Assembly: GCF_027923585.1 (NCBI RefSeq)
Contig: NZ_BRPL01000004.1
Location: 62,001-126,000, forward strand
Source of the DNA: Philodulcilactobacillus myokonensis
GTDB taxonomy: Bacteria; Bacillota; Bacilli; Lactobacillales; Lactobacillaceae
DNA length: 64,000 nt
Direction of reading: 5' to 3'
Shown here in pieces: positions 1-64,000 of the stretch. Position 1 is the first letter of the stretch; each line of letters starts with the position of its first letter. The notes beneath the pieces are model-generated. The model made no database searches, was not told the origin of the DNA, and saw nothing but the letters and a program-made list of their open reading frames with translations. A program made the translations under genes and the position numbers.

Positions 1-1
1 A

Positions 2-181
2 TACCGCAATAATCCGAATGGCAGTGTTGATGATATTGCTGGAATCGTGAATCGAAAGGGCAATGTTTTAGGGATGATGCCCCATCCGGAACGGGCAACC
101 GAAAAAATTCTCGGTGGTCAAGATGGCCTCACGTTGTTTCAGTCGATTTTGAATTCAATTAAAGTAAGGAGTTTGTCATAA
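2..181 (+). CDS. purQ: PurQ, FGAM synthase glutaminase subunit (3' end only)
   Basis: Only the last 59 codons are inside the window; the 5' end is cut off. The reading frame carries the C-terminal signature of the class I glutamine amidotransferase subunit of phosphoribosylformylglycinamidine synthase: NPNGS, DIAGI, and the GMMPHPERA segment that holds the catalytic His and Glu of the Cys-His-Glu triad. It supplies ammonia from glutamine to PurL. The TAA at 179-181 is immediately followed by the TTG start of purL, as expected for the pur operon order purS-purQ-purL. Confidence 0.93.
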
Positions 182-2386
182 TTGTTAAAGCAAGCTGAGA
201 AGTCTCCAGAAGAAATTCGTGACCAAAAGATATATCGTCAGTGGGGCATGAGTGATAACGAGTACCATACCGTTGTTAATAAATTGCTTCATCGCCTTCC
301 TAACTTTACTGAAGCTGGGATTTTAGCTGGGATGTGGAGTGAACATTGTTCTTATAAGAATACGAAACCGTTACTTAGACACTTTTGGAGTAAGGGTTCG
401 AAAGTACTTGAAGGCCCTGGTGAAGATGCTGGCGCGATTGATATTGGCGATAACCAAGCTGTCATTTTTAAAGCTGAAAGTCATAATCATCCTAGTTATG
501 TTGAACCATTTGAAGGTGCTGCTACCGGTGTTGGTGGGATTATCAGAGATATCTTTTCAATGGGTGCTAGACCAGTCGCCTTGCTTGATAGTCTCCGTTT
601 TGGTGAACTGACCAACCAGAAAAATAAATTCTTAATGGATCGAACCGTCGATGGAATTGCCCACTATGGTAACAGTATTGGAATTCCGACTGTTGGTGGT
701 GAAATTGGTTTTGATTCAACATACGATAAAAATTCATTAGTTAATGTGATGTGTGTGGGAATCGAAAATCAAGATGATTTAAAACAGGATAAGGCTTCCG
801 GAATTGGTAACAGTATCATTTACGTTGGTGCGAAAACTGGTCGTGATGGAATTAACGGTGCTACCTTTGCTTCGAATGAATTTAGTGATAGTAAGGAATC
901 CGACCGATCCGCCGTTCAAGTCGGTGATCCATTCATGGAAAAACTATTGGTAGATGCCTGCTTAGATATTATTCATCACCATTCTGACATCCTCGTTGGA
1001 ATTCAAGATATGGGGGCTGCCGGCCTTGTTTCATCATCTGCTGAAATGGCTTCTAAAGCCAAAAGCGGAGTGGACCTAAATCTTGATTTAGTTCCACAGC
1101 GTGAACCACACATGACCCCGTATGAAATTCTATTATCCGAATCACAAGAACGGATGTTGCTATGTGTTAAAAAGGGTCATGAAAAAACTATTATTGATAT
1201 CTTTAAACGTTTTGGTTTAGATGGGGTTGTGATTGGCCACGTTAACAACAATGGACAATACCATTTAACCCAGCATGGTGAAACTGTATGTAATATTCCT
1301 GTTCATACCATCGTTGATGATGTTCCTGAATATACCCATCCCATTATTGAACCAGATCGGATTAAACATCCCGCTGCTGATTTCGTACCAACCGTAAATG
1401 ATGCCGGTCAAATGTTAGCTAAGTTACTATCACAACCAACGATTGCATCAAAACAATCTGTTTATCGTCAGTATGATAGTCGGGTTCAAACTAATACGGT
1501 CGTTGCACCAGGTAGTGATGCCGGAATTATCAGGATTAGGCATACAGATAAGGCATTGGCAATGACAACTGATTGTAACGGTCGCTACGTTTACTTGAAT
1601 CCAGAAATTGGTGGTGAAATTGCCACTAGTGAAGCCGCAAGAAACATCGTTGCCGGTGGTGGCCTACCAATTGGTGCCACCGATTGCTTGAACTTTGGTA
1701 ATCCAGAAGATTCAGAGAGTTACTATGCCTTAGCTAAATCTATTGATGGCATTACCAAGGCATGTAAGTTATTTGATACACCGGTGATTTCAGGAAACGT
1801 TTCACTTCATAACGAAACTGACAGAAAACCAATTTATCCGACACCATTGATTGGAATGGTGGGTTTAATCAAACATGATGATGAAATTACGACCCAAGAT
1901 GCTAAACATGCTGGTGATTTAGTCTACATTGTCGGGAAAACCTACGATGACTATAGTGGATCGGAAATTCAAAAATTAATTCAACATCAAATTAGCGGTC
2001 GAATTAAGCACTTTGATTTACAAACTGAAAATAAGAATCGAAAACTAGTTTATCAATCAATCGTGAACCATTTAGTCCAAAGCGTTCATGATTTAAGTGA
2101 AGGCGGCTTAGGTGTCAGTATTGCTGAAACATTATTCAAACATGATTTTGGTTTCAATGGTCAGCTGGATTTGCTCGGTCGCCAATTATTCGCTGAAACT
2201 CAATCAAGATATGTAATTACAGTTGCACCGAAACAGAAGAATGCATTTGAAAAATTGATGGGTGATTGCGTTAAACAGATTGGTCAAATTACTAAAGAAC
2301 CGATTGTTAAAATTAAATTAAACGATCAAGACGTAAATATGAATGAAACAGATTTGAAGCAAAAATGGGAAAGAGGACTAAATTAA
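182..2386 (+). CDS. purL: PurL, FGAM synthase large subunit
   Basis: This protein of 734 residues is the small-type PurL. It converts formylglycinamide ribonucleotide, ATP and glutamine-derived ammonia to the amidine (step 4 of IMP synthesis) and works with PurQ and PurS. Visible motifs are MWSEHCSYK near residue 51, ESHNHPS near 99, GVGGIIRD near 118 and a second half with GGLGVSIAE, typical of the duplicated PurM-like fold. The TTG start at 182 abuts the purQ stop and has a TAAGGAG ribosome binding site at 165-171. The gene ends in a TAATG overlap with purF, which supports translational coupling. Confidence 0.97.
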   Translation: MLKQAEKSPEEIRDQKIYRQWGMSDNEYHTVVNKLLHRLPNFTEAGILAGMWSEHCSYKNTKPLLRHFWSKGSKVLEGPGEDAGAIDIGDNQAVIFKAESHNHPSYVEPFEGAATGVGGIIRDIFSMGARPVALLDSLRFGELTNQKNKFLMDRTVDGIAHYGNSIGIPTVGGEIGFDSTYDKNSLVNVMCVGIENQDDLKQDKASGIGNSIIYVGAKTGRDGINGATFASNEFSDSKESDRSAVQVGDPFMEKLLVDACLDIIHHHSDILVGIQDMGAAGLVSSSAEMASKAKSGVDLNLDLVPQREPHMTPYEILLSESQERMLLCVKKGHEKTIIDIFKRFGLDGVVIGHVNNNGQYHLTQHGETVCNIPVHTIVDDVPEYTHPIIEPDRIKHPAADFVPTVNDAGQMLAKLLSQPTIASKQSVYRQYDSRVQTNTVVAPGSDAGIIRIRHTDKALAMTTDCNGRYVYLNPEIGGEIATSEAARNIVAGGGLPIGATDCLNFGNPEDSESYYALAKSIDGITKACKLFDTPVISGNVSLHNETDRKPIYPTPLIGMVGLIKHDDEITTQDAKHAGDLVYIVGKTYDDYSGSEIQKLIQHQISGRIKHFDLQTENKNRKLVYQSIVNHLVQSVHDLSEGGLGVSIAETLFKHDFGFNGQLDLLGRQLFAETQSRYVITVAPKQKNAFEKLMGDCVKQIGQITKEPIVKIKLNDQDVNMNETDLKQKWERGLN

Positions 2387-3843
2387 TGCCAATTGAGGCG
2401 AAGAGTTTAAACGAAGAATGCGGATTATTCGGAATTTGGAATCAGAAACATGCTGCATATTTGACTTATGATGGCCTTCATGCCTTGCAACACCGTGGTC
2501 AAGAGGGTGCTGGCATCGTTGCTAATCAAAATGGTCACTTGAAACGTCATAAGGGTTTAGGCTTGTTGACCCATGTATTTAATAAACCGGAATATTTAGA
2601 ATCATTGCCTGGTAAAGCTGCTTTAGGTCACGTTCGATACTCGACGGCTGGCAGTCATGGGATTGAGAATATTCAACCGATGATGTTTACTGGCATTCAC
2701 GCTTATCCATTTGCGCTCGCCCATAATGGGAACTTAACGAATGCAAAGACGTTGAGAAAACAATTAACTGATGATGGACAGACATTCAAGGCATCTTCTG
2801 ATAGTGAAATTTTAGGAAAATTAATTGAAAATAATCCCAAACCAAATTTTATTGACCGTTTGAAGGATTCATTGAACCAGATCAGAGGTGGCTTTGCATT
2901 TATTTTAATGACCCCCGATTCAATGATTGCTGCTTTAGATCCGAACGGTTTTCGTCCATTGGTGATTGGCAAACGTGATGATGGTAGTACCATTATCTGC
3001 AGCGAAACCTGTGCATTGGATCAGGTTCATGCTAAGTACGTTCGTGATGTTGAACCCGGTGAAATTGTGATTGTGAATGACGATGGAATTAAGTCTGAGA
3101 AATTTACTGATAATACTGAACTCTCCGTCTGCTCAATGGAATACATTTACTTCTCCCGTCCAGATTCAGTTATCCGCGGAGTTTCCGTTTCAAGAGCCCG
3201 TCATCGGATGGGACAAATTTTAGCGAAGGAACAACCGACACCCAATGCGGATGTAGTCATGGCGGTTCCTAATTCTTCATTTGAAGCTGCAATTGGTTAT
3301 TCGACCGCTAGTGGAATTCCGTTTGACATGGGACTAGTAAAAAATCAATACGTGGCAAGAACCTTTATTGAACCGACTCAATCAGAACGTGAACATGGGG
3401 TTCGAATGAAACTATCCGTTGTTAGACCAGCCGTTGAAGGCAAGAATATTGTTCTAGTCGATGATTCAATCGTTCGTGGAACAACCAGCAAGTACATTGT
3501 CCGTTTACTAAAAGCAAATGGTGCCAAATCTGTCAACGTTCGAATCGCTTCACCAGTTTTAAAGTTCCCGTGTTTCTATGGCATTGATATCAGGACGGCC
3601 GATGAATTAATCGGTGCCCATTACAGTGTTGACGGAATCAGGAAACAAATCGAATCCGATTCACTAGGCTACTTAAGCGTTAATGGTTTAACGAAAGCAA
3701 TTGGCCATTTAAGCAATAATCAATACAACGGTTTATGTACCGCTTACTTTGATGGTAACTACCCAACTAAACTTTATGATTATCAAAAAGAATTTGATGA
3801 AGAAGCAAAGGATTTAGGCTTGTATAAAGGGATGAAAGCGTAG
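2386..3843 (+). CDS. purF: PurF, amidophosphoribosyltransferase
   Basis: The enzyme commits PRPP to purine synthesis by forming phosphoribosylamine from glutamine. I place the start at ATG 2386, not the upstream in-frame ATG 2365. That gives an 11-residue propeptide (MPIEAKSLNEE) before the nucleophilic Cys of CGLFGIW, the same length as in the Bacillus-type enzyme. It also places an AAGAGGA ribosome binding site about 10 bases upstream and forms a TAATG junction with purL. The N-terminal half is the Ntn glutaminase domain (RGQEGAG, HVRYST). The C-terminal half has the PRPP motif IVLVDDSIVRGTT. The product is 485 residues, usual for the family. Confidence 0.96.
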   Translation: MPIEAKSLNEECGLFGIWNQKHAAYLTYDGLHALQHRGQEGAGIVANQNGHLKRHKGLGLLTHVFNKPEYLESLPGKAALGHVRYSTAGSHGIENIQPMMFTGIHAYPFALAHNGNLTNAKTLRKQLTDDGQTFKASSDSEILGKLIENNPKPNFIDRLKDSLNQIRGGFAFILMTPDSMIAALDPNGFRPLVIGKRDDGSTIICSETCALDQVHAKYVRDVEPGEIVIVNDDGIKSEKFTDNTELSVCSMEYIYFSRPDSVIRGVSVSRARHRMGQILAKEQPTPNADVVMAVPNSSFEAAIGYSTASGIPFDMGLVKNQYVARTFIEPTQSEREHGVRMKLSVVRPAVEGKNIVLVDDSIVRGTTSKYIVRLLKANGAKSVNVRIASPVLKFPCFYGIDIRTADELIGAHYSVDGIRKQIESDSLGYLSVNGLTKAIGHLSNNQYNGLCTAYFDGNYPTKLYDYQKEFDEEAKDLGLYKGMKA

Positions 3844-4880
3844 TGGATGAATACAAAAAAGCCGGCGTTGATATTAATGCCGGTGAAAAAGCAGTTGATT
3901 TGATTAAAAAGACCGTTGCTAGTACGTATGATTCAAACGTCGTCACTGGTTTAGGTGGTTTTGGCGCCGAATATCAAATCGGTAACCTGGTTAAAAACAA
4001 TGACCATCCGGTATTAATTTCCGGAACCGATGGAGTGGGGACAAAGCTACTATTAGCCTTACAAGTCCACCACCATGAAACCATCGGGATTGATTTAGTT
4101 GCTATGTGTGCGAATGATATTTTAGCGCAGGGTGCCAGACCACTATTCTTCCTTGATTACATGGGACTAGGCAAATTGAAGCCAGAAAACGTTAAGACCA
4201 TTGTCAGTGGAATTACCAACGGCTGTAAGCAGGCCCATTTATCATTGATTGGTGGTGAAATGGCTGAAATGCCAGGGTTGTACCACCATGGTGAATACGA
4301 TTTAAGCGGTTTTGCAGTTGGCTTAGCGAACCAAAACCATTTACTTGGTAAACAGAATGTTGAAAAGGGCGACGTTTTGATTGGTTTGAGCTCCAGTGGG
4401 ATCCATTCCAATGGATATTCCTTGGTTAGACGCATTATTAGTGAAAACCATTTGGATTTGAATCAGGAAATCCCTGAACTGCACGAAACATTAGGAAAAG
4501 CATTATTAAAACCCACCAAACTTTACTATGATACCGTTAATCCACTGATTGAAAAGGGATGCATTCACGCGGCTGCCCATATTACTGGTGGTGGGATTAC
4601 CGAAAATTTAGCCCGGATTATTCCAGATGGTTTATCAGCTGAAATTAATGAGGCTTCGTGGAAAATCTTACCAATCTTTAAACTACTGAAGAAGTGGGGC
4701 CACGTTTCAACCGATGAAATGCGAAAAGTATTTAACATGGGCCTGGGGATGATCCTAGCAATTCCCCAGGATCAATTGGCTAACGCTAAGCAATTATTAG
4801 ATCAATCGAAAGATTCATATTATCAAATCGGAGAAGTTGCAGAAAGGAATGGAAATCCCGTTGAATTTGAACAATCATAA
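3843..4880 (+). CDS. purM: PurM, AIR synthase
   Basis: This 345-residue protein is phosphoribosylformylglycinamidine cyclo-ligase, which closes the imidazole ring to make AIR with ATP. The GTG start at 3843 overlaps the purF stop TAG by one base. Family motifs visible are GGFGAEYQIG, the ATP-binding SGTDGVGTK, GGEMAEMPG and SSSGIHSNGYSLVR, followed by HITGGGITENL. The length matches the family. It is the third gene of the tightly packed pur run. Confidence 0.96.
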   Translation: MDEYKKAGVDINAGEKAVDLIKKTVASTYDSNVVTGLGGFGAEYQIGNLVKNNDHPVLISGTDGVGTKLLLALQVHHHETIGIDLVAMCANDILAQGARPLFFLDYMGLGKLKPENVKTIVSGITNGCKQAHLSLIGGEMAEMPGLYHHGEYDLSGFAVGLANQNHLLGKQNVEKGDVLIGLSSSGIHSNGYSLVRRIISENHLDLNQEIPELHETLGKALLKPTKLYYDTVNPLIEKGCIHAAAHITGGGITENLARIIPDGLSAEINEASWKILPIFKLLKKWGHVSTDEMRKVFNMGLGMILAIPQDQLANAKQLLDQSKDSYYQIGEVAERNGNPVEFEQS

Positions 4881-5442
4881 ATTACCAGTTGCTGTCTTTG
4901 CTTCAGGGAATGGCACTAACTTTGAAGCCATTGCAAAGGCTGATTTACCAATTGAAATTGAAGTTTTAGTCTGTGATCACCATGAGGCACCAGTAATTCA
5001 ACGTGCTAGAAAATTTCAAGTTCCCGTTTTTCTAAGTGAAGCACAAAAGGGCGTTTCAAAAGCAGATCGTGAAAGCAAAATTCTGCAACGATTAAAAGAG
5101 GACGGCGTGAAAGCAATTTTTCTAGCTGGCTACATGCGAATTGTGGGGCCTACTTTATTGAATGCCTATCCCAAACGGATTTTGAACATTCATCCTGCTT
5201 TGTTACCAAAGTTCCCTGGTCGACATGGAATTAAGGATGCTTATGATGCTGACGTTCCATATACTGGCGTTACGATTCACTATATTGATCAAAAGATTGA
5301 TAATGGTCCTGTCATCGCACAAGAAAAAGTACCACATTATACCAACGATAGTTTACACGATTTAGCAATGCGGATTCATCATACAGAACACCAACTTTAT
5401 CCCAATACAATTAGAAAATTGATTCAACAAGGTAAACTTTAA
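4861..5442 (+). CDS. purN: PurN, GAR formyltransferase (folate-dependent)
   Basis: The enzyme transfers the formyl group of 10-formyl-tetrahydrofolate to glycinamide ribonucleotide. Motifs are FASGNGTNFEAI for the phosphate-binding loop, NIHPALLPKFPG with the catalytic Asn and His, and the GVTIHYID segment with the catalytic Asp. The open frame extends upstream to 4837. TTG 4861 is the better start because the AGAAAGGA ribosome binding site lies at 4841-4848 and would be too close to the ATG at 4849. This gives 193 residues, normal for PurN. The gene overlaps the purM end by about 20 bases. Its folate donor links it to folD and glyA nearby. Confidence 0.94.
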   Translation: MNLNNHKLPVAVFASGNGTNFEAIAKADLPIEIEVLVCDHHEAPVIQRARKFQVPVFLSEAQKGVSKADRESKILQRLKEDGVKAIFLAGYMRIVGPTLLNAYPKRILNIHPALLPKFPGRHGIKDAYDADVPYTGVTIHYIDQKIDNGPVIAQEKVPHYTNDSLHDLAMRIHHTEHQLYPNTIRKLIQQGKL

Positions 5443-5461
5443 ATCATTTGGAGGCATCATC

Positions 5462-6739
5462 ATGGAAAAATGGCTTGTAATCGGCTCCGGTGGCCGTGAA
5501 TATTCAATTGCTCAAACATTAGCGAAGAATGAAAACCGAATGGTCTACGTTGCTCCTGGCAACGTTATGATGGACCGTTTGGAAAGGGTTGAAACCACCC
5601 CGATTGATGAAATGGACTTTGATGGTCTAATTAATTTTGCAAGGGAACATCAAGTTGCATATACTGTCGTTGGTCCCGAAGATCCACTCGTTGCCGGAGT
5701 TGTTGACCAGTTTGAAGCAAATGGATTACGAGCATTTGGTCCCCGTCAAAATGCTGCAGAATTAGAAAGCTCTAAGGTGTTTGCTAAACGGATCATGAAG
5801 AAGGCTGGTGTTGCTACTGCTGACTACCGTAAATTTACCGATGGGGATGCTGCCCTACATTATGTGAAGTCACTAAAACAGTTCCCGGTTGCTGTCAAAG
5901 CCAATGGTTTAGCAGGCGGCAAGGGTGTTGTAATTGCCCATAACGCTGATGAAGCGACCCAAGCCGTTACCAAGTTATTGATCAATTCTAAACACCAGGA
6001 TGAGCTTTTGATTGAACAGTTTTTAAAGGGTGAAGAATTTTCACTCTTTACAATGGTTTACAATGGACAAATTGTCCCGATGCCAGTTGCTCAAGATCAT
6101 AAACGCCTTCATGATGGTGGTAAGGGACCAAATACTGGCGGGATGGGTGCTTATAGTCCCGTTCCAGAAATCACGCCAGAAATTATTAAACATACTTTAG
6201 ATCACGTTGTGAAGCCAGTAGTGGATGAAATGAAGAATGGAGGCCGACCGTTTAATGGTTTCTTATATTCTGGTTTAATGCAGACGGCCAATGGCACTAA
6301 AGTCGTGGAATTCAACGTCCGCATGGGTGATCCAGAGACCCAAGTCGTTTTACCACAACTAAAAAGTGATTTAGGAAATGTCATTAAACGGATGATGTTT
6401 GATCAAAATGTAAGCCCTGATTGGCAATCAACAGAGTATCATTTGGGTACGATTGTGGCATCCAAAGGTTATCCGAAACATCCGATTGATGAAAAGCCAC
6501 TTCCAAAAGTTAATCAGCCGGGCTATCTAGTAACTTATGCTGGTGTTAAAAATAAAGGCAAACAAGTGGTTAGTGATGGTGGCCGAATTTTAATGGTCAG
6601 CACTTCTGATTCAAGTTTGGCAAAAGCTCAGCACAGAATTAACCGGTTGCTAGATCGAACGGTTGATACTAATGATTATACATATCGACATGATATTGGA
6701 TACCATGGCATTAATTATTTGAGGAAAAAATTGAATTAA
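5462..6739 (+). CDS. purD: PurD, phosphoribosylamine-glycine ligase
   Basis: This ATP-grasp enzyme of 425 residues joins glycine to phosphoribosylamine (GAR synthetase). Motifs are VVGPEDPLVAG in the N domain, VKANGLAGGKGVV in the ATP-binding region and the metal-binding EFNVRMGDPETQ. GGAGG precedes the ATG at 5462 by about nine bases. It is the last gene of this pur block; purH, which often lies next to it in lactobacilli, is displaced to 9429. A strong hairpin terminator follows at 6745. Confidence 0.96.
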   Translation: MEKWLVIGSGGREYSIAQTLAKNENRMVYVAPGNVMMDRLERVETTPIDEMDFDGLINFAREHQVAYTVVGPEDPLVAGVVDQFEANGLRAFGPRQNAAELESSKVFAKRIMKKAGVATADYRKFTDGDAALHYVKSLKQFPVAVKANGLAGGKGVVIAHNADEATQAVTKLLINSKHQDELLIEQFLKGEEFSLFTMVYNGQIVPMPVAQDHKRLHDGGKGPNTGGMGAYSPVPEITPEIIKHTLDHVVKPVVDEMKNGGRPFNGFLYSGLMQTANGTKVVEFNVRMGDPETQVVLPQLKSDLGNVIKRMMFDQNVSPDWQSTEYHLGTIVASKGYPKHPIDEKPLPKVNQPGYLVTYAGVKNKGKQVVSDGGRILMVSTSDSSLAKAQHRINRLLDRTVDTNDYTYRHDIGYHGINYLRKKLN

Positions 6740-6743
6740 TTGA

Positions 6744-6790
6744 AAAAGCAACTATAATTATTAAAATAATTATAGTTGCTTTATTTTTAT
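6744..6790 (+). terminator. Terminator after purD (bidirectional)
   Basis: A near-perfect inverted repeat, AAGCAACTATAATTATT against its complement ending AATTATAGTTGCTT, is followed by TTATTTTTATT. On the minus strand it is followed by a run of five Ts. It can therefore stop the pur transcript from the left and the small minus-strand ORF from the right. Confidence 0.9.
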
Positions 6791-6848
6791 TTCAAAATTC
6801 TATTTATCAACGACATGATTATAAAAGTGATGAACGTATAAAATGGAA

Positions 6849-6950
6849 TTAGATAAATCGATACCATGGCAAAATATTTGTAAAAATAAAAATAATATTA
6901 ATGAAGATTATTGCTAATCTTATCAAGGCATTTAAATATTTTTTTAACAT
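6849..6950 (-). CDS. Possible 33-residue hydrophobic peptide
   Basis: This frame is too short to be found by length alone, but its context is good. An AAAGGAG ribosome binding site lies at 6957-6963, six bases before the ATG at 6950-6948. The translation starts with a basic MLKKYLNALIR head, continues with about 17 strongly hydrophobic residues (LAIIFINIIFIFTNILP) and ends WYRFI. That is the shape of a single-span membrane peptide, as seen in type I toxins, small regulatory membrane proteins or leader peptides. It lies between a bidirectional hairpin at 6997-7020 and the purD terminator, so it could be its own short transcript. No homology is claimed. Confidence 0.45.
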   Translation of the reverse strand: MLKKYLNALIRLAIIFINIIFIFTNILPWYRFI

Positions 6951-6994
6951 AAAATTCTCCTTTAAAAAATTGATAATTTTAGAATAACATAAAA

Positions 6995-7026
6995 AAACGG
7001 TTGGATTTTTATCCAATCGTTTTTTA
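6995..7026. terminator. Terminator downstream of folD (bidirectional)
   Basis: The stem ACGGTTGGAT / ATCCAATCGT with a TTTT loop is flanked by a run of As on the left and a run of Ts on the right. It can terminate transcription on either strand. The folD-glyA transcript enters from the right on the minus strand. Confidence 0.85.
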
Positions 7027-7051
7027 TTAGTTATGTGATTTAATTTTAAAT

Positions 7052-7921
7052 TTATTTGTGTCTTCTAACGGCATCCTCAACGGTTTGTTCCATCAACGTT
7101 GCAATTGTCATTGGACCAACACCACCGGGAACGGGGGTAATGTAGCTAGCAATTGATGAAAGATCATCAAAGTCAGCATCTCCAACCAATTTATCATTTT
7201 CATCCCGGTTTTGGCCGACGTCAATGATAATCGCACCTGGTTTCACATTATTCTTGTTCAAAAGATGGCATTTGCCAGTAGCAGAGATGATAATATCAGC
7301 TTTTCTAGTGTAGGCGCTGGTATCATTAGCAAACTTATTGATGTTAGTGACCTGAGCGTTCTCATTCATCAAAAGGTTAACCATTGGCCGACCGACAATT
7401 TTACTGCGACCAATCACAAGGGCATTTTTACCCTTTAAGGAAATTTGATACTGCTTGAACATGGTCATAATTCCGCGGGCAGTGCATGCAATCGGGTAGC
7501 TACCCTCATCGTTAATGGCTAACCGACCAACGTTAAATGGAGAAGCGCCATCAGCATCCTTTTCAGGATCAATGCGACTGATAACGTGATCCTCATTAAT
7601 CTGTTCTGGAAGCGGTGATTGAACCAAAATCCCGTCAATTGAATTGTCTTGGTTATACCGATCGATTAATTTCAGAACGGTATCTTCTGAGGTATCATCC
7701 GGAAGATGCTTAACATCCGATTGAATCCCGAGCTTCTTAGCTTTGCGATTCTTCATTCGGACATAAAGCTGACTGCCAGGATCTTCACCAACAAGGACGA
7801 CCACTAATTTGGGAAAGATATGGTTTTGATTTAATTGTTGAACCCGTTTAGCAGTTGCATGATTAATTTCTTTTGATAATTTACGACCATCAATAATTTT
7901 AGCTGTCATCATATTATCCAT
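7052..7921 (-). CDS. folD: FolD, methylene-THF dehydrogenase/cyclohydrolase
   Basis: This bifunctional enzyme interconverts 5,10-methylene-, methenyl- and 10-formyl-tetrahydrofolate, and so makes the formyl donor used by PurN and PurH. Motifs are YVRMKNRKAKKLGI with the catalytic Tyr and Lys, VQSPLPEQI, the Rossmann segment VIGRSKIVGRPM and PVPGGVGPMT. I choose ATG 7921 because AAGAGGG lies about six bases upstream. The longer frame to 7954 would overlap glyA and lacks a site. The product has 289 residues. It follows glyA by 25 bases on the same strand, so the two form a one-carbon operon. Confidence 0.95.
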   Translation of the reverse strand: MDNMMTAKIIDGRKLSKEINHATAKRVQQLNQNHIFPKLVVVLVGEDPGSQLYVRMKNRKAKKLGIQSDVKHLPDDTSEDTVLKLIDRYNQDNSIDGILVQSPLPEQINEDHVISRIDPEKDADGASPFNVGRLAINDEGSYPIACTARGIMTMFKQYQISLKGKNALVIGRSKIVGRPMVNLLMNENAQVTNINKFANDTSAYTRKADIIISATGKCHLLNKNNVKPGAIIIDVGQNRDENDKLVGDADFDDLSSIASYITPVPGGVGPMTIATLMEQTVEDAVRRHK

Positions 7922-7946
7922 CGTATCCCTCTTGACTAAGTTTGAA

Positions 7947-9194
7947 TTAAGCAATTGGATCCATTGGGTGTTTAGAAGTTAATTGAAAAACTTCGTGTTT
8001 AATCTGTTTCATGGCATCTTTGTCATCATGGTGTCTGATGACTTCTAAGATCAATTCGGCGACCTTAGCGGCATCGGCTTCTTTGAAACCGCGGGTGGTA
8101 ATCGCAGGGGTGCCTAATCTTAAACCGCTGGTAGTTCTTGGTCCTCTTGGGTCGTTTGGAATTGCTTCCTTATTAGTAGTAATCATAACTGAATCCAAAG
8201 CACTTTGTAAATCAGCACCGGTAATATCACTGTTTCTTAAATCAAGAACCATTAAATGATTATCAGTTCCGCCGGTTACAACCCGGACTTCTTTGGAATT
8301 ATCGAATACCTTTGCCATGGCTTGGGCGTTCTTGATGATTTGTTTGCCATATTCCTTAAATGCTGGTTGTAAATCTTCGTATAATGCAGCGGCTTTACCG
8401 GCAATCACGTGTTCTAATGGACCACCTTGGGTACCAGGGAAGACAGCTGAATTAATTTTCTTAGCGTATTTAGCTTGTGATAAAATCATGCCACCACGAG
8501 GTCCTCTTAAGGTCTTATGGGTAGTAGTTGTGACAACATCAGCAATGCCAACTGGACTAGGGTGCAAACCAGTAGCAACCAATCCAGCAATGTGGGCCAT
8601 ATCAACCATTAAGTAAGCACCCACTTCATCAGCAATTTTTCTGAATTTTTTCCAGTCAATGATACGGCTGTATGCGGAAGCACCAGCAATGATCATTTGT
8701 GGTTTTACTTTTTTAGCCATTTCTTCAACTTGATGATAATCAATCCGTTCAGTTTTAGGATCTAATCCGTAGAAGTAAGAATGATAGAGTTTCCCGGAGA
8801 AATTGAATTTAGCACCGTGACTTAAGTGACCGCCGGCATCTAAACCCATTCCTAAAATGGTGTCGCCCTTTTTCAAAAAGGCAGCATAAGCAGCTTGGTT
8901 AGCTTGTGAGCCTGAATGGGGTTGAACGTTAGCGTATTCAGCGTGGAATAACTTCTTAGCACGGTCAATAGCTAATTGTTCAACAACATCAATATTTTGG
9001 CAACCACCATAATAACGTTTACCAGGGTATCCTTCAGCATATTTATTAGTTAAAACAGAACCTTGGGCAGCCATAACGGCGTTTGATGCAATGTTTTCAG
9101 AAGCAATCAGTTCAATCGTATTTTCTTGACGGTTCTTTTCATTCCTAATTGCTTGCCATAATTCTGGGTCTTTTTGACTATAATTGTAATTCAA
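7947..9194 (-). CDS. glyA: GlyA, serine hydroxymethyltransferase
   Basis: A PLP enzyme of 415 residues that converts serine and tetrahydrofolate to glycine and methylene-tetrahydrofolate. Both products feed purine synthesis, through PurD and FolD. Motifs are [30 protein letters not shown] and [14 protein letters not shown] with the PLP-binding Lys. The start is a TTG at 9194 with AAAGGAG about 12 bases upstream; the nearby ATG at 9204 is out of frame. The gene is divergent from purH across a 234-base control region. Confidence 0.95.
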
Positions 9195-9263
9195 TGCTAA
9201 ACATTCTCCTTTAAATCAAAGCTAGATAATTGGTTACAAATTAATTTTAGCATAAATATACAA

Positions 9264-9274
9264 ATAATACGAAC
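9264..9274 (-). promoter_or_regulatory. Candidate PurR half-site and -10 upstream of glyA
   Basis: On the minus strand GTTCG (9274-9270) lies next to TATTAT (9269-9264), a possible -10 box for glyA-folD. CGAAC/GTTCG is the core of the Gram-positive PurBox. No convincing -35 box is seen, so this is tentative. Confidence 0.35.
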
Positions 9275-9343
9275 TTTATTTTAAAATAATCTATTTAAGT
9301 TTACTTTTGATATATAATTAAGAACAATTAAACAAAATAATTG

Positions 9344-9372
9344 TTGAAATGTTCGACAATTTGTTTTATATT
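9344..9372 (+). promoter_or_regulatory. purH promoter with candidate PurR half-site
   Basis: TTGAAA at 9344-9349 and TATATT at 9367-9372 are separated by 17 bases and fit a vegetative sigma factor promoter. GTTCG at 9351-9355 sits in the spacer and matches the PurBox core. Its partner core CGAAC is at 9270-9274, 76 bases from it; this spacing is wider than the usual paired PurBox. Confidence 0.55.
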
Positions 9373-9428
9373 AAAGTTGTTGATTTCAAAAAGTTGGACT
9401 TGAATAAATAATTAAAGGAGTGTCATGA

Positions 9429-10961
9429 TTGACAAAGCTAGCAGTATTAAGCGTTTCAGATAAACGCGGCATTAGTGATTTTGCTAAACAATTAATTCAA
9501 CGTGATTTTAAGATTGTTTCAACTGGTGGAACTTTTGAAGAATTAAAGAAGAACGGCGTTGATGCAACTCCAGTCGAAGACATTACTCATTTTAAAGAGA
9601 TGCTTGATGGTCGGGTTAAGACTTTACACCCCAATGTTTTCGGCGGAATCCTAGCTAAACGTGATAATCCTAAGCATATGAAGCAGTTGAAGGAAAATCA
9701 TATTTCAACGATTGATTTAGTTTGTGTGAACCTTTATCCATTTAAGGCTACCATTCAAAAACCGAACGTTTCGGAAGATGATGCTTTAGAAAACATCGAT
9801 ATTGGTGGACCTTCAATGTTGAGAGCAGCTGCTAAGAACTATCATGATGTTTTCGTTATTACTGATCCAAGTGATTATAAGGACTTCATTGAACATTATG
9901 ATCAAAAGGATACTGGTGATACCTACCGTCATCATTTAGCTGCTAAGGTATTTCAAACGACTGCCGCTTACGATGCTCTGATTTCTAAATATTTATCCAA
10001 TGATCCATTTCCTGATAAACTAACGTTGACCTATGAAAAGGCTGATGTCATGCGCTATGGTGAAAATAGTCACCAAAAGGCTGCCTACTATAAGGAACCG
10101 ATTCCCGAAACATTCTCATTAGCAAACGCTAAAAAACTTCACGGAAAGAAAATTTCCTACAATAATATGTGTGATGCCGATGCAGCCTTAAGAATTATTT
10201 CTGAATACAAAGAACCGGCCGTGGTTGCCGTTAAACACCGTTCACCTTGTGGAATTGGAACTGATGATACCCTATATAAAGCATGGCGCAGGGCTTATGA
10301 ATCAGATACTATGTCTATTTTCGGTGGAATCGTTGCCTTTAACCGTACCGTTGATTTAGACGTTGCTAAAGATTTGCACAAAATTTTCTTAGAAATTGTG
10401 ATTGCCCCTAAATTTAGTGATGATGCTTATAAGTTATTAGCTGAAAAGAAAAACATCCGTTTAATGACCGTCGAAGACTTCACCGGCATTGATCCTCATC
10501 ACATGGACGAAGTTAGTTTACTAGGTGGCATCTTAAGACAAACTCCTGATTTGACTTATGAAGCTCCTTCAACCTTCAAAATCGTTACCAAAGCCCAGCC
10601 AACCGATGAACAGATGAAGGCGATGGCATTTGGTCAACACGCCGTTAAGAATGTTAAGAGTAATGCCGTTGTGGTAACCACTGGTAATGAAACCTTAGGG
10701 ATTGGTGCCGGCCAACCGAACCGAATTGATTCCGCCAAAATTGCGATTCATAAGGCAATTAATAAACCAGATTATAATCATGCAGTCATGGCATCCGATG
10801 CTTTCTTCCCAATGGATGATTGCGTTAAATATGCAGCTACCCATGATATTAAAGCCATTGTTGAACCTGGTGGCAGTATCCGTGATAAGGATTCCATTAA
10901 GATGGCCGATCATTACGGGATTGTTCTAGCATTTACAGGTGTTCGTCACTTTAAACATTAA
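9429..10961 (+). CDS. purH: PurH, AICAR transformylase / IMP cyclohydrolase
   Basis: This bifunctional enzyme of 510 residues performs the last two steps to IMP. The N-terminal MGS-like domain (VLSVSDKRG, VSTGGT, DGRVKTLHP) is the cyclohydrolase. The C-terminal part is the formyltransferase, with RYGENSHQ, KHRSPCGIG and GQPNRIDS. The family form of the KHxNPCG motif here reads KHRSPCG, with Ser for Asn. The TTG start at 9429 has AAGGAG at 9415-9420; the ATG at 9425 is out of frame. The gene is outside the main pur block, with its own promoter and terminator. Confidence 0.96.
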   Translation: MTKLAVLSVSDKRGISDFAKQLIQRDFKIVSTGGTFEELKKNGVDATPVEDITHFKEMLDGRVKTLHPNVFGGILAKRDNPKHMKQLKENHISTIDLVCVNLYPFKATIQKPNVSEDDALENIDIGGPSMLRAAAKNYHDVFVITDPSDYKDFIEHYDQKDTGDTYRHHLAAKVFQTTAAYDALISKYLSNDPFPDKLTLTYEKADVMRYGENSHQKAAYYKEPIPETFSLANAKKLHGKKISYNNMCDADAALRIISEYKEPAVVAVKHRSPCGIGTDDTLYKAWRRAYESDTMSIFGGIVAFNRTVDLDVAKDLHKIFLEIVIAPKFSDDAYKLLAEKKNIRLMTVEDFTGIDPHHMDEVSLLGGILRQTPDLTYEAPSTFKIVTKAQPTDEQMKAMAFGQHAVKNVKSNAVVVTTGNETLGIGAGQPNRIDSAKIAIHKAINKPDYNHAVMASDAFFPMDDCVKYAATHDIKAIVEPGGSIRDKDSIKMADHYGIVLAFTGVRHFKH

Positions 10962-10994
10962 ATCGTAATTTGCTTTTTAATCCATTTTCAATTA

Positions 10995-11034
10995 AAATGA
11001 TTCATATTTCACACATAAATATGAATCATTTTTG
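10995..11034 (+). terminator. Terminator after purH
   Basis: A perfect 15-base-pair stem (AAATGATTCATATTT and its complement at 11017-11031) with a 7-base loop, followed by Ts. It is placed 34 bases after the purH stop. Confidence 0.92.
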
Positions 11035-11208
11035 TATGTATTTAGATTGTAATTTTATTGATGTAATAATGATTATTATTTGTAATATTTTTGTGATTAA
11101 ATTATAATATTCATGAAACATTGATATGTTATACATTATCTTAGTTATGTATATTATGTTTATAAGGTGATAAAAATTAATTGATAAAACAAGGGGTGTT
11201 TTTTAATA

Positions 11209-14200
11209 TTGCAATATAATAAAAATCAATTTAACAAAATAAATGATAAAAAAGTCATGAAAAAAGTTAAGAAGCAATGGGTTGTTGTATCCCTTGCTAC
11301 CTTAGCTTTAATTGGTGGTTATTCAGCAATGAACTTAACTAGTGTAACTCCAACACATGTAGTTATTGCTCATGCTGCTCAAACACTCAATAGTGGCGGA
11401 AGTGCAGGTAAGGATGGTTCTGCTGATTCTGCTACACCAAGTAGTGGAAGTAGTAGTCAACCTCAATCTGCTCCTGCTGCTCAACAAGCAACCGGTCAAT
11501 CAAGCAAACCAGCTCAAAATAGCACAAGCAGTAATTCAGGTTCTACTACTAACAGTAGTAATACTGAATCTGATAAACAAAATGCTGCGGCAACTAATTC
11601 TGATAAAAGTAGTCAACAAGTAAAATCATCTAATAATGATGATTCTAACAAGACTGCTCAAAAGGCTGTTCAAGCATCAGGTGTCGCATCTAACTATACT
11701 TCTAAGAGTGGAGTAGCTTCTACTGGTTCCACTGGAACTAATCAATCAAGCGGTTCTGCATCTAATCCAAGTAATTCATCAGGTAGTATTAGTGGTAAAG
11801 CCTCATCAGCTTCTTCTGATTCTAATGGAAATGATACCAAAATGGTTTCTGTATCCACTAATAAAGGATTAAAACTTAATGCTAAGTCCTTAAATGAATT
11901 AAAGAGTATTAAGTTAACGACTGCTAATAATCCTTCATTAACATCTGATCAAAAACAACAAGCTGATGATGGTGCCGATGCTTATTGGAATAGTATTCAT
12001 CCTAATGATTCTGATTCAGATGTTAGCATCAGTGGTGCAAGCACAAGTGATCAAAATTATCTTGATGGATACAGTGGTGCTAGTGCAGCCTGGAATCAGT
12101 ACAATTCAAATAATAGTTCTTATGGAACTCAACCTGTAAAGAATTATACACAAAACAGTGCATCGAATCCTAATGATCCAAGTAGTGTTGATCCAAATCA
12201 ATTAGATACTGGGAAAGCTAGTGTAAGTAACGGTGAACCAGTTGACATTCCATTTGATCCGACTACAACTGGTAATCAAACCAGCCAAGAATCAAGCAAT
12301 GATGATCGGGTTGACCATAGCCAAGCATATAATGAAGGAGTTGCAAGATTTCTTGCTCGTCAGGGAACACAAGATGCAGAAACTGGTCGTTGGAATGGTG
12401 CTGATAAGAACGGATCATATAGTGCTTATACACCTGATTCAAGTTCGACTAATGCTTATGATCAAGCATATTCTGGGGCTCAGGCAGCTATAAATCAGCA
12501 ATTTAATTCTGATAACACATTTAGTAATTATAAGAACGGTATTTTCAATCCAAGCGAGATAACAACACCTTCTGCTAATTATGATTTTGGATTCCAAGAT
12601 GTTAAAACAAAAGTAAACAATGGAACAGCATTTGTATCAAATGCACAACAAATTACCAATGCTTTGAGTGGTGTTAGTAAGAGTGTTGATAATCCTACTT
12701 TAACTGGCTCAATTACTTCTGATGGTAGTATTAACCACATTAGATTGTTAACCGATATTAATTATAGTGGGGTATCATCAATTGGTGAATCTCAGTTCCA
12801 TATATATTATAATAATGGTTCTTCTGCTTTTATGAATCTTGATGGTCAAAATCATAGTACTGATTTTCATGGAATATCATATTATGTTAACCAACCAAGT
12901 AATGGGAATATTACTTTTGGCATGAGTAATTTTAATGCTGCTTACGGATACAACTTTTATGGACCATTTAAAATAGAATCTGGAACAGCAACTGTTAACT
13001 ATAGTAATGTAACTTACGTTGGTTCTCAGCTAATGAGTAGTGCCTATGTTAAAGCTAATGTGAATGTATATGGTAATTTAAATGCGTTCTCAGTTGGTAA
13101 TTATACTAGTCCATTTCAAACATTTGTACCTACAGAAAGTTATAATTCTACTGATTATACAAATGGAAAGTTGGGTAATAATAATCACTATGGTAGTAAT
13201 CAGCAAAATTTTGAAGCTAATAATTTGGAATTACATCCAGGTAGTAATTATTATGGTTCAACTACTGGTGGTAATACCGTTGAATTGACAGGTAATTTAA
13301 CACTAGATAGTGGTTCTAATATGACAGTTGCACCACTGAATGGTTCTAGCTCTGAACATACTAGTCAAGCTACTGGATTGTACCTAAGTGGATCTAGTTC
13401 AAAAGTTAATATTGAATCTGGTTCTCATTTAACTATCAATCCGCAAGCAGGATACAATAGGAATGCTGCACAACCTTTTGATATTACCCAATCATCTGGT
13501 TCCATTGTTGTTGATGGAGGAACACTTACTGTTAATATTAATGGACAGCCTAAAACTTATAGTGATGATGAAGGTACCATTAAAGTAGATAATAATGGTC
13601 ATTTTGACATTAATGCTAAAAAATTAGGTAATTATAGTAATGCAATATTAAATGTTGGTGGTACTTTAAACATTACCAATCGTGGTAATTTCAGTATTGT
13701 AACTGATGGATCTGGAAGCAATAATCTTACTTTATTAAATAATAGTAGTAAAGCCGGTTCTTTTAATATTGATAACCCTGGTAATAATGTTACTTTACAG
13801 ATTCAAAATAATGGTAATGGTAAATTATTTGCTAATCAGATTAATGCATATTCAGTAAGATATGGTGTAAGTAATGATGGAAGAAGCAATGTTACATTTA
13901 GTGATCCTTCTTATGAAGTTGATGTTCCTAAGAGCGGAAATATTAAATATTATAATACTTCAAATCATTCTTATTCTTATGATACGAACACAGATACTAG
14001 CCAACTAAAATACCTAACATTTAAGGCTACCCCTAATGCTTACTTAGATGGACCAATTTCTGTTCAGACGGGTTCATCTAATACCTATAGTGTTAACGGA
14101 AATTTGCGTTTAGATAATTTGCCTTCAAATGATCCTACTATGAAAGGTACTGGTAATCAGAAGGTATACATTGATGTTAATGTTGATGGAAGCCAATTAA

Positions 14201-17200
14201 CCAATCCGTCTAATGTTAAACTTACTGTCTATGATCCTACTGGTAAAGATGTAATTGCAACGGATAATAATGGACAACCAATTAATTTAACTAATACACC
14301 TAATGATTCTGATTCTAAGAGCTTTAATACAAGCCATAATTATACTGGTTCTATAAATATTCCTAATATTAATAATAATGATATAATTCATTTTAGTTAT
14401 CAGTTAAATAGCAAGCCTCAAAATAATGTTAGTGTTACTTCTCACTATTTTGTTATGGATCAAAAACAGACATTGTCAGAACCAAGTGGTGGTGGTACTC
14501 AACTTGATAATGATTTAGAAAACCCACTAAAGGGTGAAGATCCAATTAGTTCTACTACAGATGCAAATGGTAAGTTTATTCAACCATATACACCGAGTGC
14601 TGATGATGCATCTGCTAGTGGATATCAAGATGGTCTACAACAGGCACAAAGTACTTCACTAAGTAATATTGATAAAGCTCGACCAACTGATAATGGATCC
14701 AACTGGAGTAACTATAGTAATTCTAGTGAAGATATCAAGAATGCATATAAAAATTCATACAATAGTGGATTTTATGGTTATCAACAAGGCATAAAAGATA
14801 GAAATAGTAATAGTTATAATTATTCTAATCCGACAAATCCTAATAAAGATAGTTCATCAAGTTATACTAATGGTTATCACCAAGTTCAGAATGATTATAA
14901 TGATGGATTTAATAATCGAATAACTAGTTCTAATCCAACAGATCCTGATAATAACTCTGGATATACATTAGGTTATAATAATGCATCTGGTGTTAAAGAT
15001 ACTATTAGTAATCAATATAATCCTAATTCCAGTGATAATAATTATATAAATGGTCACAATTCATTTAATAGCGGATTACAAGATCCAAATGCTAAAAATG
15101 ATAATAATAGTAATCAATATAACACTGACAATGCATATCGTTATGGTTCTATCATGTCTAATGGATTTAATAATGCTAAGAATCCTAATGATAATAGCAG
15201 CAGTAAGTCTAATGTTATCGGTAATCCACCTTCTTCTATAGATAATCAAGCATATCAAGATGGAGAAGATTCTTATAATGGTATGTCTGATGCGTTAAGC
15301 AAAGATTCATCACAAAATGGTAGCACAGCTTATAATGCATCTAATAGCATTGCTAAATCAGGATTAAATGATGGTATAAATCCTAATAGTAAACAAACAG
15401 ATACAAGTAATTATAATTCTCAGCAAAAAACTATTTACAATAATTCTAAAGCAGCTGGTAAGGGTATTAATGATGCATTATCTAGTACTTCTAATACACC
15501 AAGTGATGGCGGATATAATAATGCTGATGAAGTAGATCAAAAATCTAATTATCAAAATGCTTATAATGCTGTTAAAGATGGGATGAATAGTAAAGTTGGA
15601 CAACAACCATCATCTAGTAACGATAAATCACAAAACGTTGCATATAATGTTGGGCAAGCGACTGAAGCTGGTATAAATGCTGCACAGTCTCAATCTACAA
15701 CTTCTAATCCATATTCTAATGATCCTGAAAAAACTGCTTATGAAAATGCTAAACAGGATTATAATAAGGGAAAGAATAGTAAATTAACTTCATTTGATAA
15801 TAATAAAGATGATGCTTATAATGCTGGAATTGCTGCTGGAAAAGGTTTAACAGATGTTGAAGGTAGCAAAACTTCTGAAGATCATCCTGATTATAATTCT
15901 TGGTCAAATGCCGAGAAAAATGCATATACAAATGCTCAAAATGCTTATCAAGCAGGTATGAAAAATGGAGACGCAGGACGTCCTGATAAGTCTGCTGATC
16001 CTGATGCTTATAAAGCTGGGCAAGATGTTTCAGTAGCAGCAAATGAAGGTGTTTCCGATGCAATTAATGGTAAAACTTCTAAAGATAATTCAGATTATTC
16101 TAAATGGAAAAGCTCTGGAGATACTTCTAAAACAACTGCATATGATAATGCTCAAAAGGCTTACCAAGCTGGATTAAATGGAGATAATGGTTCAGATAAA
16201 GCCAATGCAAAGTTAAATAGTACTGCTAATTCTGCTGGTTTAGCTGCTAAAGCTGGAATTGATGACGCACAAAAAGGTAAAGATAACTCATCACAAAATT
16301 ATCCTAATGATCCAGAAAATACTGCCTATAAAAATGCACAAAAAGCATTTAATGCTGGCTTAGATAATAATAAGACAGCCGATGATCAAGCAGCAGCTAA
16401 ATTGAATCCAGCAGCAAATGCAGCTGGGCAAGCCAGTCAACAAGGCTTAAGTGATGCCGTCGGCAATCAGGATATCCGTAAGGATCCAAAGAGTGATTAT
16501 AATAATGGTACTTGGAGCCCATCACAGAAGACAGCCTATGATAATGCACAAAAAGCATATCAAGCTGGTAATGATGGAAACAAGACAGCTGATGATCAAG
16601 CAGCAGCTAAATTGAATCCAGCAGCAAATGCAGCTGGAGCTGCAAGTCAGCAAGGCTTGAGTGATGCCGTCGGTAATCAAGATATCCGTAAGGATCCAAA
16701 GAGTGATTATAATAATGGTACTTGGAGCCCATCACAGAAGACAGCCTATGATAATGCACAAAAAGCATATCAAGCTGGTAATGATGGAAACAAGACAGCC
16801 GATGATCAAGCAGCAGCTAAATTGAATCCAGCAGCAAATGCAGCTGGGCAAGCCAGTCAGCAAGGCTTGAGTGATGCTGTCGGTAATCAAGATATCCGTA
16901 AGGATCCAAAGAGTGATTATAATAATGGTACTTGGAGCCCATCACAAAAGACGGCCTATGATAATGCACAAAAAGCATATCAAGCTGGTAATGATGGAAA
17001 TAAGACAGCCGATGATCAAGCAGTAGCTAAATTGAATCCAGCAGCAAATGCAGCTGGGCAAGCCAGTCAGCAAGGCTTAAGTGATGCTGTCGGCAATCAG
17101 GATATCCGTAAGGATCCAAAGAGTGATTATAATAATGGCACTTGGAGCCCATCACAGAAGACAGCCTATGATAATGCACAAAAAGCATATCAAGCTGGTA

Positions 17201-20200
17201 ATGATGGAAACAAGACAGCCGATGATCAAGCAGCAGCTAAATTGAATCCAGCAGCAAATGCAGCTGGGCAAGCCAGTCAGCAAGGTTTGAGTGATGCTGT
17301 CGGTAATCAAGATATCCGTAAGGATCCAAAGAGTGATTATAATAATGGTACTTGGAGCCCATCACAGAAGACAGCCTATGATAATGCACAAAAAGCATAT
17401 CAAGCTGGTAATGATGGAAATAAGACAGCCGATGACCAAGCAGCAGCTAAATTGAATCCAGCAGCAAATGCAGCTGGGCAAGCCAGTCAACAAGGCTTAA
17501 GTGATGCCGTCGGCAATCAGGATATCCGTAAGGATCCAAAGAGTGATTATAATAATGGTACTTGGAGCCCATCACAGAAGACAGCCTATGATAATGCTCA
17601 AAAGGCATATCAAGCTGGTAATGATGGAAACAAGACAGCTGATGATCAAGCAGCAGCTAAATTGAATCCAGCAGCAAATGCAGCTGGAGCTGCAAGTCAG
17701 CAAGGCTTGAGTGATGCTGTCGGTAATCAGGATATCCGTAAGGATCCAAAGAGTGATTATAATAATGGTACTTGGAACCCATCACAAAAGACGGCCTATG
17801 ATAATGCACAAAAAGCATATCAAGCTGGTAATGATGGAAATAAGACAGCTGATGATCAAGCAGCAGCTAAATTGAATCCAGCAGCAAATGCAGCTGGAGC
17901 TGCAAGTCAGCAAGGCTTGAGTGATGCCGTCGGCAATCAGGATATCCGTAAGGATCCAAAGAGTGATTATAATAATGGTACTTGGAGCCCATCACAGAAG
18001 ACAGCCTATGATAATGCACAAAAAGCATATCAAGCTGGTAATGATGGAAACAAGACAGCCGATGACCAAGCAGCAGCTAAATTGAATCCAGCAGCAAATG
18101 CAGCTGGGCAAGCCAGTCAGCAAGGTTTGAGTGATGCTGTCGGTAATCAGGATATCCGTAAGGATCCAAAGAGTGATTATAATAATGGTACTTGGAACCC
18201 ATCACAAAAGACGGCCTATGATAATGCACAAAAAGCATATCAAGCTGGTAATGATGGAAATAAGACAGCTGATGATCAAGCAGCAGCTAAATTGAATCCA
18301 GCAGCAAATGCAGCTGGAGCTGCAAGTCAGCAAGGCTTGAGTGATGCCGTCGGCAATCAGGATATCCGTAAGGATCCAAAGAGTGATTATAATAATGGTA
18401 CTTGGAGCCCATCACAGAAGACAGCCTATGATAATGCACAAAAAGCATATCAAGCTGGTAATGATGGAAACAAGACAGCCGATGACCAAGCAGCAGCTAA
18501 ATTGAATCCAGCAGCAAATGCAGCTGGGCAAGCCAGTCAGCAAGGTTTGAGTGATGCCGTCGGTAATCAGGATATCCGTAAGGATCCAAAGAGTGATTAT
18601 AATAATGGTACTTGGAGCCCATTACAGAAGACAGCCTATGATAATGCACAAAAAGCATATCAAGCCGGTAATGATGGAAACAAGACAGCCGATGACCAAG
18701 CAGCAGCTAAATTGAATCCAGTAGCAAATGCAGCTGGGCAAGCCAGTCAACAAGGTTTGAGTGATGCTGTCGGTAATCAGGATATCCGTAAGGATCCAAA
18801 GAGTGATTATAATAATGGTACTTGGAACCCATCACAGAAGACAGCCTATGATAATGCACAAAAAGCATATCAAGCTGGTAATGATGGAAACAAGACAGCC
18901 GATGACCAAGCAGCAGCTAAATTGAATCCAGCAGCAAATGCAGCTGGGCAAGCCAGTCAGCAAGGTTTGAGTGATGCTGTCGGTAATCAAGATATCCGTA
19001 AGGATCCAAAGAGTGATTATAATAATGGTACTTGGAGCCCATCACAGAAGACAGCCTATGATAATGCACAAAAAGCATATCAAGCTGGTAATGATGGAAA
19101 TAAGACAGCCGATGACCAAGCAGCAGCTAAATTGAATCCAGCAGCAAATGCAGCTGGGCAAGCCAGTCAACAAGGCTTAAGTGATGCCGTCGGCAATCAG
19201 GATATCCGTAAGGATCCAAAGAGTGATTATAATAATGGTACTTGGAGCCCATCACAGAAGACAGCCTATGATAATGCACAAAAAGCATATCAAGCTGGTA
19301 ATGATGGAAACAAGACAGCCGATGATCAAGCAGCAGCTAAATTGAATCCAGCAGCAAATGCAGCTGGAGCTGCAAGTCAGCAAGGCTTAAGTGATGCTGT
19401 CGGCAATCAGGATATCCGTAAGGATCCAAAGAGTGATTATAATAATGGCACTTGGAGCCCATCACAAAAGACGGCCTATGATAATGCACAAAAAGCATAT
19501 CAAGCTGGTAATGATGGAAACAAGACAGCCGATGACCAAGCAGCAGCTAAATTGAATCCAGCAGCAAATGCAGCTGGGCAAGCCAGTCAGCAAGGTTTGA
19601 GTGATGCTGTCGGTAATCAAGATATCCGTAAGGATCCAAAGAGTGATTATAATAATGGTACTTGGAGCCCATCACAGAAGACAGCCTATGATAATGCACA
19701 AAAAGCATATCAAGCTGGTAATGATGGAAACAAGACAGCCGATGATCAAGCAACAGCTAAATTGAATCCAGCAGCAAATGCAGCTGGGCAAGCCAGTCAA
19801 CAAGGCTTAAGTGATGCCGTCGGCAATCAGGATATCCGTAAGGATCCAAAGAGTGATTATAATAATGGTACTTGGAGCCCATCACAGAAGACAGCCTATG
19901 ATAATGCACAAAAAGCATATCAAGCTGGTAATGATGGAAACAAGACAGCCGATGATCAAGCAGCAGCTAAATTGAATCCAGCAGCAAATGCAGCTGGGCA
20001 AGCCAGTCAGCAAGGTTTGAGTGATGCTGTCGGTAATCAGGATATCCGTAAGGATCCAAAGAGTGATTATAATAATGGTACTTGGAGCCCATTACAGAAA
20101 ACAGCCTATGATAATGCACAAAAAGCATATCAAGCCGGTAATGATGGAAACAAGACAGCTGATGATCAAGCAGCAGCTAAATTGAATCCAGCAGCAAATG

Positions 20201-22521
20201 CAGCTGGAGCTGCAAGTCAGCAAGGCTTGAGTGATGCTGTCGGTAATCAGGATATCCGTAAGGATCCAAAGAGTGATTATAATAATGGTACTTGGAACCC
20301 ATCACAAAAGACGGCCTATGATAATGCACAAAAAGCATATCAAGCTGGTAATGATGGAAATAAGACAGCTGATGATCAAGCAGCAGCTAAATTGAATCCA
20401 GCAGCAAATGCAGCTGGAGCTGCAAGTCAGCAAGGCTTGAGTGATGCCGTCGGCAATCAGGATATCCGTAAGGATCCAAAGAGTGATTATAATAATGGTA
20501 CTTGGAGCCCATCACAGAAGACAGCCTATGATAATGCTCAAAAGGCATATCAAGCCGGAGAAAATGGTAACACTACAACAGGTGATGCCAAACTGGACAA
20601 TGCTGCGAATGTAGCCGGACAAGCTGCACAAACAGGAATTAATGATGCACAAGCAGGCCATGATAATTCTGATAATTATAATAACCCAATTGAAAAATCT
20701 GCATATCAAAATGCTCAAACATCATATAGTGCTGGATTAAAAGGTGATACAACAAGTAGTAATGCTAAGCTTAATCCAATAGCTAATGGTGTTGGTACTG
20801 CAGCTGGACAAGGAATTACTGATTCTATTAGTAATATTAATGCTGCAAATGATTCAAACAGTGATTATCGTAAGACATGGAATCAAAATCAAAAAGATGC
20901 TTATGATCGTGCTCAAAAAGCATATAAAGCTGGCTTGAATGGATATAATAATTCAGATTCATCATTAAACAATACAGCTAGTTCTACAGGTCAAGATGCT
21001 TCTTCTGGAATTAATGACGGTGTTAGTGGTAAACAGTCGCAATCACATAAAGATGGAACTTACAGTGATGGATATAATGTAGGGGAAGCTGCTCGTAAGG
21101 GTGCAAATGATGCAGCCGCAGGTAGTAACCCTGACCCACAATTTAATGGTAGTAATTCTGTTGATAATGCTTATAATAATGCTTATAAGAATGTTAAAAA
21201 TAATCAACAACTTAATGGATCTCAACCATCATTATCTAATGTTGCTGCTCAAGCTGCTCAAATTGCTCAACAAGGTAAAAACGATGCAGCTAAAGGCTTT
21301 AATTTAGCCGATCCTAAAAATAAGAGTAATAGTAACCCTTATTATAATGGAACTTGGACACCAAGCCAGAAACAAAATTATGATAATGCACAAGCTGCAT
21401 ATCAAGCTGGTAACCAAGGTGATACAACAAGTAACAATGCAAAACGTAATAAGGATGCTAATGATGCCGGTTACAAGAACTATGAATCAAATCAAACAGC
21501 ACCAACTAATTACGATTATCCTCAGGGTCAAGCTTCTGGTGCTCAAGCATTCGTCAATGGAACTGCTAAACCAATTAACCAGGCTAATCTGGTTGGTAAA
21601 TCTGATGACTATAAGAATGGATTCTTACAATCATACCATGATGCTCAATCTGGATTTAACACTGGTTTAGATGGTGAACCAAATGATGAACAAGATAATC
21701 AAAGCTTCAGTGCTGGTTATCAAGCTGGTCAAGATTATCGTCAAGGTTCATTAGATGCTACCCAGGGCAGAAAGCCTGAAGCTAATGGCAGTTATTCATA
21801 CCACATTGGTTATGATGCTTACAATAATGGTGCTAATGATAAGAAAGTATCCAATGACTTCCTTAACAACTTAACGCCTGATTATCGTAAAGCTTATGAA
21901 CAAAATTATAACCGTGGTTTAACTCAATACCACCAAGATGTAAATGATGGTGCTAAAGTTGGTCGTAGAAGTGCTAATGACTTATTAGAACCTACTGATT
22001 TAGCTGGACAATCATCAGCTTACATTAAGGCATATCGTAAAGCTTATGACCAAACTCTAAAGGAAGTTATTCCTCGATACGTTTATAACCTTGGGACGAT
22101 TTTTGAACATAAATCATACCGATTTAGTCGTAAGAATCGGATCGAGAAGTATCATCGAGCAACCCGTCCTAACCGACATGTCTTTAGAGTAACTGGGTTC
22201 AGAAGAACTGCTTCTGGCAAACTTGTTTACAAGGTTCAAGGCCACGGTTGGATTACAGCTAATAAGTTATTAGTTGCGGATGCTTATTACAGACATAGTC
22301 ATGATGGTGCTGATAGCCGTCGAATTAAGGTTATTAAGCATGGTGGTACCTATGTTTATAATGACAAGCAATTTAACGATCAGACCCAGGTAAGATTCTT
22401 GCCAACTGGTACTAAGATGCACGTTAAATATGTGGTTAGATTAGGTCATCTAACTAGATTCTACATTGGAAATGGTGAATACATTTCAAGTAATAAGACC
22501 ATCGTTAAAGAAATTAGATAA
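11209..22521 (+). CDS. Giant secreted repeat-rich surface adhesin-like protein
   Basis: The frame encodes 3770 residues. TTG 11209 is used, with AAGGGGTG at 11191-11198. The N-terminus has a basic stretch and KKVKKQW before a hydrophobic core, a degenerate KxYKxGKxW-like signal peptide, with a likely cleavage after AHA (residue 56). Residues 60-230 are a Ser/Asn/Gln-rich linker. Residues about 470-900 look like the pectate-lyase-like adhesive beta-helix known from Lactobacillaceae surface proteins, followed by a beta-rich region to about 1085. Residues 1130-3600 are Tyr/Gly/Ala/Asn repeats of the AYxxAQKAYQAG type, including twenty nearly identical 70-residue units. The last 150 residues (from about 3623) are two basic SH3-like modules resembling DUF5776, a probable non-covalent wall anchor. 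There is no LPxTG motif and no C-terminal membrane span. A role in adhesion or aggregation is inferred. Confidence 0.9.
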   Translation: MQYNKNQFNKINDKKVMKKVKKQWVVVSLATLALIGGYSAMNLTSVTPTHVVIAHAAQTLNSGGSAGKDGSADSATPSSGSSSQPQSAPAAQQATGQSSKPAQNSTSSNSGSTTNSSNTESDKQNAAATNSDKSSQQVKSSNNDDSNKTAQKAVQASGVASNYTSKSGVASTGSTGTNQSSGSASNPSNSSGSISGKASSASSDSNGNDTKMVSVSTNKGLKLNAKSLNELKSIKLTTANNPSLTSDQKQQADDGADAYWNSIHPNDSDSDVSISGASTSDQNYLDGYSGASAAWNQYNSNNSSYGTQPVKNYTQNSASNPNDPSSVDPNQLDTGKASVSNGEPVDIPFDPTTTGNQTSQESSNDDRVDHSQAYNEGVARFLARQGTQDAETGRWNGADKNGSYSAYTPDSSSTNAYDQAYSGAQAAINQQFNSDNTFSNYKNGIFNPSEITTPSANYDFGFQDVKTKVNNGTAFVSNAQQITNALSGVSKSVDNPTLTGSITSDGSINHIRLLTDINYSGVSSIGESQFHIYYNNGSSAFMNLDGQNHSTDFHGISYYVNQPSNGNITFGMSNFNAAYGYNFYGPFKIESGTATVNYSNVTYVGSQLMSSAYVKANVNVYGNLNAFSVGNYTSPFQTFVPTESYNSTDYTNGKLGNNNHYGSNQQNFEANNLELHPGSNYYGSTTGGNTVELTGNLTLDSGSNMTVAPLNGSSSEHTSQATGLYLSGSSSKVNIESGSHLTINPQAGYNRNAAQPFDITQSSGSIVVDGGTLTVNINGQPKTYSDDEGTIKVDNNGHFDINAKKLGNYSNAILNVGGTLNITNRGNFSIVTDGSGSNNLTLLNNSSKAGSFNIDNPGNNVTLQIQNNGNGKLFANQINAYSVRYGVSNDGRSNVTFSDPSYEVDVPKSGNIKYYNTSNHSYSYDTNTDTSQLKYLTFKATPNAYLDGPISVQTGSSNTYSVNGNLRLDNLPSNDPTMKGTGNQKVYIDVNVDGSQLTNPSNVKLTVYDPTGKDVIATDNNGQPINLTNTPNDSDSKSFNTSHNYTGSINIPNINNNDIIHFSYQLNSKPQNNVSVTSHYFVMDQKQTLSEPSGGGTQLDNDLENPLKGEDPISSTTDANGKFIQPYTPSADDASASGYQDGLQQAQSTSLSNIDKARPTDNGSNWSNYSNSSEDIKNAYKNSYNSGFYGYQQGIKDRNSNSYNYSNPTNPNKDSSSSYTNGYHQVQNDYNDGFNNRITSSNPTDPDNNSGYTLGYNNASGVKDTISNQYNPNSSDNNYINGHNSFNSGLQDPNAKNDNNSNQYNTDNAYRYGSIMSNGFNNAKNPNDNSSSKSNVIGNPPSSIDNQAYQDGEDSYNGMSDALSKDSSQNGSTAYNASNSIAKSGLNDGINPNSKQTDTSNYNSQQKTIYNNSKAAGKGINDALSSTSNTPSDGGYNNADEVDQKSNYQNAYNAVKDGMNSKVGQQPSSSNDKSQNVAYNVGQATEAGINAAQSQSTTSNPYSNDPEKTAYENAKQDYNKGKNSKLTSFDNNKDDAYNAGIAAGKGLTDVEGSKTSEDHPDYNSWSNAEKNAYTNAQNAYQAGMKNGDAGRPDKSADPDAYKAGQDVSVAANEGVSDAINGKTSKDNSDYSKWKSSGDTSKTTAYDNAQKAYQAGLNGDNGSDKANAKLNSTANSAGLAAKAGIDDAQKGKDNSSQNYPNDPENTAYKNAQKAFNAGLDNNKTADDQAAAKLNPAANAAGQASQQGLSDAVGNQDIRKDPKSDYNNGTWSPSQKTAYDNAQKAYQAGNDGNKTADDQAAAKLNPAANAAGAASQQGLSDAVGNQDIRKDPKSDYNNGTWSPSQKTAYDNAQKAYQAGNDGNKTADDQAAAKLNPAANAAGQASQQGLSDAVGNQDIRKDPKSDYNNGTWSPSQKTAYDNAQKAYQAGNDGNKTADDQAVAKLNPAANAAGQASQQGLSDAVGNQDIRKDPKSDYNNGTWSPSQKTAYDNAQKAYQAGNDGNKTADDQAAAKLNPAANAAGQASQQGLSDAVGNQDIRKDPKSDYNNGTWSPSQKTAYDNAQKAYQAGNDGNKTADDQAAAKLNPAANAAGQASQQGLSDAVGNQDIRKDPKSDYNNGTWSPSQKTAYDNAQKAYQAGNDGNKTADDQAAAKLNPAANAAGAASQQGLSDAVGNQDIRKDPKSDYNNGTWNPSQKTAYDNAQKAYQAGNDGNKTADDQAAAKLNPAANAAGAASQQGLSDAVGNQDIRKDPKSDYNNGTWSPSQKTAYDNAQKAYQAGNDGNKTADDQAAAKLNPAANAAGQASQQGLSDAVGNQDIRKDPKSDYNNGTWNPSQKTAYDNAQKAYQAGNDGNKTADDQAAAKLNPAANAAGAASQQGLSDAVGNQDIRKDPKSDYNNGTWSPSQKTAYDNAQKAYQAGNDGNKTADDQAAAKLNPAANAAGQASQQGLSDAVGNQDIRKDPKSDYNNGTWSPLQKTAYDNAQKAYQAGNDGNKTADDQAAAKLNPVANAAGQASQQGLSDAVGNQDIRKDPKSDYNNGTWNPSQKTAYDNAQKAYQAGNDGNKTADDQAAAKLNPAANAAGQASQQGLSDAVGNQDIRKDPKSDYNNGTWSPSQKTAYDNAQKAYQAGNDGNKTADDQAAAKLNPAANAAGQASQQGLSDAVGNQDIRKDPKSDYNNGTWSPSQKTAYDNAQKAYQAGNDGNKTADDQAAAKLNPAANAAGAASQQGLSDAVGNQDIRKDPKSDYNNGTWSPSQKTAYDNAQKAYQAGNDGNKTADDQAAAKLNPAANAAGQASQQGLSDAVGNQDIRKDPKSDYNNGTWSPSQKTAYDNAQKAYQAGNDGNKTADDQATAKLNPAANAAGQASQQGLSDAVGNQDIRKDPKSDYNNGTWSPSQKTAYDNAQKAYQAGNDGNKTADDQAAAKLNPAANAAGQASQQGLSDAVGNQDIRKDPKSDYNNGTWSPLQKTAYDNAQKAYQAGNDGNKTADDQAAAKLNPAANAAGAASQQGLSDAVGNQDIRKDPKSDYNNGTWNPSQKTAYDNAQKAYQAGNDGNKTADDQAAAKLNPAANAAGAASQQGLSDAVGNQDIRKDPKSDYNNGTWSPSQKTAYDNAQKAYQAGENGNTTTGDAKLDNAANVAGQAAQTGINDAQAGHDNSDNYNNPIEKSAYQNAQTSYSAGLKGDTTSSNAKLNPIANGVGTAAGQGITDSISNINAANDSNSDYRKTWNQNQKDAYDRAQKAYKAGLNGYNNSDSSLNNTASSTGQDASSGINDGVSGKQSQSHKDGTYSDGYNVGEAARKGANDAAAGSNPDPQFNGSNSVDNAYNNAYKNVKNNQQLNGSQPSLSNVAAQAAQIAQQGKNDAAKGFNLADPKNKSNSNPYYNGTWTPSQKQNYDNAQAAYQAGNQGDTTSNNAKRNKDANDAGYKNYESNQTAPTNYDYPQGQASGAQAFVNGTAKPINQANLVGKSDDYKNGFLQSYHDAQSGFNTGLDGEPNDEQDNQSFSAGYQAGQDYRQGSLDATQGRKPEANGSYSYHIGYDAYNNGANDKKVSNDFLNNLTPDYRKAYEQNYNRGLTQYHQDVNDGAKVGRRSANDLLEPTDLAGQSSAYIKAYRKAYDQTLKEVIPRYVYNLGTIFEHKSYRFSRKNRIEKYHRATRPNRHVFRVTGFRRTASGKLVYKVQGHGWITANKLLVADAYYRHSHDGADSRRIKVIKHGGTYVYNDKQFNDQTQVRFLPTGTKMHVKYVVRLGHLTRFYIGNGEYISSNKTIVKEIR
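16372..20571 (+). repeat. Twenty tandem 210-base repeats
   Basis: Twenty head-to-tail units of exactly 210 bases (70 codons) lie in frame within the giant gene, at residues about 1722-3121. Every unit carries KTADDQ, SQQGLSDAVGNQDIRKDPK and DYNNGTW. Protein variation is confined to a few sites: AAGQAS or AAGAAS, WSPSQ, WNPSQ or WSPLQ, and single Ala to Val or Thr changes in units 4, 12 and 17. Degenerate copies flank the array on both sides, at about 15900-16370 and 20570-21500. Such an array expands and contracts easily by recombination, so the copy number may differ between strains or be misassembled. Confidence 0.97.
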
Positions 22522-22543
22522 TTTCCTTAGACGATTAATAAAC

Positions 22544-22620
22544 TAAAAAAGAATTGCTTTAAAGCATGTTAACTCAAATTTACAAATTGAGTTGCTGAAC
22601 TTTTTAGCAATTCTTTTTTT
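22544..22620 (+). terminator. Terminator after the giant surface gene
   Basis: An outer stem AAAAGAATTGCT / AGCAATTCTTTT encloses a second small stem AACTCAA / TTGAGTT. It ends in a run of eight Ts, 23 bases or more past the stop. Confidence 0.85.
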
Positions 22621-22734
22621 ATCCATCATTTAATTTAAAAAAGGCAAAATAATTAGTAGCTATTATCTCTGAAAATGTTATTATGTAAGTGGATATAAGT
22701 GTTTTCATAATTAAATACAAGGAGCGACTTTACA

Positions 22735-24258
22735 ATGAAGCGGTTTAAATCACCTGATTTAAAAAAGTCACCCAAAGTATACATTGAAATTTTAATTGCA
22801 TGGGGTGTCACAGAAGCTTTATTTGGAATTCGCTTATTCGAGCATGCCATTGATAGTAGTAATGACCTTAATCGATTTTTATTGATTATGAATTTCGTCT
22901 TTATTTCCTATTTTTGGCTCAACGGATTAAAGGATATTTTCTTTGTTACGAATTATTATTACATGCGAAGGAAACGAATCAAGGCTGAATTTTATCTAGA
23001 GCGTCATTATCATTTTAAGAAACCACCATTCGTTGCGCTAGTTTATACAACGTGTGATGATTTTATTCCTGATAGTTTGGAACGTTCGATGCATCAGACC
23101 TATCCGAATTACCATGTCTATATCTTAGATGATTCGCGGTCAACTGAATATCAAAATGAGGTGAATCAGTTTAAAAAGGATCATCCATCAGTTACAATCA
23201 TCCGGCGTAAGATTCACCATGGCTTCAAGGCCGGTAATTTGAACCATTTTCTATGTCACCATAAATGGGATTACTTCGTTTTACTTGATAGTGATGAAAT
23301 CATTCCCCGCCGGTTTATTGAAAAGGCACTGCCATTCTTTAAATTTGATCATGATTTAGGCATTTTGCAGTGTAACCACATGAGTACTAGAAATTATAAT
23401 CATTTTATGAAAACGTTTTACCGGGGTGTGAATGCCCATTGGCCGACGTATCAGTTGGTAAAAGAAAAATATGGGTTCCTATCATTACTTGGCCATGGTG
23501 CCATGATTAGCCGAAGTTGTTTTAATGACGTTGGTAAATTTCCGGAAGTTGTCGCAGAAGACATTAGCTTTACAGTCAAATCCTATTTAAAAGGTTGGCA
23601 CACCCGTTTTTCAGAAACGATTAATTGTCAGGAACAATTTCCCATTGATTACTTAGCATTTAAAAAGCGGTTGTTTAAATGGACCGGCGGTAATTTAGAA
23701 TTTATCCATAATTACACTAAGGCAATTTTTACCAGTCATAAATTTACCTGGTACGATAAATTGGATATTGTACTATTTACCTACGCATTGCCTCTGACAT
23801 ATGTCTTTTCAATCTTTTTGGCACTGAATTTGATTTTGATGCCAGCTAGATTGATTACTCCTGATTATTCGGCCGCGGCTTTAGTTCCAACCATCATTTG
23901 TTTCTTTAGCCCTGCTTGGAATGATATGATCTATAATTTTGGGAATCGGCTTAATTTCTTTAAACAATTAAAATATAATATTAATTCACTGTTGTTATAT
24001 GGTTCGATGTACTATGCCAGTATTTCTTCATCGGTACTGTATCTAATGGGTAGAAAGCCTAAGTTCATCGTGACACCCAAAGCTGATCGAAAATATACGG
24101 TTTGGCAAGCAATTTATTTCAATATTAAGGATTTAATTTTTGGGGTCTTTCTATTATTGATTAGCTTTACTTTTGATAAGAGCCTAGCACCAGTTGCGCT
24201 AATCATTACGCCAATTTTTGCTGAGCCTTACCTAACATTAATTTCTGGTAAGGAGTGA
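22735..24258 (+). CDS. Membrane glycosyltransferase, family 2 (processive type)
   Basis: The 507-residue protein has two N-terminal membrane spans (about 15-35 and 45-68), a cytosolic GT-A domain and four or so C-terminal spans. Conserved acidic motifs are LDDSRS near residue 137, LLDSDE near 184-188 and AEDISF near 275. The usual QxxRW of processive synthases appears as KRLFKWTGG. The architecture resembles cellulose and poly-N-acetylglucosamine synthases, so polymerisation and export of a surface polysaccharide is the likely role; glycosylation of the neighbouring surface protein is a weaker alternative. ATG 22735 follows AAGGAGCG. A small membrane ORF follows directly. Confidence 0.85.
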   Translation: MKRFKSPDLKKSPKVYIEILIAWGVTEALFGIRLFEHAIDSSNDLNRFLLIMNFVFISYFWLNGLKDIFFVTNYYYMRRKRIKAEFYLERHYHFKKPPFVALVYTTCDDFIPDSLERSMHQTYPNYHVYILDDSRSTEYQNEVNQFKKDHPSVTIIRRKIHHGFKAGNLNHFLCHHKWDYFVLLDSDEIIPRRFIEKALPFFKFDHDLGILQCNHMSTRNYNHFMKTFYRGVNAHWPTYQLVKEKYGFLSLLGHGAMISRSCFNDVGKFPEVVAEDISFTVKSYLKGWHTRFSETINCQEQFPIDYLAFKKRLFKWTGGNLEFIHNYTKAIFTSHKFTWYDKLDIVLFTYALPLTYVFSIFLALNLILMPARLITPDYSAAALVPTIICFFSPAWNDMIYNFGNRLNFFKQLKYNINSLLLYGSMYYASISSSVLYLMGRKPKFIVTPKADRKYTVWQAIYFNIKDLIFGVFLLLISFTFDKSLAPVALIITPIFAEPYLTLISGKE

Positions 24259-24261
24259 TGC

Positions 24262-24432
24262 ATTATCTGGTTATATTATATATTGACATTAATTATTCCA
24301 GTCATCATCATTTTATTGTTAATGATTATTATTCAATTGATGACCGATATTATTTGCTGGATTTGCCGTAAGTTAGAAAAAATGAATCGTAGTAAACAGA
24401 ATCATACTCCCAAAAAACAAGCTTCCAATTAA
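24262..24432 (+). CDS. Small membrane protein with an ATT start (56 residues)
   Basis: TAAGGAG at the very end of the glycosyltransferase gene is followed six bases later by ATT 24262. This opens a 56-codon frame with one or two hydrophobic spans (IIWLYYILTLIIPVIIILLL onward) and a basic tail rich in Lys, Asn and Gln. The alternative ATG at 24259 in another frame gives a 37-residue product without membrane character. ATT initiation is rare, so the start is uncertain; the next in-frame candidate is a TTG about 24 bases on. Processive GT2 synthases often have a small membrane partner, such as IcaD for IcaA, and this could play that role. Confidence 0.5.
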   Translation: MIWLYYILTLIIPVIIILLLMIIIQLMTDIICWICRKLEKMNRSKQNHTPKKQASN

Positions 24433-24449
24433 GTTGGAAACTTGTTTTT
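24413..24449 (+). terminator. Terminator after glycosyltransferase operon
   Basis: The stem AAACAAGCTTCCAA / TTGGAAACTTGTTT followed by TTTAG overlaps the last codons of the small membrane ORF. Confidence 0.85.
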
Positions 24450-24475
24450 AGTTTGCTTTAATTAGTTCTTGAGAT

Positions 24476-25462
24476 TTATTTATTAACCTGATCTTCTACT
24501 TTTTCGCCTTTAATGCCCTTAATCGCATCGCCCAGTGATGTGAAGACCATGTTGCGGTTGGAAACGTCGGTATTGAAACCAATGTGCGGTGTGATGTTAA
24601 CATTATCCATCTTCTGTAATTCGTTGAAGAATTGATTGCCAGTTGGCATGTGACTTAGTTTATGATCAAACAATGGGTCTTCGCCTTCGATCGTATCTAA
24701 ACCAGCAGCGGCAATTTGCTTATGTTTTAAAGCATCAATTAATGCTTGGGTATTAACGACGGCACCGCGGGATGCATTAATCAAGAATGCGGATTTCTTC
24801 ATTAATTTGAATTCATCACTATCAATCAAATGATGAGTGGAATCTAATAATGGGGTGTGCAAAGTAACGATATCAGCATTGGTTAATAGTTCCTTTAATG
24901 GTACGTATTTGACAATGGCTTCTAAACTATTCCGGTGAATGGGATCGTTTGCAATGACGTTGCAGCCCAGTGCCTTGAAGACGCGGGCAACTTCTGAACC
25001 AATTTTACCGGCACCGATGACACCAACGGTTAAGTTATAAAGTTCTTTTGACATCGTCCCGGCCCATAGGAAATTGCCTTGTTGTTCCCTCCTGACGATC
25101 TTCTTGAAATGCCGTAAAAGCATTATGACGTGCATTAGAACTAATTCACTGACTGACCTTGGTGAATATCCGGGAACATTCGTTACAACCAAGTGATTTT
25201 TAGTGGCGGCTTTTAAGTTTACGATTTCATATCCGGTATGGCGAATGGCAATTTGTTTGATGCCAAACTGTGCTAGTTTTTCATAAATAGCAGGGTCCTT
25301 ATCAATCGTATGGGTTGATAAACCGTCATATTCCTTCAACATATTAACAGTATCCATGGTTAATGATTTATCAGTTGTATCAATTTTAACGTGATTTTGT
25401 TTTTCAAAATCTTGAATGTCATTGGCTTCACTGGGTCTTGCGTTGAACATTAAAATTTTCAT
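24476..25462 (-). CDS. D-2-hydroxyacid dehydrogenase (D-lactate dehydrogenase-like)
   Basis: The 328-residue protein belongs to the D-isomer-specific 2-hydroxyacid dehydrogenases. It carries the NAD-binding loop GVIGAGKIGSEVARV. The catalytic residues are Arg in NASRGAVV, Glu in the EGED region and His in PHIGF. Length and overall pattern fit D-lactate dehydrogenase, which reduces pyruvate to D-lactate and regenerates NAD during fermentation. D-hydroxyisocaproate dehydrogenase is a close alternative that sequence alone does not exclude. ATG 25462 has AAGGATGA upstream. It is a single gene. Confidence 0.85.
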   Translation of the reverse strand: MKILMFNARPSEANDIQDFEKQNHVKIDTTDKSLTMDTVNMLKEYDGLSTHTIDKDPAIYEKLAQFGIKQIAIRHTGYEIVNLKAATKNHLVVTNVPGYSPRSVSELVLMHVIMLLRHFKKIVRREQQGNFLWAGTMSKELYNLTVGVIGAGKIGSEVARVFKALGCNVIANDPIHRNSLEAIVKYVPLKELLTNADIVTLHTPLLDSTHHLIDSDEFKLMKKSAFLINASRGAVVNTQALIDALKHKQIAAAGLDTIEGEDPLFDHKLSHMPTGNQFFNELQKMDNVNITPHIGFNTDVSNRNMVFTSLGDAIKGIKGEKVEDQVNK

Positions 25463-25551
25463 ATTAAATCATCCTTATTTTAAATATATTTGAGATAAGT
25501 ATAAACCATTTTATGAGATTTCACATTAATTTCTAATTATTAATTTAAAAA

Positions 25552-25604
25552 TATATCACTTTTGTGATGCTCTACACTTGTGTTATATCACAAATGTGTT
25601 ATAG
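25552..25604 (+). promoter_or_regulatory. Promoter and operator-like inverted repeats of the small HTH gene
   Basis: Two palindromes lie just before the gene: ATCAC-TTTT-GTGAT (about 25556-25569) and TTGTG-TTATAT-CACAA (25578-25593). TTGTGT and TATAGT, 16 bases apart, form a possible promoter that overlaps the second palindrome. This layout suggests autoregulation by the HTH protein encoded next. Confidence 0.5.
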
Positions 25605-25631
25605 TAATAATCGAAGGGTAAGTGATAAGCA

Positions 25632-25853
25632 ATGAGAATTGATATTAAGAGATATTTAGATGAAAATAATTTATCTATTTATGAAGTATCAAAAGAATCA
25701 GGCTATGGTTACACTACTCTTCATAAGGCGTTCAATAAACATCAAACCAGTTCCACTTCAATGAATTTAAGGGACTTGGATGCGTTAGCGCAGACTCAAC
25801 ATCGCCAAATGTGGAAAATCCTAAAGGAATTAGAGGAACACTATTTGGAGTAA
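25632..25853 (+). CDS. Small HTH DNA-binding protein (XRE-like)
   Basis: The 73-residue protein reads as one helix-turn-helix domain: YLDENNLSIYEVSKESGYGYTT looks like helices 2 and 3 of an XRE-type fold. It has no effector domain. Palindromes upstream and a terminator downstream suggest an independently transcribed, self-controlling regulator. No toxin partner is adjacent. Its target is unknown; clpL is the next gene on the same strand. Confidence 0.7.
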   Translation: MRIDIKRYLDENNLSIYEVSKESGYGYTTLHKAFNKHQTSSTSMNLRDLDALAQTQHRQMWKILKELEEHYLE

Positions 25854-25874
25854 TGAGTAGTCGAATAGTCGTTA

Positions 25875-25922
25875 AAAAACTCGTAGTGAATTCAAAGGTT
25901 TGAATTTATTATGAGTTTTTGT
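25875..25922 (+). terminator. Terminator between HTH gene and clpL
   Basis: AAAAACTC pairs with GAGTTTTT around an inner AATTCAAA / TTTGAATT stem and ends in a T-run. Confidence 0.75.
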
Positions 25923-25978
25923 GAAATTTGAATGTAATTTTAAAACATGATTAGTTTATACGTAAGGAGATCGATATT

Positions 25979-28048
25979 ATGGCAATGTTTCCAAATGACC
26001 CATTCTCAGATGACATGGACAAAATGTTTGAACAAATGATGGGCAATAACAATCCGAATACCCGTTATACAATTAATGGGAAGGAAGTTACCCCTGAACA
26101 ATTAGAACAATTAAGAAAACAACAAATGAACCCGAACCAAAAGAATAATCAGAGAGGCGGCATTCTTGAGAAATTAGGACGCAACCTTACTCAAGAAGCC
26201 CGCGATGGCAAACTTGATCCGGTCATTGGTCGCAATAAAGAAATTCAAGAAACTGCCGAAATCTTATCAAGAAGAAGTAAGAACAATCCCGTTTTAGTCG
26301 GGGATGCTGGTGTTGGTAAGACCTCGATTGTTGAAGGTCTAGCCCAAGCCATCGTGAAGGGTAACGTTCCAGCACCAATTAAGAATAAGGAAATCATCAG
26401 TATTGATATTTCTAACTTATCTGCTGGGACTCAATACCGTGGTAGTTTTGAAAAGAACATCCAAAATCTATTTAAAGAAATTAAACAACGTGGCAATGTG
26501 ATCCTATTCTTTGATGAAATTCACCAAATCTTAGGTGCAGGTGATACTGGTGATAACAGTGGTTCGAAAGGTTTAGCTGACATGATCAAGCCCGCATTAT
26601 CACGTGGTGAAATCACGGTCATTGGTGCTACCACTCAGAATGAATACCGCAATACAATTATGAAGGATACCGCTTTAGCTCGTCGTTTCAATGAAGTTGA
26701 AGTTAAGGCTCCATCTAACAAGGTAACTTTCGATATTTTGCAGCACATCAGACCATTGTATGAAAAACACCACCACGTATCATTACCAGATGATGTTTTA
26801 AAGGCTGCCATTCATTATTCTAACCAGTACATTCCACAACGGAATTTACCTGATAAAGCCATTGATTTAATTGACATGACCGCTGCCCACTTAGCTGCTC
26901 AACATCCCGTTATGGACAAAGATCAAATCAAGAAGATGATCCAATCTGAACAGGATGCTCAACACAAGGCCGTTCAAAAAGAAAATTATGAAGCTGCCGA
27001 AAAGCACAAGAACCAGGTTACTAATTTAAAGAAACAATTAGCTAGCGACAATGACTCCACGAAGGAAGCTACTGCAACCGTTAATGATGTTGCCCAGGTA
27101 GTTCAAAGATTAACTGGGATTCCAGTTACCAAGATGGGTGATAACGATATTAAACGATTACAAGGACTTGCTGACCGCTTAAAGGGCAAGGTCATTGGCC
27201 AAGATGAAGCCGTTGACGATGTTGCTCGTGCCATTCGAAGAAACCGGGCTGGATTTGATTCAGGTAACCGGCCAATTGGCAGTTTTCTCTTTGTTGGACC
27301 CACCGGTGTTGGAAAGACTGAACTTGCTAAACAATTAGGTTTGGACATGTTTGGCAGTAAGAAATCGATCATTCGTTTAGATATGTCTGAATACTCTGAT
27401 AGGACCGCTGTTTCTAAATTAATTGGTGCAAGTGCCGGTTACGTTGGCTACAACGATAATAACAACACCTTAACTGAAAAAGTACGTCGGAATCCATATT
27501 CCATCATTTTGCTTGATGAAATTGAAAAGGCAAATCCACAGGTATTAACCCTATTACTTCAAGTTTTGGATGATGGCCGCCTGACAGATGGTCAAGGCAA
27601 TACCGTTGACTTCAAGAATACAGTTATCATCGCAACTTCCAATGCTGGATTCGGGAACGAGAAGATGACTGGTAATGATAAGGAAGACAAGAGCCTAATG
27701 GACAAATTAACTCCATACTTCAGACCAGAATTCTTGAACCGGTTCAACGCCATCGTTGAATTCTCCCACCTAACTAAGGATGATTTGAAACAAATCGTTA
27801 ACTTGATGTTAAATGATGTTAACCAGATTCTTGCTAAGAAAGGAATGGATGTCAACGTTAATGATGATGTTAAACAATTATTAATCAACCAAGGTTACGA
27901 TGAAGCAATGGGTGCTCGTCCACTTCGTCGGGTTGTTGAAAAGCAGATTTTAGACCGCATCACCGATTTCTACCTTGATCACCCAAGCATTAAACATTTG
28001 AATGCTGATGCTAAGGATAATCAGGTTGTCATTAGTGAAGCTAAGTAA
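25979..28048 (+). CDS. clpL: ClpL, AAA+ stress chaperone ATPase
   Basis: The protein of 689 residues has two AAA+ modules. The first has Walker A GDAGVGKT near 108 and Walker [11 protein letters not shown]. The second has Walker A GPTGVGKT near 440 and [12 protein letters not shown] short coiled-coil middle region lies near 315-350. The N-terminus is a Met/Asn/Gln-rich tail with [12 protein letters not shown] rather than the ClpA/C N domain or the ClpE zinc finger, which identifies ClpL. No ClpP-binding loop was recognised, consistent with a ClpP-independent disaggregase in heat and acid stress. ATG 25979 follows AAGGAGA. I see no CtsR heptad repeat upstream. Confidence 0.92.
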
Positions 28049-28078
28049 TTATAAATTAGTGAAGCTAAGTAATTATAA
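28031..28078 (+). repeat. 24-base tandem duplication at the clpL 3' end
   Basis: Two perfect adjacent copies of a 24-base unit (28031-28054 and 28055-28078) cover the last five codons and stop of clpL and the bases after it. The second copy lies after the stop codon and does not change the protein. Confidence 0.95.
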
Positions 28079-28096
28079 ATAAGTAAATAAAATCAT

Positions 28097-28136
28097 AAAA
28101 AAGTCGGTTATCCGAAATGGGTAACCGGCTTTTTGC
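28097..28136 (+). terminator. Terminator after clpL
   Basis: The stem AAAGTCGGTTA / TAACCGGCTTT is followed by TTTTT. Confidence 0.9.
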
Positions 28137-28224
28137 GTTGGATAATATTTCTTAATTGGTTACCATTATGATAAAATAATTCTATATTTTGTATATATTG
28201 GTTATTATAATATAAGGAGCTTTT

Positions 28225-28458
28225 TTGAATATGAAAGAAGTAAATTTAGATAAATATACTTTTATTTATCCAGGTAATACGGAAGCTATAAGAGATTTAA
28301 ATAAAAATAAAATTATTTTTTTGGAAGAGACTGTTCATGATTGGTTTTTAATTGTAAAAATAGTGAATGGAAATTTAATACTAGAAACTACAACATTAGT
28401 TTCCATATTTGAATATGATCAGAATAAATACAAAATCACATATAAATCTAATGAATAA
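28225..28458 (+). CDS. Small protein of unknown function, first of three paralogs
   Basis: The 77-residue product is not recognised. It shares a layout with the next two ORFs: MK, then LDKYTFIYP (general form I/L-x-K-Y/W-T-F/L-x-F/Y-P), a central hydrophobic beta-like stretch (IIFLEE, FLIVKIVNGNLIL) and a C-terminal NKYKITY. No signal peptide or membrane span is seen, so a small cytosolic beta-rich protein is likely. AAGGAG at 28213-28218 serves either TTG 28225 or ATG 28231. This is the promoter-proximal gene of the group. Confidence 0.75.
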   Translation: MNMKEVNLDKYTFIYPGNTEAIRDLNKNKIIFLEETVHDWFLIVKIVNGNLILETTTLVSIFEYDQNKYKITYKSNE

Positions 28459-28478
28459 AGGATGCGAATATAATTAGG

Positions 28479-28706
28479 ATGAAAAGTGAAAAGATAGGGA
28501 AGTGGACTTTTATTTTTCCAAATAAATGTAGTTGTTTTAACGATAAAATAAATCATAAAATGGTTATATTGGATAATGATAGGAATGTTAGTTTACTTAT
28601 TAAAATAATTAATAGTAAACTAATAATTTTACCTAATGTTGAACCGGATTCCATTCAAAATATTAAAAAAGATGTTTATAAAATAACGATGTCCACAGAA
28701 ATATAA
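28479..28706 (+). CDS. Small protein of unknown function, second paralog
   Basis: The 75-residue product resembles its neighbours: KIGKWTFIFP near the start, MVILDN and LLIKIINSKLIIL in the middle, and VYKITMS at the end. The spacing to the preceding gene is 20 bases. The ribosome binding site is poor for ATG 28479: AAAGGATG is about 15 bases away, so translation may be coupled or begin at a nearby non-ATG codon. Two Cys residues (CSC) are unique to this copy. The function is unknown. Confidence 0.7.
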   Translation: MKSEKIGKWTFIFPNKCSCFNDKINHKMVILDNDRNVSLLIKIINSKLIILPNVEPDSIQNIKKDVYKITMSTEI

Positions 28707-28718
28707 AAGGGGTATAAT

Positions 28719-28940
28719 ATGAAAACCGTTAATATTGGTAAATATACATTAAATTTCCCAAAAAATGTAATACCTTATTATAATAAAGATTTAAATCAAA
28801 TTGTAATTGTTTCTCATGAATTGGAAGTACTTTACGCAATAATTAAATTAGAAAATAATCATATAAATTTCAATATTTGTTATGGAATTAACATTATTAA
28901 AAATGGAAATAATCATTATACTTTTAGTTTGCAAATTTAA
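28719..28940 (+). CDS. Small protein of unknown function, third paralog
   Basis: The 73-residue product again shows NIGKYTLNFP, a central VIVSHELEVLYAIIKLENN and a C-terminal HYTFSLQI. AAAGGGG lies about seven bases before ATG 28719, and only 12 bases separate it from the second paralog. The three genes are co-directional, more AT-rich than clpL, and together look like a tandem duplication followed by divergence. Confidence 0.75.
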   Translation: MKTVNIGKYTLNFPKNVIPYYNKDLNQIVIVSHELEVLYAIIKLENNHINFNICYGINIIKNGNNHYTFSLQI

Positions 28941-29412
28941 TTATATTATATAGCAGATTATAATTTTAATCTGGATAATTAATATTCTTTAGTTTGTTAA
29001 ATTGGTATAAATTTAACCATAAAAAATGAACCTTAAATTAGACAAATTTTTATTGTCCAACTTTAAGTGATCATTTTATATTTAGCAGTTCCTTTTTACT
29101 TATTGATGATTCGCATTAATTAATTGTTTTCATTGTCTTTTGAAACGGAAGGAAAATAATTCCCTTGAATTGCGTACTTAAATTGAATAATAATTACTTC
29201 ACCTTTTTTAAAGAACATTTATTATCAATTATAGTGAATTATTCGTATTTTACAAAATAAATTATAAAAAAATATAATTGAATTGTTTATTACTCTTAAT
29301 TTAAGAACTATAAACACTAATTAATTATTAAATGGTCAGTTTTACCATTTTTACTTCACTTAAAACTGTGGTTTAATAAAATTAGAATGTTTGATTAAAT
29401 GAAGGAGATATC
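28941..29412. other. Gene-free AT-rich stretch before the permease
   Basis: It contains one long imperfect hairpin at 29021-29078 (AAAATGA...TCATTTT with inner GACAA / TTGTC), a probable terminator of the three-paralog unit. A 32-codon minus-strand frame (29218-29120) lacks a ribosome binding site and is not called. I see no other feature. Confidence 0.6.
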
Positions 29413-30792
29413 TTGGTTATGAAGGATGATAAGCAGAAATTAGAACGGAAGCTAAGTCCACGTCAAATGCAGATGATTGCGCTTGGTGGGACCATTGGAG
29501 TTGGATTATTTATGGGTTCTGCTTCCACAATTCAATGGACGGGACCATCCGTTTTAATTGATTATGGAATTGCCGGTTTGATTCTGTATATTATTATGCG
29601 GGCATTGGGTGAAATGATGTATATCCATCCCGTTACCGGATCATTTGCTCAATACGCAACTAATTTCATGCATCCGATTTTTGGTTACTTGACAGCCTGG
29701 AGTAATATTTTTCAATGGATCCTAATTGGAATGAGTGAAATCATCGCAATCGGGACGTATTGTAAGTTTTGGTGGCCGAATTTGCCCGGATGGATTCCTG
29801 GATTAGTTGCCATCGTTACTTTATGTTTAGCAAACTTAGTTTCAGTTAAATCGTTTGGTGATCTTGAATACTGGTTTGCACTAATTAAAGTGGTTACCAT
29901 CATCGTGATGATTATTATTGGATTGGGTTTAATTATCTTTGGAATTGGGAACCATTTTCATCCGATCGGCTTTAGTAATCTTTGGAAATACGGTTTCTTT
30001 GCTGGTGGTTTTAAAGGCTTTTTATTCGCACTTTCCATTGTTTTGGCTTCATATCAAGGAATTGAATTAATTGGTGTGACCGCCGGTGAAGCCCAAAATC
30101 CGCGTCAATCACTAGTTCGTGCTATTCAATCGACAATTGGTCGAATTTTAATTTTCTATATTGGTGCTATTTTCGTAATTGTTACTATCTATCCCTGGAA
30201 TAAACTTGGTGAAGTGGGTTCACCATTCGTTGAAACGTTTGATAAAATTGGAATTACCGGTGCTGCTGGGATCATTAACTTTGTTGTTTTAACGGCTGCT
30301 TTATCCGGTTCTAATTCTGGAATTTACAGTACCAGTCGAATGGTTTACTTATTAGCAGAGAAGAAACAGTTGCCAAGCATTTTCTTGAAATTAAATAAGC
30401 ATCATGTCCCGTATTATCCTGTCATTGCCGTTTCATTTGGTATTTTTCTAGGGGTCGTTTTAAACGTTATTTTGCCATTCTTCTTTAAAAGTGCAAATGA
30501 AATTTTCGTTTTAGTTTATGGATCAAGTGTGTTACCTGGGATGGTACCGTGGTTTGTCATTCTAGTTAGTCAAATTCGGTTTAGAAAAACGATGACACCG
30601 GAACAAATTAAGCAGCATCCATTTAAAACACCATTTTCACCTTATAGTAATTACTTAGCACTATTCTTCCTAGCTTTGACCATTTTCTTCATGGCATTGA
30701 ACCCTGAAACCCAAATTCCGTTAATCATTGGCGTTGTCTTCCTGGTTTTGATGGCTTGCATTTACATGGTGAAGTATCGTCAGCCAAAGTAA
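29413..30792 (+). CDS. Amino acid permease (APC superfamily, AAT family)
   Basis: A polytopic membrane protein of 459 residues with about 12 spans. The first span region ALGGTIGVGLFMGSA is the substrate-binding GTIGxG signature of amino acid-polyamine-organocation transporters. ALGEMMYIHPVTGSFAQYA is the AAT-family consensus, and TAGEAQNPR follows span 6. It imports one or more amino acids by proton symport; the substrate cannot be read from the sequence. AAGGAG at 29402-29407 serves TTG 29413 or ATG 29419. It stands alone, with its own terminator. Confidence 0.9.
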   Translation: MVMKDDKQKLERKLSPRQMQMIALGGTIGVGLFMGSASTIQWTGPSVLIDYGIAGLILYIIMRALGEMMYIHPVTGSFAQYATNFMHPIFGYLTAWSNIFQWILIGMSEIIAIGTYCKFWWPNLPGWIPGLVAIVTLCLANLVSVKSFGDLEYWFALIKVVTIIVMIIIGLGLIIFGIGNHFHPIGFSNLWKYGFFAGGFKGFLFALSIVLASYQGIELIGVTAGEAQNPRQSLVRAIQSTIGRILIFYIGAIFVIVTIYPWNKLGEVGSPFVETFDKIGITGAAGIINFVVLTAALSGSNSGIYSTSRMVYLLAEKKQLPSIFLKLNKHHVPYYPVIAVSFGIFLGVVLNVILPFFFKSANEIFVLVYGSSVLPGMVPWFVILVSQIRFRKTMTPEQIKQHPFKTPFSPYSNYLALFFLALTIFFMALNPETQIPLIIGVVFLVLMACIYMVKYRQPK

Positions 30793-30816
30793 ATTTTTTA
30801 ATAAATTGATAATATT

Positions 30817-30852
30817 TAAGCTACTAATGATTGAATTAGCAGCTTATTTTTG
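30817..30852 (+). terminator. Terminator after amino acid permease
   Basis: The stem TAAGCTACTAAT / ATTAGCAGCTTA has one mismatched pair and is followed by TTTTTG. Confidence 0.85.
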
Positions 30853-30893
30853 ATTATGTTATTATTTATAATAAATATATTTAATATAAAAAT

Positions 30894-30900
30894 GGGGGGG
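30894..30900 (+). repeat. Run of seven Gs upstream of the disrupted membrane gene
   Basis: A homopolymer of seven Gs, rare in such AT-rich DNA, sits at the ribosome binding site of the ORF at 30907. Length change here would alter the distance between Shine-Dalgarno and start. Confidence 0.9.
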
Positions 30901-30906
30901 ATAGTG

Positions 30907-31304
30907 ATGGAAAACAGGAAAAATAATGTTTTGGCACCCTTACTGTTCTTTTCTTTAGTTCCACTTTCAGAATTAGTTTTTTATTTTTTAAGTGACGACA
31001 GTTTCCTTTTACAAATATCAGATAGATTACATATTACTGAAACGAATATTTTGGTTCAATTGTTTTAAAAATATTTAGTGATAGTCATCCTAAAACTTTA
31101 TTTACTTCAACAGTTTTATCAATTGGAATCGGGAATTTGTTTGGGATGATATTTAATGACTTATTTAATCCAACAATTGGATTTTTGGTGCCATCGCTAA
31201 TTGAATTAATTTTATTGCCGTATTTTTATCGAAATACTTCTAATGATAAAAAGGGCAGTTATATCCTCTTCTTTGTGATCTTATGTATTGATTGTTATTC
31301 CTAG
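30907..31304 (+). pseudogene. Small membrane protein, frameshifted
   Basis: ATG 30907 opens a frame with LAPLLFFSLVPLSELVFYFL, then stops at 31068 after TETNILVQLF. The adjacent -1 frame continues without a stop as IVLKIFSDSHPKTLFTS, with further hydrophobic segments (IGIGNLFGMIFND, FLVPSLIELILLPYFY), to TAG 31304. Joining the frames near 31059 gives about 132 residues with four spans. A single base change therefore separates two halves of one gene. The family is not recognised. A genuine null mutation or a sequence error would look the same. Confidence 0.7.
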
Positions 31305-31328
31305 TTTAGATATTGTTTATATAATTTA

Positions 31329-31374
31329 AAAAAGCAGGGCATTAACGCGTAACATTAATGCTCTGCCTTTATTT
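31329..31374. terminator. Bidirectional terminator between convergent genes
   Basis: AAAGCAGGGCATTAA pairs with TTAATGCTCTGCCTTT around a CGCGTAACA loop. As precede it and Ts follow it. It serves the membrane pseudogene on the plus strand and the flavoprotein on the minus strand. Confidence 0.8.
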
Positions 31375-31385
31375 TGTTTGCTATT

Positions 31386-31805
31386 TTAATTATGAACCGT
31401 TTTAATAAATTTCATATTGAAACGATGGGCGATATGATCCCAAACATGTTGAATATGAGGGATGGCATCAGCGGGTGCTGATCCACTAATAACAAGAAAT
31501 AAATTCTTATGATCAAATGGATTGTTGTCTCCCATAACCGATGTCATCCGATCGATGAATATTTTCATGTAGGCTGACATTGATGACCAATAGACAGGCG
31601 TTCCCAATATAAGATTATCTGCTTTTCTAATCTGGTCACAAATTGATTTAAATTGATCGTCAGTGTGATTTTCTTGGCCCAATGGATGAACATTATATTC
31701 AACCAAATTAATCGTTTGATAATCATTGATCCCTAACTTGTTTTTAACTAGCATTTCCGTCGTGCCATGCGGATCTTTACTAGCGTTGATAAATAAATTT
31801 TTCAT
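31386..31805 (-). CDS. Flavodoxin-like NAD(P)H-dependent FMN reductase
   Basis: The 139-residue product resembles the NADPH-dependent FMN reductase and flavodoxin-like fold family: MKNLFINASKDPHGTTEML at the start is the phosphate-binding loop, followed by NLILGTPVYWSSMSAYMKIFIDR. It should bind FMN and reduce quinones, azo compounds or other small acceptors; the physiological substrate is unknown. ATG 31805 has AAAGGAGGA upstream; a longer in-frame start at 31838 does not. It is a single gene. Confidence 0.8.
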   Translation of the reverse strand: MKNLFINASKDPHGTTEMLVKNKLGINDYQTINLVEYNVHPLGQENHTDDQFKSICDQIRKADNLILGTPVYWSSMSAYMKIFIDRMTSVMGDNNPFDHKNLFLVISGSAPADAIPHIQHVWDHIAHRFNMKFIKTVHN

Positions 31806-31943
31806 TTTAAGTCCTCCTTTAATTTCTTGTCTAAACAAATTTTAAGGATTGTAGTGCACTCTAAGGCAAATTAAATGCTTAATGAAATCAAAAAATCACT
31901 AAGTAGAATTATAATTCTACTTAGTGACTTTCATTCTATTTTG

Positions 31944-33251
31944 TTATTTTGATTCTTTGATGATTTCTTTGCCCTTATCATAGTCAATTTTGCGTTCCGA
32001 TTCAGGCATCATATCACCACCGGTGGCCCAGACAATGTGGGTCGCGTTTGCTGAATTAAAATCTGGAACATGTTTTAAAATCGATTCAATTGCTGTATAT
32101 CCAGCAGCAGCGGAAGGTTCGACCGTGATATCTTCAGTATCTTTTAATTGGGTAAGGTATTTATAAATCATATTATCACGGAAGGTAACGCTGCCAAATA
32201 AGAGCGTCCTTAAAATTTTACCGGCAATTCTAGATGAACGGCCAACTGCTAATCCATCAGCAGCTGTTAAACCATCCAGGCCAATGTCATAAACTGAAAT
32301 ATGATTATATAGTTTAGTCATCATGCCTAGTGTAACTGATGGAACGTGGGTGGGTTCACAAAAGACAGCGTGAATATTAGGACCAATGATGTTCTTAAGA
32401 CCAAAGGTAGTTCCACCAGGGCTGCCACCGACACCGGCTGGTAGATAGACAATAACGGGATGATCTTTATCAACTTTAATGTTTTGTTTTTTAAACTGAT
32501 TTTGAAGCCTAACAGCAGATACTGCATAGCCTAAAAATAAATCAACTGATCCTTCATCATCAATAAAATGAACTGATGGATCCTTAGCTGATTCATTTCT
32601 AGCTTTAGTAACAACCGCTGAGAAATTGATGTTATATTCTTTAACGTTCACGCCGTAATTCCTAAGTTTATCTTTTTTCCACTGTTTAGCATCGTGGGAC
32701 ATATAGACAGTTGTCTTAAAACCAAAAGTAGCAGCCATAATGCCAACACTTAATGCTAAATTACCGGTCGATGCAACGGCAACACCATAATTAGCAAACA
32801 GTTTTTTATATTTAGGAGTGGCAAGAATGCTATAGTCGTCCATGTAGACAAGGTTACCTTTGGTCATTGCAATGTGCTCAGCAAATTTAAGAACTTCATA
32901 AATTCCACCACGGGATTTAATGGAACCTGAGACAGGTAATTCATTATCAGCTTTTAAATATAATTGGCCGTCAATTTTAGTGGTGTGCTCTTGATTCCAT
33001 TGTTGTTTCATTTGATTGGTTTTAATTAATGGTGATTCAATAATGCCATGTGAACTAATGGTTTCTGGAAAAACTTTTTCTAAGTAGGGTGCAAATCGAT
33101 TCCAGCGATCGACAGCATCAAAAATATCAGCTTTTGTTAATTTTAATTCCGGATCCGGTTTACCATAATCAGGATTACGCCAGAAAATTGGCTGCATTTT
33201 TCTTAATTGATCCACTTGGGGATATTTTTGAATTAATGATTGAATATCCAT
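31944..33251 (-). CDS. dsdA: D-serine ammonia-lyase (D-serine dehydratase)
   Basis: A fold-type II PLP enzyme that deaminates D-serine to pyruvate and ammonia. Motifs fit DsdA: the PLP Lys in LPVSGSIKSRGG, the STGNLALSVGI segment that holds the cofactor ring, and the glycine-rich phosphate cup LPAGVGGSPGG. The start is placed at ATG 33251, with GAAGGGA about 12 bases upstream; the frame itself extends to 33269. The 435 residues match the family. D-serine is toxic and can arise from peptidoglycan precursors, so detoxification is a plausible role. No dsdC or permease adjoins it. Confidence 0.92.
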   Translation of the reverse strand: MDIQSLIQKYPQVDQLRKMQPIFWRNPDYGKPDPELKLTKADIFDAVDRWNRFAPYLEKVFPETISSHGIIESPLIKTNQMKQQWNQEHTTKIDGQLYLKADNELPVSGSIKSRGGIYEVLKFAEHIAMTKGNLVYMDDYSILATPKYKKLFANYGVAVASTGNLALSVGIMAATFGFKTTVYMSHDAKQWKKDKLRNYGVNVKEYNINFSAVVTKARNESAKDPSVHFIDDEGSVDLFLGYAVSAVRLQNQFKKQNIKVDKDHPVIVYLPAGVGGSPGGTTFGLKNIIGPNIHAVFCEPTHVPSVTLGMMTKLYNHISVYDIGLDGLTAADGLAVGRSSRIAGKILRTLLFGSVTFRDNMIYKYLTQLKDTEDITVEPSAAAGYTAIESILKHVPDFNSANATHIVWATGGDMMPESERKIDYDKGKEIIKESK

Positions 33252-33602
33252 AGTATTGATTCCCTTCATATTTTTAGTATGTTACGTATTATAACATTAA
33301 AAGAAAACAATATTTACCCTTAATCATAAAAATGTTAAGAAATCAAATAGGCGATTAGATATGTTGGGTATCTAGTCGCCTATTTAGTGAATAAATAATT
33401 AGGATGTTTTTTGATCAACCAATAAATCTGATTGATGGGATAATAATTTTAATAATAAAGAGACTCTTGAGTTATAAAACAGTATCTGAAAGTACTGAAT
33501 ATTATTAGGGTTGGATAAATATAACTAAGATGAATCTTTATTATTAAAATTAATTTAATTAAAACACTTTTTAGATTAAAAATCAATGAGTATTTAAAAA
33601 CA
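33252..33602. other. Gap between dsdA and the thr cluster
   Basis: No gene is seen. The stretch contains one long hairpin at 33345-33385 and a short one (TGAGTA / TACTCA) overlapping the stop of the ACT-domain gene. Confidence 0.6.
33345..33385. terminator. Long hairpin, possible terminator without a T-run
   Basis: AAATAGGCGATTAGATA pairs with TATCTAGTCGCCTATTT: 17 pairs with one G-T pair and a 7-base loop. Neither side has a clear T-tract, so it may be an end-of-transcript structure for the thr genes or an operator near dsdA. Confidence 0.5.
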
Positions 33603-34037
33603 TTACTCAATTGACACTAATTTTACATTGCTAGCACCATCAACTAAATCAATTCTTTTCAATAGATCATCGATGCTTTCCTGCATATGATTTAAATCTA
33701 ATGAAATTACAATGCTAGCAACATCATGAATTGGAATGTTTTGATTAATCGTAAGGATACTAGCTTTACTGTCCGCAATGGCAGCCAATACTTTTGATAA
33801 TAGCCCACGTTGATTATTAAGCATAAATGAGATGACTGCTTTTTGATTCCATGATGCATTGTTGGTTGCATATACTAAATCCTTATACTTATAATAACTG
33901 CCACGACTAATCCCAACTTTTTTGGCGGCTTCACTAATCTGTTTCACTTTACCGGTATCTAATAACTTTCTGGCTTGAATGACCTTGCTAAATGTATCTG
34001 GAAGTAATCTTCGATCAACAATATAATACTTATTCAT
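33603..34037 (-). CDS. ACT domain protein with HTH-like N-terminus (PheB/UPF0735 type)
   Basis: The 144-residue protein begins MNKYYIVDRRLLPDTFSKV, characteristic of the PheB-type ACT domain family (UPF0735). It has a helix-turn-helix-like stretch (ISEAAKKVGISRGSYYKYKD) and a C-terminal ACT domain (VISFMLNNQRGLLSKVLAAI). ACT domains bind amino acids. ATG 34037 overlaps the end of thrB by eight bases, so it is the third gene of thrC-thrB. This points to amino-acid-responsive regulation of threonine synthesis, although the name PheB came from a phenylalanine context. The longer frame to 34148 lies inside thrB and is rejected. Confidence 0.82.
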   Translation of the reverse strand: MNKYYIVDRRLLPDTFSKVIQARKLLDTGKVKQISEAAKKVGISRGSYYKYKDLVYATNNASWNQKAVISFMLNNQRGLLSKVLAAIADSKASILTINQNIPIHDVASIVISLDLNHMQESIDDLLKRIDLVDGASNVKLVSIE

Positions 34038-34920
34038 TAATATCGACCTCACTTTGAATACCATTTGAATCGATGCTAATTGGTTTAACTTGCCATTTCT
34101 TAAACTGATTTTGAATTGTTTTAGCAATTTTTTGACGGTCATTAACATTATTGGTAATTAACATTAATGTTGAACCACTGCCACTAATGTATAGGATGCC
34201 ATGCATTTGGTCGGTAATTGTTTTAACCTGGTCATACCCCTTAATTAAATGTTTTCTAAATGGTTCATGCATTTGATCTTGCATGGCTTCTTTTAACGTG
34301 CTGAACCGTTTGCCTTGAATAGCATGGGTCATTAATAAACAGTGACTAATTTGAAAGGTTGCATCTTGATAGCTCAATTGTTCGGGAAGAACTGTTCTTG
34401 CTTCTTGGGTACTAATTTTGAAGTCTGGGACAATGGCTAGAAATTTCCAAATTGAATTGACAGGGTATTTAACAACGTGAACTTGATCGTTCTGATTATT
34501 AAATGCCATGCACACGCCACCGTAAATTGCGGGGGCAACATTATCAGGATGGCCTTCCATCGTAGCGGCTAACTGAGTTAGTTTTTGTTTACTAATGGGA
34601 TGATGAAACCATTCAAACGCACCTTTTAGCCCGCCGACAATGCAAGTTGCGGAGCTACCTAGCCCTCTTGAAACGGGGACCTCGGTTTGAATTGTGATTT
34701 TAACATTTGGAACTGGTTGTTTTAGAACGCGACATCCCTTTATAAACGCCTTATACACAAGGTTATTTTCGTTTTGAAATTTCTTTGGACAACCATTGAT
34801 TGTCAGCCACTTTGAATTATTTTGAAATGTGAAGTAAGCATATTGATTAACTGCCATTCCCATACAATCAAAGCCAACGGACAAGTTAGCACTAGTCGCA
34901 GGAACTTTAATTTTGATCAT
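34030..34920 (-). CDS. thrB: ThrB, homoserine kinase
   Basis: A GHMP-family kinase that phosphorylates homoserine for threonine synthesis. VPATSANLSVGFDCMG at the N-terminus and the ATP loop VSRGLGSSATCIVGG are the family signatures; a C-terminal SGSGST matches motif 3. ATG 34920 has GCGAGGTG upstream and overlaps the thrC end by 14 bases. The product is 296 residues, the usual size. The homoserine dehydrogenase gene hom is not in this window. Confidence 0.95.
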   Translation of the reverse strand: MIKIKVPATSANLSVGFDCMGMAVNQYAYFTFQNNSKWLTINGCPKKFQNENNLVYKAFIKGCRVLKQPVPNVKITIQTEVPVSRGLGSSATCIVGGLKGAFEWFHHPISKQKLTQLAATMEGHPDNVAPAIYGGVCMAFNNQNDQVHVVKYPVNSIWKFLAIVPDFKISTQEARTVLPEQLSYQDATFQISHCLLMTHAIQGKRFSTLKEAMQDQMHEPFRKHLIKGYDQVKTITDQMHGILYISGSGSTLMLITNNVNDRQKIAKTIQNQFKKWQVKPISIDSNGIQSEVDINE

Positions 34921-36400
34921 TCGAGAACACCTCGCTAACTTTTTGAACGACAAATGATGACATTGCATTAGGTTCAATCACAGGGGATTTAGCAATTGGT
35001 AAATCCCAGATATCAGTTAAATTATTTGGAATCTTGACTTTAGTAGTATTATAAATATTTTTAGTAGTTTGGATTACTGATTGATCATGATGACCTAGAA
35101 TCGCGTCTGAAACAGCACTAACAAATTTATATGGGCTTGCTGTACTCAATAGTATCATTGGTGTCTTTGAATCCTGCTTTTGAATTTTTCGCATCACTTG
35201 ATAACCGGCAGCGGTATGCGGATCCATTAAGTAGTGATATTTTTGATAAACCGTTTTGATTGAATCTTCAATGGCTCGATCGTCACTGAATCCGCAACTA
35301 AAATCTTGTTTGATACGATTTAAAACATCTTTTGAAACCCTGTATTGACCATTTGTTGATAAATCATCCATTAATTGTTTAACATATTCTGCATTTTCGC
35401 CACTCTTATAATAAAGTAATCGTTCAAAATTACTTGAAACTTGGATATCCATACTAGGAGCAACGGTCTTATAGAATTTACGGTTGCGGTTATAAACACC
35501 ATCATGAAAGAAGTCAGCTAAAACGTTATTGGCATTACAAGCAATCACTAATTTTTTAATTGGTAAGCCTAACTTTTTAGCATAATATCCGGCTAAAATA
35601 TCACCGAAATTACCAGTTGGAACGGTAAAATTAATTTGATCACCAATTTGAATTTGATGACTTTGAATTAGCTGTTGATAGGCACTAAAATAATAAACGA
35701 TTTGCGGAATTAAACGGCCAATGTTAATTGAATTGGCACTTGATAAGCTAACGTGTTTACCAATTTGCTTTTTAACATTTTGATTATTAAAAATTTTTTT
35801 AACGTTGGTCTGGGCATCATCAAAGTTACCCTTAATCGATGCGACGTTAGTATTATTGCCCTTGGTTGTTAACATTTGTTGTTGCTGAATCGGACTAACA
35901 CCACCATGTGGGTAGAAGACGGTGATTCCCATTTGCTTTGTGTTTTTGAAACCGGCTAGGGCAGCAGTGCCAGTGTCGCCACTAGTAGCAGCTAAAATCA
36001 TGACCCGTTGTTCTGGCTTTAAGGCGTGTTTCATTAATTGAGGTAATAATTGGAGACCCACGTCTTTAAAGGCACTTGTTGGTCCGTGGAATAGTTCCAG
36101 AACGTGAAAGTTATCGACTTGAACTAGCGGTGTAATCTTTTTAGTGTCAAAAGAATGATCATAAGCGTCGTGAAGACATTGTTTAATTTCTGTTGCTGAG
36201 AAATCTGGCAGCAATTTTTGTAAAATGATGGCAGCCATCCCTTGATAATCTTGTTTCATAATTGAACCTAAATTAATTTTATGATCGGATAAATGGGGCA
36301 AAACAAATAAACCATTATCATCTGAAAATCCTTTGACAATGGCTTCTTTTGTATTAATATGAACGTTTGAATTTCTGGTACTGGTGTACTGTGTTTCCAT
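34907..36400 (-). CDS. thrC: ThrC, threonine synthase
   Basis: The 497-residue PLP enzyme converts O-phosphohomoserine to threonine. The PLP Lys is in TSAFKDVGLQLL, and AATSGDTGTAALAGF and VPTGNFGDILAGY are family motifs. The length and N-terminal YTSTRN segment match the longer threonine synthase class. ATG 36400 has AAAGGAGA upstream and is the first gene of thrC-thrB-ACT. Confidence 0.95.
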   Translation of the reverse strand: METQYTSTRNSNVHINTKEAIVKGFSDDNGLFVLPHLSDHKINLGSIMKQDYQGMAAIILQKLLPDFSATEIKQCLHDAYDHSFDTKKITPLVQVDNFHVLELFHGPTSAFKDVGLQLLPQLMKHALKPEQRVMILAATSGDTGTAALAGFKNTKQMGITVFYPHGGVSPIQQQQMLTTKGNNTNVASIKGNFDDAQTNVKKIFNNQNVKKQIGKHVSLSSANSINIGRLIPQIVYYFSAYQQLIQSHQIQIGDQINFTVPTGNFGDILAGYYAKKLGLPIKKLVIACNANNVLADFFHDGVYNRNRKFYKTVAPSMDIQVSSNFERLLYYKSGENAEYVKQLMDDLSTNGQYRVSKDVLNRIKQDFSCGFSDDRAIEDSIKTVYQKYHYLMDPHTAAGYQVMRKIQKQDSKTPMILLSTASPYKFVSAVSDAILGHHDQSVIQTTKNIYNTTKVKIPNNLTDIWDLPIAKSPVIEPNAMSSFVVQKVSEVFSNDQN

Positions 36401-36439
36401 GGTAATTGGTCTCCTTTGCTGGATAAATTGATTATTAAC

Positions 36440-36468
36440 ATCATAATATGTTATGAATTAAAAGACAA
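36440..36468 (-). promoter_or_regulatory. thrC promoter with embedded palindrome
   Basis: On the minus strand TTGTCT (36468-36463) and TATGAT (36445-36440) are 17 bases apart. CATAA-TATG-TTATG at 36442-36455 overlaps the -10 and spacer, so it could be an operator. A second palindrome (GTATATTT...AAATATAC, 36471-36487) lies just upstream. Confidence 0.6.
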
Positions 36469-36509
36469 GTGTATATTTTAAATATACAGTTAAAGGAGGA
36501 AAATGATTA

Positions 36510-36725
36510 TTGCAACAACTAAATAATAAAATCAAAAAATTAGGGCACATCACTTCATTAATTCTGATTTTATTTATAATTTATGCTATTTTTGCATATT
36601 ATTATAAAATTGACAGTGATATAACTACGATTATATTTGTTATATCTGCATTTTCAATGGGAATTCTTGGTAATAAAAGGAATCAATTAGTAAAAAGAAG
36701 GAAAAATGAAAAAACAAGTCATTAA
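36510..36725 (+). CDS. Small membrane protein, two spans
   Basis: The 71-residue product has two hydrophobic segments (SLILILFIIYAIFAYYY and TTIIFVISAFSMGILG) and a strongly basic tail (KRNQLVKRRKNEK). TTG 36510 is ten bases after AAAGGAGG; the ATG at 36503 opens only an eight-residue frame. The 3' end overlaps a terminator hairpin. The family is not recognised. Confidence 0.65.
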   Translation: MQQLNNKIKKLGHITSLILILFIIYAIFAYYYKIDSDITTIIFVISAFSMGILGNKRNQLVKRRKNEKTSH

Positions 36726-36752
36726 AATAAAAATTTGAATGACTTGTTTTCT
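36708..36752. terminator. Terminator between 36510 gene and paiA-like gene
   Basis: AAAACAAGTCATT pairs with AATGACTTGTTTT; the arms contain A- and T-runs, so it can act on both strands. Confidence 0.8.
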
Positions 36753-36765
36753 AAATACATTATTT

Positions 36766-37281
36766 TCAGACTTGTTTTTTCATTAAAATATCCCTTTGTG
36801 CATCATCACCCAATTGAAATACATGGTCACTAAATGGTTTGAAACCGAGATGTTTATAAAATGCTTTTCCATTTTCATTGTGTTCCCACACACCAAGCCA
36901 GATTGTTTTTTTATGATGCTTCTTAGCTTCAGCAATGGCCTTATCAAATAATTTTCTTCCTAAACCTAATTTTTGCATGGTTTTAACGAGATAAATCCTT
37001 TCAACTTCTAAATCATCATTACTCATTTTTTCAGATTGGGCATCATTTAAATTTAATTTTAAATAACCAGCAATCTTATGATTAGTTTTAATAAAATAGA
37101 ATTGTGAATTAGGATTATTGATTTCTTTAAGAAGTTTCTCTTTATTATATGCTTGTTTTAAATATTCATCTAAATTTTTTTGACTGTTCTGTGCGCCAAA
37201 TGTTTCTGAAAAGGTCTTCCGACTAATTTTTTGTAATTCATTGACATTTTCTTGATTGCACTTAATAATTGAACTTTTCAT
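36766..37281 (-). CDS. GNAT N-acetyltransferase, PaiA-like (spermidine acetyltransferase)
   Basis: The 171-residue protein closely follows the Bacillus PaiA pattern: ISRKTFSETFGAQNS near the start, AGYLKLNLNDAQSE, VERIYLVK, the acetyl-CoA loop QKLGLGRKLFDKA, and IWLGVWEHNENGKAFYKHLGF. PaiA acetylates spermidine and spermine. ATG 37281 follows TTGGAGGA. PaiB is not adjacent. Polyamine substrate is inferred from similarity recalled, not tested. Confidence 0.82.
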   Translation of the reverse strand: MKSSIIKCNQENVNELQKISRKTFSETFGAQNSQKNLDEYLKQAYNKEKLLKEINNPNSQFYFIKTNHKIAGYLKLNLNDAQSEKMSNDDLEVERIYLVKTMQKLGLGRKLFDKAIAEAKKHHKKTIWLGVWEHNENGKAFYKHLGFKPFSDHVFQLGDDAQRDILMKKQV

Positions 37282-37370
37282 ATTAAATCCTCCAATTAAG
37301 TTTAATTCGTAAATAATTGTACTAAAATATAAATATAATTTAAAATTTAATTAATGAGGGGATTATTGAT

Positions 37371-37856
37371 TTGCTAATTAATATCTTAGGCTTTATTGGG
37401 GCCTGGTTACTTTTTATGTTCCCATTGTATCAAGGAATATTAGATATCAATGATCAGGATTTAATTGTGTCTAATATTATAAAGAAAAGCCGAAAAAATA
37501 AAAGTGTATTTAGAAAAAACATTTCTAGATTTTTATGGTTAATTCCACCATTAAAAGTTCATTTAGAACGTGAACGTTCGCTTGCAATTCTAAGAAGCAG
37601 CAATAATGATGCTAATTTTGATGATATTTATTCTTTATTAAATAAAGCGACTGCTTGGGTTTATGTTGCATTTGCCGGCGTATTGAACGGAATTGTTGCT
37701 ACTAATGATTTATTGCAGGAAGCAGATGTTTCTCATCCAATTTGGTCGTTAGTTATTATTAGCTTGATTATGATTATCATTAGTATTTTTTACATTGGCT
37801 ATCGGATTAGTGACCATCGTAAACAAAAGTTGTATGTTAAAGCACACGGTAAATAA
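37371..37856 (+). CDS. Membrane protein of unknown function
   Basis: The 161-residue product has an N-terminal span (ILGFIGAWLLFMFPLYQGI), a central charged region (KKSRKNKSVFRKN, HLERERSLAILR) and two C-terminal spans (AWVYVAFAGVLNGIVA, SLVIISLIMIIISIFYIGY). TTG 37371 follows GAGGGGAT. It precedes the disrupted acetyltransferase gene by 14 bases and may form an operon with it. I do not recognise the family. Confidence 0.75.
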   Translation: MLINILGFIGAWLLFMFPLYQGILDINDQDLIVSNIIKKSRKNKSVFRKNISRFLWLIPPLKVHLERERSLAILRSSNNDANFDDIYSLLNKATAWVYVAFAGVLNGIVATNDLLQEADVSHPIWSLVIISLIMIIISIFYIGYRISDHRKQKLYVKAHGK

Positions 37857-37870
37857 AGGGAGCTATCATC

Positions 37871-38371
37871 ATGGATAACGAAACTAATTTTCGGATTGCT
37901 GAAAATCAAGATTTAAAATCAATTGTTAATATTTATAATCAAAGTATCCCTGGGCATATGGCCACTGCGGATACTGAGCCGGTTAGTGTTGAATCTAAAC
38001 GGAAATGGTTCAAGCAATATACACCTGATCATTTTCCAATGTGGGTCATTGAATTTAACCATCAATTTGCTGGCTGGGTTGGTTTATCAGAATTTTATGG
38101 TCGACCGGCATACCATTGAACTGCTGAAATTAGTATCTATCTAGATCAAAAATTTCAGCACGAAGGAATTGGTCAAAAGACAATTGTATTTGTTGAAAAA
38201 CAAGCTCCTAAGTTAAAAATTACGACAATTTTAGCGGTTGTTTTTGGTCACAATCAACCAAGTCAAAAATTATTCTTAAGAAATCATTTTGAACGTTGGG
38301 GTCATTTACCAGAAGTGGCTGTTTTAGGCGGTAAATTAAGAGATGTTGATATTTTGGGTAAGAAAGTATAA
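37871..38371 (+). pseudogene. GNAT acetyltransferase interrupted by one in-frame TGA
   Basis: The frame encodes a phosphinothricin-acetyltransferase-like GNAT protein of 165 codons. It runs from FRIAENQDLKSIVNIYNQ through WVGLSEFYGRPAYH, then a TGA at 38117-38119, then continues in the same frame with TAEISIYLDQKFQHEGIGQKT and FERWGHLPEVAVLGGK to TAA 38371. CGA (Arg) to TGA by one transition would explain the stop, since Arg or a similar residue is common before TAEISIY. Everything else is intact, so the mutation is recent, or the base call is wrong. Confidence 0.85.
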
Positions 38372-38439
38372 ATGTCGACTTAATTTAGTTTTAACTAAAA
38401 ATCATCTGTTATTAATCTAAATTTGTTATATAATTGATG

Positions 38440-38474
38440 AAAGGGAAATGATTAAATCCGCATTTCCTTTTTAA
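38440..38474 (+). terminator. Hairpin with T-run upstream of the YczE-like gene
   Basis: AAAGGGAAATG pairs with CATTTCCTTT (one bulged G), followed by TTAATTTG. It lies just after a TATAAT at 38428-38433, so it may end the upstream transcript or attenuate the next gene. Confidence 0.6.
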
Positions 38475-38535
38475 TTTGTTTATTTTTTGGAGATGACACT
38501 TTATTAAAGCGATTAACGAAAGGGACAACAATCCC

Positions 38536-39174
38536 ATGAGTGTTCGTTTGATTGCATTATTATTGGGATTAATAATTAACGCAATTGGTAATGCCTTAAC
38601 AATTGTTTCCAGTAGTGGAGCATCAATTTATACCGCCGCACCGATTAATTTAGATCATGTTTTTCCAATTTCAATTGGGATTATTATTTTTATTATTGGA
38701 ATTATTAATATCATCATTAATATGATATTGTTACGTAAAATCGATTTATGGCGGGTTTTTAGTCAAATTATTTATATGATGTTCTTTAGCTACATTATTA
38801 ATTTTTTTGTTGCCTTGATTACTAAATTGGGCGTCAAAAACTGGGGCTATTTTCCTCAAATTCTAGTTTCATTACTGGGTGTAACATTAGTTTTTGTTGC
38901 CGTTTCAATTTATCAACGTGCTAATATTATGATGCATCCCAATGATGATACAACTAATATTTTAAGGTTTAAATATTTTCATGGCAGTGCAATTTGGTCA
39001 CAGTTTGCCGATTCAGTTCCACCACTACTAATTGTGATTATCTGTGGCTTCATTGTTGGTAAAGTTTATTCTATCAATATCGGAACCATTTATTCTATTT
39101 TTTGTAATGGTTTAATCATCAAACTATCAGATAAATACATCTGGCACAGCTTAAAGCATAATTTTAACGATTAA
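38536..39174 (+). CDS. YczE/YyaS/YitT-type integral membrane protein
   Basis: The 212-residue protein has about five or six spans and the N-terminal pattern LIALLLGLIINAIGNALTI of the YczE/YyaS group of uncharacterised membrane proteins. GAAAGGGA precedes ATG 38536 by about ten bases. No substrate or partner can be named. It is a single gene with a weak terminator. Confidence 0.72.
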   Translation: MSVRLIALLLGLIINAIGNALTIVSSSGASIYTAAPINLDHVFPISIGIIIFIIGIINIIINMILLRKIDLWRVFSQIIYMMFFSYIINFFVALITKLGVKNWGYFPQILVSLLGVTLVFVAVSIYQRANIMMHPNDDTTNILRFKYFHGSAIWSQFADSVPPLLIVIICGFIVGKVYSINIGTIYSIFCNGLIIKLSDKYIWHSLKHNFND

Positions 39175-39176
39175 TA

Positions 39177-39212
39177 AATAATAGTCATTTTTTAATGGCT
39201 ATTTTTTTGTGT
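39177..39212 (+). terminator. Terminator after the YczE-like gene
   Basis: A short stem AATAGTCATT / AATGGCTATT with a small T loop and a seven-T tail. Confidence 0.7.
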
Positions 39213-39315
39213 TAATATAAGATTATAATTAAATTAAAATAGATATAATTTTATGAAAGAAATGATTTGAAATAAAATTAATCCACACTGATTTTAATAT
39301 GTTAAGGACCATTGA

Positions 39316-39546
39316 GTGGGTAATGTTGAACCAGAAACCCTGGCAACCCACTTTGTTGATTATTGTGATTAGATTGGTGGTAATCCGCAGCCTTTGATTG
39401 ATGCTGGCTACATTGATGCTAATAATGCTATTATTCAGGGCTTAACTAATAAGGGCAAACAGGCCTGGAAAGAATATAAATCAAATCAATTTAAATCAGT
39501 ACGAATGAAAGCCTTTATTCTAAACAAAATGAACAAAGGCTTTTAG
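39316..39546 (+). pseudogene. Gene remnant of unknown family
   Basis: In one frame from GTG 39316, MGNVEPETLATHFVDYCD is stopped by TAG 39370. The frame then stays open as IGGNPQPLIDAGYIDANNAI and GLTNKGKQAWKEYKSNQ to TAG 39546. The residue composition looks like real protein on both sides of the stop, unlike the surrounding non-coding DNA. There is no good ribosome binding site. A hairpin (AAAGCCTTT / AAAGGCTTTT, 39508-39545) covers its end. It may be a decayed gene; the family is not recognised. Confidence 0.45.
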
Positions 39547-39595
39547 TTTATAATTATATAATGATTAAAATGTTAAACAAAAATTATAAAAATGG

Positions 39596-39624
39596 TTGAA
39601 ATTATTAAAATTAAATGTTATTCT
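39596..39624 (+). promoter_or_regulatory. Candidate promoter of the aromatic operon
   Basis: TTGAAA (39596-39601) and TATTCT (39619-39624) with a 17-base spacer lie about 70 bases upstream of the leader ORF. The -10 match is moderate. Confidence 0.45.
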
Positions 39625-39697
39625 TGCAACAGTTAAAAATTTACTAATGCAAATGTTATCTAATTCTTATTAAAATAAATGAAAGGTCGTTTTGTTA

Positions 39698-39766
39698 ATG
39701 ATTAAGTTATTTAGACATCGTTTTAATACATATTATCGCAATTTCGCAGCAAAGTATTATCGATAG
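39698..39766 (+). CDS. Leader peptide rich in Tyr and Phe codons
   Basis: A 22-codon ORF with ATG 39698 and a GAAAGGTCG ribosome binding site about eight bases upstream. It contains four Tyr codons in two TAT-TAT pairs (codons 12-13 and 20-21) and three Phe codons (5, 9 and 16), seven of 22 residues. The other residues are mainly Arg, Lys, Asn and Ala. It stops at TAG 39764, exactly where the first arm of the downstream hairpin chain begins. Composition and position before an aromatic amino acid operon are those of an attenuation leader peptide sensing charged tRNA-Tyr and tRNA-Phe. Confidence 0.8.
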   Translation: MIKLFRHRFNTYYRNFAAKYYR

Positions 39767-39960
39767 TACTTGCACTCCTCTTTGGATGCAAGTACTCAAA
39801 GTACTTGTATCTAAGCGGAATTGCTAGTTGTTGCTACTTTCGGTTAGGTACCTATATCTAACCGGTAGCAATTTAAACTAATCATTTAAATTGGATATCT
39901 TTAAATGGCTTAATTTTAGCAAATTAAATGCCGGTTAGATTAAATCTAGCCGGCATTTTT
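39765..39960 (+). promoter_or_regulatory. Attenuator: chain of mutually exclusive hairpins
   Basis: By eye, these helices compete. A (39765-39774) pairs with B (39787-39796), or B extended (39784-39796) pairs with C (39800-39812, 13 pairs including two G-U). H (39807-39817) pairs with D (39841-39851, one mismatch), or D (39831-39847) pairs with E (39858-39871). E (39856-39865) pairs perfectly with F (39931-39940), or F (39926-39940) pairs with G (39944-39958), the terminator. A:B frees H, so H:D and E:F (antiterminator) can form. B:C traps H, so D:E and F:G (terminator) form. A ribosome at the leader stop would mask A and favour termination; one stalled at early Tyr or Phe codons would not. 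No energies were calculated. Confidence 0.72.
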
Positions 39961-39966
39961 ATTTTG
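39926..39966 (+). terminator. Attenuator terminator
   Basis: AAATGCCGGTTAGAT pairs with ATCTAGCCGGCATTT over 15 positions with one G-T pair and a TAA loop, followed by TTATTTT. It lies directly before the ribosome binding site (GGAGGAAT) of the first structural gene. Confidence 0.92.
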
Positions 39967-39978
39967 GAGGAATTATTG

Positions 39979-41193
39979 ATGGATATTACAGGACGAAAAG
40001 TAAATGTGAATCAAATCACAAAAAAACATCGATTAAGTATGAGTCTATTCTTGAATTACTTTGTTCATGGGATGGTATTGGTTGTTTTAACTCAAAACAT
40101 GATGTCATTGGCTCATAGCTGGGAGACGACATTGTCAATTGTTTCATATGTTATTTCTGGAATTGGAATTGGCCGGTTGATTGCATACCCAATTACAGGC
40201 TACTTATCAGATCGAATCAATCGAAAGATATTTATCTTATTTGGGATGCTCTGTTACTTTATCTTTTTAATCGCAACCCCATTTGCTTCTAATTTTGTTC
40301 TTGCATACTTCTTATCAATTTTGTCTGGTTTTGGTAACTCTGCTCTAGATACTGGGACGTACACAACGTTAGTTGAAATTAATCATGGATCTGGACGTGC
40401 CACCGTTTTATTGAAAGCATTCATTTCATTAGGTGATTTTCTATTACCATTAGTGGTTGCATTTCTTTCAAGTGAACATCTATGGTTTGGATTTTCATTT
40501 ATGATTCCAGCAACCGTACTGTTTTTCAATTTTATTAACTTATTAAACATTAAATTTCCTAAGATTAAATCTCAAAATGAAAAGAGCATCACAAGTGATT
40601 GGCATTTAAGTAAACTCCGCCGGGTTGTTTCAACAGCTGCATTGATGGGATATGGTTACACTTCAATGGCATTAATGCTGGTCTTTACTCAATGGATAAC
40701 TTTATATGGTGAAAGGGTATTAAATTTAAATAACCTATCTGCCCATTTCCTACTATCACTTTACAGCATCGGTTCCATCATTGGTGTCATTACTTTGTCC
40801 ATTCTATTAAAACGGGAATCCAGAGAAATTCCACTATTAGTAATTTTAAATTTTGCAACGTTAATTTCATTATTAATTATTTTAATATCTAAACTCACTT
40901 TAATAACTGATGTTGCTAGTATGATATTTGGTTTTTCAGCCGCTGGCGGTGTGATGCAGACTGGCTTAACCATTTTTATGCAGTTATTCCCCAAGCACCG
41001 TGGTGCAATTACAGGTATTTTTTACTTCTTTGGCAGCATTGCTTCGTTAACCATTCCATTAGTAACTGGGATGTTATCCCAACGTGGAATTACGTTTGCA
41101 TTTAATTTTAACTTAATAATTGCTGCGGTTAGCGTTATTTTAGCTTTAATCACCATGCTTTCACTCGGGCAAACTAAGGAGGATACAAAATGA
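39979..41193 (+). CDS. MFS transporter of the aromatic operon
   Basis: The 404-residue protein is a major facilitator with about 12 spans. RLIAYPITGYLSDRINRKIFILFG is the MFS loop 2-3 signature. The start is ATG 39979 after GGAGGAAT; the longer frame from 39928 begins inside the terminator and is rejected. It is the first gene after the attenuator and overlaps chorismate mutase (ATGA). Transport of an aromatic amino acid, shikimate or a related precursor is inferred from context only; direction is unknown. Confidence 0.85.
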   Translation: MDITGRKVNVNQITKKHRLSMSLFLNYFVHGMVLVVLTQNMMSLAHSWETTLSIVSYVISGIGIGRLIAYPITGYLSDRINRKIFILFGMLCYFIFLIATPFASNFVLAYFLSILSGFGNSALDTGTYTTLVEINHGSGRATVLLKAFISLGDFLLPLVVAFLSSEHLWFGFSFMIPATVLFFNFINLLNIKFPKIKSQNEKSITSDWHLSKLRRVVSTAALMGYGYTSMALMLVFTQWITLYGERVLNLNNLSAHFLLSLYSIGSIIGVITLSILLKRESREIPLLVILNFATLISLLIILISKLTLITDVASMIFGFSAAGGVMQTGLTIFMQLFPKHRGAITGIFYFFGSIASLTIPLVTGMLSQRGITFAFNFNLIIAAVSVILALITMLSLGQTKEDTK

Positions 41194-41441
41194 CATTAGA
41201 TCAAAAACGTCAGCAGATTGATCAAATTGATCAACAAATTGTTGAATTATTGGAACAACGGTTTCAAATTGGGAAATCAATTGGCGAATATAAAAAAATA
41301 CATCACCTACCGATTCTTAATACTAACCGCGAATATCAAGTATTGGAACGAATTAATAAAATCGTAAGAAACAAAAGAAACTCAAAACAAATTCAACGAA
41401 TTTTTCGAACTATTATGAATCAAACTAAAACGATTGAATAG
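41190..41441 (+). CDS. Chorismate mutase (AroQ type, monofunctional)
   Basis: The 83-residue all-helical protein matches the AroQ fold: IDQIDQQIVELLEQRFQIGKSIGEYKK contains the catalytic Arg and Lys positions, and NTNREYQVLERI the second helix. It converts chorismate to prephenate, the branch to Phe and Tyr. AAGGAGGA precedes ATG 41190, which overlaps the transporter stop. Confidence 0.9.
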   Translation: MTLDQKRQQIDQIDQQIVELLEQRFQIGKSIGEYKKIHHLPILNTNREYQVLERINKIVRNKRNSKQIQRIFRTIMNQTKTIE

Positions 41442-41454
41442 AGGATGATCATTT

Positions 41455-42621
41455 ATGCATTTTATGACAGCTGGAGAATCACATGGACCAAGTTTAACTG
41501 GAATCTTAGAAGGCATCCCTGCCGGGTTACAATTGAATATTAAATCAATTAATCAAAAATTAGCGGATCGGCAAGGTGGTTATGGACGCGGCAATCGTCA
41601 GAAGATTGAACACGATCAAGTTAAAATTACCGGCGGGGTCAGGCATCAAATCACACTTGGTTCGCCGATTGCTTTAACCATTCTGAATCGTGACCATAAA
41701 CATTGGAAAGAAATTATGGATCCTAATAGTAGTGCAACCTCACAAAATACGCTTAGGAAAGTTACCCGTCCAAGACCAGGTCATGCTGATTTAGTTGGTG
41801 GGATGAAATATCACCATAGGGATTTTAGAAATGTTTTAGAACGTTCATCTGCTAGGGAAACTGCCATGCGGGTTGCCATTGGTGCCATTTGTGAACAATT
41901 ACTTCAGCAGTTAGGGATTCAAATTGTAGGATATGTAAAACAAGTTGGTTCCATTAAAGCCGATCAAAAGCAAAATTTATCAGTTGAACAGATTAACCAT
42001 GAAATTACAAAAAATGATTTAAGAATTTTAAATCAGGAAAAAGTTGAACCGATTCACCATTTAATTGATCGAACAAAGCGGGATGGCGATACCCTTGGTG
42101 GAATTCTGAAGGTAATTGTCGATAATGTTCCCGCAGGTTTAGGTAGTTACGTTAGCTGGGATACTAAATTAGATGGTAAGTTAGCAGCTGCTGTTATGGG
42201 AGTTAATGCAATGAAGGGTGTTGAAATCGGTGAAGGCTTTGAAGCAGCCTCTAAATTTGGCAGTCAAGTCATGGATCCGATTGATTGGCAGAAGAAGAAA
42301 GGGTGGTTTCGTGATTCTGATCACTTAGGCGGTTTTGAAGGCGGGATGACGAATGGGATGCCATTGGTGGTTCAAGCTGCGATGAAACCAATTCCAACGT
42401 TATACAAGCCATTAAAAAGCGTGGATGTCAATACTAAACAAATTTCAAAGGCTAACATTGAGCGTTCAGATGTAACGGCGATTGTTCCGGCGTCAATTGT
42501 CGTTGAAAGTGTTGTTGCCATTGAATTAGCCAAGAGTATTACGGAAACGTTTGATGGCAGTAATATGGATCGTTTAAAACAACAAGTTACCTCTTACAGA
42601 AAAGAACTCTTAAATTTCTAG
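41455..42621 (+). CDS. aroC: AroC, chorismate synthase
   Basis: The 388-residue enzyme turns EPSP into chorismate using reduced FMN. Signatures are MTAGESHGPSL at the start, RPGHADLVGGMKY, RSSARETAMRVAIGA and the C-terminal PASIVVESVVA. GAGGATGA lies upstream of ATG 41455, 13 bases after chorismate mutase. Called aroF in some Gram-positive schemes. Confidence 0.95.
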   Translation: MHFMTAGESHGPSLTGILEGIPAGLQLNIKSINQKLADRQGGYGRGNRQKIEHDQVKITGGVRHQITLGSPIALTILNRDHKHWKEIMDPNSSATSQNTLRKVTRPRPGHADLVGGMKYHHRDFRNVLERSSARETAMRVAIGAICEQLLQQLGIQIVGYVKQVGSIKADQKQNLSVEQINHEITKNDLRILNQEKVEPIHHLIDRTKRDGDTLGGILKVIVDNVPAGLGSYVSWDTKLDGKLAAAVMGVNAMKGVEIGEGFEAASKFGSQVMDPIDWQKKKGWFRDSDHLGGFEGGMTNGMPLVVQAAMKPIPTLYKPLKSVDVNTKQISKANIERSDVTAIVPASIVVESVVAIELAKSITETFDGSNMDRLKQQVTSYRKELLNF

Positions 42622-42629
42622 GTGAATAA

Positions 42630-43931
42630 ATGATGAAAAAATTGATAACTGGAATAAAAAACGGATTACATGGAAAATTAACCATTCCTGGTGATAAAAG
42701 TATTTCACACCGGGCAATTATGATTGGAGCAATCAGCAATGGAATCACTGAAATTAAACACTTCCTTCTTTCAGATGATTGTTTAACTACTGTTCACGCG
42801 TTTCAAGATTTAGGTGTTGATATTGAATGTCATCATAATGAAGTCATTGTTCATGGACGAGGAATTGATAATTTAAAACCGGTTAAACACACCATGAATA
42901 TGGGAAATTCCGGGACAACAACGCGACTATTGAGTGGGATTTTAGCATCGTTACCATTTCAGACAAAGTTAATTGGCGACCAATCTTTGTCTAAGCGGCC
43001 CATGAAAAGAATTAGTGAGCCCCTAAATCAAATGGGAGCAGAAATTCATTTAACAAATGGGCATCTGCCAATGACAATTAATGGGAAGAAACTTCATGCC
43101 ATTCATTACAGGTTGCCAGTGGCAAGTGCTCAGGTGAAGAGTTCAATTATTTTAGCGGCATTGAATGCGGATGCTGATAGTGTGATTGATGAACCACAGT
43201 CTACCCGTGATCATACCGAAAGAATGCTCAATCAATTTAGCCCACAGACAATTATTACTGGATGGCATCAAATTTTTATCAAACATGAGCCAAAATTAAT
43301 TGGCCAAAATCTAACCATTCCAGGGGATATGTCATCAGCTGCTTTCTTTATTGTTGCAGCGACTTTAATTCCTGATTCTCATATTATTTTGAAATCGGTG
43401 GGCATTAATCCAGGTCGATTAGGGTTAGTTCACATTATTCAACGAATGGGAGGTCACGTTGAATTAAAACACCCGTCCAATCCGAATGAACCAATTGCTG
43501 ATTTAGAAATTGAAAGTGTAGAGCATTTAAAACCCATTCATGTTCAACATAATGATATCCCAAGTATGATTGATGAATTACCGTTGGTAGCATTATTAGC
43601 TGCTAAGGCCGATGGCATCAGTACGATTCATGGAGCTGAAGAACTGCGGTTTAAAGAAACCGATCGAATTAAGACAATCGTTTCAGAATTTCAAAAATTA
43701 GGAATTGATATTGAAGAATTAAAAGACGGTTTCAAAATTGATGGCAAAAAATTATGGCATGTTAAAAATTTAAATTTAGATAGCCATCAAGACCATCGAA
43801 TTGGGATGACTTTAGCGATTGCGGCTGGCTTATTACCGAAAACTGCTAATGTCAAACTAAATCATGAAAAGTCAATTGATATTTCATATCCAGAATTTTT
43901 TAATGATTTAAACCGATTAATAACTAAATAA
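42630..43931 (+). CDS. aroA: AroA, EPSP synthase
   Basis: 3-phosphoshikimate 1-carboxyvinyltransferase of 433 residues. Motifs are PGDKSISHRA, the LMGNSGTTTRL-like NMGNSGTTTRLLSG, LPVASAQVKSSI and RFKETDRI. The glyphosate-relevant Gly-Asn-Ser-Gly loop is intact. The gene starts eight bases after aroC; AGGTGA is the ribosome binding site for ATG 42630 or the ATG that follows it. Confidence 0.95.
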   Translation: MMKKLITGIKNGLHGKLTIPGDKSISHRAIMIGAISNGITEIKHFLLSDDCLTTVHAFQDLGVDIECHHNEVIVHGRGIDNLKPVKHTMNMGNSGTTTRLLSGILASLPFQTKLIGDQSLSKRPMKRISEPLNQMGAEIHLTNGHLPMTINGKKLHAIHYRLPVASAQVKSSIILAALNADADSVIDEPQSTRDHTERMLNQFSPQTIITGWHQIFIKHEPKLIGQNLTIPGDMSSAAFFIVAATLIPDSHIILKSVGINPGRLGLVHIIQRMGGHVELKHPSNPNEPIADLEIESVEHLKPIHVQHNDIPSMIDELPLVALLAAKADGISTIHGAEELRFKETDRIKTIVSEFQKLGIDIEELKDGFKIDGKKLWHVKNLNLDSHQDHRIGMTLAIAAGLLPKTANVKLNHEKSIDISYPEFFNDLNRLITK

Positions 43932-43945
43932 TGGGGATGATTAAA

Positions 43946-44804
43946 GTGAAAACTTGTTTTTATTAGTGGTTTAGGTTTAATTGGTAGTTCCATTGCAAGA
44001 ATAATTAAACAGAATCATTCTAATGTTGATATCATTGGCTATGATTTAAACCAAGCAAATGAAAGATACTTATTGAATCAGCATTTGATTGACCAATCCA
44101 TGACTTTTCAAAAAGCATCACAAATTGCAGATATCATTATTTTAGCGGGTCCCGTTAACGTTATTTTGAGGCAAATCCATGTTTTATCAAATTTAAAATT
44201 AAAATCCAATGTTTTAATAACCGATGTTGGAAGTACGAAAACATCAATTTTGAAACAATCAAAGCAACTGACTGAACAGGGCATTCATTTTCTTGGTGGG
44301 CATCCAATGGCTGGATCCCAAAAATCCGGCAGTAAAGCTGGCTGGGTAAATTTATTCAATCATACTACTTATTTTTTAGTGCGATCGAATGCAACGATTA
44401 AGCAAATCAAATTATTCAAATCATTACTTGATAATCATCACATTCATTTTGTTTTTGTATCCGCATTTAAACATGATCAAATGGTTGGCTACATCAGCCA
44501 TCTTCCCCATGCTCTAGCATTTTCATTAGTCCATTTAATGGATCAGAAACTCCATGGTGAATTGAAACAAATCCAAGTGGGTGGTGGATTGTTAAGCACC
44601 ACTAGGATTGCAGCAGCAGATCCAACCATGTGGTCCAATATTTTTATGAATAATAAAAATGATCTAATAAAACAAATCGATGATTTTCAGAAGCAGTTAA
44701 ATGATTTAAAAATGATACTTCAAAAGCAGAACCCAAAACAAATTAAACAATATTTAGAACAGTCTCAAAATATTAGGCAACGCATGGATTGGAGGAAGTC
44801 ATGA
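43946..44804 (+). pseudogene. tyrA: TyrA, prephenate dehydrogenase, with 5' frameshift
   Basis: From GTG 43946 the frame reads three codons (MKT-like) and then runs to a TAG. One base on, a second frame reads VFISGLGLIGSSIARIIK, the NAD-binding N-terminus of prephenate dehydrogenase, and continues to 44804 with GGHPMAGSQKSG, HDQMVGYISHLPH and FRIA-like TTRIAAADPTMW motifs. One extra T in the ACTTGTTTTT run at 43953-43961 explains the shift. In the long frame no ATG, GTG or TTG precedes the GxGxxG loop; the first possible start (44073) would remove it. So the enzyme is probably inactive, unless there is slippage or an error. Confidence 0.85.
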
Positions 44805-45316
44805 TGAAAGTAATCTTAATTGGTTTTATGGGGTGTGGAAAAACGACTGTTGGTAGGGAATTAGCAAAGCAAATGAATTTACCGCAATACGATTTAGATC
44901 AAATGATAGTTAAAAACTTGAATGAACCCATTTCAAATTTCTTTAAAGAAAAAGGTGAAGCAGCTTTTCGTGACTTTGAACATCAAATGTTGAATAAATC
45001 ATTATCTTTAGATGGTATTTTGTCCACTGGTGGTGGAACGCCGGTCCAGAAACAAAATCAGAATTTATTTCATCAAACTAGCGTCCCCATCATGATGCTT
45101 GATGCTTCCGATGACGTGATTAGAAAACGGCTTTCGTTGGATGCTAACCGTCCGATAGTTGAAAAATTAGGGATGGATGGAATTATCAAATTAAAGCACC
45201 AACGGGATGCAACTTACCGGATGATTAGCAACCAGATTATTTTAACCGACCATAAATCACCATTAACGATTGCTAAAAAAATTATTGAAAATTTAAAAAA
45301 GGAATCTTCAAAATGA
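44801..45316 (+). CDS. aroK: AroK, shikimate kinase
   Basis: The 171-residue kinase phosphorylates shikimate. ILIGFMGCGKTTVGRELA is the Walker A loop, followed by a DLDQMI substrate site, FRDFE, STGGGTPV, and a NRPIVEKLG lid region. ATG 44801 after GGAGGAAG overlaps the tyrA stop (ATGA). Confidence 0.94.
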   Translation: MMKVILIGFMGCGKTTVGRELAKQMNLPQYDLDQMIVKNLNEPISNFFKEKGEAAFRDFEHQMLNKSLSLDGILSTGGGTPVQKQNQNLFHQTSVPIMMLDASDDVIRKRLSLDANRPIVEKLGMDGIIKLKHQRDATYRMISNQIILTDHKSPLTIAKKIIENLKKESSK

Positions 45317-46209
45317 CAGAAAGAATTGATGGACATACAATTTTAATTGGATTGATGGCATACCCAATTCGGCACAGCAAATCACCATTAATGCATAATA
45401 GTGCATTTGAAAAATTAGGCTTGAATTATGTCTACTTAGTTTTTGATATTGATGGGGATCATATTGCAGATGGAATCAAAGCATTAAGAACGCTTGGCAT
45501 GCGAGGATCCAATATTTCGATGCCAAATAAACAAAGGGTTTTGCCATACTTGGATAAATTAGATCGAACGTCTCAATTAACCCGTTCGGTGAACACCATT
45601 GTGAATGATCATGGCGCTTTAACTGGATATACGACTGATGGAACAGGCTTTATGCAGTCATTAAAGGATGAAAATTTAAATATTATTGGTAAGAAAATGG
45701 TTTTAACCGGTGCTGGTGGCGCCGGAACCCCCATTGCGATTCAAACTGCTTTAGATGGGGTTAGTGAAATTAGTATCTTTAATAACGCAAATGATGATAA
45801 ATGGGAGAATGCAAAACGAAACGTTCATATTATTAATGAACACACTAATTGTCATGCAACTTTATTTGACTTAAAAGACCGTTCCAGTTTGAAGAATGAA
45901 ATCGGAAAATGTGATATTTATTGCGATGCGACAGCAGTTGGGATGAAACCACTTCAAGATCAGACTTTGATATCTGATCCTAGCTGGTTTCATAAGGATA
46001 TGATTGTTTTTGATACTGTTTATGCACCGTTAGAAACAAAACTAATGAAAGTGGCTAAAAAAGCCCATGTTAAACATGTTTTGAATGGGTTAGGAATGAT
46101 GCTAGAACAAGGTGCTGCCGCTTTTAAACTGTGGACTGGGAAAGAAATGCCAGTTGATTACATTCATAAAATTTTGTTTGATAGCGAAAGTGATAAAAAT
46201 GAAAGTTAA
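45313..46209 (+). CDS. aroE: Shikimate dehydrogenase (quinate/shikimate, YdiB-like)
   Basis: The 298-residue enzyme reduces 3-dehydroshikimate. PIRHSKSPLMHN binds the substrate; SNISMPNKQRV holds the catalytic Lys, and the NADP/NAD fold GAGGAGTPIAIQ follows. The SMPNKQ version of the catalytic motif is that of YdiB-like dehydrogenases, where typical AroE reads TxPxK. So quinate could also be a substrate. ATG 45313 overlaps the aroK stop. Confidence 0.9.
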   Translation: MTERIDGHTILIGLMAYPIRHSKSPLMHNSAFEKLGLNYVYLVFDIDGDHIADGIKALRTLGMRGSNISMPNKQRVLPYLDKLDRTSQLTRSVNTIVNDHGALTGYTTDGTGFMQSLKDENLNIIGKKMVLTGAGGAGTPIAIQTALDGVSEISIFNNANDDKWENAKRNVHIINEHTNCHATLFDLKDRSSLKNEIGKCDIYCDATAVGMKPLQDQTLISDPSWFHKDMIVFDTVYAPLETKLMKVAKKAHVKHVLNGLGMMLEQGAAAFKLWTGKEMPVDYIHKILFDSESDKNES

Positions 46210-46942
46210 AAACTTGAAAATTGGGTCAGGAAAACCAAAAATTGCTGTTCCCATAACCGGTAGTACAACCGATGAAATATTGAAACAACTTAATTTAATT
46301 TTGAAACAGAATGACTTTGATTTAATTGAATGGCGGATTGATTTTTGGAAGCAATTTAATGATGTTAATGAATTTAATTATGTTGCACAAATGATTTCCG
46401 AAAAATTAGAAGCAATTCCATTATTGATTACTTTTAGGAGTTTTAATGAAGGCGGTCAAACTAAATTAACTGAAGAACAGTATGCAAAAGTAATTCATAA
46501 TATTATTAATTGCCGAGTGGCTGATTTAATTGATATTGAACTAATGCATCCTAAAAAATTAATCTTGCCATTAATTCATTTAGCTCAAAATCAAAATATT
46601 AAGGTCATTCAAAGTTATCATAATTTTAAAATCACACCTGAAAAATCAGAGATGTTAGAAAAACTTGATCAAATGCAATTAAATCATGTTGATATTGCTA
46701 AAATTGCTGTCATGCCACATACTTCGGATGATATTTTAAATTTACTTGAAGTTTCGAACTCATTTCACCATGAATCGAATCTTCCACTAATTTCAATGTC
46801 AATGGGCAATTTGGGAAAAATCACACGCGTTAGTGGTCAACTCTTCGGATCATGTATTACGTTTGGAACGGTCGGAAATTCTTCAGCACCTGGACAAATC
46901 AATTGTGAAATATTAAATCAATTTCTAAACACTTTGAATTAA
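46199..46942 (+). CDS. aroD: AroD, 3-dehydroquinate dehydratase type I
   Basis: The 247-residue class I enzyme dehydrates 3-dehydroquinate through a Schiff base. The catalytic His is in QSYHNFK and the Schiff-base Lys in VDIAKIAVMP. EWRIDFW and SMGNLGKITRVSG also fit. The frame extends upstream to 46112 within aroE, but ATG 46199, overlapping the aroE end, gives the normal length. It is the last gene of the operon. aroB and DAHP synthase are not in this window. Confidence 0.93.
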   Translation: MKVKNLKIGSGKPKIAVPITGSTTDEILKQLNLILKQNDFDLIEWRIDFWKQFNDVNEFNYVAQMISEKLEAIPLLITFRSFNEGGQTKLTEEQYAKVIHNIINCRVADLIDIELMHPKKLILPLIHLAQNQNIKVIQSYHNFKITPEKSEMLEKLDQMQLNHVDIAKIAVMPHTSDDILNLLEVSNSFHHESNLPLISMSMGNLGKITRVSGQLFGSCITFGTVGNSSAPGQINCEILNQFLNTLN

Positions 46943-47081
46943 AATTAATATATGCAATTGCAATTTTTAGTTATATGTACTAATATTATTAATTAATGAT
47001 TAGAAAATCATTAGAAAAAGAATGGATTTGCTTGTGTTTAGAAATTAAATCCTTCACTTTCACCATTAAGGAGTGGTTTAC

Positions 47082-48257
47082 ATGGATATCTCAAAGAAAT
47101 TTAATCAGACAGTTCAAAATTATAAATCGGCTGATATTGCTGGCTTTGGTCAAAGATTAGCTAAGATTAAAGGATTAATTCCGTTGACTTTAGGTGAACC
47201 GGATTTTAACGTTCCGGATCATGTTAAGTTAGCAGCAATTAAAGCCATTATTAATAATGATAGTCATTACACTTCACCAAAGGGAATCCGGCCACTTCGG
47301 GTTGCAATTTCTGATTTTATGAAACAAAAGTATGGAATTAGTTATGATCCTGATACAGAAATTACAGTTACAACGGGTGTGACTGAAGGAATTAATGCTA
47401 CTTTAAGAGCCATTTTAGAGCCAGGTGATCGTGTTATTTTGCCGACCCCTGATTTTGGTGACTACATGGCTGAAATTACACTTGCTGGTGGGAAACCAAC
47501 CTGTTTAGATGTTACTGATAATGATTTTATATTGACTCCGGAAAGGTTAGAAACAGCGTTTACTAAGTATGGTGATTCAATTAAAGCTGTGATTTTAAAT
47601 TCACCTAATAATCCGACAGGTGTTGTTTATAATAAAGAGCAGCTTGAAGGACTTGCAAAAGTCATTAAAAAGCACCATGTCATCTGTGTTAGTGATGAAA
47701 TTTATAGTGAAATTAATTACGATAAACCATACGTGTCAATGGGCCAAATCTTACCTGATCAAACGATTGTCTTTAATGGTGCTTCAAAGACGTTCGCAAT
47801 GACTGGATGGCGATTAGGAATTGCTTGTGCACCGGAAAAGGCCCTTAATTTAATTAATAAAGTTCATCGTTTCACGGTCGTTAATCCGCCTGAAATTGCA
47901 CAGTATGCTGCTTTAGAAGCTTTTAAGAATGGTGAAGATGATGGTGAACGGATGACTGCCGCTTACCATCAACGTCGTGATTTAGCTTGGTCAGGATTTG
48001 ATCAGTACGGCTTTAAATGTCCAAAACCAAAGGGCGCTTTTTATCTCTTCCCTAAGATTCCAGAACAATTTACCCAAAATAGCTTTGATTTTGCCCTTCA
48101 ACTAGCAAAAGAAGCTAAGGTAGGGGTTATTCCTGGATCAATTTTTGGCCCCGGCGGTGAAGGCCACATTCGGATTAGTTATGCTTCCAGTGTTTCTGAT
48201 ATTAAAGAAGCCATTCAAAGGTTGGGTAAGTTTGTGAAGAAACATGAATCAAAATAA
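47082..48257 (+). CDS. Class I/II pyridoxal-phosphate aminotransferase
   Basis: The 391-residue protein is an aspartate-aminotransferase-fold enzyme: TLGEPDFNVPDH at the N-terminus, NSPNNPTGVVY, CVSDEIYSEI and the PLP Lys in FNGASKTFAMTGWRLG, with Arg in HIRISYA. Aromatic (AraT-like) or broad-specificity aminotransferase is likely given the aromatic operon 130 bases upstream, but an aspartate-type role is possible. ATG 47082 follows AAGGAGTG; the earlier in-frame GTG at 47073 overlaps that site. Confidence 0.88.
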   Translation: MDISKKFNQTVQNYKSADIAGFGQRLAKIKGLIPLTLGEPDFNVPDHVKLAAIKAIINNDSHYTSPKGIRPLRVAISDFMKQKYGISYDPDTEITVTTGVTEGINATLRAILEPGDRVILPTPDFGDYMAEITLAGGKPTCLDVTDNDFILTPERLETAFTKYGDSIKAVILNSPNNPTGVVYNKEQLEGLAKVIKKHHVICVSDEIYSEINYDKPYVSMGQILPDQTIVFNGASKTFAMTGWRLGIACAPEKALNLINKVHRFTVVNPPEIAQYAALEAFKNGEDDGERMTAAYHQRRDLAWSGFDQYGFKCPKPKGAFYLFPKIPEQFTQNSFDFALQLAKEAKVGVIPGSIFGPGGEGHIRISYASSVSDIKEAIQRLGKFVKKHESK

Positions 48258-48319
48258 TATTTTCTCTAATTATTAGTAAAATACTTTAAAAATAAATTAA
48301 ACTTTTTTTAATGAAACTG

Positions 48320-48347
48320 TTGACATTCATTTTAAATCGACTATGAT
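48320..48347 (+). promoter_or_regulatory. Promoter of the luxS T-box leader
   Basis: A perfect TTGACA (48320-48325) and TATGAT (48342-48347) with a 16-base spacer lie about 20 bases before the first T-box leader. Confidence 0.8.
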
Positions 48348-48367
48348 ATAGATAATCAATTAAATGA

Positions 48368-48640
48368 AATTAAGCAATGAAAAGATAAGTAAAGAATTGA
48401 AAACTTCTAGAAAGCTTACGGTTGATGGAAGTAAGTAGCGGACATTTCTTGAAAATGGTCTTCGAGCTTTTATACGGATAAGCTCAATGCAAGTCCGTAT
48501 CGGGAACGCCTGATATCGCGTTAATGAGTCTTAATGGTTCTAAGAATGAAGGTAAATTAGCTTAAAGTTAATTTACGAATCAAAGGTGGCACAGCGAAGC
48601 ATTCGCCCTTTCTATATGAAAGGACGGATGCTTTTTTATT
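48368..48640 (+). ncRNA. T-box leader 1 (Met specifier) upstream of luxS
   Basis: The T-box sequence AAAGGTGGCACAGCG is at 48582-48596. A terminator follows (AGCATTCGCCCTTTC stem, T-run, 48598-48637). In stem I, AAAGAA after AAGT pairs with TTTCTT at 48445-48450, and the following GAAAATGG places ATG 48455-48457 in the specifier position. So it should sense uncharged tRNA-Met. It is the first of two leaders in series before luxS. Confidence 0.88.
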
Positions 48641-48705
48641 TGGATTAAATTTTTAGGTGGTGATCTGAAACAGTATAAAAATAAATTAAATCATTAATTT
48701 TAATA

Positions 48706-48962
48706 ACTAAGCGATGATGAGAAAAGTAGTTTGAAATTGGAAATACAGTGACCATTCGATAGTGAAAAGAACGGATGATATTTCAAATGAAAATGAGCTC
48801 AGAGCTAATAATTAGTAAAAGCTAATTATTCGGGGTAAGGCACGATATTCACCTTTGACTTCTAAATGGAGTTTACAAGGTATTAGATGAGAATCTAATA
48901 TAAAATAAGGTGGTAACACGTTGATAACGTCCTTTGGCATATGCCGAAGGACGTTTTTTTAA
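48706..48962 (+). ncRNA. T-box leader 2 (Met specifier) upstream of luxS
   Basis: The T-box AAGGTGGTAACACG is at 48907-48920. A strong terminator AACGTCCTTTGGC / GCCGAAGGACGTT with seven Ts lies at 48926-48960. In stem I, TTTGAAAT pairs with ATTTCAAA, and GAAAATGA follows, so the specifier is ATG 48793-48795. I see no promoter between leader 1 and leader 2; they are likely read in series on one transcript. Confidence 0.87.
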
Positions 48963-49003
48963 TATGTAATTAAAATATTAATTTTAGAAAGGATTGTTAA
49001 ATT

Positions 49004-49477
49004 ATGGGTAAAGTTGAAAGTTTTTCATTAGATCATACAAAGGTTAAGGCACCATACGTTCGTTTGATTGCAGCACAAAAAGGACCAAAGGGTGACATGG
49101 TTTCAAATTTTGATTTGAGATTAGTCCAACCCAATCAAAATGCAATTCCAACCGGTGGGTTGCACACGATTGAACATTTATTAGCATCATTACTTCGTGA
49201 CCGCTTATCAGGATATATTGATTGCTCACCATTTGGTTGCCGAACCGGATTTCACTTAATTTTATGGGGTGAACATTCAACTACTGAAGTTGGCAAAGCA
49301 TTAAAAGATGCATTAGGAGTAATTGCTAATGATATTCAATGGAAAGATGTTCCAGCCGTTAGTAAATATAGTTGTGGTAACTACCGTGATCATTCCCTCT
49401 TCTCTGCTAAGGAATGGTCGAAAACAGTATTAGATCAAGGTATTAGTTCCGATCCATACGTTCGAAAATTAATTTAA
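49004..49477 (+). CDS. luxS: LuxS, S-ribosylhomocysteine lyase
   Basis: The 157-residue metalloenzyme cleaves S-ribosylhomocysteine to homocysteine and the AI-2 precursor DPD, within the activated methyl cycle. HTIEH at residues 54-58 supplies the metal His ligands, [11 protein letters not shown] contains the catalytic Cys near 84, and YSCGNYRDH the third ligand. GAAAGGAT precedes ATG 49004. It is controlled by tandem Met T-boxes, so it is expressed as part of methionine metabolism. Confidence 0.96.
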
Positions 49478-49494
49478 GTGGGGGGTAATTAGTG

Positions 49495-50265
49495 ATGTTT
49501 AACGAATTAAAAGGTAAAAAGGTTTTAGTAATTGGCGGTCATCGTGGAATTGGAAAGGCCATCATTGATACCTTTCAATCGGAAGGTTCTGATTTGATTG
49601 TTGGTGATTTGATTTATAAGAACAAGAAATTAACTAAAATCAATGATCATTTTTACCAAATTCATGTTGACGTTAGAAATGAAAATGACGTTGTTTCACT
49701 AACTAATCAATTGAAACAAAAGGATTTAATTCCAGATATTTTTGTGAATGTCGCTGGAATTTCTGTCATGGATTACTTTGTGGACAGTAAAACTTCTGAT
49801 TTTGAAAAAGTCTGGGAAATTAATACCCGCGGTGTTTACTTTACAACCAAGCATATTACACGGTTATTTGAAGCTGAAAAGAAGAAGGGCAAAATCATTG
49901 TCATTGATTCACAAGCTGGGAAAGCCCCTTATCTAGCAATGCCAGCATACGTTGCTTCAAAATATGCCACCCGCGGATTAATCCAGACGTTAGCACTTGA
50001 AACTGGGCATGACCATATTAATGTTAATGCTGTTTGTCCTGGAATTATTGAAACGGATATGAAACACAGGGAAAGAATCGAATCCGGAAAGTTACGGGGT
50101 CTATCAGCCAAAGACATTGAAAATGAAGATAAAAGTCAAATCCCATTGGGACGGACTGGAACCCCTCAAGATGTTGCCAATGTCGTCTTATTTCTAGCAA
50201 GTCATTTGGCTGATTACATGACTGGCCAAGCGATTAACATTACTGGTGGCATGACAATGCAATAG
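49495..50265 (+). CDS. SDR-family NAD(P) oxidoreductase
   Basis: A short-chain dehydrogenase of 256 residues: GGHRGIGKAI cofactor loop, NVAGIS, the catalytic Ser in VIDSQAGK, YVASK with Tyr and Lys, and a C-terminal MTGQAINITGGM. A sugar alcohol or acetoin-type reductase cannot be told apart here. ATG 49495 (or GTG 49492) follows a run of Gs, 17 bases after luxS, so it is probably transcribed with luxS. Confidence 0.88.
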   Translation: MFNELKGKKVLVIGGHRGIGKAIIDTFQSEGSDLIVGDLIYKNKKLTKINDHFYQIHVDVRNENDVVSLTNQLKQKDLIPDIFVNVAGISVMDYFVDSKTSDFEKVWEINTRGVYFTTKHITRLFEAEKKKGKIIVIDSQAGKAPYLAMPAYVASKYATRGLIQTLALETGHDHINVNAVCPGIIETDMKHRERIESGKLRGLSAKDIENEDKSQIPLGRTGTPQDVANVVLFLASHLADYMTGQAINITGGMTMQ

Positions 50266-50310
50266 TACTATTGCAAATAATAATAAATTAATTTATAGGA
50301 GGAATTTCAT

Positions 50311-50733
50311 ATGTCCGCAATTACTTTAGACCGTGTTGATGAAGTCGTTAAACGTCATTTAGATTATCAATCGTGGATTCAGCAACTAATTTTAGAAACC
50401 ATTCAGAATGAAACCGCTGAAAAAAAGTTGGAGTATTACTATCAAATTCCAGCTTGGACTTACCAAATTGCAAAAAATGATGGCATTTTTGAAGATCAAA
50501 AATTGTTTCAGTATTTTGAAAAAGCACTGAAAAAAGATGCTCAAAAATATTTAGATGCACATCAAATTGATGATCAAAAACCATCCGATTTATCTGATGA
50601 TGATGTTTTTGCCAATGCTTTTCAATTCAGAGCAGAGCAAATTGTTAAAGATGAATTAAAAGCAAATGGATTGGCATTCCACTTTAGCATTGATACCAAT
50701 ACATTAGGTTATTTAATTAAAATTTTAAAATAA
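50311..50733 (+). CDS. Protein of unknown function in the Met region
   Basis: The 140-residue product is acidic, mainly helical by composition, and has no signal peptide or span. Segments such as YYYQIPAWTYQIAKNDGIF and SDDDVFANAFQFRAEQIV are not recognised. AGGAGGAA precedes ATG 50311. It lies between the SDR gene and the third T-box, likely the last gene of the luxS transcript. Confidence 0.75.
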   Translation: MSAITLDRVDEVVKRHLDYQSWIQQLILETIQNETAEKKLEYYYQIPAWTYQIAKNDGIFEDQKLFQYFEKALKKDAQKYLDAHQIDDQKPSDLSDDDVFANAFQFRAEQIVKDELKANGLAFHFSIDTNTLGYLIKILK

Positions 50734-50745
50734 AGGCTTCATTAG

Positions 50746-50940
50746 GGATGAGTAATAAAATTTTAGATCGACAGCAAGTTATCGGCTGATGAGAGATAAC
50801 ACTAGATTTTATGAAGATGGTCCTTAATTTTACAATTGAATCAAAATTAAATGGAGAGTAATCACTGATTACTGAACATGGGTGGTACAGCGTAATTTTA
50901 CGCCCCTAGCTTTTAATTAAAGTTAGGGGTGTTTTCTTTT
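50746..50940 (+). ncRNA. T-box leader 3 (Met specifier) upstream of metNIQ
   Basis: GGGTGGTACAGCG at 50880-50892 is the T-box. The terminator CCCCTAGCTTT / AAAGTTAGGGG is at 50902-50938 with a T-rich tail. In stem I, TAAAATTTTAG pairs with CTAGATTTTA, then TGAAGATGG places ATG 50817-50819 as the specifier. It should turn on methionine uptake when tRNA-Met is uncharged. Confidence 0.9.
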
Positions 50941-50956
50941 TAAGGAGGGATTTAAA

Positions 50957-52006
50957 TTGAGCTTAATTGATTTGCAGCACGTTAATAAAAGATTTGAACT
51001 TGATGATCAAAAATCACAAGTAGTTTTAAAAGATATTGATTTATCGATTCAATCAGGTGAAATTTTTGGCATTATTGGATACAGCGGTGCCGGTAAATCA
51101 ACGTTAATTCGTTGTATTAATGGAATTGAAAAACCAACGAAGGGATTGGTTAAATTTGATGGGAACATCGTTAATCATTTTGATAACCCAAAATTGTTGG
51201 CACTCAGAAGAAAGATTGGGGTCATTTTTCAACAATTTAATTTAATGCCCTCAAGAACTATTTTTGATAATGTTGCTCTGCCAATCAAATATAATCATTT
51301 AAATTCGAAAGTTGTTCAATCGAAAGTGTTAGCAGCATTGAAACAAGTGGGGTTATCAGATAAAGCAAAGGAATATCCAGCAGCATTATCTGGCGGACAG
51401 AAACAACGGGTAGCGATTGCGCGGGCATTAATTAATGATCCAAAGGTAATTCTTTGTGATGAAGCCACCAGTGCATTGGATCCTAAAACAACTAAATCAA
51501 TTTTAAAATTATTGAAGTGTTTAAATCGTGAAAAAGGGATCACTTTGGTTGTTGTAACCCATGAAATGGACGTTGTTGAAAATTTATGTGACCGTGTTGC
51601 CGTTTTAGACGGTGGCAAAATTGTGGAGCAGGGAGATGTTTATTCAATCTTTGCCAAACCACAATCGAAGTTAACAAGGGAATTTGTTAATACAACTTCC
51701 AAATTGTCGGTTTCAAAATCATTATTAAAAGCGGTTGCATTAAAACCATCACAACGACTAATTAAATTAACCTTTATTGATGGCACCACCGCTGAACCAG
51801 AAATTTCAATCATTTCGAGGCGGTTTCAAGTTAATGCCAGTATTATTTTGAGTGATATTAAATTAATTCAATCAAAATTGTTAGGTGGTTTAATCATTAT
51901 TTTAAGTGGTGAACACCAAAATGTTTCAGATGCAATTAAGTATTTAAATTCACATAAAAAAATTGAAGTGGAGGTGTTTAACAATGCTCAACAAATTATT
52001 TCCTAA
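50957..52006 (+). CDS. metN: MetN, methionine ABC transporter ATPase
   Basis: The 349-residue ATPase has Walker A GYSGAGKST, signature LSGGQKQR, Walker B ILCDEATSALDP and a C-terminal NIL (ACT-like) domain from about 270 that senses methionine in MetN proteins. TTG 50957 follows TAAGGAGGG, right after the Met T-box terminator. Confidence 0.94.
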   Translation: MSLIDLQHVNKRFELDDQKSQVVLKDIDLSIQSGEIFGIIGYSGAGKSTLIRCINGIEKPTKGLVKFDGNIVNHFDNPKLLALRRKIGVIFQQFNLMPSRTIFDNVALPIKYNHLNSKVVQSKVLAALKQVGLSDKAKEYPAALSGGQKQRVAIARALINDPKVILCDEATSALDPKTTKSILKLLKCLNREKGITLVVVTHEMDVVENLCDRVAVLDGGKIVEQGDVYSIFAKPQSKLTREFVNTTSKLSVSKSLLKAVALKPSQRLIKLTFIDGTTAEPEISIISRRFQVNASIILSDIKLIQSKLLGGLIIILSGEHQNVSDAIKYLNSHKKIEVEVFNNAQQIIS

Positions 52007-52655
52007 CGTCATTGCTAATTTAGATGCTTTTCGGACATCGCTTCTTCAGACAATTGAAATGGTTATTATTTCTGGTTTGATTTCATTTGTGATTAGTTTA
52101 TTGTTGGCCATTGTTTTAGTCGTAACCAAATCATCAGGAATTGCTCCCAATCGTGTCATTTGGAATTGTTTAGATAAAATTGTTAATCTTTTTCGTTCCA
52201 TTCCGTTCATCATTCTAATCGTTGCTTTAATTCCAACGACAACTTGGATTTCAGGAACTGCAATTGGTGTTAAAGGCACTATTTTTCCACTGATTGTCGG
52301 GATTACGCCATTCTTCGTCCGACAAATTGAAACAGCATTGAATCAATTAGACACTGGTTTGATTGAAACTGGTGAAGCCATTGGTTTAACCAAGTGGCAA
52401 ATCGTTAAATCAATTTATTTACGTGAAACTAGTGCAGCAATTGCACGGGTCTCAACCACGACAATTGTTAGTCTAATCGGATTAACGGCCATTGTTGGTG
52501 TCGTCGGTGGTGGTGGTATTGGTAACTTTGCAATTCAATATGGTTATCAGCAAAATCAATTTGATGTCACGATTGCTTGTATTATCGTTTTGTTGATTTT
52601 GGTTAGCATTGTTCAAATTGCCGGCACGCTGATTAGTCAGAAATTAGTTCATTAA
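51984..52655 (+). CDS. metI: MetI, methionine ABC transporter permease
   Basis: The 223-residue permease has about five spans and an EAA-type loop, ETGEAIGLTKWQIVKSIYL. ATG 51984 has GGAGGTG upstream and overlaps metN by 23 bases; the longer frame to 51963 is not needed. Confidence 0.93.
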   Translation: MLNKLFPNVIANLDAFRTSLLQTIEMVIISGLISFVISLLLAIVLVVTKSSGIAPNRVIWNCLDKIVNLFRSIPFIILIVALIPTTTWISGTAIGVKGTIFPLIVGITPFFVRQIETALNQLDTGLIETGEAIGLTKWQIVKSIYLRETSAAIARVSTTTIVSLIGLTAIVGVVGGGGIGNFAIQYGYQQNQFDVTIACIIVLLILVSIVQIAGTLISQKLVH

Positions 52656-52667
52656 GGAGGATCAACC

Positions 52668-53507
52668 ATGAAGCATCATTACCGTGTTCAAGAGATAACT
52701 TTAATTGTTTTGATCTTGATTGTCGGCGGATTTTTATTGACGGGGATTCATACTTCATCATCTGAAAAAGTCGTTAAGGTTGGTGTCGTTGGGACCCAGG
52801 ATAATCCCATTTGGAACCAAGTCAATCGGAACCTAAAAGCCGAAAAAGCACATGTAAAAGTTGAACCGGTTATTTTTAACGATGGGATTCCTGCTAATGA
52901 ATCACTGAGCAACCACCAATTAGATTTAAATGCATTTCAACACTATGCTTTTCTAGGTCAAGAAGAGAAAACTAAGCATTATCATTTCAAAGTGATCGGC
53001 CAATCCTATTTGTCACCTTTAAATATTTATTCTAAACGGATTAAAAATGTTAGCCAAATCAAAGATGGCGATAAAATTGCGATTCCGAATGATTCAACTA
53101 ATGCGGGACGTGCATTAAAAGTATTAGAATCAGCTGGTTTGATTAAAACTAATCCAGCTAAGGGAAATTTACCGACTTTAAATGATATCACTGAAAATGA
53201 TCGTCATTTAGATATTATCGAAGTTGATCCAGCTGCCATTATGAAATTATTGCCTAATTTTGCTGTGGGGATTACCAACAGTAATTTTGTCCAAGCAGTC
53301 GGATTAAATCCAATGAAGGATTCAATTTTTAAAATTGCACCTAATAAAGATAATCCCAAAAATAAACCATGGATTAATGTGATTGTTGCTCGTGCTGGCG
53401 ATCAGAATAATCCAGATTATCAAAAAGTAATTAAAGCTTACCAAACTAATTCGGTTCGAAAAGAAATCCATAAAATTTATAAGGGCGTCAATGTTCCAGC
53501 ATTCTAG
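52668..53507 (+). CDS. metQ: MetQ-type substrate-binding protein without lipobox
   Basis: The 279-residue protein matches the NlpA/MetQ family: VVKVGVVGTQDNPIWNQV, LDLNAFQHYAFL, IAIPNDSTNAGRALKVLE and a binding-site region ending WINVIVARA. The N-terminus has a hydrophobic span (LIVLILIVGGFLLTGI), but no Cys anywhere in the first 40 residues. It therefore cannot be lipidated in the usual way and may be anchored by an uncleaved signal. AAGGAGGA precedes ATG 52668, 13 bases after metI. Confidence 0.9.
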   Translation: MKHHYRVQEITLIVLILIVGGFLLTGIHTSSSEKVVKVGVVGTQDNPIWNQVNRNLKAEKAHVKVEPVIFNDGIPANESLSNHQLDLNAFQHYAFLGQEEKTKHYHFKVIGQSYLSPLNIYSKRIKNVSQIKDGDKIAIPNDSTNAGRALKVLESAGLIKTNPAKGNLPTLNDITENDRHLDIIEVDPAAIMKLLPNFAVGITNSNFVQAVGLNPMKDSIFKIAPNKDNPKNKPWINVIVARAGDQNNPDYQKVIKAYQTNSVRKEIHKIYKGVNVPAF

Positions 53508-53525
53508 TTAAAAGAAGTGATTTGA

Positions 53526-53765
53526 ATGAAACGGGTTCTAGCAATTAATTTTAATTATCATTCAATTAAACAAACCTTAATGAAATATTTAAGGACCACC
53601 ATTAGTTTGGTGATGGTGATCGGCAACATAATTGGAATTGTAATCATTACGTTGATTGATAGGCGGTTTAATATTAATGATTTAATTACCGCATCAATTT
53701 GGGATGATGCCATCATAATTTTAATTCTATTTTTGGACTGGTTAATTGAGAAAAAACGGAGGTAA
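53526..53765 (+). CDS. Small membrane protein after metQ
   Basis: The 79-residue product has two spans (TISLVMVIGNIIGIVIITLI and DDAIIILILFLDWLI) and basic ends. It starts 19 bases after metQ and may belong to the met operon. It is not recognised. Confidence 0.65.
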   Translation: MKRVLAINFNYHSIKQTLMKYLRTTISLVMVIGNIIGIVIITLIDRRFNINDLITASIWDDAIIILILFLDWLIEKKRR

Positions 53766-53789
53766 ATTAATAATAATTAGACACTAAAA

Positions 53790-53847
53790 AATAAAAGCTC
53801 CCTAAACTAATTTATAACTACGAAGTTTGGAGAGCTTTATTTTTGAT
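53790..53847. terminator. Bidirectional terminator between met operon and 53861 gene
   Basis: AAAGCTCCCTAAACT pairs with AGTTTGGAGAGCTTT (interrupted by small mismatches) and is flanked by As and Ts. Confidence 0.75.
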
Positions 53848-53860
53848 TTGTATGTTTGTT

Positions 53861-54862
53861 TTAAAATGTTCGATTGGAACTAAAAATTTTGTACCTAGTT
53901 GTTAAATAGGGGTGACCATTTTTGGTGAAGGTTAAACCCTCAAATTCTGCATTAGTATTGAAAACGGTTGATTTAACATCTTTTGATTTTAGATGACCAA
54001 GTTTGTTGACAGGAACTGATAATACTTCACCGTTTGATACAAAGTAAAGACGGTTGGTTTTACGATTATATGCCATTGATTGTGGGGTGTTAGCAATTTC
54101 GTCGTTACCACCTGGCGCATGGCGAACGGCTTGAACGAGATTAAAATGAACGGTTCGTTTAGTTATTTTCCCTTTATAAATTCTCAAGCTGTCTTTTCCG
54201 GATTGATCACTATATGTTTTGGTGTAACTATAGGCATTTCCCTTTCGATCAAAAGCTAATTGATCACTGATTAAATATGAATTTGAATGAATATTAATGG
54301 TTTGCATTGGTTTTAATGACCATGGGTTCATTTCCATGACTTTAGCTCGGTATGCAGATGCTCTTCCTAAAATAATCATATATAATTTATTATTAGTCGG
54401 GTTATATGCAAGCGATTGGCCATGACCTAAATTCATGATAGAACTTTTCTTTTGTTGTTCAGGATGGCTGATATTAAAACGAACAATTTGTCCCTTCATT
54501 GAATTATCATCGCCACTGACTTGATGATAAACAACAAAAAGATAATGATTATCAGGTGTGACAGTGACGTTTTGAATAGTCCCAATTGATGCGTTATAAA
54601 CTGCTTTAGATAGTTTAGAATTATTTCTTAAACTAATTCTTTGATTACCGCTCTTGAAATTTAAAATATCAGGAGAGTATGAACTATCATTAGCATGATC
54701 ATGATCTGAATACATGTGATTAAAAACTTCAGAAACACGATGATTAGCTCCCATTGCTGACGCTTTTTGACTAATAGTTTTAGCATCTGCATTAAAGCCA
54801 GCTGTTAATCCTAAACCAGCGATGATTGAAGTAGTTAATAATAACGTTTTTGTTTTTCTCAT
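53861..54862 (-). CDS. Secreted protein, probably beta-propeller-like
   Basis: The 333-residue product has a classic signal peptide (MRKTKTLLLTTSIIAGLGL) with cleavage after ADA. The rest holds short repeated units with strand-turn patterns: TVTPDNHYLFVVYH, AYNPTNNKLYMI, AFDRKGNAYSY, AYNRKTNRLYFVS, a layout like a propeller or NHL/YncE fold. No enzymatic motif is seen. ATG 54862 or TTG 54868 follows GGGGA. It is found alone, between terminators. Confidence 0.7.
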   Translation of the reverse strand: MRKTKTLLLTTSIIAGLGLTAGFNADAKTISQKASAMGANHRVSEVFNHMYSDHDHANDSSYSPDILNFKSGNQRISLRNNSKLSKAVYNASIGTIQNVTVTPDNHYLFVVYHQVSGDDNSMKGQIVRFNISHPEQQKKSSIMNLGHGQSLAYNPTNNKLYMIILGRASAYRAKVMEMNPWSLKPMQTINIHSNSYLISDQLAFDRKGNAYSYTKTYSDQSGKDSLRIYKGKITKRTVHFNLVQAVRHAPGGNDEIANTPQSMAYNRKTNRLYFVSNGEVLSVPVNKLGHLKSKDVKSTVFNTNAEFEGLTFTKNGHPYLTTRYKIFSSNRTF

Positions 54863-54921
54863 GAACAAAAATCCCCATTCTTGTAAATTTTAAAATGATT
54901 ATTAGTGATATTTATCCACTA

Positions 54922-54956
54922 AAAAAGGCACCTAAATACTTTAGGTGCCTTTCTTA
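54922..54956. terminator. Terminator after the toxin-antitoxin pair
   Basis: A perfect 13-pair stem AAAGGCACCTAAA / TTTAGGTGCCTTT with a TAC loop; As on the left serve as the minus-strand T-run. Confidence 0.9.
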
Positions 54957-54965
54957 ATGGATAAA

Positions 54966-55292
54966 TTAAAGGTTTAGAATCATTTTTTGAACTCTAATAA
55001 TTTCAAAGAAAAATGCATCAGGTAAAACTAACTTTGTAAATTTGACATCATTTCGTTTTAAATCCAAAGTAAATGTTTGGAAAGGATTGATAAATCCTTC
55101 AATACTTCCAGATTTAATTGGAATGAAGTAATCTTTTAGACTTTCATTAGCTTCTTTAACGATTGGGGCAACAACTACTAAATTAGTGATTTTCGAATAT
55201 CCAGATATGCTTAGAACAACGGCTGGCATCTTTTGTTTAGAACCATTTAATTTAGTTTGAACAATGTCTTGAATCTTAGGAACATAACTCAT
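54966..55292 (-). CDS. MazF/PemK-family toxin (endoribonuclease)
   Basis: The 108-residue product begins VPKIQDIVQTKLN and KMPAVVLSISGY, which fits the PemK/MazF fold (usual form GDIV...RPAVVLS). VVVAPIV and the C-terminal KLVLPDAFFFE complete it. Such toxins cut mRNA or tRNA at specific short sites. ATG 55292 overlaps the antitoxin stop as TAATG. The divergence from the consensus leaves the exact class open. Confidence 0.78.
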   Translation of the reverse strand: MSYVPKIQDIVQTKLNGSKQKMPAVVLSISGYSKITNLVVVAPIVKEANESLKDYFIPIKSGSIEGFINPFQTFTLDLKRNDVKFTKLVLPDAFFFEIIRVQKMILNL

Positions 55293-55513
55293 TACTTACT
55301 AATACTCCCATCTTGTATAAAACCAGTTTGGTCACCGTTGAACTGGTGTCGACTTAAAAAATCGGCATTAGTAAAAGGGTTTTCACCAACCGGTAAATAA
55401 ATAATTGCGCCGTTTCTACCTGAAAACACATCATACTTTTTACTTTTAGCCTTAATATCATTAGGTACAGTCAAAACATTTGATGTACCTACCTTTCTAA
55501 TTTTTACTGACAA
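55292..55513 (-). CDS. MazE/AbrB-type antitoxin
   Basis: The 73-residue protein starts VKIRKVGTSNVLTVPNDIK, the SpoVT/AbrB swapped-hairpin DNA-binding motif, with a C-terminal acidic/aromatic tail that would bind the toxin. It is upstream of and translationally coupled to the toxin gene, the usual order in mazEF and pemIK pairs. It likely represses the pair. Confidence 0.8.
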   Translation of the reverse strand: MSVKIRKVGTSNVLTVPNDIKAKSKKYDVFSGRNGAIIYLPVGENPFTNADFLSRHQFNGDQTGFIQDGSISK

Positions 55514-55605
55514 TATAATTCACCTCTATAAAAAATTCTACATATACATTCTTAGTTTGTAAAGTAATATCGTCAATAAATTTGAAAAAATATTATTTTA
55601 TGAAG

Positions 55606-56505
55606 CTATTTATTGTTATTTTTTACTTCCCATTTAAAAATTTCATCAAGGCTAGGGTAATGTTGATTAAAAACCGGTATATAACCGTCACTTGTCACTT
55701 TCTTAAAGATAAATTTTCCATTTTCTTGATTATCTAAAGTGATATGTGCCGTTTCGTTTTTAATTCTAAAGTTTCGAATTCCATTAAATTGTCTTAGATT
55801 ATTTAAATATTTATATCCTTCAATATCTAATTTGATCCGTCCAAAATGCTTATATATTTCCTGTGGGAATCCCTTTAAAACGGTTTGTCCATGATTAAGC
55901 ATTACAATGTAATCTGATAATTTTTCAACATTTTCCATGTTATGAGTAGAAAAAATGATACAACAACCATTATTTTTGGCTTCTAAAATGGCATTAATTA
56001 ATAATTGAGCATTGACAGGATCTAATCCTGAAAACGGTTCGTCTAAAATGAGTAAATCAGGTTTAAACATTAAACATGCTATTAACTGTACTTTTTGAGC
56101 ATTTCCTTTAGATAGTGATTCTATCTTTGATGATGGTTTGCCGACAACATTTAATTTTTTCATCCATTGATCTAATAATTCTTCGGCATCAAATCTTCCC
56201 ATTCCATGTAATGCTGCAAAGTAATCGATTTGACTTTTAATACTTTCTTTAGGATATAAACCTCTTTCTTCTGGCATATAACCAATACTTAGATTATGTT
56301 TAACTTTTGAGATTGGTTTATGATTCCATAAAATTTTGCCTTCAGATGGTTCGATAAAATTTAAAATCATATGAAATGTCGTTGATTTACCAGCACCGTT
56401 TTGGCCAATTAAGCTCAAAATTTCTCCAGGTTTAATTTGAAATGACAAATCAGAAACAGCATTAAAATGTTCAAATCTTTTAGTAACATGCGATACTTCT
56501 AACAT
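55606..56505 (-). CDS. ABC transporter ATPase (NatA-like exporter)
   Basis: The 299-residue ATPase has GQNGAGKST, a variant signature LSKGNAQKVQ, Walker B LLILDEPFSGLDP and a C-terminal domain. LSKGN and this length are typical of NatA/CcmA-type exporters. It is the last gene of a minus-strand unit with two permeases (56523, 57428) and a small membrane protein. Confidence 0.88.
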   Translation of the reverse strand: MLEVSHVTKRFEHFNAVSDLSFQIKPGEILSLIGQNGAGKSTTFHMILNFIEPSEGKILWNHKPISKVKHNLSIGYMPEERGLYPKESIKSQIDYFAALHGMGRFDAEELLDQWMKKLNVVGKPSSKIESLSKGNAQKVQLIACLMFKPDLLILDEPFSGLDPVNAQLLINAILEAKNNGCCIIFSTHNMENVEKLSDYIVMLNHGQTVLKGFPQEIYKHFGRIKLDIEGYKYLNNLRQFNGIRNFRIKNETAHITLDNQENGKFIFKKVTSDGYIPVFNQHYPSLDEIFKWEVKNNNK

Positions 56506-56522
56506 TATTAATTCATTCCTTT

Positions 56523-57416
56523 TTAGTGCTTATTTTTCATTGATTCTTCCATATCTAAAAAGTACGGGTTGCCATGCTTAGATGACAACAATCCATGTTG
56601 GTAATGTTTAATCGTTGGCTTTAATAAAATAAGTGAAATTACTATTTGGATAATTAAATTGAAATAGGCTTCAAAATATGAGAAATTTCCATTTGTGAGT
56701 AGTATTGGCTCTACAAAAGAGCCTGTTGGTGGAATCATGAAAATAATATTAATAAAAATTCTTGAAAAATTTATTCCAGAATCAATTATTCCAGGTTGAT
56801 TAAAAAATTGAGCAATTACTGTTCCAGATGTAACTAATATCATTACAGGAATAATTGCCATGGCTGTTTGAGTTTCATCAGTGATAAATGATGAAATTTC
56901 AGCCGTCATAATAAGAATAATGAACAGTGACACTAAAATATCTAATCCAATATAAAATAAAAATGGAATTGAAATATTTTTTAAAAATAAATTTAAGATT
57001 ATTGATGGTGATACTTTTTGATATATAAAAAATAGAATGCCATAAATTAACATGTGTAATAATACTAGAAAATAAATTGCTAATATTTTACCAAGCAACT
57101 GTTCTTTAGCGCTAACAATGGACATCATCATTTCCGAAATTTTATTGCTTTTATCCTGCGCGACTAGGTTTGCAATGATGGATACATAGGATATACAAAT
57201 CATAAAAATAAAAAATGGAATAAATAGTCCCAGACTTGCTTTTACTTGTGAATTTGAAATTTGATTAATATGAAAATGTTTTCCAGAAAATTTGATTATG
57301 GTAATGCTTATAATAATTGGCCAAAATATTGTAGTCCAATATATAAATGATTTAATTTGAAATTTTATTTCGTGTTTTGCAATAACAAAAATTTGATTTA
57401 AGGATGAAGTTTGCAT
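56523..57416 (-). CDS. ABC-2 type permease (NatB-like)
   Basis: The 297-residue protein has an N-terminal span, a long extracytosolic segment and about five further spans. SNKISEMMMSIVSAKEQLLGK is the NatB/ABC-2 consensus that contacts the ATPase. It partners the ATPase at 55606. Confidence 0.82.
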   Translation of the reverse strand: MQTSSLNQIFVIAKHEIKFQIKSFIYWTTIFWPIIISITIIKFSGKHFHINQISNSQVKASLGLFIPFFIFMICISYVSIIANLVAQDKSNKISEMMMSIVSAKEQLLGKILAIYFLVLLHMLIYGILFFIYQKVSPSIILNLFLKNISIPFLFYIGLDILVSLFIILIMTAEISSFITDETQTAMAIIPVMILVTSGTVIAQFFNQPGIIDSGINFSRIFINIIFMIPPTGSFVEPILLTNGNFSYFEAYFNLIIQIVISLILLKPTIKHYQHGLLSSKHGNPYFLDMEESMKNKH

Positions 57417-57427
57417 ATTAAATTCCC

Positions 57428-58246
57428 CTAATTTAATTCAATTTGAGATTGATATTTATTTTTAACATAATAAAAGTACTTTATTAGCATTATAAATTGA
57501 AAAATAATTGCAATTATAATTAAAATTAAATTATCGTTTGTAAATAGTAATCTGCAACTATTAATTTGACTAAGAATCGGGAAAATAAATATGGATAAAT
57601 AAGAAAAAATTAAGTTATGAGATGCTTTTAAAATTGCAATAATTAAGCAGCAAATAATATAAGCATATAGAGGTAATAAATATTGCGATAATCGATTCCG
57701 TTTTTTAATTTTAATGCTTAAATGTGCCGAAATAAGTAATTCCCAACCAATTGCTTCAACAAAGATAATGATCATGATTAATAATTTAATTAGTCCAATA
57801 AAAGATGGAATTGCCATAATTATATTTCCCATTTCTGGGATAAGTTGCATAAAAATCATAGTGTAAACTATATAAATAATGATAGTAATGGATACTAAAT
57901 TAATAATTCCTAATAATCGTCCGGTAAATTGGATTTTAGGATCACATATTGACCATAAAAATTCGTTAATTTTAGATGAACTATCATTTTGAATTTCATA
58001 GCCAATAATATTTGAAAAAACAAATGACATTAGTAAGATTGAAATTCCCAAAATAATAAAATAATTGTTTATAATTAATTTCATAAATTGTAATTTACTA
58101 TAGTTAGTTATATTAAAAAGTATAAAAATAATTAGTAAATTTATTGGCCATATAATAGCTGCCCAATATGATGCTTTTTTAATGTTTCTCTTCGTTGTAA
58201 ATTTAACAATTGGCATTAATTGTTTTTGATTTGATATTTTTTCCAT
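57428..58246 (-). CDS. ABC-2 type permease, second subunit
   Basis: The 272-residue membrane protein has six spans. SSKINEFLWSICDPKIQFTGRL aligns in pattern with the NatB consensus of its neighbour, so it is a paralogous second permease. It is 11 bases upstream of the 56523 permease. Confidence 0.8.
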   Translation of the reverse strand: MEKISNQKQLMPIVKFTTKRNIKKASYWAAIIWPINLLIIFILFNITNYSKLQFMKLIINNYFIILGISILLMSFVFSNIIGYEIQNDSSSKINEFLWSICDPKIQFTGRLLGIINLVSITIIIYIVYTMIFMQLIPEMGNIIMAIPSFIGLIKLLIMIIIFVEAIGWELLISAHLSIKIKKRNRLSQYLLPLYAYIICCLIIAILKASHNLIFSYLSIFIFPILSQINSCRLLFTNDNLILIIIAIIFQFIMLIKYFYYVKNKYQSQIELN

Positions 58247-58254
58247 AATAATTC

Positions 58255-58533
58255 CTACTTAACATTGCTTTTATATTTCTTTTTATTAATCTTTTTTTGA
58301 TGTCTTTTATAACCATATCCCCAAATCCAAACGTATGAAATAGCGATAATGAATAAAACATAGAACCAATCACTTAATCCATAACTATGATTTGATACCA
58401 TTAAATAAATTGTACCAATTGAAAATAGTGTTGGGATGATACTTCCTAACCAAAAATGTTTCGTATCAGACATAACGAAAATTTCAAGTAAACATAATAA
58501 TGCAATAATAATTAATATAACATTGAAAGACAT
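58255..58533 (-). CDS. Small membrane protein at head of ABC operon
   Basis: The 92-residue product has three short spans and a Lys-rich tail (KRHQKKINKKKYKSNVK). It is nine bases before the permease gene and first in the unit. GGGAG precedes ATG 58533. The family is not recognised. Confidence 0.7.
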   Translation of the reverse strand: MSFNVILIIIALLCLLEIFVMSDTKHFWLGSIIPTLFSIGTIYLMVSNHSYGLSDWFYVLFIIAISYVWIWGYGYKRHQKKINKKKYKSNVK

Positions 58534-58577
58534 ATTAAATTACTCCCTAATAATTAGTATTTTGACGAGATAAGTAT

Positions 58578-58613
58578 TTAGTTATATAGTTAGTTACATA
58601 AGTAATTAACTAA
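58578..58613. promoter_or_regulatory. Candidate operator between divergent ABC operons
   Basis: TTAGTTA occurs at 58578-58584 and 58590-58596, and its complement TAACTAA at 58607-58613. The pair 58590-58596 / 58607-58613 is an inverted repeat with a 10-base spacer, fit for a dimeric GntR-family regulator. It lies between the minus-strand ABC unit and the regulator gene. Confidence 0.6.
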
Positions 58614-58659
58614 TCAGCATCTTAGCATAATTATTTTTAAAAGTGAAGAAGGAAATTGA

Positions 58660-59028
58660 ATGGATCTAAATTTTAATAGCACCCAACCAATTTATTTGCA
58701 AGTTGCCAATGAAATCGAAGAAGGAATATTGAATGGTAGTTTTAATGCAGGTACTAGGATTCCATCCACAACCGAAATTTCGACTACTTTTCATATCAAT
58801 CCGGCGACGGTATTAAAAGGGATGAATCTTTTAGTAGTGAAAAATCTTTTGGTTAAGCATCGTGGTCGTGGGATGTTTGTTACTCAAAACGCTAAAGAAA
58901 AAATAAAAAAAGAGCGTCAGAATAATTTTTACCAAAGCAAAATAATTAAAATTATTCGAGAAGCTCGTGAATTAGGATTTACAGAAGATGATCTGATTAA
59001 ATTAATAAAAAGGGGTTATCAACATTGA
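58660..59028 (+). CDS. GntR-family regulator, YtrA type
   Basis: The 122-residue regulator has the GntR winged helix (QPIYLQVANEIEEGILNGSF, IPSTTEISTTFHINPATVLKGM) and only a short helical C-terminus, the mark of the YtrA subfamily. Those regulators control ABC transporter genes that answer envelope-active compounds. It overlaps the next ABC ATPase (TTGA) and faces another ABC unit across a short control region. Confidence 0.9.
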   Translation: MDLNFNSTQPIYLQVANEIEEGILNGSFNAGTRIPSTTEISTTFHINPATVLKGMNLLVVKNLLVKHRGRGMFVTQNAKEKIKKERQNNFYQSKIIKIIREARELGFTEDDLIKLIKRGYQH

Positions 59029-59888
59029 CTGAAATTAAAATTAATGATTTAAATCAAGTTTTTAACCATCAAAATGTTTTAAAAAATATTAATTTAGAAT
59101 TTAAAAATAAAGCAATTTATGGATTATTAGGTAATAATGGTGTCGGTAAGTCGACGCTTATGAATTTAATGACTGAAAGGATTTTGCCTACTTCAGGCTA
59201 TATTTCAATAAATGGACATAATATTCATAATAATGATGTTGCATTACAGCAAATGTATCTTTTAAATGAAGATGATATGTATTCACCATCTCTTAAAGTA
59301 AGACAAATATTTAACTTAACTAATGAAATATATGGAAACTTTAATTTTAAATTTGCTAAATTATTGTCTAAAAAATTTGATTTAAATTTAAGTCTTAAAT
59401 TTGGAAAATTATCAACTGGGTATCGCACAATTTGTAAAATTATAGTTGCTTTTTGCGTACCAGTTAAATATGTTTTATTAGATGAACCAACTTTGGGATT
59501 AGATGCTAATCATAGAAATTTATTTTATGAAGCTTTGATTAATACCTATAGTCATAATCCAAGAACATTTATTATATCGAGTCACTTAATTAATGAAATA
59601 TCTAAGTTATTGAACTACGTTATTTTTATTAATAATGGGAAAATCATTTTAAATAATTCAATTGAAATAATAATGAAAAATTCATTTGCTATAACCGGGT
59701 CTAAAGATGATGTTAAGCAGTATACAAGAAATTTGAATGTAATAGGTAAACGTAATTTGGGCAAGTTAAGTACTTTTTATGTTTATGATCATATTAATAA
59801 TCAAACAAAATCATTTAATATCAAAATTGAAAAGATGAATTTACAACGATTATTAATTTGTTTATCAAATATAGGTAAAGAAGGCTAA
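59025..59888 (+). CDS. ABC transporter ATPase (YtrB-like)
   Basis: The 287-residue ATPase has GLLGNNGVGKST, a signature region reading LSTGYRTICK and Walker B YVLLDEPTLGLD, with HLINEISKLLN for the switch His. LSTGYR in place of LSGGQ is a family variant. TTG 59025 overlaps the regulator stop; AAAGGGG precedes it. Confidence 0.88.
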   Translation: MTEIKINDLNQVFNHQNVLKNINLEFKNKAIYGLLGNNGVGKSTLMNLMTERILPTSGYISINGHNIHNNDVALQQMYLLNEDDMYSPSLKVRQIFNLTNEIYGNFNFKFAKLLSKKFDLNLSLKFGKLSTGYRTICKIIVAFCVPVKYVLLDEPTLGLDANHRNLFYEALINTYSHNPRTFIISSHLINEISKLLNYVIFINNGKIILNNSIEIIMKNSFAITGSKDDVKQYTRNLNVIGKRNLGKLSTFYVYDHINNQTKSFNIKIEKMNLQRLLICLSNIGKEG

Positions 59889-59893
59889 ATAAC

Positions 59894-60607
59894 ATGAAAA
59901 TATCAATAATAACTAGATTATTTTTAAGAAAAGATTTAAAGGCGGCTGGTTATTTTTATATATTTTTTATAATGGGTTCAATATTTTTATCGATTATAAT
60001 TGATCTTATTTTTAATAGGTTAGATAGCATCATAAATTTAAACTTTGGAATTTTAAATTTAATTGATTATGCTTCTTGGATATTCATTCTTATTTATTCA
60101 TTAATCACATATCGTAATTTTAAATTTTTAATTCAAAACGGAATTTCAAGAACCACATTTTGGGAAGCAAGAATTTCATCTGTATTTATTATTTCCGTTG
60201 TTTATACTTTTATTGATTTATTAATTGATGAAATATTAAAATTCAATCCAACATTAGTATCACAAAATTTTATTACAATTTATAATCATGATTATTTTAA
60301 TTCTTCAATTATTTGGTTCATTATAATTAGTTTATTAAATATTATGGGGATGTCCTTAATTGGAATTGTATGGGGAAGTTTTAGATCACTATTTTCTAAA
60401 AAAATCAAATTATTATTGAGAATAGTAATTCCATTTCTGATACTATTCTCTATTATTTTTATGATTTCTGATTCTTCGATATTTAATAAATTAGAAATGT
60501 TCTATTCTGATATATTTTCTACTGTTTTTTATAGCTCATTAATTGATATTATATTATTATTGGCTAGCTATTTTATTTATCAAAAATTACAAATTAAGAA
60601 AAACTAA
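59894..60607 (+). CDS. ABC transporter membrane protein
   Basis: The 237-residue protein has about six spans. FLIQNGISRTTFWEARISS is the cytosolic coupling region typical of ABC-2 type permeases. It begins five bases after the ATPase gene and is its partner. Confidence 0.78.
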   Translation: MKISIITRLFLRKDLKAAGYFYIFFIMGSIFLSIIIDLIFNRLDSIINLNFGILNLIDYASWIFILIYSLITYRNFKFLIQNGISRTTFWEARISSVFIISVVYTFIDLLIDEILKFNPTLVSQNFITIYNHDYFNSSIIWFIIISLLNIMGMSLIGIVWGSFRSLFSKKIKLLLRIVIPFLILFSIIFMISDSSIFNKLEMFYSDIFSTVFYSSLIDIILLLASYFIYQKLQIKKN

Positions 60608-60621
60608 TAATCAAAAAGAAG

Positions 60622-61413
60622 ATGTTAGATATTTTTAGTAAACTTATAAAAGAACAAGGTAAAGATCATTGGCTGAAATGGACAATAACATTAATTTTAA
60701 TATTGCTTTTCTTCTTTGGAGAACAAATTTTACTTAATTTATTTGAATTATTTACTATGATTTTTCACATAAATGAATATATTAGCTTCTTTGTTGATAT
60801 AATTTTATTAATTATTTTATTAATTATTGTTTTGAAATTTAATAAATATTCTCAACACAATATAGCAATTGGATTACCCCAAAATATAAAAATAAGTAAA
60901 TATTTTAAAATTACTTTAATAAGAATTATTCAAATACTTTTTCTATATGCGTTATATGCATTTATTGTAATGATCTTTAATGTGCAATTTTCTTCTACAC
61001 TTAATCAACAATCCATAAATAATACAGCAGAAAATTCAAATATTAGCTTAATATGGATTTTAATCTTATCAATTATAATTGCTCCTGTTATTGAAGAAAC
61101 TGTATTTAGATTACTTCTTATTGGACCCATTCAAACAATTAGACATAAATATGGAGATATTTCATATCATAAGCATAGATTATATATGGCTTGGATTTCT
61201 TTTTTCTTGTTTATTTTAGTTCATCTTATTGTTCAAATCATTACTACTAATTATCATAGTAATTTGCAAATAAGGTCACTAATAATGGGATTTGTATCAT
61301 ATTTAATATTATCAATAGTAATTACCAACGATTATTATCATTATGGCGATGTTAGACGAACTATTGGAATTCATATTGCTTGGAATTTAATTTCATCATT
61401 ATCTTTTTTGTAA
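60622..61413 (+). CDS. CPBP family intramembrane metalloprotease
   Basis: The 263-residue membrane protein has about seven spans. It carries the CPBP (Abi) signatures: EETVFRL in APVIEETVFRLLLI, FILVHLI and a C-terminal HIAWNLISS, which supply the Glu, Arg, His and His/Asn active-site residues. Family members process peptides or confer bacteriocin self-immunity. It ends the GntR-ABC unit, so a role in resistance to or processing of an antimicrobial peptide is inferred. Confidence 0.85.
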   Translation: MLDIFSKLIKEQGKDHWLKWTITLILILLFFFGEQILLNLFELFTMIFHINEYISFFVDIILLIILLIIVLKFNKYSQHNIAIGLPQNIKISKYFKITLIRIIQILFLYALYAFIVMIFNVQFSSTLNQQSINNTAENSNISLIWILILSIIIAPVIEETVFRLLLIGPIQTIRHKYGDISYHKHRLYMAWISFFLFILVHLIVQIITTNYHSNLQIRSLIMGFVSYLILSIVITNDYYHYGDVRRTIGIHIAWNLISSLSFL

Positions 61414-61445
61414 TTATATTATGATGTAGAGATAACAATATAAAA

Positions 61446-61484
61446 TTAAAAGAGATTGGGATAAAAATCCTAATCTCTTTTAAT
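61446..61484 (+). terminator. Terminator after the GntR-ABC-CPBP operon
   Basis: AAAAGAGATTGGGAT pairs with ATCCTAATCTCTTTT around an AAA loop, with Ts after it. Confidence 0.9.
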
Positions 61485-61791
61485 TATTATAAAGATATTG
61501 ATAAAAAATAAAATATTATAGTGATTGAAACCGTAATTGTATTTTGAATGGAATTAATCACATGAGTAATATTTTATTTGTATTTTAAACGAATCAGTGA
61601 TTAATAAGTTACAAACAACTTGTTTCATACCGTTATTTTATAAAATAAATTAGATTATTAAACGTTGCTATTGCTTTCTTTTTCTTTTATTAAAGATTAT
61701 ATGTTATTTGTTACTTTAACTAAATCGAAAAACATAAATAAAAAACTAATATAACAACAAATAAACATTTCAAAAGAAGGGAATAAACAAT
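61485..61791. other. Gene-free stretch before the ECF operon
   Basis: It is very AT-rich. I see no conserved riboswitch, T-box or hairpin chain. It presumably holds the promoter of the ECF operon, but no clear -35 and -10 pair was found. Confidence 0.5.
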
Positions 61792-62391
61792 TTGTTAAAT
61801 CATACAAAAGCGTACAAAATTTCAATTTTAGCATTATTTATTGCATTTATAATTATCCAAAATTATATTCCTTTATTTGGATACAGTCCGGTTGGACCAT
61901 TAAGCTTAACTACCATTCAAATTACGGTCATTATTGCTGGAATTATATTAGGACCAGTTGATGGTGGAATTGTCGGTGGAGTTTGGGGATTTTTATCTTT
62001 AATTAAAGCTTTCACCGCACCAAGCAGTCCGTTTGAACCATTAGTATTTACTAATCCATTGATTTCAATCCTACCCAGAATCTTAGTTGGCTTATTTGCT
62101 GGATATTTGTTTATCTTATTCGGTCATATTATTAAAAAAACAAGCATAAATATGATCATTACAGGTTTATTGGGCGCACTTTTAAATACCATTTTGGTTC
62201 TTGGCATGATTTATTTATTTTACCGCACCCCGGAAGTAGCGAAAGCTTATGGCGCATCAAACCCGGCAATGATTGGAAAATTACTATTAATTGTTGTTGG
62301 CACAAATGGTATCCCGGAAGCTATCCTGTCCGCCATTGTCACTCCGTTAATTGCTGATCCAATTTTACATTTTGTAAAACGTGATGATTAA
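61792..62391 (+). CDS. ECF transporter S component
   Basis: The 199-residue membrane protein has about six spans and belongs to the ECF_trnsprt S-component family: SPVGPLSLTTIQITVIIAG and ILGPVDGGIVGGVWGFLSL are the conserved core. The TIQIxVIIAG form resembles pantothenate (PanT-like) S components, though the vitamin cannot be fixed by eye. TTG 61792 follows AGAAGGGA. The ATPase genes ecfA1 and ecfA2 follow. Confidence 0.8.
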   Translation: MLNHTKAYKISILALFIAFIIIQNYIPLFGYSPVGPLSLTTIQITVIIAGIILGPVDGGIVGGVWGFLSLIKAFTAPSSPFEPLVFTNPLISILPRILVGLFAGYLFILFGHIIKKTSINMIITGLLGALLNTILVLGMIYLFYRTPEVAKAYGASNPAMIGKLLLIVVGTNGIPEAILSAIVTPLIADPILHFVKRDD

Positions 62392-62456
62392 TTATCAATT
62401 AATCGGTATAATAATATTATTATACTGATTTTTTTATTAAATAAAGGAGAAATATT

Positions 62457-63296
62457 TTGCATAACAATGCTATAAATATCAAAAATTTATCATTTAAGTA
62501 CCATCGAAATCATAATTTAGCCTTAAATCATATCAATTTAAATATTCAAGAAGGAAAATGGTCAACATTGCTCGGCAGCAATGGGAGTGGTAAATCAACC
62601 TTAATAAAATTAATAGTCGGTTTATTACAGCAGCAAGATGGTCAAATTAAAATTTTTGATCGAAAATTAAATGAAAATAACGCTGATGATTTCCGTTCCA
62701 ACATTGGAATGGTGTTTCAAAATCCAGAAAATCAATTTGTTGGATCAACCGTGTTAGAAGATGTCGTTTTTGGATTGGAAAATCAAAGAATGAATAGAGA
62801 TTTAATGCTTAAAAAAGTAAGATCAATCTTAAAGCAGGTTCAAATGTTAGATTTTATTAATCATAAACCAGAAGAATTATCTGGCGGACAAAAACAACGG
62901 GTGGCATTAGCAGGAGCAATGGTTTTACAACCTAAAATATTAATCTTAGATGAAGCGACAAGCATGTTGGATCCTGCAGGGAAAACATCCCTATTACAAT
63001 TAGTTAAACATATGCAGAGTCAAAATCAAATGACGGTATTAGCAATTACCCATGATATTAATGAAGTTAAATTTTCAGATTATATGATAATTTTAAATCA
63101 TGGTCGAATTAAATTTAGTGGAAATCCAAAAGAAGGGGTTTTAAAAGCATCCCTCTTAAAAAATTGTGGATTGGATCAGCCATTAGATATTAAAATCCAG
63201 AAATATTTATCATCCCATGGAATGAAGTTTAATCAATGGTTCATGAATCGAAAGGAGTTAATTGGTGCAATATGGCAATCCAATTCAAAAATGTAA
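62457..63296 (+). CDS. ecfA1: EcfA1, ECF transporter ATPase
   Basis: The 279-residue ATPase has LGSNGSGKST, the Q-loop NPENQFVGSTV, LSGGQKQR and ILDEATSMLDP. The FQNPENQF Q-loop is characteristic of EcfA. It energises S components together with EcfA2 and EcfT. TTG 62457 follows AAAGGAGA. The 3' end overlaps ecfA2 by 25 bases. Confidence 0.93.
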   Translation: MHNNAINIKNLSFKYHRNHNLALNHINLNIQEGKWSTLLGSNGSGKSTLIKLIVGLLQQQDGQIKIFDRKLNENNADDFRSNIGMVFQNPENQFVGSTVLEDVVFGLENQRMNRDLMLKKVRSILKQVQMLDFINHKPEELSGGQKQRVALAGAMVLQPKILILDEATSMLDPAGKTSLLQLVKHMQSQNQMTVLAITHDINEVKFSDYMIILNHGRIKFSGNPKEGVLKASLLKNCGLDQPLDIKIQKYLSSHGMKFNQWFMNRKELIGAIWQSNSKM

Positions 63297-64000
63297 GCTA
63301 TGTTTACCATCAAAATGCTAAGCAGCCATTTGAAGCATTAAAAAATATTAATTTTCATATTCAAACAGGTAGTTTAACGGCTATAATTGGTCAGACTGGA
63401 AGTGGTAAATCAACATTAATTCGTCATTTAAATGGACTACTTCATCCAACCAAGGGTGAGGTAATTATTGATCATTTTCACATTGATAATAAAACTGATG
63501 ATGCTAATTTATATGAACTTAGGAAAAAAGTTGGTGTTATTTTTCAATTCCCAGAACACCAATTATTTGCTAAAACGGTCTTAGATGACGTCTCATTTGG
63601 GTCCATTAATTTTGGTTTTAAAAAATCCATTGCAATTAAAAATGCTAAGGATAGTTTAAAACTACTTGGCGTTAATGAACATTGGTTTCACCAAGCACCA
63701 TTGGAATTGTCAGGAGGTCAAATGAGAAGGGTGGCATTAGCTGGTGTTTTAGCATTCCATCCTAAAATATTAGTCCTTGATGAACCAACTGCCGGTTTAG
63801 ATCCTAATGGTCACCGACAAATAATGGCAATTATTAAATCGTTACAAGTAGAACAGCACGTAACGATTATTATGGTGACACATTCAATGAATGACGTCGC
63901 TAATTACGCAGATCAAGTAATCGTGATGCAAAATGGAAAATTACTTCAATCAACTACTCCAAAAAAATTATTTCAAAATATTCCATTTTTAAAGCAACAT
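63272..64000 (+). CDS. ecfA2: EcfA2, ECF transporter ATPase (5' part, cut by window)
   Basis: The frame from ATG 63272 runs 243 codons to the window edge without a stop. It has GQTGSGKST, FQFPEHQLFAKTV, LSGGQMRR and LVLDEPTAGLDP, the EcfA2 pattern (FQFPExQLF). About 40 residues are missing. AAAGGAG at 63251-63257 is the likely ribosome binding site. EcfT is expected next. Confidence 0.92.
   Translation, partial: MAIQFKNVSYVYHQNAKQPFEALKNINFHIQTGSLTAIIGQTGSGKSTLIRHLNGLLHPTKGEVIIDHFHIDNKTDDANLYELRKKVGVIFQFPEHQLFAKTVLDDVSFGSINFGFKKSIAIKNAKDSLKLLGVNEHWFHQAPLELSGGQMRRVALAGVLAFHPKILVLDEPTAGLDPNGHRQIMAIIKSLQVEQHVTIIMVTHSMNDVANYADQVIVMQNGKLLQSTTPKKLFQNIPFLKQH

Follow-up and report, generated by a model that had tools for sequence, protein, structure and literature searches.

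The regulated operon and its leader region

The window analysed in this work is a stretch of 64,000 nucleotides of DNA from Philodulcilactobacillus myokonensis. An operon on its plus strand begins with a gene for an MFS transporter (39979..41193; Pfam MFS_1, 5e-37), which is followed by a cluster of genes for chorismate mutase, aroC, aroA, tyrA, aroK, aroE, and aroD (41190..46942). The initial annotation was correct in placing a seven-enzyme aromatic cluster here, from chorismate mutase to aroD, and the first gene of the operon is the transporter gene. The strong terminator that had been annotated upstream of the cluster was identified at 39926-39958, and it consists of a 15-bp stem and a T tract (one terminator found, 0.2 expected from shuffling).

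A leader ORF, MIKLFRHRFNTYYRNFAAKYYR*, is located at 39698..39766 on the plus strand. It was read from the window as 22 codons from the ATG at 39698 to the stop codon at 39764-39766, and it encodes four Tyr residues as two TAT-TAT pairs (codons 12-13 and 20-21) and three Phe residues. A Shine-Dalgarno-like GAAAGG (39681..39686, plus strand) precedes it with a spacing of 11 nt in the window, which is rather long, and homologues exhibit AAGGA or GGAGG at the same place. The ribosome binding site, the seven Tyr/Phe codons, and the two TAT-TAT pairs that had been claimed are all present. As expected of an attenuator, the ORF combines a ribosome binding site with codons for the regulated amino acid. 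The first Tyr-Tyr pair (39731..39736, plus strand) likely represents the sensing codons, since residues -7 and -8 from the stop are aromatic in 92-94% of 64 distinct homologous peptides.

No Rfam family reached its threshold at the window leader, and no T-box, with its Stem I, specifier loop, and T-box bulge, was matched there. The gathering threshold of RF02863 (sRNA_2410) was not reached on the window. Sub-threshold matches, such as the one to the trpB motif RF04312 (34 bits, cutoff 59) at 39883-39965, overlap the terminator. The only T-box in the window (48368-48613, 105 bits) is flanked by an aminotransferase gene and, at 49004, by a luxS-like gene.

Homologous leaders and their distribution

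A DNA similarity search with the leader returned chance fragments only. The window genome is the sole representative of its genus among the genomes compared. Relatives of the MFS gene were identified in 143 of the 398 Lactobacillaceae genomes, the nearest of them in Apilactobacillus, and homologous leaders are located before this gene at 73 Lactobacillaceae loci. These leaders encode 64 distinct peptides with the consensus YYYGFAYFR*, and the Apilactobacillus peptide is MINLMNNYYSNFAYFI. Counted from the peptide end, residues -2, -3, -7, and -8 are aromatic in 92-94% of the distinct peptides, and residues -1, -10, and -12 are almost never aromatic. The aromatic codons are in register with synonymous variation (TAT 180, TAC 49, TTT 113, and TTC 22). 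Beyond the aromatic residues, the leaders keep a C-terminal (G/S)xxx(R/K)* pattern. In operons whose first gene is aroE or chorismate mutase, and not the MFS gene, this first gene is the one preceded by the leader (L141, L243-L245, L247, L252, and L253).

A second copy of the element was observed in Apilactobacillus timberlakei (L009:3750-4000), directly 5' of a prephenate dehydratase-like gene. Its leader, MNNLLGNINKNFEDNFAYFI, exhibits Phe rather than Tyr codons.

In Lactobacillaceae, the covariance model of the leader (R1) matches 225 of 398 genomes from 30 of 40 genera. In the Lactobacillales set, it matches 205 of 395 genomes from 58 of 81 genera, and a genome has up to five copies. The window genome has one copy because its second weak match (39877-39960) is only the terminator region. 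A broader model (R2), the source alignment of which contains seven low-scoring chance rows, matches 27 of 300 class-wide genomes, and five of these are outside Lactobacillales. Transketolase-like and DAHP-synthase-like genes, assigned by eye, were observed behind Tyr/Phe leaders at two loci outside the order (L237 and L240).

An ORF with sensing codons that is preceded by a Shine-Dalgarno sequence is present at 125 of the 134 loci found with the RNA model. Most of the remaining nine loci also have such an ORF, with a start that is weaker or unscored. The initial annotation had named hairpins kept without the ORF as evidence against peptide sensing. This combination was sought and was not found, with one possible exception (L144), where the hairpins are retained and the leader frame seems to be disrupted or to have no clear ribosome binding site ahead of its start. 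L144 is possibly a decaying copy.

Helices of the leader RNA

The leader RNA exhibits a folding energy of -99.5 kcal/mol compared to -51.0 kcal/mol for its shuffles (z -11.1). Its segments, all on the plus strand, form the chain of helices A:B, B:C, C:H, H:D, D:F, and F:G, in addition to the helix L:L'. Segment L, GCAATTTCGC (39738..39747), lies inside the ORF (codons 14-17) and forms 10 bp in the window with segment L', GCGGAATTGC (39815..39824). Segment A (39765..39774) begins within the stop codon and pairs with segment B (39782..39796, core 39787-39796). Segment C (39800..39814) pairs through its 5' half with B and through its 3' half with segment H (39841..39851), where 39844-39851 is paired with 39807-39814. 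H pairs alternatively with segment D (39854..39866). D in turn pairs with segment F (39926..39940) as the antiterminator, which is a helix of 9 bp (39857-39865 with 39931-39939). F is also the 5' arm of the terminator, the 3' arm of which is segment G (39944..39958), followed by the T tract. The antiterminator and terminator helices are mutually exclusive, as in an attenuator. The free window RNA folds exactly as L:L', B:C, H:D, and F:G, which is the default OFF state.

The helices A:B, B:C, H:D, and F:G had already been proposed in the initial annotation, which overlooked C:H and L:L'. Its segment E, with the helices D:E and E:F, was dropped as E is not conserved, and D pairs directly with F. 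An additional hairpin between D and F was read by eye in the Apilactobacillus sequence, and it would lengthen the relay by two with its parity unchanged.

The helices can be arranged into an OFF set (L:L', B:C, H:D, and the terminator F:G) and an ON set (A:B, C:H, and the antiterminator D:F) that would represent the two states of the switch. Covariation was examined by a partner-swap test on 49 nonredundant homologues, where the pairing energy of a segment with its own partner was compared to that with the partners of other species. The z values are -8.2 for L:L', -11.1 for A:B, -10.8 for B:C, -7.4 for C:H, -8.8 for H:D, -7.6 for D:F, and -18.1 for F:G, and the observed value was reached in 0 of 2000 permutations for each of the seven helices. 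Seven unrelated segment combinations used as controls exhibit absolute z values of at most 1.4.

Pairs were also counted on the plain MAFFT alignment A1. The pairs are formed in 87.9% (ON set) and 87.7% (OFF set) of cases compared to 28-43% for slid versions. Changes on both sides were found in 22 of 27 pairs of the ON set, 26 of 33 pairs of the OFF set, and 9 of 10 pairs of L:L', and the cells altered on both sides number 148 and 151 for the two alternative sets. The alignment of relatives in Lactobacillaceae that had been suggested as a check has yielded both conserved Tyr/Phe codons and compensatory changes. For an independent set from other families, the windows of which were taken from an alignment that had been fitted to the covariance model, the swap test gave z values of -12.9 (L:L'), -12.7 (A:B), -4.3 (B:C), and -14.5 (H:D). 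C:H is uninformative in those families because it is invariant there.

Leader codons and the classes of regulated genes

The 134 loci found with the model exhibit leaders of two types, Ile/Leu/Val or aromatic. Gene identities at these loci were established for representatives and were assigned to the others by similarity to the representatives. Ile/Leu/Val leaders (for example AIIISIIIR, IIISIIR, NIISIIR, LLISVIR, and LLLLSLIIR) precede genes for branched-chain amino acid (BCAA)-binding proteins (9), the branched-chain aminotransferase ilvE (4), threonine dehydratase ilvA (3), and acetolactate synthase ilvB (2). Aromatic leaders precede MFS/aro operons, TrpX-family binding proteins, aroE, prephenate dehydratase, chorismate mutase operons, NhaC, permeases, and others. 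An Ile/Leu/Val leader is present at 18 of 18 BCAA genes and at 0 of 115 other genes, all of which have aromatic leaders (p about 1e-22, a value that overstates independence because the loci are related). Within the aromatic type, several copies before prephenate dehydratase exhibit Phe rather than Tyr: TTAFFGFANFR (L130), NTFFFSDFR (L242), and NFEDNFAYFI (L009).

Downstream of the stop codon, the RNA identity is 59.4% between the two types compared to 59.7% within the aromatic type. The identity of the codons is 55.0% between types compared to 66.1-70.3%. Across types, the RNA body is thus alike and the codons are not, and a single RNA body is combined with different sensing codons. The regulatory codons are conserved as codons and matched to gene function, as in an attenuator. 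The peptide-based attenuation proposed in the initial annotation is thus supported by aromatic codons in register and by a codon class that follows the gene class.

TrpX-family genes were observed at 41 loci of the order (for example L159, L166, and L175), forty of them with Tyr/Phe leaders. TrpX of Streptococcus suis has been shown to serve tryptophan and is under a T-box (PMC9382623). The TrpX-family paralogues behind Tyr/Phe leaders may take up Tyr/Phe. A weak relative of the element with a Trp leader, MKLFYAYQVTAWQNWRR, was observed in the first 160 bases of L254 (G399) on the minus strand, before a TrpX-like binding protein and with an aroE copy at a distance of about 3 kb. It is possibly a tryptophan version. 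At L177, a D-2-hydroxyacid dehydrogenase gene is located behind the Phe-type leader VFFNSNFR, and its product is a candidate phenyllactate dehydrogenase.

Proposed mechanism and folding simulations

The element is very probably a ribosome-mediated transcription attenuator that senses Tyr (and Phe) through its leader codons and relays the signal through mutually exclusive helices. With enough charged tRNA, the ribosome would reach the stop codon and cover A, after which B:C, H:D, and F:G would form and transcription would stop. If the ribosome instead paused at the first run of Tyr codons, it would cover L and leave A free for A:B. C would then take H, D would take F, and the operon would be read. 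The direction of this logic, where masking of A at the stop codon leads to termination and an early stall leads through A:B to readthrough, is that of the initial annotation. Its middle part was revised to C:H followed by D:F instead of H:D and E:F. L:L' would probably lock the OFF state when no ribosome is on the sensing codons. L adjoins these codons and L:L' covaries strongly, which suggests a lock that would be opened only by a ribosome paused there.

The relay was simulated with a greedy co-transcriptional model that assumes ribosome footprints and excludes pseudoknots. In the window, a ribosome at the stop codon gave B:C and the terminator at all thresholds tried. With a stall at Tyr13, A:B, C:H, and D:F formed when the barrier limit was 8 or 10 and did not form when it was 6. 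A stall at Tyr12 gave the terminator, and B:C and H:D always remained with stalls at Tyr20 and Tyr21. The ribosome-free window RNA formed the antiterminator in one setting and, when the step was coarser, the terminator. Among the 49 homologues, D:F was formed in 24 with the stall compared to four with the ribosome at the stop codon (p 1e-5) and 12 without a ribosome (p 0.02). Co-transcriptional folding, which had been suggested as a check, thus agrees in direction, but half of the homologues do not form D:F on the stall and the Tyr12 stall leads to the terminator. The greedy model hints at the direction of the switch and is not proof of it. Masking of L alone had almost no effect (D:F in 14 of 49 homologues compared to 12 of 49 without a ribosome). 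It does not mimic the stalled ribosome, so the lock is presented here as a proposed function of L:L'.

When masks were applied in equilibrium folding, the terminator was favoured in every case, so this approach cannot decide the question. With Tyr13 masked, the ON set is at about -62 kcal/mol compared to -85 kcal/mol. In no case was the ON set the state at equilibrium, so readthrough would have to be kinetic.

Discussion

Other explanations can be weighed against the ribosome-mediated attenuator. The leader might be an aptamer riboswitch for aromatic amino acids or their precursors, with an incidental ORF. The RNA part is strongly structured, and related RNAs before Streptococcus agalactiae ABC transporters have been interpreted in this way (PMC4448216). 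However, one RNA body serves both BCAA and aromatic genes and only the codons track the amino acid, which favours codon sensing over a small-molecule aptamer, and the ORF is retained with its Shine-Dalgarno sequence. The aptamer is thus very unlikely. Much the same low probability is given to a TnaC-like arrest peptide, where the free amino acid would stall the ribosome at the end of the leader, A would be masked, and transcription would terminate. A ribosome held at the stop codon would indeed yield the OFF state, and (G/S)xxx(R/K)* is conserved besides the aromatic residues, but the sensing side chains are wholly swapped in the same frame (YYFSYFR, IIISIIR, and LLISVIR). The conserved Gly/Ser codon lies in L:L', so its conservation is explained without arrest.

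A terminator and a leader peptide would be enough for simple attenuation, as in Rli60 of Listeria (PMC5864092). The element could accordingly be a trp-type four-segment attenuator, or the earlier chain with segment E, the other pairing being due to chance. This is likewise very unlikely, since covariation in homologues extends to L:L' and to each of the six chained helices, and E is not conserved. T-boxes are used by the aromatic genes of related Firmicutes (PMC2494555), but no T-box or other Rfam family reached its threshold on the window leader or on the tested Lactobacillaceae homologues, and a T-box or protein-bound leader is extremely unlikely. The ribosome-mediated attenuator is the explanation that we retain.

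Accounts of how Lactobacillales control amino acid biosynthesis usually centre on T-boxes, CodY, and repressors. The his, phe, and trp attenuators of E. coli combine a codon-sensing leader peptide with alternative helices, and the his attenuator has a longer chain. The stalled ribosome masks segment 1 in those attenuators, whereas in the present element A would be masked by a ribosome at the stop codon and left free by a stalled one.

Leader-peptide attenuation of BCAA genes has been supported experimentally for Rli60 of Listeria monocytogenes and ilv-leu of Staphylococcus aureus and has been predicted in Lactococcus and Streptococcus (PMC5864092, PMC5794164). The prediction for the Lactococcus lactis ilv leader is credited to Godon (1992) in those citing papers. 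Rli60 and S. aureus ilv-leu are similar to the present element in having a leader peptide with BCAA codons and in occurring in Firmicutes. Rli60, however, consists of four segments (PMC5864092), and the relay chain and L:L' are undescribed in both systems. An earlier survey reported leader peptides for hisS-family genes in Firmicutes and noted that, apart from ermC, it knew of no previous demonstration in this group (PMC2965389).

The findings in this work also touch on gbs2033 and gbs1262 of Streptococcus agalactiae, orphan 'riboswitches' before paralogous ABC transporters that are conserved in Lactobacillales (Rosinski-Chupin, 2015; PMC4448216). In that work, these potential elements were presented as novel riboswitches for aromatic amino acids, and premature termination was detected by RNA-seq. 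The gbs2033 element is also located before the aroFBC-tyrA operon of E. faecium (PMC4448216). Their gene settings agree with those of the present element, to which they are likened by settings and not by sequence. That report reads an aptamer, and the word 'peptide' is absent from its text (PMC4448216), whereas the present element would read codons. The Rfam family RF02863 (Enterococcus sRNA 2410) spans the terminated leader at two loci, L202 (before aroE, NNYYFSYFR) and L183 (before prephenate dehydratase), and it was below threshold on the 18 other loci of the order tested. It is catalogued as a small RNA gene, whereas the present element is a leader. As the family coincides with the terminated leader at L202 and L183, this sRNA is probably an attenuation product.

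The initial annotation had suggested that the attenuator may be undescribed, which holds only in part. A related RNA has been seen in streptococci as an orphan riboswitch (PMC4448216), but no literature on the leader peptides of the element was found in a search that covered few subscription journals. The element apparently represents ribosome-mediated attenuation across the order, with an architecture and modularity for which this search yielded no description. We give about an even chance to a more specific proposal, an order-wide attenuator class where one RNA body is re-addressed among Tyr, Phe, Ile, Leu, and perhaps Trp by a few codon swaps, and where L:L' would make it a position detector that is ON only when L is covered and A is free (it would stay OFF if the ribosome were absent, stalled early, or at the stop codon).

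These findings indicate a widespread modular codon-reading switch in Lactobacillales and offer a mechanism for the streptococcal orphan 'riboswitches' and an Enterococcus 'sRNA'. The leader codons would predict the substrates of many transporters. As a regulatory part, the element might also be given a new amino acid specificity through codon changes alone.
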